DNA of 13,129 nucleotides. Origin: Oscillospiraceae bacterium (GTDB taxonomy: Bacteria; Bacillota_A; Clostridia; Oscillospirales; WRJC01). The stretch spans positions 1-13,129 of the forward strand of contig WQXD01000075.1 in NCBI GenBank assembly GCA_009785015.1. Direction: 5' to 3'. Within the stretch, counting starts at the first letter, position 1; the number at the start of each line of letters is the position of its first letter. This document shows positions 1 through 13,129 of this stretch, in pieces. The position numbers were made by a program, and so were the translations under genes. The notes beneath the pieces were generated by a model. The model saw only the letters and a list, made by a program, of their open reading frames with translations. It was not told the DNA's origin and did not search any database.

Positions 1-60
1 CAATTCTGCTTTTCTGTCGACTATGGTGACTTTGTTCATGCTTTTGCCTTCTTCCCCCAT
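1..60 (-). CDS. Possible 5' end of an unidentified gene running off the left edge
   Basis: On the minus strand an ATG at 58-60 opens a frame that stays open to the window edge (20 codons). A second in-frame ATG lies at 37-39 and starts MNKVTIVDRKAEL. An AAGGA sits 6 bases before the first ATG and a GAAGG 7 bases before the second, so either start is credible. It lies downstream of the agrD-like gene on the same strand. The visible part is too short to identify: it is not hydrophobic, so it does not look like the start of an AgrB protease. A different frame is also open here (from an ATG at 152-154) but has no ribosome site. Confidence 0.3.
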   Translation of the reverse strand, partial: MGEEGKSMNKVTIVDRKAEL

Positions 61-76
61 TAGATTTCCTTGCATT

Positions 77-163
77 CGCTGCTTTCTCTGCTAGCAGCGA
101 TACGGCGAACGACAATAGATGTCCTATGATCCCAGCTTCATTTCGGTGCCACATCGCGGCACC
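77..163. repeat. Two short hairpins in the agrD downstream region
   Basis: The 1-204 stretch holds two inverted repeats. GGTGCC (145-150) pairs with GGCACC (158-163) across a 7-base loop, and CGCTGCT (77-83) pairs with AGCAGCG (93-99) across a 9-base loop. Neither is followed by a T-tract on the minus strand, so they are not classic intrinsic terminators. They could be weak 3' structures of the agrD transcript or operators for the gene at the left edge. Apart from these and the partial ORF at 1-60, I see nothing else between 1 and 204. Confidence 0.3.
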
Positions 164-204
164 CGTTTTCGTCAAGTGTTTTTTGAGTTAAGCCGCCTTT
201 GTTT

Positions 205-360
205 TTATCCGCCGTTTTTTGGAACCAAGCTCTCCGGCATTTCCGGTTCGTATGGTCCCCACAGGCTTATAGTTCCCACAGACATGCTGACCGCAAACAA
301 ACAAACGGAGGAAATTATTTTTCCGAATAAACCCAAAACCGCGTTTTTTATTTTTTTCAT
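205..360 (-). CDS. agrD: AgrD-like cyclic lactone autoinducer prepeptide
   Basis: This is a 51-codon gene. It has the three-part layout of AgrD prepeptides. Residues 1-24 form a basic amphipathic leader (MKKIKNAVLGLFGKI at the start). The middle holds the presumed signal, with S32-L-W-G-P36 as a likely five-residue ring closed by a Ser lactone. The acidic C-terminal tail follows, with the conserved Y-E-P-E-M-P-E-S-L segment at 37-45, which corresponds to the tail that AgrB removes in Staphylococcus and to the Y-Q-P-K-x-P-x-x-L tail common in Clostridia. The ribosome site is very strong, with GGGAGGT ending about 10 bases before the ATG. It lies 171 bp downstream of the sensor kinase on the same strand, behind its own -10 box. 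The membrane protease AgrB, needed for maturation, is not in the window. Ring boundaries are inferred by aligning the tail with staphylococcal AgrD. A plus-strand ORF covering the same bases is a shadow. Confidence 0.85.
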   Translation of the reverse strand: MKKIKNAVLGLFGKIISSVCLFAVSMSVGTISLWGPYEPEMPESLVPKNGG

Positions 361-371
361 AATCCTGATTA

Positions 372-376
372 CCTCC
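372..376 (-). promoter_or_regulatory. Strong Shine-Dalgarno of the agrD-like gene
   Basis: The minus strand reads AAGGGAGGTAATC just before the ATG at 358-360. It is nearly a full anti-16S match, far stronger than expected for a chance ORF, and it is the main reason for accepting the small gene. Confidence 0.85.
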
Positions 377-412
377 CTTCCAAATTTTTCGACTTTTTAG
401 TTTACGGTTAAT

Positions 413-418
413 AGTATA
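413..418 (-). promoter_or_regulatory. -10 box of the agrD-like gene
   Basis: The minus strand has TATACT here (overlapping TATGAT at 418-423), about 50 bases before the agrD ATG. At 17-18 bp upstream I find only CCGCAC or AAAGCC, so no consensus -35. A good -10 without a -35 is typical of activator-dependent promoters, and the repeat cluster at 468-521 could bind the activator. The box lies directly next to the T-tract of the terminator at 423-446. Confidence 0.5.
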
Positions 419-422
419 TCAT

Positions 423-446
423 AAAAAAATGCCCTGTGCGGGCTTT
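423..446 (-). terminator. Intrinsic terminator after the sensor kinase
   Basis: The minus strand reads AAA, GCCC, loop GCACA, GGGC, then A and seven T. The GC stem is short (4 bp), extended weakly by A-T pairs, but the T-tract is perfect. An overlapping alternative stem, TGTGC/GCACA, shares the same bases. It lies 86-109 bp past the kinase stop and would separate the regulator-kinase transcript from agrD. Read the other way it has only a short T run. Confidence 0.6.
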
Positions 447-467
447 GGCACACAATGCATAAAAATA

Positions 468-499
468 GTCACGAACGGCAAAAAAATTCCGTTCGTGAC
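468..499. repeat. 11-bp perfect inverted repeat upstream of agrD
   Basis: GTCACGAACGG (468-478) and CCGTTCGTGAC (489-499) are exact reverse complements around a 10-base A/T-rich loop. It lies in the 171-bp gap between kinase and agrD. It could form an RNA hairpin at the end of the kinase transcript (the minus strand continues TATTTTTATG), or be a protein binding site. The second reading is favoured by a further copy of the same 9-bp half-site at 513-521. Confidence 0.75.
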
Positions 500-521
500 A
501 AAAAAAGGTACTTTCGTGACA
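492..521 (-). promoter_or_regulatory. Candidate LytTR binding site (9-bp direct repeats, 12-bp gap)
   Basis: The minus strand carries TGTCACGAA twice, at 513-521 and 492-500, separated by exactly 12 bp, so the copies are 21 bp (two helical turns) apart. LytTR-domain regulators such as AgrA are known to bind pairs of about 9-bp direct repeats 12-13 bp apart. The spacing fits. The half-site itself does not closely match the published general consensus, and the site is unusually far (about 75-100 bp) upstream of the agrD -10 box. An inverted third copy at 468-476 is closer. Assigning it to the response regulator encoded next door is inference. Confidence 0.5.
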
Positions 522-531
522 AAAATCAAGG

Positions 532-1869
532 TTATTTTGAAAAATCTTGGGACAATGGTATGCTTATATTCGCGGTGAAGCATTCCGCTTTTGGTTCAAC
601 TTCAAAAATTCCGCCGTAATTTTCGACTATCGATTTTACATGCCCCATCCCTATCCCATGCAGGTACCCGCTCTTGGTCGTTTTCATTTTTCCGTTTTCC
701 ATCTTGTAGTCGCCGCCCGACGCGTTGGTTATTTTTATGCTGAGCTGGTTTTTTATTATAATCATTTCAAAATCGATATATTTGTTTTCGCTCAGCTTGC
801 GGCAAGCTTCTATCGCGTTGTCCAAAAGATTTGACAAGATAGAACATAAATCCGTGCTATCTATGGAAAGATCTTCTTTCAGTAAAATGTTGTGCTCAAA
901 CCTTATATCATTTGCCGACGCCACTGTCGCTTTGGCCGAAACTATCGCGTCGACGACCAAATTTCCGGTGACAATATCCAAATACGAACTTTCAATTTTA
1001 TGATTCAAATTTTTAATATAACTTATCGCTTCATTGTTACCGCTTGAATCCGTTTTTTCAAGCATTCCCGATACCAATTGCATGTGGTTCATAAAATCGT
1101 GCTTCCACTCGCGCATTTTTTCGTATATTTCTATCACTTGATTGTTATGCTGTTGGGTAAGCTCATATTGTTTTTGTTTTGCCACCAATAAATAATTTTT
1201 TTCCGCTTCTTTGCTTAGGAACTCATACAATACATACACTATCACATTCATCGCCAGATAGCCGATCGAAACGACAAATATCAATTCACCGGGTATCTCG
1301 AAGTAATTATGTATCATATCATTGACAAAAAATATAGATAAAATGCTCAACAAGGGAACTATCAGGCAAACCAGCATCGGCACAAAAGATAAAAAGCTGT
1401 TGGATTCGACGCTTTTTTTGCGCTTGGCTAAAACATAAAATATGGCCACTTGAACAGTTTTCGCCAATATCATCGTCAGCAGTAATTCGTTTGAATTCGG
1501 CATGATTGCTTCAGCGCTGGCGACCCCGGTGTTGATCGCGATAATTGTTATGGCAAAATAGGCAATCGAAGACAAAATCGCAAACGATATCAAAGTCCAA
1601 AAAAATTTTTTTAACAATTTCCCCTCTCTGAAAAACACCAGGTATATTAAAGGAAATAACGGAGCTAAAATTTCCGCTAAGGGCAAACTGCCGAAAAGGC
1701 CGAATTCACGCACCATGATCAAAGAGATATTTGCTCCGGCAAAACATAGAGTGGGAATAATTGCCCTGCCTTTGCCTTTGGCCGGGAATTTGCTGCACAG
1801 CAAGTAAAAAAGCACGCCAATTTCTACAGTATTTACGAATATATGTATAAAAATCCATCGTATCGGCAT
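532..1869 (-). CDS. AgrC-like sensor histidine kinase (GHKL family)
   Basis: This 445-residue membrane kinase most likely senses a cyclic peptide. Residues 1-215 form about six or seven hydrophobic segments (roughly 5-24, 38-54, 60-80, 88-113, 128-147, 159-183, 195-216), followed by a coiled linker. The histidine box is H257-D-F-M-N-H262 after M252-R-E-W-K, the H-D-x-x-N-H signature of AgrC-type kinases. The ATP-binding domain follows, with an N box around N347-L-L-D-N351-A and a glycine box H404-G-I-G-M-G-H. Length matches AgrC-type kinases (about 430-450). The start follows the regulator stop by 6 bp, and the GAGGTGA that ends the regulator gene doubles as its ribosome site, so the two are translationally coupled. 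Family membership is clear. The ligand, presumably the product of the agrD-like gene next door, is inferred from context. Confidence 0.9.
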   Translation of the reverse strand: MPIRWIFIHIFVNTVEIGVLFYLLCSKFPAKGKGRAIIPTLCFAGANISLIMVREFGLFGSLPLAEILAPLFPLIYLVFFREGKLLKKFFWTLISFAILSSIAYFAITIIAINTGVASAEAIMPNSNELLLTMILAKTVQVAIFYVLAKRKKSVESNSFLSFVPMLVCLIVPLLSILSIFFVNDMIHNYFEIPGELIFVVSIGYLAMNVIVYVLYEFLSKEAEKNYLLVAKQKQYELTQQHNNQVIEIYEKMREWKHDFMNHMQLVSGMLEKTDSSGNNEAISYIKNLNHKIESSYLDIVTGNLVVDAIVSAKATVASANDIRFEHNILLKEDLSIDSTDLCSILSNLLDNAIEACRKLSENKYIDFEMIIIKNQLSIKITNASGGDYKMENGKMKTTKSGYLHGIGMGHVKSIVENYGGIFEVEPKAECFTANISIPLSQDFSK

Positions 1870-1875
1870 TTGGTC

Positions 1876-2586
1876 TCACCTCACTCTGTCTACGTTGTGG
1901 TTATAAAATCTCGCGTTTATTTCCTTTGCCATATTTTTGGCTATTGGGATTTCGGCGCCATTTGTCATAAAGGCAAAAGTTGTTGAAATGGAACTCATGT
2001 GGCGTATATTTATGATATACGATTTGTGGCACTGCGCAAACAAATCGTCATTTAGTTCCTCCAGCAATTGCGCCGTCGTTTTCCGGATTTCGTATTTGCC
2101 TTTGCCAGTTACGATGTTGGCGTTGTGCGCGGACTTTTCGATGTAGATAATATCCCCATGGGGAATTCTGAAAGTTTTTTCCGGATCTTTAAACAAAAAA
2201 TATTTTTTTATCCTGTCAGTTTGATTGACCTTATCAAGACAGGCAAAACAATCTTCTCTTTTTATCGGCTTCATCAAATAACGCGTCGCCGATACGGTAT
2301 ATCCTTCAACTGCATATTCTCTTATATTAGTCACAAAGACAATGGGTATATCCGTATTTGTCTCACGGATTTTTTTCGCCAGCTCCATACCGTCTATATA
2401 CCCCATTATGATGTCCAAAAATATGATGTCGTAGTCTTCCCCGTCCTGCCACTCATACAAAAATTTTTCGGCGGTTGTGTACTTGAATATATCGACCAAA
2501 ACGCCTTTTTTGGCTGCCCATTCGTTTACATACCCCGCAAGCTGTTTCGAAAAAATTTTTTCGTCTTCGCATATAACGACTTTCAT
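1876..2586 (-). CDS. AgrA/LytR-type response regulator (receiver + LytTR DNA-binding domain)
   Basis: This 236-residue regulator would be phosphorylated by the adjacent kinase and bind DNA. The receiver domain (1-120) has the acidic pocket E7-D8-E9, phosphoacceptor D58 in I-I-F-L-D-I-I-M, T86 and K106. A LytTR domain occupies about 138-230, with F139-R-I-P-H-G-D-I-I-Y-I-E near its start and H187-K-S-Y-I-I-N-I in the core. I place the start at 2586 (MKVVICEDE), 9 bases after an AGGGAGG. The longer in-frame ATG at 2634 lies at the expected transcription start of the promoter at 2641-2669 and has no leader, so it is unlikely. It is the first gene of its two-gene unit. Target genes are unknown; the spaced repeats at 492-521 are the best candidate site. 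Confidence 0.92.
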   Translation of the reverse strand: MKVVICEDEKIFSKQLAGYVNEWAAKKGVLVDIFKYTTAEKFLYEWQDGEDYDIIFLDIIMGYIDGMELAKKIRETNTDIPIVFVTNIREYAVEGYTVSATRYLMKPIKREDCFACLDKVNQTDRIKKYFLFKDPEKTFRIPHGDIIYIEKSAHNANIVTGKGKYEIRKTTAQLLEELNDDLFAQCHKSYIINIRHMSSISTTFAFMTNGAEIPIAKNMAKEINARFYNHNVDRVR

Positions 2587-2640
2587 ATGTTTTAAACCTC
2601 CCTTTGAAAATCCGCTACACTTTGACTCTTTCATTCTTTC

Positions 2641-2669
2641 ATTATATCATCCTTTTTGCATTATTGCAA
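2641..2669 (-). promoter_or_regulatory. Sigma-A promoter of the regulator-kinase unit
   Basis: On the minus strand TTGCAA (2664-2669) and TATAAT (2641-2646) are spaced by 17 bp, close to the vegetative consensus. Transcription would start near 2634, leaving a leader of roughly 50 bases before the regulator ATG at 2586. Confidence 0.8.
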
Positions 2670-2676
2670 CAAATTT

Positions 2677-2697
2677 CGGGATTTTCTGAAAAATCCG
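2677..2697. repeat. 7-bp inverted repeat just upstream of the regulator promoter
   Basis: GGATTTT (2679-2685) pairs with AAAATCC (2690-2696) around a 4-base loop. It abuts the -35 box of the regulator promoter. There is no following T-tract on the minus strand, so it looks more like an operator than a terminator. The rest of the 2635-2750 gap is AT-rich; AAAAATT/AATTTTT arms around 2703-2719 could form only a weak hairpin. Confidence 0.35.
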
Positions 2698-2750
2698 ACA
2701 CAAAAATTTACAATTTTTCAATATTTATTCAAAAACCCCAAAAAGCGCCC

Positions 2751-3620
2751 TCATAAATCGGCCACTTCAACGTCAAGGCGTATCTTAGCGACGTCGTCGA
2801 TGTTTTTATCCCAGTCGACCACATAGACGATACTGCGGTACTTGATCGAGCGCACGGGGCAGTCCGCGCCGCCGTAAACAAAGAAATTCCCTTGTAATGC
2901 AATATGCGAAACATGGCGCAGAAAGCTCTCCAGAGCGGCGCTGTTGTTCGCCGCGACTTCGCGCAGGGTAAAGAACTTCAGCGCTTCATTTTCATTTGGC
3001 AGCCATTTGATGAAGAATTTGAGGAATTTTAGCTGCCGGCCGTATTTCTTGACCACATACTGTTTATAATCCCACTGCTCGACGGCTCTCCCGCGCGCAA
3101 GCTCTTCTCCAAAAGTATCGTGCAGCACATAAAACCCGTCGTCTTCGAGCGTAAGGGCGTTCTTGTCCCTGACGCGCAGCCTCTTTCTTATGATATTGGT
3201 GACAAGCTCCGAGTGCCGCAGGTAATACGGCATACTGCCGCGTTTCTTTTCGAGCATTTTCTGCGCGGCGAGGTTGTCCTGCAATATGGTCGTATAGGTC
3301 AGTTTGGCGCCGTTTTCGGCGCAAAACTCTTTTATCATTTGGTACGCCTTCGGAATATTGGTCGGCGAAACCGCGCGCAGCCCGGTCAGGTAGGCGACGC
3401 CGCCTTTTATAACGCAGCCGCCGACGCCGACGATCTTCCCCTCGGCATTTTTGGCGATTACAAACGTCGATTTATCGCCGTCTTTGGCGAGCGAGGCCAC
3501 CGCGTTCGGCCTGCGGCAATAGGCTATTGAGATACCGCCCTTAAACTCCGTATCTTCGAGCAGCGCGGCAATTTCCTCTCCGTCCTTCTCCGCCGCGTAT
3601 TCGTAACTGAAATCCTTCAT
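2751..3620 (-). CDS. GNAT-family acyltransferase, last gene of the radical SAM operon
   Basis: This 289-residue protein has an N-terminal GNAT fold (about 1-140). It shows the central strand F53-V-I-A-K with G61-K-I-V-G-V-G-G-C, the V75-A-Y-L-T-G-L-R strand, and an N116-L-A-A-Q-K-M-L-E-K-K-R segment typical of the last GNAT helix. GNAT proteins move an acyl group, usually acetyl from acetyl-CoA, onto an amine. About 150 further residues form a second domain I do not recognise, so it is longer than a minimal GNAT (about 150-180). It begins 5 bp after the preceding radical SAM gene stops, with a GGAGG rather far (15 bases) upstream. In context it may modify or detoxify the pathway product. The substrate is unknown. 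No GC-rich terminator follows the gene. Confidence 0.75.
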   Translation of the reverse strand: MKDFSYEYAAEKDGEEIAALLEDTEFKGGISIAYCRRPNAVASLAKDGDKSTFVIAKNAEGKIVGVGGCVIKGGVAYLTGLRAVSPTNIPKAYQMIKEFCAENGAKLTYTTILQDNLAAQKMLEKKRGSMPYYLRHSELVTNIIRKRLRVRDKNALTLEDDGFYVLHDTFGEELARGRAVEQWDYKQYVVKKYGRQLKFLKFFIKWLPNENEALKFFTLREVAANNSAALESFLRHVSHIALQGNFFVYGGADCPVRSIKYRSIVYVVDWDKNIDDVAKIRLDVEVADL

Positions 3621-3625
3621 TTTCT

Positions 3626-4963
3626 TTATTTCGCGCCTCCTTCGTCAAGCCCCGCGCCTACGGGGAGATCGAGTTTTTTGTCGACTTCTTTGCCGAGCGC
3701 CTTGTTTTGTGAAAAAAATATCGCCGTGATCATCGGATTCGGGTTCCGCCCAATCGAAGCCAGCCCGCGCTTGAATATGTTAAACGGGCTAAAAAACCGC
3801 CTCCGGGCAGCGGCGCACTTCTCTTTCAGCTCTTCGTGGGACATCTGCATGGGGCGGTAAGGTATATCCCCGTATCTGTACCCCTCTTTGAGCCACCACT
3901 TATCATACAAGAGCCTGCCCGACTGCTGCAGGCGCTCATAGAGCGGCGTACCCGGGAAGGGCAGCAGGTGATTGAACGCGGCAAAGAAAAACTTGTGCTT
4001 CATGGCAAATCTGAGCGTGTCCTCAAAAGTTTCCTCGGCGTCCGCGTCAAACCCGAAAACAAATGTCGCATAGATTCCGATGCCCGCCTTGTGCATTTTG
4101 CGGACGAGCTCGTCGCGCTCGCCCAGCTTGTAGTTCCAGCTTTTATTCATCTGGTCGAGGTTCTTTTTGTCAAGGCTTTCAAACCCGATCAAAAGCACCT
4201 GACAGCCGCTCTTTTTCATCGCGCGAAGAAGCTCGCCGTCTTTTGCCACGGCCAGTGACGCCTGGCTCGTCCACTTGATTTTGAGCGGCGCGACCGCTTC
4301 GCACAGGGCCATGAGGTGGCCGCGGTTTGCGGACAGGTTGTCATCGACGAAAAACACAAACTTGTTTTTCGCCTGTTTGATCTCGGCGACTATATCCCCT
4401 ATGGGACGCGGCGTGTAATTGGCGCGGTAAAAGCAGGTGACCGCGCAGAACTCGCAGTGGTTGGGGCAGCCGCGCCCCGTTTCGATCAGGGAGAGGGGAA
4501 GATATTTTTTTGTTTTGTAGACGCTCCTGTCGGGCATTGGCGGTATGCCGCCGCGCCCGCCGTCGTAGCGGGCTTGCAGCCTGTTGTTTTTAAAATCGTC
4601 GAGCATGGCCGCCCAAACCGGCTCCGCGTTGCCGACGACGATGCAGTCGGCGTGCCGCGCGGCTTCGTCGGGCACGGCGGTGACGTGATACCCGCCCATG
4701 ACGACGGGTATGCCCCTTTTTTTGAATTTCGCCGCTATATGATAGGCGCGGGCGGCGGTGTATGTTTCAACCGATATGGCGGCTATGTCGGCCTCGACGG
4801 AATAATCTATGCTCTCAATTCGGTCGTCAAACAAATGCGTTTCGATATCGGGGGGCGTAAGGGCCTTGAGCGCGGCGATCATGAGCGGTTCCATCTTCCA
4901 GGTCCCGATATACTGCTCGCCGTCCTTTTTCCCGATTGCGGGAAGGATAAATAACAGTTTCAT
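3626..4963 (-). CDS. B12-binding radical SAM enzyme, paralogue 1
   Basis: This is a 445-residue enzyme. Residues 1-130 form a Rossmann-like cobalamin-binding domain with V88-M-G-G-Y-H-V-T-A-V-P-D-E-A and a G111-N-A-E-P-V-W segment. The B12-ligating D-x-H-x-x-G motif is missing, as is usual in radical SAM relatives. The radical SAM barrel follows, with C166-P-N-H-C170-E-F-C173 for the [4Fe-4S] cluster and the F-V-D-D-N-L strand near 205-210. A C-terminal extension carries P-F-P-G-T-P-L-Y and K-W-W-L. This architecture is shared with the BchE/HpnP-type enzymes. I chose the start at 4963 (MKLLFILP): it has GGAGGTG 7 bases upstream, overlaps the preceding stop by 4 bp (ATGA), and matches the paralogue starts. 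It is closest in sequence to paralogue 4. The reaction is unknown. Confidence 0.88.
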   Translation of the reverse strand: MKLLFILPAIGKKDGEQYIGTWKMEPLMIAALKALTPPDIETHLFDDRIESIDYSVEADIAAISVETYTAARAYHIAAKFKKRGIPVVMGGYHVTAVPDEAARHADCIVVGNAEPVWAAMLDDFKNNRLQARYDGGRGGIPPMPDRSVYKTKKYLPLSLIETGRGCPNHCEFCAVTCFYRANYTPRPIGDIVAEIKQAKNKFVFFVDDNLSANRGHLMALCEAVAPLKIKWTSQASLAVAKDGELLRAMKKSGCQVLLIGFESLDKKNLDQMNKSWNYKLGERDELVRKMHKAGIGIYATFVFGFDADAEETFEDTLRFAMKHKFFFAAFNHLLPFPGTPLYERLQQSGRLLYDKWWLKEGYRYGDIPYRPMQMSHEELKEKCAAARRRFFSPFNIFKRGLASIGRNPNPMITAIFFSQNKALGKEVDKKLDLPVGAGLDEGGAK

Positions 4964-6288
4964 ATGTTCACCTCCGGTATGTCGCTGTTGTCGCACATGA
5001 CCTCTTTTGTAAAGCGGATAAACTTATCCGCGTATGTCCGGTATGCGAAGTTTGTCATATAGCTGATCGGGCTCAGCTTATTTATGCGCTTTAGAATACT
5101 TCCGGTTTTGTATGTTTCGCGCCACGCCCATTCGGTGCCCTCATACAGCTCGTCGGCGGTCATATTCTTTGGATGGAACACTACGTGTTCCACATCATAC
5201 ATGGCGGGTTCATATTCGAAAATACGCCCCTGCTCATCTAAGCTGCGGTAGAGCTCCGTATTTGGAAACGGGGTCAGTATGGAGTATCTGGGCAAGTCTA
5301 TGCGCAGACGCCCGACTTCCTCGACTGTGCGCTTGAAGACGTCCTTATCGTCGTCGTCGCCGCCGAAAGCAAAACAGCCGTTGATCAGAATACCACTGCC
5401 GTGCAGCCGTTTGACCAATGATTCGTAGCTATGGATCTTGTTCACGCCTTTTCGTATATATCCCTGCGCCGCCTGGTCGACGCTCTCAAAACCGATAAGC
5501 AGGCCCTTGCAGCCGCTCTTTTCGAGTATCGCGTAGAACTCATTGTCGAGGGCGACGCCGGAAGTGGTCAGCCCGAACCACCGCTTTTTGAGCGGTATCA
5601 TGGCGCTGAAGAGCCGTTTCGCGTAGTCCATGTCGGCCAGCAGGTTCACATCGGGGAACAGCACATATCTGCCCCCGAGCTGCTCGATTTCGGCGATCAC
5701 ATCGTTTACGGGCCTGCAAACCGGCGTTTTGCCGAATGCCGCCGGGTACGCGCAGAAAGTGCAGGGCAGAGGGCATCCTCTCACCGCCTCCACGGAATTG
5801 ACGGTTATATACGCGCGCGGCTTTAAAAGATCGCGCCGCGGTATCGGCCGCTTTTCGAGGGTAAGGGGTTCGCACTGCCTGTAAACGGACTGCAGCCTGT
5901 TTGCCCTGTAATCGCGAAGCGCCTGCGGGAATGTGCGATCTGCGACGCCTGTAAATACGGCGTCGCAATGCTTACCCGCTTCCGCGGGGTCAAGGGTGGG
6001 CTGCACCCCGCCCAAAAACACGGTGATTCCCCGAAAGCGGAAGTAATCCGCATACCGGTACGCCCTGGAGCTCGTGCCGGTTATCGCCGTTATCACGGCG
6101 ATATCGGCGTCGAGGGAGAGCGGTATCGCCTCGACTGTTTCGTCGTAAATTTTCATATCCGCTTCCATTTCCCCCGGGACAAGGGCGGCGAGCGTCGTCA
6201 TGGTGAGCGGCGCGTAGTGCAGCCCTTTGCCGAAGCTCCCGTTATACCTGTGCATTGCCCCCGCCGGGGACAAAAACGCTATCTTCAT
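4960..6288 (-). CDS. B12-binding radical SAM enzyme, paralogue 2 (divergent)
   Basis: This 442-residue enzyme has the same two-domain plan as the others. The cobalamin-type domain (1-135) carries F91-L-G-G-V-Q-P, and the cluster motif is C172-P-L-P-C176-T-F-C179. It is the most divergent of the four. The His of the G-G-x-H motif is Gln, the G-x-A-E-P-V-W segment becomes G114-V-A-D-R-T-F, and the C-terminal K-W-W-L block is replaced by a shorter acidic stretch before H-P-K-N-M-T-A-D-E-L. It starts 23 bp after the permease stop behind AAAGGAAAGGGG and overlaps paralogue 1 by 4 bp. The divergence suggests a different substrate or step. The product is not predictable from sequence. Confidence 0.86.
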   Translation of the reverse strand: MKIAFLSPAGAMHRYNGSFGKGLHYAPLTMTTLAALVPGEMEADMKIYDETVEAIPLSLDADIAVITAITGTSSRAYRYADYFRFRGITVFLGGVQPTLDPAEAGKHCDAVFTGVADRTFPQALRDYRANRLQSVYRQCEPLTLEKRPIPRRDLLKPRAYITVNSVEAVRGCPLPCTFCAYPAAFGKTPVCRPVNDVIAEIEQLGGRYVLFPDVNLLADMDYAKRLFSAMIPLKKRWFGLTTSGVALDNEFYAILEKSGCKGLLIGFESVDQAAQGYIRKGVNKIHSYESLVKRLHGSGILINGCFAFGGDDDDKDVFKRTVEEVGRLRIDLPRYSILTPFPNTELYRSLDEQGRIFEYEPAMYDVEHVVFHPKNMTADELYEGTEWAWRETYKTGSILKRINKLSPISYMTNFAYRTYADKFIRFTKEVMCDNSDIPEVNI

Positions 6289-6311
6289 AAAAACCCCTTT
6301 CCTTTAAACGG

Positions 6312-7472
6312 CTAAACGGCCAGCATTGACCCGGCCGCCATCAAGATATAGCAAACCCCGACAAACAAAATAAGCCAAAGGGCGCCCCCAAGCGGACGCG
6401 CCATCACCCGCTCGTCCCCGTTACCCGACAGCTTATGCGCGTTTTTATACGCGGGCAGCAGTAAAAGCGCTATTATGACCGCCACCGCGCCGCCCGCGAC
6501 GCCTATAAACGACGTAAACGAAGCGCCGCTGAACAGCGCCAGCAAAAGGCAGGGGAGCGTAGATATCATATAGACCGGCCATTTTTGCCTGTTTGCGCCC
6601 AGCTGCTCGCATACCATATCGGACAGCGCGAGCGAAATCGCCCAGTAGGAGGTTATCATGGCTCCGAGCACAAGCAGAGAGCCGACGAGCCCGACCGGCG
6701 CGCCGAGCGCCGCGCTCCAGCCGACTATCGCCACTTTGGTCACCGTGTGTGAAGCGCGCAGGGCCGAAAAACATATTGCCAGACTCATACCGAGGTTGAT
6801 ACCGACGCCGGCGGCAATGGCGGCCTTGATCGCCTGCGGCCTCCGCTCCAAGCCCTCGACGGCCTGCGGTACGGAAAAAAGCGCGGAAAACGAAAACATC
6901 GCCAGCCCGTAAAGGGCGAAAACCGCTTTGGCGCCCGCCGGGAAAGCGGGGAGCGCGTTGCTGCCTTTGGCGAAAGAAACCGCAAAAAGCGCGCCCGCTG
7001 CCGCAATCATCACGAGAACCGTCGCCTTTTCGGACACTCCGAGCGCCTTCAGGCCAAGTATCGGGACTATCGCGGCGGCCAGATACAACGCGATCATAGA
7101 CGCCGCCGGCGGCGCGCCTGTCAGCTCTGAGATTATATCCGCGCCTCCGGCTATGTAGGCGCTTAAATTGAACAGCAGCGTGATAAGAAGCAAAACGAAA
7201 AACCCGGCCGTAAGCGGCGTTTTCAGTTTGCCTCTGAACAGAAATTCCCGGAATACGGACAATATACCGCTGCCGTTTTTCGCAGTCAGCAGCATATCGG
7301 CGATCATAAAATGCAGCGCGACCGTCACGAGATACGCAAAGCACAAAACAAGAATCGTGCCCAGCCATCCCGCATGCTGCGCCAGAAACGGCAGCGCCAT
7401 GAGCCCGCCGCCTATTCCGTTGCCGGCGACGGTGCACGCCGCCTCAAATGTCGTGAGTTTCTTTGGCTTCAA
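6312..7472 (-). CDS. Amino-acid permease of the aromatic amino acid (HAAAP) type
   Basis: This 386-residue inner-membrane protein has about eleven hydrophobic segments. It opens with T13-V-A-G-N-G-I-G-G-G-L-M-A-L-P, the glycine-rich first helix of proton-coupled permeases of the Mtr/TyrP/TnaB and wider amino-acid/auxin permease group. The length matches (about 390-415). The start is TTG at 7470-7472: the in-frame stop TAG lies only 12 bases upstream and no ATG precedes the first helix. The TTG overlaps the stop of the small ORF at 7469-7555 by 4 bp (TTGA), implying coupled translation. Sitting mid-operon among the radical SAM genes, it probably imports the pathway substrate or exports a product. 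Aromatic specificity is a family-level guess; no substrate residue is diagnostic here. Confidence 0.85.
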   Translation of the reverse strand: MKPKKLTTFEAACTVAGNGIGGGLMALPFLAQHAGWLGTILVLCFAYLVTVALHFMIADMLLTAKNGSGILSVFREFLFRGKLKTPLTAGFFVLLLITLLFNLSAYIAGGADIISELTGAPPAASMIALYLAAAIVPILGLKALGVSEKATVLVMIAAAGALFAVSFAKGSNALPAFPAGAKAVFALYGLAMFSFSALFSVPQAVEGLERRPQAIKAAIAAGVGINLGMSLAICFSALRASHTVTKVAIVGWSAALGAPVGLVGSLLVLGAMITSYWAISLALSDMVCEQLGANRQKWPVYMISTLPCLLLALFSGASFTSFIGVAGGAVAVIIALLLLPAYKNAHKLSGNGDERVMARPLGGALWLILFVGVCYILMAAGSMLAV

Positions 7473-7555
7473 ATAAAAAACCTACTTTCTTTTATAGGCG
7501 CGGACGGCGCCGGAAGTTCGGTTTCCCACGGCAAAAGCAGCAATATTTTCATCAT
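7469..7555 (-). CDS. 28-codon ORF between radical SAM gene and permease
   Basis: The peptide starts MMKILLLLPWETELP and ends KESRFFI; its middle is rich in Pro and Ala. Its ATG overlaps the upstream stop (ATGA), its TGA overlaps the permease TTG start (TTGA), and an AAGGGGGAAGG lies just upstream, so it is very probably translated. Two readings compete. The M-K-I-x-L-x-x-P start, with Pro at position 8 counting from the second Met, matches the first eight residues of all four radical SAM paralogues, so it may be the stub of a lost fifth copy. Alternatively it is a genuine small peptide, for instance a substrate of the radical SAM enzymes or a leader that couples permease translation. The sequence alone does not decide. 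Confidence 0.55.
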   Translation of the reverse strand: MMKILLLLPWETELPAPSAPIKESRFFI

Positions 7556-8913
7556 TCGCCTTCCCCCTTTTCGAAATGTTTCAGCCCGAACTTCAGGCCT
7601 TGTTTTTTGTGGACTTCTTTGCGGAAAAGCGGATTGTACAGCCAGTATGTGAGAAATTTTTTCAGCGTCCGCATATTGGTCTTCGGCTCAAATGACCTGT
7701 ACAAGACGGAAAGCGGACTGTTGAAACGCTTGCGGCAGTAAAAGGACAGGGCCGTCAATTCTTCGGCTGTCATGTTCTTTGGTACGAATGCGGCGTGGTT
7801 GAACCTGTAATCATCGTGCAGCCACCACTTGCCCCCATACAAAAGCCTGCCCTCTGCTTCGAGCTGCCTGTATAAGGCGGTCTGCGGGTAGGGCATGAGT
7901 ATATTGAACGCGGCAAATGTGAATTTGTTTTTGAGCGCCCACTCGAGGGTCCGCTCTATATTTTCTATCGTGTCGGTATCGTGCCCGAGTGTGAACGCCG
8001 CCCAGGTCTGGAGCCCGTATTTGCGGAGTATCCCGACTTCGCGCGCGTATTCATTGAAGACGCCCTGCGGCTTGTTTATGTCTTTGTTCATCAGGGAAAG
8101 GCTGCCGGGATTCAGGGACTCAAATCCTATCACAAAACCCATGCCGCCGCTTTCCACGATGAGGCGCATGAGCTCGTCGTCGTAGACCATGCCGACGGTA
8201 CCCTGGCTCACCCAGTTGATTTTGAGGGGGATGAGCGCGCGGCACAGCTCCTTTGCGCGCTCGACGTCGGCCACGAGGTTGTCGTCGACGAAAAATATGA
8301 GCTTGCGCTTCTGGGCTTTTATTTCGGCGACGACCTCATCGACGGCGCGGCAGTAATGCTTCTTCTCAAAGTAGACGCTGCCCGCGCAGTAGCTGCAACC
8401 GTGTATACACCCGCGGCTGAACTGCATCAGCGAGACGGGGAGGTAACCCTTGCCCGTAAACAGATCCCGCCGTGCCGGCAGCCTGTGCTGCGGCGGGTCG
8501 GCCACGCCGCATTGATATAGCGGTTTTAGCGCGTTTGCCTTCAAGTCCCCGATTATCGCCGGTATGATGTTTTCCGCGTCGCCCGAAACAGCGGAGGTGC
8601 AATGTTCCATGACTTCTTCGGGCGCGAGCCTGACGTGCATGCCGCCCATGATGACGGGGACGTTCCGGCGGCGGTATTCGGCGGAAATCTCATAGGCGCG
8701 CTTGGCGGTAAAGGTTTCCACGGTGATCATGACCGCATCGGTGGGGTCGTCGAACGGTATTTCTTCCATGCGGTCGTCGATGAGGGCGACCTCTGTATCG
8801 GAGGGAATAAGCGCCGCGATGACGCCGAGCTGCAGGGGCTCCATACGCCCCTCGTCGACATAAAGCTCGCGGCTCTTTGTCCCGATTGTCGGCTTGATCA
8901 GGGTGATTTTCAT
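7552..8913 (-). CDS. B12-binding radical SAM enzyme, paralogue 3
   Basis: This 453-residue enzyme starts MKITLIKP. The cobalamin-type domain spans 1-130 with V87-I-M-G-G-M-H and G111-D-A-E. The radical SAM cluster motif is C169-I-H-G-C173-S-Y-C176. An I-F-F-V-D-D-N-L strand, a G-F-E-S-L segment, and the C-terminal M-P-Y-P-Q-T-A-L-Y and K-W-W-L-H-D-D-Y blocks follow in the same order as in paralogues 1 and 4. It begins 2 bp after the stop of paralogue 4, with GGAGG 12 bases upstream. Cys residues beyond the cluster motif are few, so no auxiliary iron-sulfur (SPASM-like) cluster is expected. Members of this class perform methylations or ring-forming oxidations; which applies here is unknown. 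Confidence 0.88.
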   Translation of the reverse strand: MKITLIKPTIGTKSRELYVDEGRMEPLQLGVIAALIPSDTEVALIDDRMEEIPFDDPTDAVMITVETFTAKRAYEISAEYRRRNVPVIMGGMHVRLAPEEVMEHCTSAVSGDAENIIPAIIGDLKANALKPLYQCGVADPPQHRLPARRDLFTGKGYLPVSLMQFSRGCIHGCSYCAGSVYFEKKHYCRAVDEVVAEIKAQKRKLIFFVDDNLVADVERAKELCRALIPLKINWVSQGTVGMVYDDELMRLIVESGGMGFVIGFESLNPGSLSLMNKDINKPQGVFNEYAREVGILRKYGLQTWAAFTLGHDTDTIENIERTLEWALKNKFTFAAFNILMPYPQTALYRQLEAEGRLLYGGKWWLHDDYRFNHAAFVPKNMTAEELTALSFYCRKRFNSPLSVLYRSFEPKTNMRTLKKFLTYWLYNPLFRKEVHKKQGLKFGLKHFEKGEGE

Positions 8914-8915
8914 AT

Positions 8916-10214
8916 TTATCCGTTTCCTCCGTGCTTCAATTTCTGCTTGCGCCGTATCTCAATGAAAGAGACCAAATTGATCAGCGCGAACACAAAAAAA
9001 TGCCTGATATTGACAGGCTTCAGCGCCCGCCAAAATATGCTTCGCAGCGAATAAAACCTGTAGCGCAGTTTTTTGCAGCCCTCGGCAAGCTGTTCGGGCG
9101 TCATATTGTCGGGATAGTGCGTGGCGTCGCCGTATTTGTATGTATCGGCCAGCCACCACCGGGAATCTATGAGCTTGCCCTGCCTGAGAAGGTCGTCGTA
9201 TAGAGCCGTCCCCGGCATGACTAAAAGCGGATTGAAATTCACTATTGCCGGCTTGTGCTTCATCACAAATTTGTACACGCACTCAAAACTTTCAACGGTA
9301 TCGCCGGGGTAGCCGAAAATGAAGGCGGCGTAGAGCATTATGCCGTATGAGTGGATTACGCGCACGGCGTCGTCATATTCCGCGGCGCGCTGCCGTTTTC
9401 CCATTTCCGTAAGCGCGGCCTCGCTCATGCTCTCAAAACCGACTATGGCCATAATACAGCCGCTCTTTTTCATAAGGCCCAGTATTTCAGGGTCTTTGGC
9501 CACGTTGACGCTTATCTGACAAGCCCATTTTTTCTTCAGCAAAGCGAGCTCCGTCAAAAATATTTTCAATTTGGCTCTGTCGTGCAGTAAATTGTCGTCG
9601 GCTATGAAGAAGATTTTCTCTTTGGCGGCGGAAATTTCCCGGATGACGTCGCTTATTTCGCGCTCGGCCACGCAGGAACTATAAAAAGCGTTTATGGAGC
9701 AGAAATTGCAATTGTATATACACCCGCGCTTCCATTGCGCAACGCCTATTTTCGCGTATTTCTTGCCGTTGAAAACGGAATGGTCAGTACTGCGAAATGG
9801 CAGCATGATGCCGTTTGCGGAGGCGTAGAGAGGTTTCAGGGAGCCCCTTTGGAGATCGGCAATCAGAGCGCCCCAGACGGGTTCCGCATCGCCCGTGACA
9901 ACGCAGTCGGCGTGCCGGAGCGCTTCATCCGGAACGGCCGTGGCATGGAAGCCGCCCATTATGATTTTCAAATGCGGGTTTTTTTGCCTGTACTTTGCCG
10001 CGAGAGCATAAGCGCGTTTGGCCGCAAGAGTTTCGACGCTGAACACAGCCGCTTCGCCGTCAACGGCGTCGGGCAGTTTCTCCACGCACTCGTCGTAGAA
10101 TACCGCGGTCACGTCTTTGGGCGTAAGGCCGCGTAAAATTGCGAACACCAACGGCTTCAGGGCGTCGCTCGATTGTTTTCCCGTCATACTGGGACGGATA
10201 AAAGTTATCTTCAA
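8916..10214 (-). CDS. B12-binding radical SAM enzyme, paralogue 4
   Basis: This enzyme has 432 residues when started at the TTG at 10212-10214. That start gives the family-typical (M)KITFIRP and has a GGGGG 9 bases upstream. A longer GTG-initiated form (from 10235) would place the ribosome site inside the gene. The cobalamin-type domain carries I84-I-M-G-G-F-H-A-T-A-V-P-D-E-A and G108-D-A-E-P-V-W, nearly identical to paralogue 1. The cluster motif is C165-I-Y-N-C169-N-F-C172. The C-terminal part has M-P-G-T-A-L-Y and R-W-W-L. The N-terminal domain is about ten residues shorter than in paralogues 1 and 3, lacking their Y-x-x-x-x-x-M-E-P region. It is the second gene of the operon, 28 bp after the URO-D-like gene. 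Confidence 0.86.
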   Translation of the reverse strand: MKITFIRPSMTGKQSSDALKPLVFAILRGLTPKDVTAVFYDECVEKLPDAVDGEAAVFSVETLAAKRAYALAAKYRQKNPHLKIIMGGFHATAVPDEALRHADCVVTGDAEPVWGALIADLQRGSLKPLYASANGIMLPFRSTDHSVFNGKKYAKIGVAQWKRGCIYNCNFCSINAFYSSCVAEREISDVIREISAAKEKIFFIADDNLLHDRAKLKIFLTELALLKKKWACQISVNVAKDPEILGLMKKSGCIMAIVGFESMSEAALTEMGKRQRAAEYDDAVRVIHSYGIMLYAAFIFGYPGDTVESFECVYKFVMKHKPAIVNFNPLLVMPGTALYDDLLRQGKLIDSRWWLADTYKYGDATHYPDNMTPEQLAEGCKKLRYRFYSLRSIFWRALKPVNIRHFFVFALINLVSFIEIRRKQKLKHGGNG

Positions 10215-10242
10215 TTGCAACAGCCCCCATATCACATCGTTA

Positions 10243-11289
10243 TTATTTCTTACCGGCTCTATGACGCCCTACAAGCACTAAGCGTTCGCCTTTTGTTATA
10301 TCCGCGGCTTTTTCGGCGGGCATGCCCTCGCAAGGACATAAATAGATAATCTGGTCGGGACGCAGCCCCGCGTGATATTGTGCCAAACCCTCGGAAGCGC
10401 GGTCGTTTAACTGAACGGCGCGCAAATTGTCCATACCGCGGAATACCGGTATATGGTGCTCGTGCGCGCCGCACAGGTGCATCATTCCGCCATTCGGGTA
10501 AACGCCCAAAAGCCCGCTGTCAAGGGGGGCAATCATTTCGCCGTAGCAGGCGGGCGAAATGAGCTGGGTGGTGCAGCCGCAAATTTGGCCGAACCCCGGC
10601 GGTTGTATACGCCCGTCGGGGAGCACGGGCTGTAACTGATCCGCCGGGAGCATGGCAATCAGGCGGCGGTGCAATTCTATCAGCGTATCATTGATTGTTT
10701 TCAAGTCGCGGGCGGCGGCGGCGGGCTCGCAGAGCATAGCCCTCAAAATCCGTTCGCCGTACATATTCACCGCCACATTGAGGACACTGGCGATGGTCGG
10801 CAGCCCGTAAACGGGAAGTTTCACGCCCGCGCCGGCAAACGCTTCCGTCATACGCCGCGTCAGCTGCCACGCTTCGCTTTTTTCTATATCCGGCTTAGGC
10901 AGTTCCCCCACTTCGCAATCCAGAAATTCGCTGTACCATTGGCCGTACTCGAAAAATACGTTGCATCCGAAAATACTGTCGGCGTAATGAACTCCGAAGA
11001 CGCCGTTTTGTATGCAGAGCGGCGTAAAAACATCGGGGTCTCCGGCTTGTTTCGCGTTTTCGGCCAAATTTTCCAGACATTCGCTCACCCAGCGTTCGGG
11101 TTCGCTGTACGGCAGCGAAAAATCGCCGGAATAACCGGTAATTCCACTGACGGCAAATACCGTTTTCGCGTCGTCTTCGCCGCAAAACAGACGCCGCAGG
11201 CGCGAAAGCCAGCCGTCGCGGATCGAAATAAGCGCCGAATCGTTCAATACGCGCCGGGCGGCGGCGCTCAGTTTTATATCCATCACCAT
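10243..11289 (-). CDS. Uroporphyrinogen decarboxylase / MtaA-type corrinoid methyltransferase-like protein
   Basis: This 348-residue protein has the URO-D (TIM-barrel) fold, a family that contains uroporphyrinogen-III decarboxylase (HemE) and the Zn-dependent methylcobamide:thiol methyltransferases (MtaA, MtbA). It has an H271-L-C273-G motif after G-G-M-M and a later Cys pair C318-P-C320. The H-x-C plus a distal Cys is the zinc-binding pattern of MtaA-type enzymes and is not a feature of HemE, so methyl transfer involving a corrinoid is the more likely role. It is the first gene of the operon, behind a TTGACT-N17-TAAAAT promoter. GGGGG precedes the ATG by only 4 bases; the ATG two codons further in (11283) has better spacing and may be the true start. 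The exact substrate is not readable. Confidence 0.75.
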   Translation of the reverse strand: MVMDIKLSAAARRVLNDSALISIRDGWLSRLRRLFCGEDDAKTVFAVSGITGYSGDFSLPYSEPERWVSECLENLAENAKQAGDPDVFTPLCIQNGVFGVHYADSIFGCNVFFEYGQWYSEFLDCEVGELPKPDIEKSEAWQLTRRMTEAFAGAGVKLPVYGLPTIASVLNVAVNMYGERILRAMLCEPAAAARDLKTINDTLIELHRRLIAMLPADQLQPVLPDGRIQPPGFGQICGCTTQLISPACYGEMIAPLDSGLLGVYPNGGMMHLCGAHEHHIPVFRGMDNLRAVQLNDRASEGLAQYHAGLRPDQIIYLCPCEGMPAEKAADITKGERLVLVGRHRAGKK

Positions 11290-11327
11290 AATTCCCCCGA
11301 TAAATTTTTTAGATTGAGTTACAGACT

Positions 11328-11356
11328 ATTTTACCATCATTCGCCGAATAAGTCAA
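11328..11356 (-). promoter_or_regulatory. Sigma-A promoter of the URO-D/radical SAM operon
   Basis: On the minus strand TTGACT (11351-11356) and TAAAAT (11328-11333) are spaced by 17 bp. Transcription would start near 11321, about 30 bases before the ATG. The spacer holds a small inverted repeat, ATTCG-C-CGAAT (11339-11349), that could be an operator for a repressor. Confidence 0.7.
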
Positions 11357-11380
11357 CAGCAAAATAACGCCATAAAATTG

Positions 11381-11410
11381 TTGACATCCTGTTTTTTAAT
11401 ATGATATAAT
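11381..11410 (+). promoter_or_regulatory. Sigma-A promoter of the GH38 gene
   Basis: TTGACA (11381-11386) and TATAAT (11405-11410) are both perfect consensus boxes, spaced by 18 bp, just upstream of the plus-strand gene. The -35 boxes of the two divergent promoters are only 24 bp apart. Confidence 0.82.
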
Positions 11411-11432
11411 AGATATGCGGAAAAGAAAAGTA

Positions 11433-11458
11433 TTTTATCGATTTATCGATTTTATTGA
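11433..11458. repeat. Three tandem 8-9 bp repeats in the GH38 leader
   Basis: TTTTATCGA, TTTATCGA and TTTTATTGA follow one another between the promoter and the ribosome site of the GH38 gene. Two palindromic ATCGAT words (11437-11442, 11445-11450) lie within. Position just past the transcription start suggests a repressor operator; no regulator for it is in the window. Confidence 0.4.
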
Positions 11459-11474
11459 AAGGATATGATTATTT

Positions 11475-13129
11475 ATGGGTATAGAAATCCTCAATGACGG
11501 GTCGCTGAAAAAGATTTACGTGATCGGACATTCCCATCATGACTATGCGTGGGAGCGCGAACGCCAGTGGCACATTCTGCGCTATTGCATGCTGTTCAAC
11601 GAGACGCTGAACTGGCTCAAGGCCAATCCCGACGCCACATGGCTTATCGACAACGTGGTGCACAGCCTGTTGCCTTTCTTTGAAAATTATCCCGAGCGGA
11701 TCGGCGAATTCAAGGATTATGTGAAAGAGGGGCGCATAGAGGTCTCCAACGGCGGCTACAGCCTTGCCCGGCCGTCCTATGTCGGCGAGGAAACTTTCGT
11801 GCGCAACCTGCAGGTCGGCGACGAATATTTTAAAAAATTGCTTGACATAGGCGAAATACCGTACTATTTAAACGTCGACACGGCGTCGGGCCAGCGGCAG
11901 ATGCCGCAGATACTGAAGCTCGCGGGCTTTAAATATTACAAATTCCAGCGCCCCGAGATATCGCTGAACCAGCGCAAGATACCGCGCGTCTTTTGGTGGA
12001 AAGGATTGGACGGCTCCGAAATATTGGTGGCAAGAAGCGCGGGTGTGGGCTTTTTCCACGTCCGGTACAGCAATATGGACTATGATACCCGGTGGGACGA
12101 GATACGCCGGGCGTTCTTTGACGAAGAGCTTGCCGCGCGGCGCCCGGACGGGCTGTTCACGGCCGACACGGAGCTCATACCCTACGGCTGCGACGACAGC
12201 TGCCCGCCGCTCAACTGGTTCGATAAAGAAATCAAGCTGGACGAATTTGTCAAAGAATGGAACAGGCGCGAGCCGGTCGAGTTGAAATTCGGCACGACGA
12301 GGCAATATTTCGAAGAGCTGGCGCAAAAAGATCTGCCTGTGTTCGAAGGCGGCTTGGACGATGCGGAACTGACTTTCAATTTGCCCGGGAAAGGCGACCG
12401 TTCCATGTGGCGTATGAGGGGCGACTTGGATAAATTGATCGTCCGGCTGGAAAACGTGTGCGCCATATGCGCTTTTATGGGCATACCCTATCCGGAGGAT
12501 GAAATAAACGGGCTGTGGCTCCAATTGTTCGAAATAACCGGCCACGCCATCGACTGGGTGCTGCAGAGCGACGATTTGGAGCTTTTGACAATCGCCGAAA
12601 ACGCGCGTACCAAAGCGGAAATGATGATAAAAAATTATCTGACCAAATTGGCGGGCAATGTGAAATATACAGACGGCCTGCTCGCCGCAGTTGTAAATAC
12701 GCAGGCTCGCGAACGGTGTGAAACCGTGCGCATGTGCGTGACTGACCCGCGCGGCGTGAAAAAATTCAAACTGTACGACGCGGCGGGCGGCGAACTGGAC
12801 TATCAAATCGTGGACCGAAATTCGTTTTTCTGCGTGCCCGAAGAATGGCGCAGGCACGACTATGTGTCGGTCGACGTCGTGACGCAAGTAAAAACGCCCG
12901 CTTTCGGCTATAACGCGATAACGGTAAAATACACGGACAACCCCATCGACGAAGAATCCGCGCAGATAAAATTGATCAGCCTGAGCGAAGCTGAAATCCC
13001 AACCGCGCCCGAAACGGAAATAGACGCGGGGGCATTGGAAATAAAGCTGTCCAAAGGCCGGATAACGAAACTGACCGACAAAAATACAGGCAGAACCATA
13101 CGCGCAAAAGACGGCGGGTCGTTGTATGG
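11475..13129 (+). CDS. Glycoside hydrolase family 38 (alpha-mannosidase-like), 3' end outside window
   Basis: 551 codons are present and the frame runs off the right edge. The GH38 catalytic domain is at the N-terminus, with V16-I-G-H-S-H-H22-D23-Y-A-W (zinc-binding H-x-D-x-x-W region), G86-R-I-E-V-S-N-G-G-Y and N133-V-D135-T-A-S-G-Q (the D-x-F-G-H nucleophile region). The alpha-mannosidase middle domain begins near 305 (G-D-R-S-M-W-R-M-R-G, then L-E-N-V). GH38 enzymes cleave alpha-mannosides by a retaining mechanism with a zinc ion. Oddities: the D-x-F-G-H motif reads D-T-A-S-G-Q, and the usual G-x-D-H ligand site seems to be G238-C-D-D, so specificity or metal binding may differ. GAAAGGA lies 11 bases before the ATG. 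It is divergent from the radical SAM operon and probably unrelated to it. A 339-codon minus-strand frame inside it is a shadow. Confidence 0.8.
   Translation, partial: MGIEILNDGSLKKIYVIGHSHHDYAWERERQWHILRYCMLFNETLNWLKANPDATWLIDNVVHSLLPFFENYPERIGEFKDYVKEGRIEVSNGGYSLARPSYVGEETFVRNLQVGDEYFKKLLDIGEIPYYLNVDTASGQRQMPQILKLAGFKYYKFQRPEISLNQRKIPRVFWWKGLDGSEILVARSAGVGFFHVRYSNMDYDTRWDEIRRAFFDEELAARRPDGLFTADTELIPYGCDDSCPPLNWFDKEIKLDEFVKEWNRREPVELKFGTTRQYFEELAQKDLPVFEGGLDDAELTFNLPGKGDRSMWRMRGDLDKLIVRLENVCAICAFMGIPYPEDEINGLWLQLFEITGHAIDWVLQSDDLELLTIAENARTKAEMMIKNYLTKLAGNVKYTDGLLAAVVNTQARERCETVRMCVTDPRGVKKFKLYDAAGGELDYQIVDRNSFFCVPEEWRRHDYVSVDVVTQVKTPAFGYNAITVKYTDNPIDEESAQIKLISLSEAEIPTAPETEIDAGALEIKLSKGRITKLTDKNTGRTIRAKDGGSLY

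Follow-up and report, generated by a model that had tools for sequence, protein, structure and literature searches.

A rare, conserved operon of paralogous B12-type radical SAM proteins with a tandem-GNAT acyltransferase and alternative permease or GH3 modules

Introduction

Radical SAM proteins with a B12-binding domain include the HpnJ, BchE, PhpK, AprD4 and ladderane-type families, and to our knowledge substrates have been assigned to few B12 radical SAM enzymes. Two fused GNAT domains make up the eukaryotic N-myristoyltransferase (NMT), which acylates peptides (PMC7048800). Eis uses its C-terminal carboxylate and has a further C-terminal region past its two GNAT domains (PMC8556138). Proteins are possible targets of both NMT and Eis (PMC7048800, PMC8556138). 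GH3 proteins couple acids to amino acids, and the bacterial amide synthetase OlsH, a GH3 protein that serves ornithine lipid synthesis, makes N-acyl ornithine (PMC12493201; the main text of that paper mentions neither GNAT nor radical SAM).

We analysed a stretch of 13,129 nucleotides from an Oscillospiraceae bacterium (hereafter the window), in which four radical SAM genes, a permease gene and an acyltransferase gene form a run. The run is a conserved, rare and scattered operon. The initial annotation had not recognised its gene set as a described cluster, and a literature search of titles and abstract openings, including few subscription journals, likewise gave no match. As far as the literature and genome searches go, this genuine and conserved operon is undescribed. 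New here are the likeness of the acyltransferase to tandem GNATs and NMT, the alternation of the permease with GH3 and its partner Y, and the remnant of a fifth radical SAM gene in the window.

Gene content and radical SAM proteins

In agreement with the initial annotation, the ORF listing places seven minus-strand ORFs at 11289-2751, in the order URO-D/MtaA-like gene, rA, rB, permease, rC, rD and GNAT-like ORF (gnat). A promoter-like site 5' of the run (TTGACT-17-TAAAAT, 11328..11356, minus strand) was identified by consensus match only, and the window holds 19 promoter-like sites, where shuffled sequences have 13.0 on average (sd 4.2). Control by a known riboswitch was rejected: there was no Rfam match in the window, and the six matches encountered in 7 loci all lie outside the operons.

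The four B12-type radical SAM proteins are all encoded on the minus strand: rA (8916..10235, 439 aa from a GTG, orthogroup A), rB (7552..8913, 453 aa, orthogroup B), rC (4960..6288, 442 aa) and rD (3626..4996, 456 aa as called). That they are full-length with an intact CxxxCxxC was borne out, as each ORF is stop-free with one such motif. The motif is also present in 82 of the 82 operon radical SAM proteins of our tree set. The true start of rA is probably further in, at a TTG near 10214, and that of rD probably at the ATG at 4963, since its homologues are 445 aa long. All four proteins scored 52-60 bits against the Radical_SAM Pfam model (cut-off 29.5). The cobalamin-type domain previously assigned to each of them is less clear: B12-binding E values range from 4e-5 to 1e-7, but three of the four are below the Pfam cut-off of 32.1 bits (28.6, 28.7 and 24.1 bits) and rD is at the cut-off. 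DxHxxG is absent from all four proteins, and their mutual identity is 28-41%.

We compared the four proteins to named radical SAM families. The best named family of rA was BchE with 95 bits (cut-off 481; best 25 of 28 families considered). For rB, rC and rD it was HpnJ, where the top score was 109.5 bits for rD with a cut-off of 577.6. With the HpnJ, BchE, PhpK, AprD4 and ladderane-type families the window proteins share the radical SAM domain and probably the B12-binding domain, yet they score far beneath the curated cut-off of each named family (for rA among the best 25 of 28). As this holds for every family listed, methylation by these proteins is a guess.

The C-terminal ends of two of the proteins are conserved. 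Orthologues of rC share a DNSDIP-type tail (window 4960-5005), which in L023 (4080-5480) has grown into DIP-type repeats. Orthologues of rD share a tail of the form VGxGLDE...K (window 3626-3700), and among the 120 best homologues the last residue is Lys in 118.

Phylogeny and distribution

The tree comprised 82 operon radical SAM proteins (window included) and 8 others. It separates orthogroups A, B, C, D and E, with each window protein in its own cross-phylum orthogroup and all four sister to those of L001, a locus from an Oscillospiraceae MAG. One L011 protein labelled D by comparison falls in orthogroup A, and the first rE of L002 lies apart. Among the 8 others, L056 turned out to be the rD of L015, and L072 a C-type gene from another place in that genome. 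Because the remaining outgroup proteins sit on very long branches, the tree does not establish that the five paralogues share one origin. All nine loci with the permease group in a single clade of the rC subtree (100/100). In the rD subtree the permease-bearing loci fall in a clade of 11 rows (100/100) together with L017, L022 and L024; the rD of L023 is outside the tree set. No permease is seen in these three loci; L024 does have one elsewhere in its genome, on a separate contig, and the L022 genome has none. The window lies outside the permease clade, among GH3-type operons.

In order to find related operons we scanned GTDB contigs with a 32-row gnat alignment (A1), which was used because GNAT-like homologues are few (88). 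This gave 27 loci, and with L098, L099, L100, L102 and L103 a total of 32, whose genes were labelled by comparison with reference proteins. Counting loci cut by contig ends or by the limits of the retrieved region as misses, and including the rD genes of L004 and L023 that are masked by antisense ORFs, gnat was found in 32 loci, rD beside gnat in 30 and rC in 24. The two exceptions for rD are L012, with rC and gnat only, and L009, where a lone partial gnat homologue (670-1398) near a contig end is the only operon gene visible in a Deltaproteobacteria MAG. The smallest complete sets are permease-rC-rD-gnat (L020, L021) and Y-GH3-rC-rD-gnat (L098). rC, rD and the acyltransferase thus recur most, and rA, rB and rE are optional additions.

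Relatives of the operon occur in Bacillota, Melainabacteria, Synergistota and WOR-3, and cultured bearers include Peptoclostridium litorale DSM 5388, whose operon is of the GH3 type, and Sedimentibacter saalensis, whose operon is of the permease type. Co-occurrence outside this genome was confirmed: rA, rB, rC, rD and gnat are found together in different phyla, and in 9 further loci, all from Bacillota, the permease is added to them. All six window genes (without the URO-D-like gene) are together in 3 of the 32 loci (L016, L018 and L026), in differing orders. Among 391 genomes from the class that includes the L001 genome, 4 carry the gnat family, and for the class of the L005 genome the figure is 3 of 194 (the centre genome being counted in both cases).

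An all-against-all comparison of ORFs of at least 80 aa from 31 sources (the window, L001-L027 and L098-L100) gave five families that reach at least nine locus groups, namely radical SAM, gnat, GH3, permease and Y; other families extend to four groups at most. This result bears on an alternative in which the operon belongs to a RiPP pathway: the radical SAM proteins would modify a ribosomally made peptide whose gene lies elsewhere, and its N terminus would be acylated by the tandem GNAT. Such a role would be in keeping with NMT, which acylates peptides (PMC7048800) and does so at an N-terminal glycine, and the RiPP enzyme ApyD is among the weak radical SAM matches (77 bits for rD, cut-off 750). 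However, no small family recurs among the ORFs compared, all of at least 80 aa, so that a shorter precursor encoded elsewhere may have escaped. In L018 the ~140 bp ahead of the permease offer nothing precursor-like, the one ORF of the operon strand there being 20 codons long, and the gap after gnat has no ORF of at least 20 codons. We therefore regard a RiPP pathway as unlikely.

Further observations concern the surroundings of individual loci. In Sedimentibacter (L018:2020-13645) the operon lies between the rpoA region and two ecfA-type ATPase genes with a CbiQ-type gene, which we take to be an apparent interruption of a classical gene order. The Gastranaerophilales-type loci L005, L006, L008 and L010 have, by inspection, an extra upstream membrane-protein-like ORF of 222-229 aa. 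An amidohydrolase (Pfam) is encoded downstream of the L005 operon, and ORFs of similar size are found there in L006, L008 and L010.

Permease and GH3 modules

The window permease (6312..7472, minus strand, 386 aa) is of the HAAAP amino-acid type and scored 46.5 bits against the Trp_Tyr_perm Pfam model (cut-off 22). The profile of the Trp/Tyr permeases, TIGR00837, matches 10 of 10 operon permeases; the score of 47.9 bits is below the curated cut-off of 350. Within the operon-linked family (A3) the window copy is 30-39% identical to the nine others. Searches of 196 genomes of one class without known bearers of the family gave one weak match for the window permease; the Sedimentibacter permease found itself and two weak matches in 196 genomes.

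Sister operons hold a GH3 amide synthetase and its 230-aa partner Y in place of the permease, and the window permease sits where L001 has rE, Y and GH3. The GH3 N, M and C domain models match the five sister-operon proteins tested, with the C domain of L014 below the cut-off. Like the OlsH system (PMC12493201) the sister operons thus carry a GH3 protein, but there is none in the window itself. GH3 was found in 14 of the 32 loci (13 with Y in view) and the permease in 9; none has both, 8 have neither and one cut locus (L102) has Y alone. The same pattern was observed for 20 whole genomes, which are not independent and include many possibly incomplete MAGs: 9 have GH3, 9 the permease, none has both and two (G007, G015) have neither. 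In the genomes searched the permease and GH3 with Y are therefore alternatives. The permease, which the initial annotation had read as an importer, is present in the window and 9 further loci, but it is optional and alternates with GH3 and Y. We also considered Y as one half of gnat and rejected this, as the homology is not clear (hhalign probability 13%, E 0.002).

The junction of rB and the permease holds a remnant that the initial annotation had overlooked, namely a stub of approximately the first 12 codons of rE (7518..7552, minus strand). In the alignment with the rE start of L001, 29 of the 35 bases of window 7552-7518 are identical. The score of 46 was reached in none of 1000 shuffles (best shuffle 31 and 29 in two shuffle runs), and the starts of six other L001 operon genes scored at most 24 against this region. 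Like rE in L001, the stub begins on the stop codon of rB. Given this stub at the junction and the grouping of the window with operons of the GH3 type, its lineage most likely had rE-Y-GH3 replaced by the permease, and the gene order of the ancestor was most likely rA-rB-rE-Y-GH3-rC-rD-gnat, as in L001. Ahead of rC a few terminal bases of GH3 may have persisted too, as the bases just 5' of the rC start resemble L001; a shared ribosome-binding site would explain this likeness equally well. A fragment of rE is likewise seen in L022.

Acyltransferase and proposed pathway

The ORF annotated as a GNAT (2751..3620, minus strand, 289 aa) is indeed GNAT-type and a conserved member of the operon, but its predicted model is really that of a tandem GNAT resembling NMT and Eis. 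Against the Pfam model Acetyltransf_1 it scored 18.8 bits, below the cut-off of 20.7. The predicted model is a clear tandem GNAT that spans the protein and aligns with NMT from end to end at 10-13% identity, the last residue falling on the last residue of human and yeast NMT. This C-terminal residue is Leu in 86 of 88 homologues. gnat thus shares with eukaryotic NMT the two fused GNAT domains; it differs in that it is bacterial, is operon-linked to radical SAM genes and has no match to the NMT Pfam profile at E up to 10. A PDB sequence search gave no convincing match (best E 0.84). The closest solved structures by Foldseek ranking were the tandem acetyltransferases MAB_4324 and Eis2 (identity 10-12%), with NMT further down, and the acyl group could for this reason be acetyl. 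Eis is longer than gnat, and the gene context of Eis-type tandem GNATs differs from that of the gnat operon. The conserved terminus looks as if its carboxylate were the catalytic base. rD too has a nearly invariant last residue (Lys), so a conserved terminus alone is no proof of catalysis.

The reading that we tentatively favour is a dedicated biosynthetic operon of accessory function, whose product would be a small molecule or amino lipid that is N-acylated and derived from an amino acid. An N-acylated amino-acid-like compound would be the simplest product to expect, given the acyltransferase at one end and the alternation of GH3 with an amino-acid-type permease. The order and chemistry of the steps, the acyl donor and the product are all inferred. 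In the window type of operon the HAAAP-type permease would import the starting amine or amino acid, which in sister operons GH3 and Y would provide in amide form. Next, rC and rD, joined in larger versions by rA, rB and rE, would act successively on unactivated carbons; C-methylation or C-C rearrangement with a SAM radical and cobalamin is the likeliest reaction. Finally the tandem GNAT would acylate the amine with its C-terminal carboxylate as the base, as in NMT and Eis. In a more specific and more doubtful version, the product may represent an undescribed class of N-acylated metabolites, built by two to five B12 radical SAM paralogues, an NMT-like cap with a C-terminal-carboxylate base and a swappable entry of GH3 and Y or permease, the window showing one exchange with an rE stub.

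Alternatively the radical SAM proteins and the acyltransferase could modify a macromolecule (a protein, a tRNA or an envelope polymer), for which the permease or GH3 and Y would only supply a building block. NMT and Eis are able to act on proteins (PMC7048800, PMC8556138), and the Sedimentibacter operon sits among transcription- and translation-type genes. That location is however confined to the Sedimentibacter-type loci L016 and L018, and the rare, patchy distribution fits an accessory product better, which makes a macromolecular target improbable in our view.

The radical SAM chemistry is directly testable because the operon has up to five radical SAM paralogues, is cleanly bounded and occurs in cultured bacteria. 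A bacterial NMT-like acyltransferase, conserved C-terminus included, would bear on the origin of the NMT mechanism. The exchange of GH3 and Y for the permease hints at the precursor, as the permease seems able to stand in for what GH3 and Y make or use.

Adjoining and flanking genes

The URO-D/MtaA-like gene (10243..11289, minus strand, 348 aa) adjoins the run and is probably co-transcribed with it. The initial annotation had counted it into a dedicated small-molecule pathway of seven genes. The dedicated, co-inherited gene set holds, but this gene drops out: by sequence and by profile, none of the 20 operon genomes has a full-length match, and we therefore judge it not to be part of the conserved operon. 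The profile search gave two weak partial matches in G006, on contigs other than its GH3 contig, and the positive control G057 was recovered at 1e-165 and 7e-112.

The gene would have its place in a tetrapyrrole or corrinoid methyl-transfer system, together with BchE-like radical SAM proteins. The predicted model shows the UROD/MtaA barrel fold, although the URO-D Pfam profile gave no match at E up to 10. All 43 aligned homologues keep the H and C of an HxC pair, and 35 of them also have a third Cys; with a looser pattern the numbers are 119 and 68 of 120. Presumably this is the zinc pattern of MtaA. The best named family of rA is BchE as well, but its 95 bits are below the cut-off of 481, and no operon genome has a full-length URO-D-like match while the control was found. 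This reading is largely refuted and we consider it very improbable; the gene was rejected as a pathway partner and the tetrapyrrole pathway with it. The strongest relative among the genomes searched (L032:1501-2511) has neighbours that read as sugar metabolism genes.

Downstream on the same strand the window encodes a GHKL sensor kinase and a LytTR response regulator (532-2634, agr-like). Both were rejected as partners of the operon, as a promoter-like site of their own precedes them (2669-2641) and the regulator recurs in L026 only. On the other side of the run a divergent ORF (11475-13127) lies behind a perfect TTGACA-18-TATAAT site, and we take it to resemble an alpha-mannosidase (GH38).
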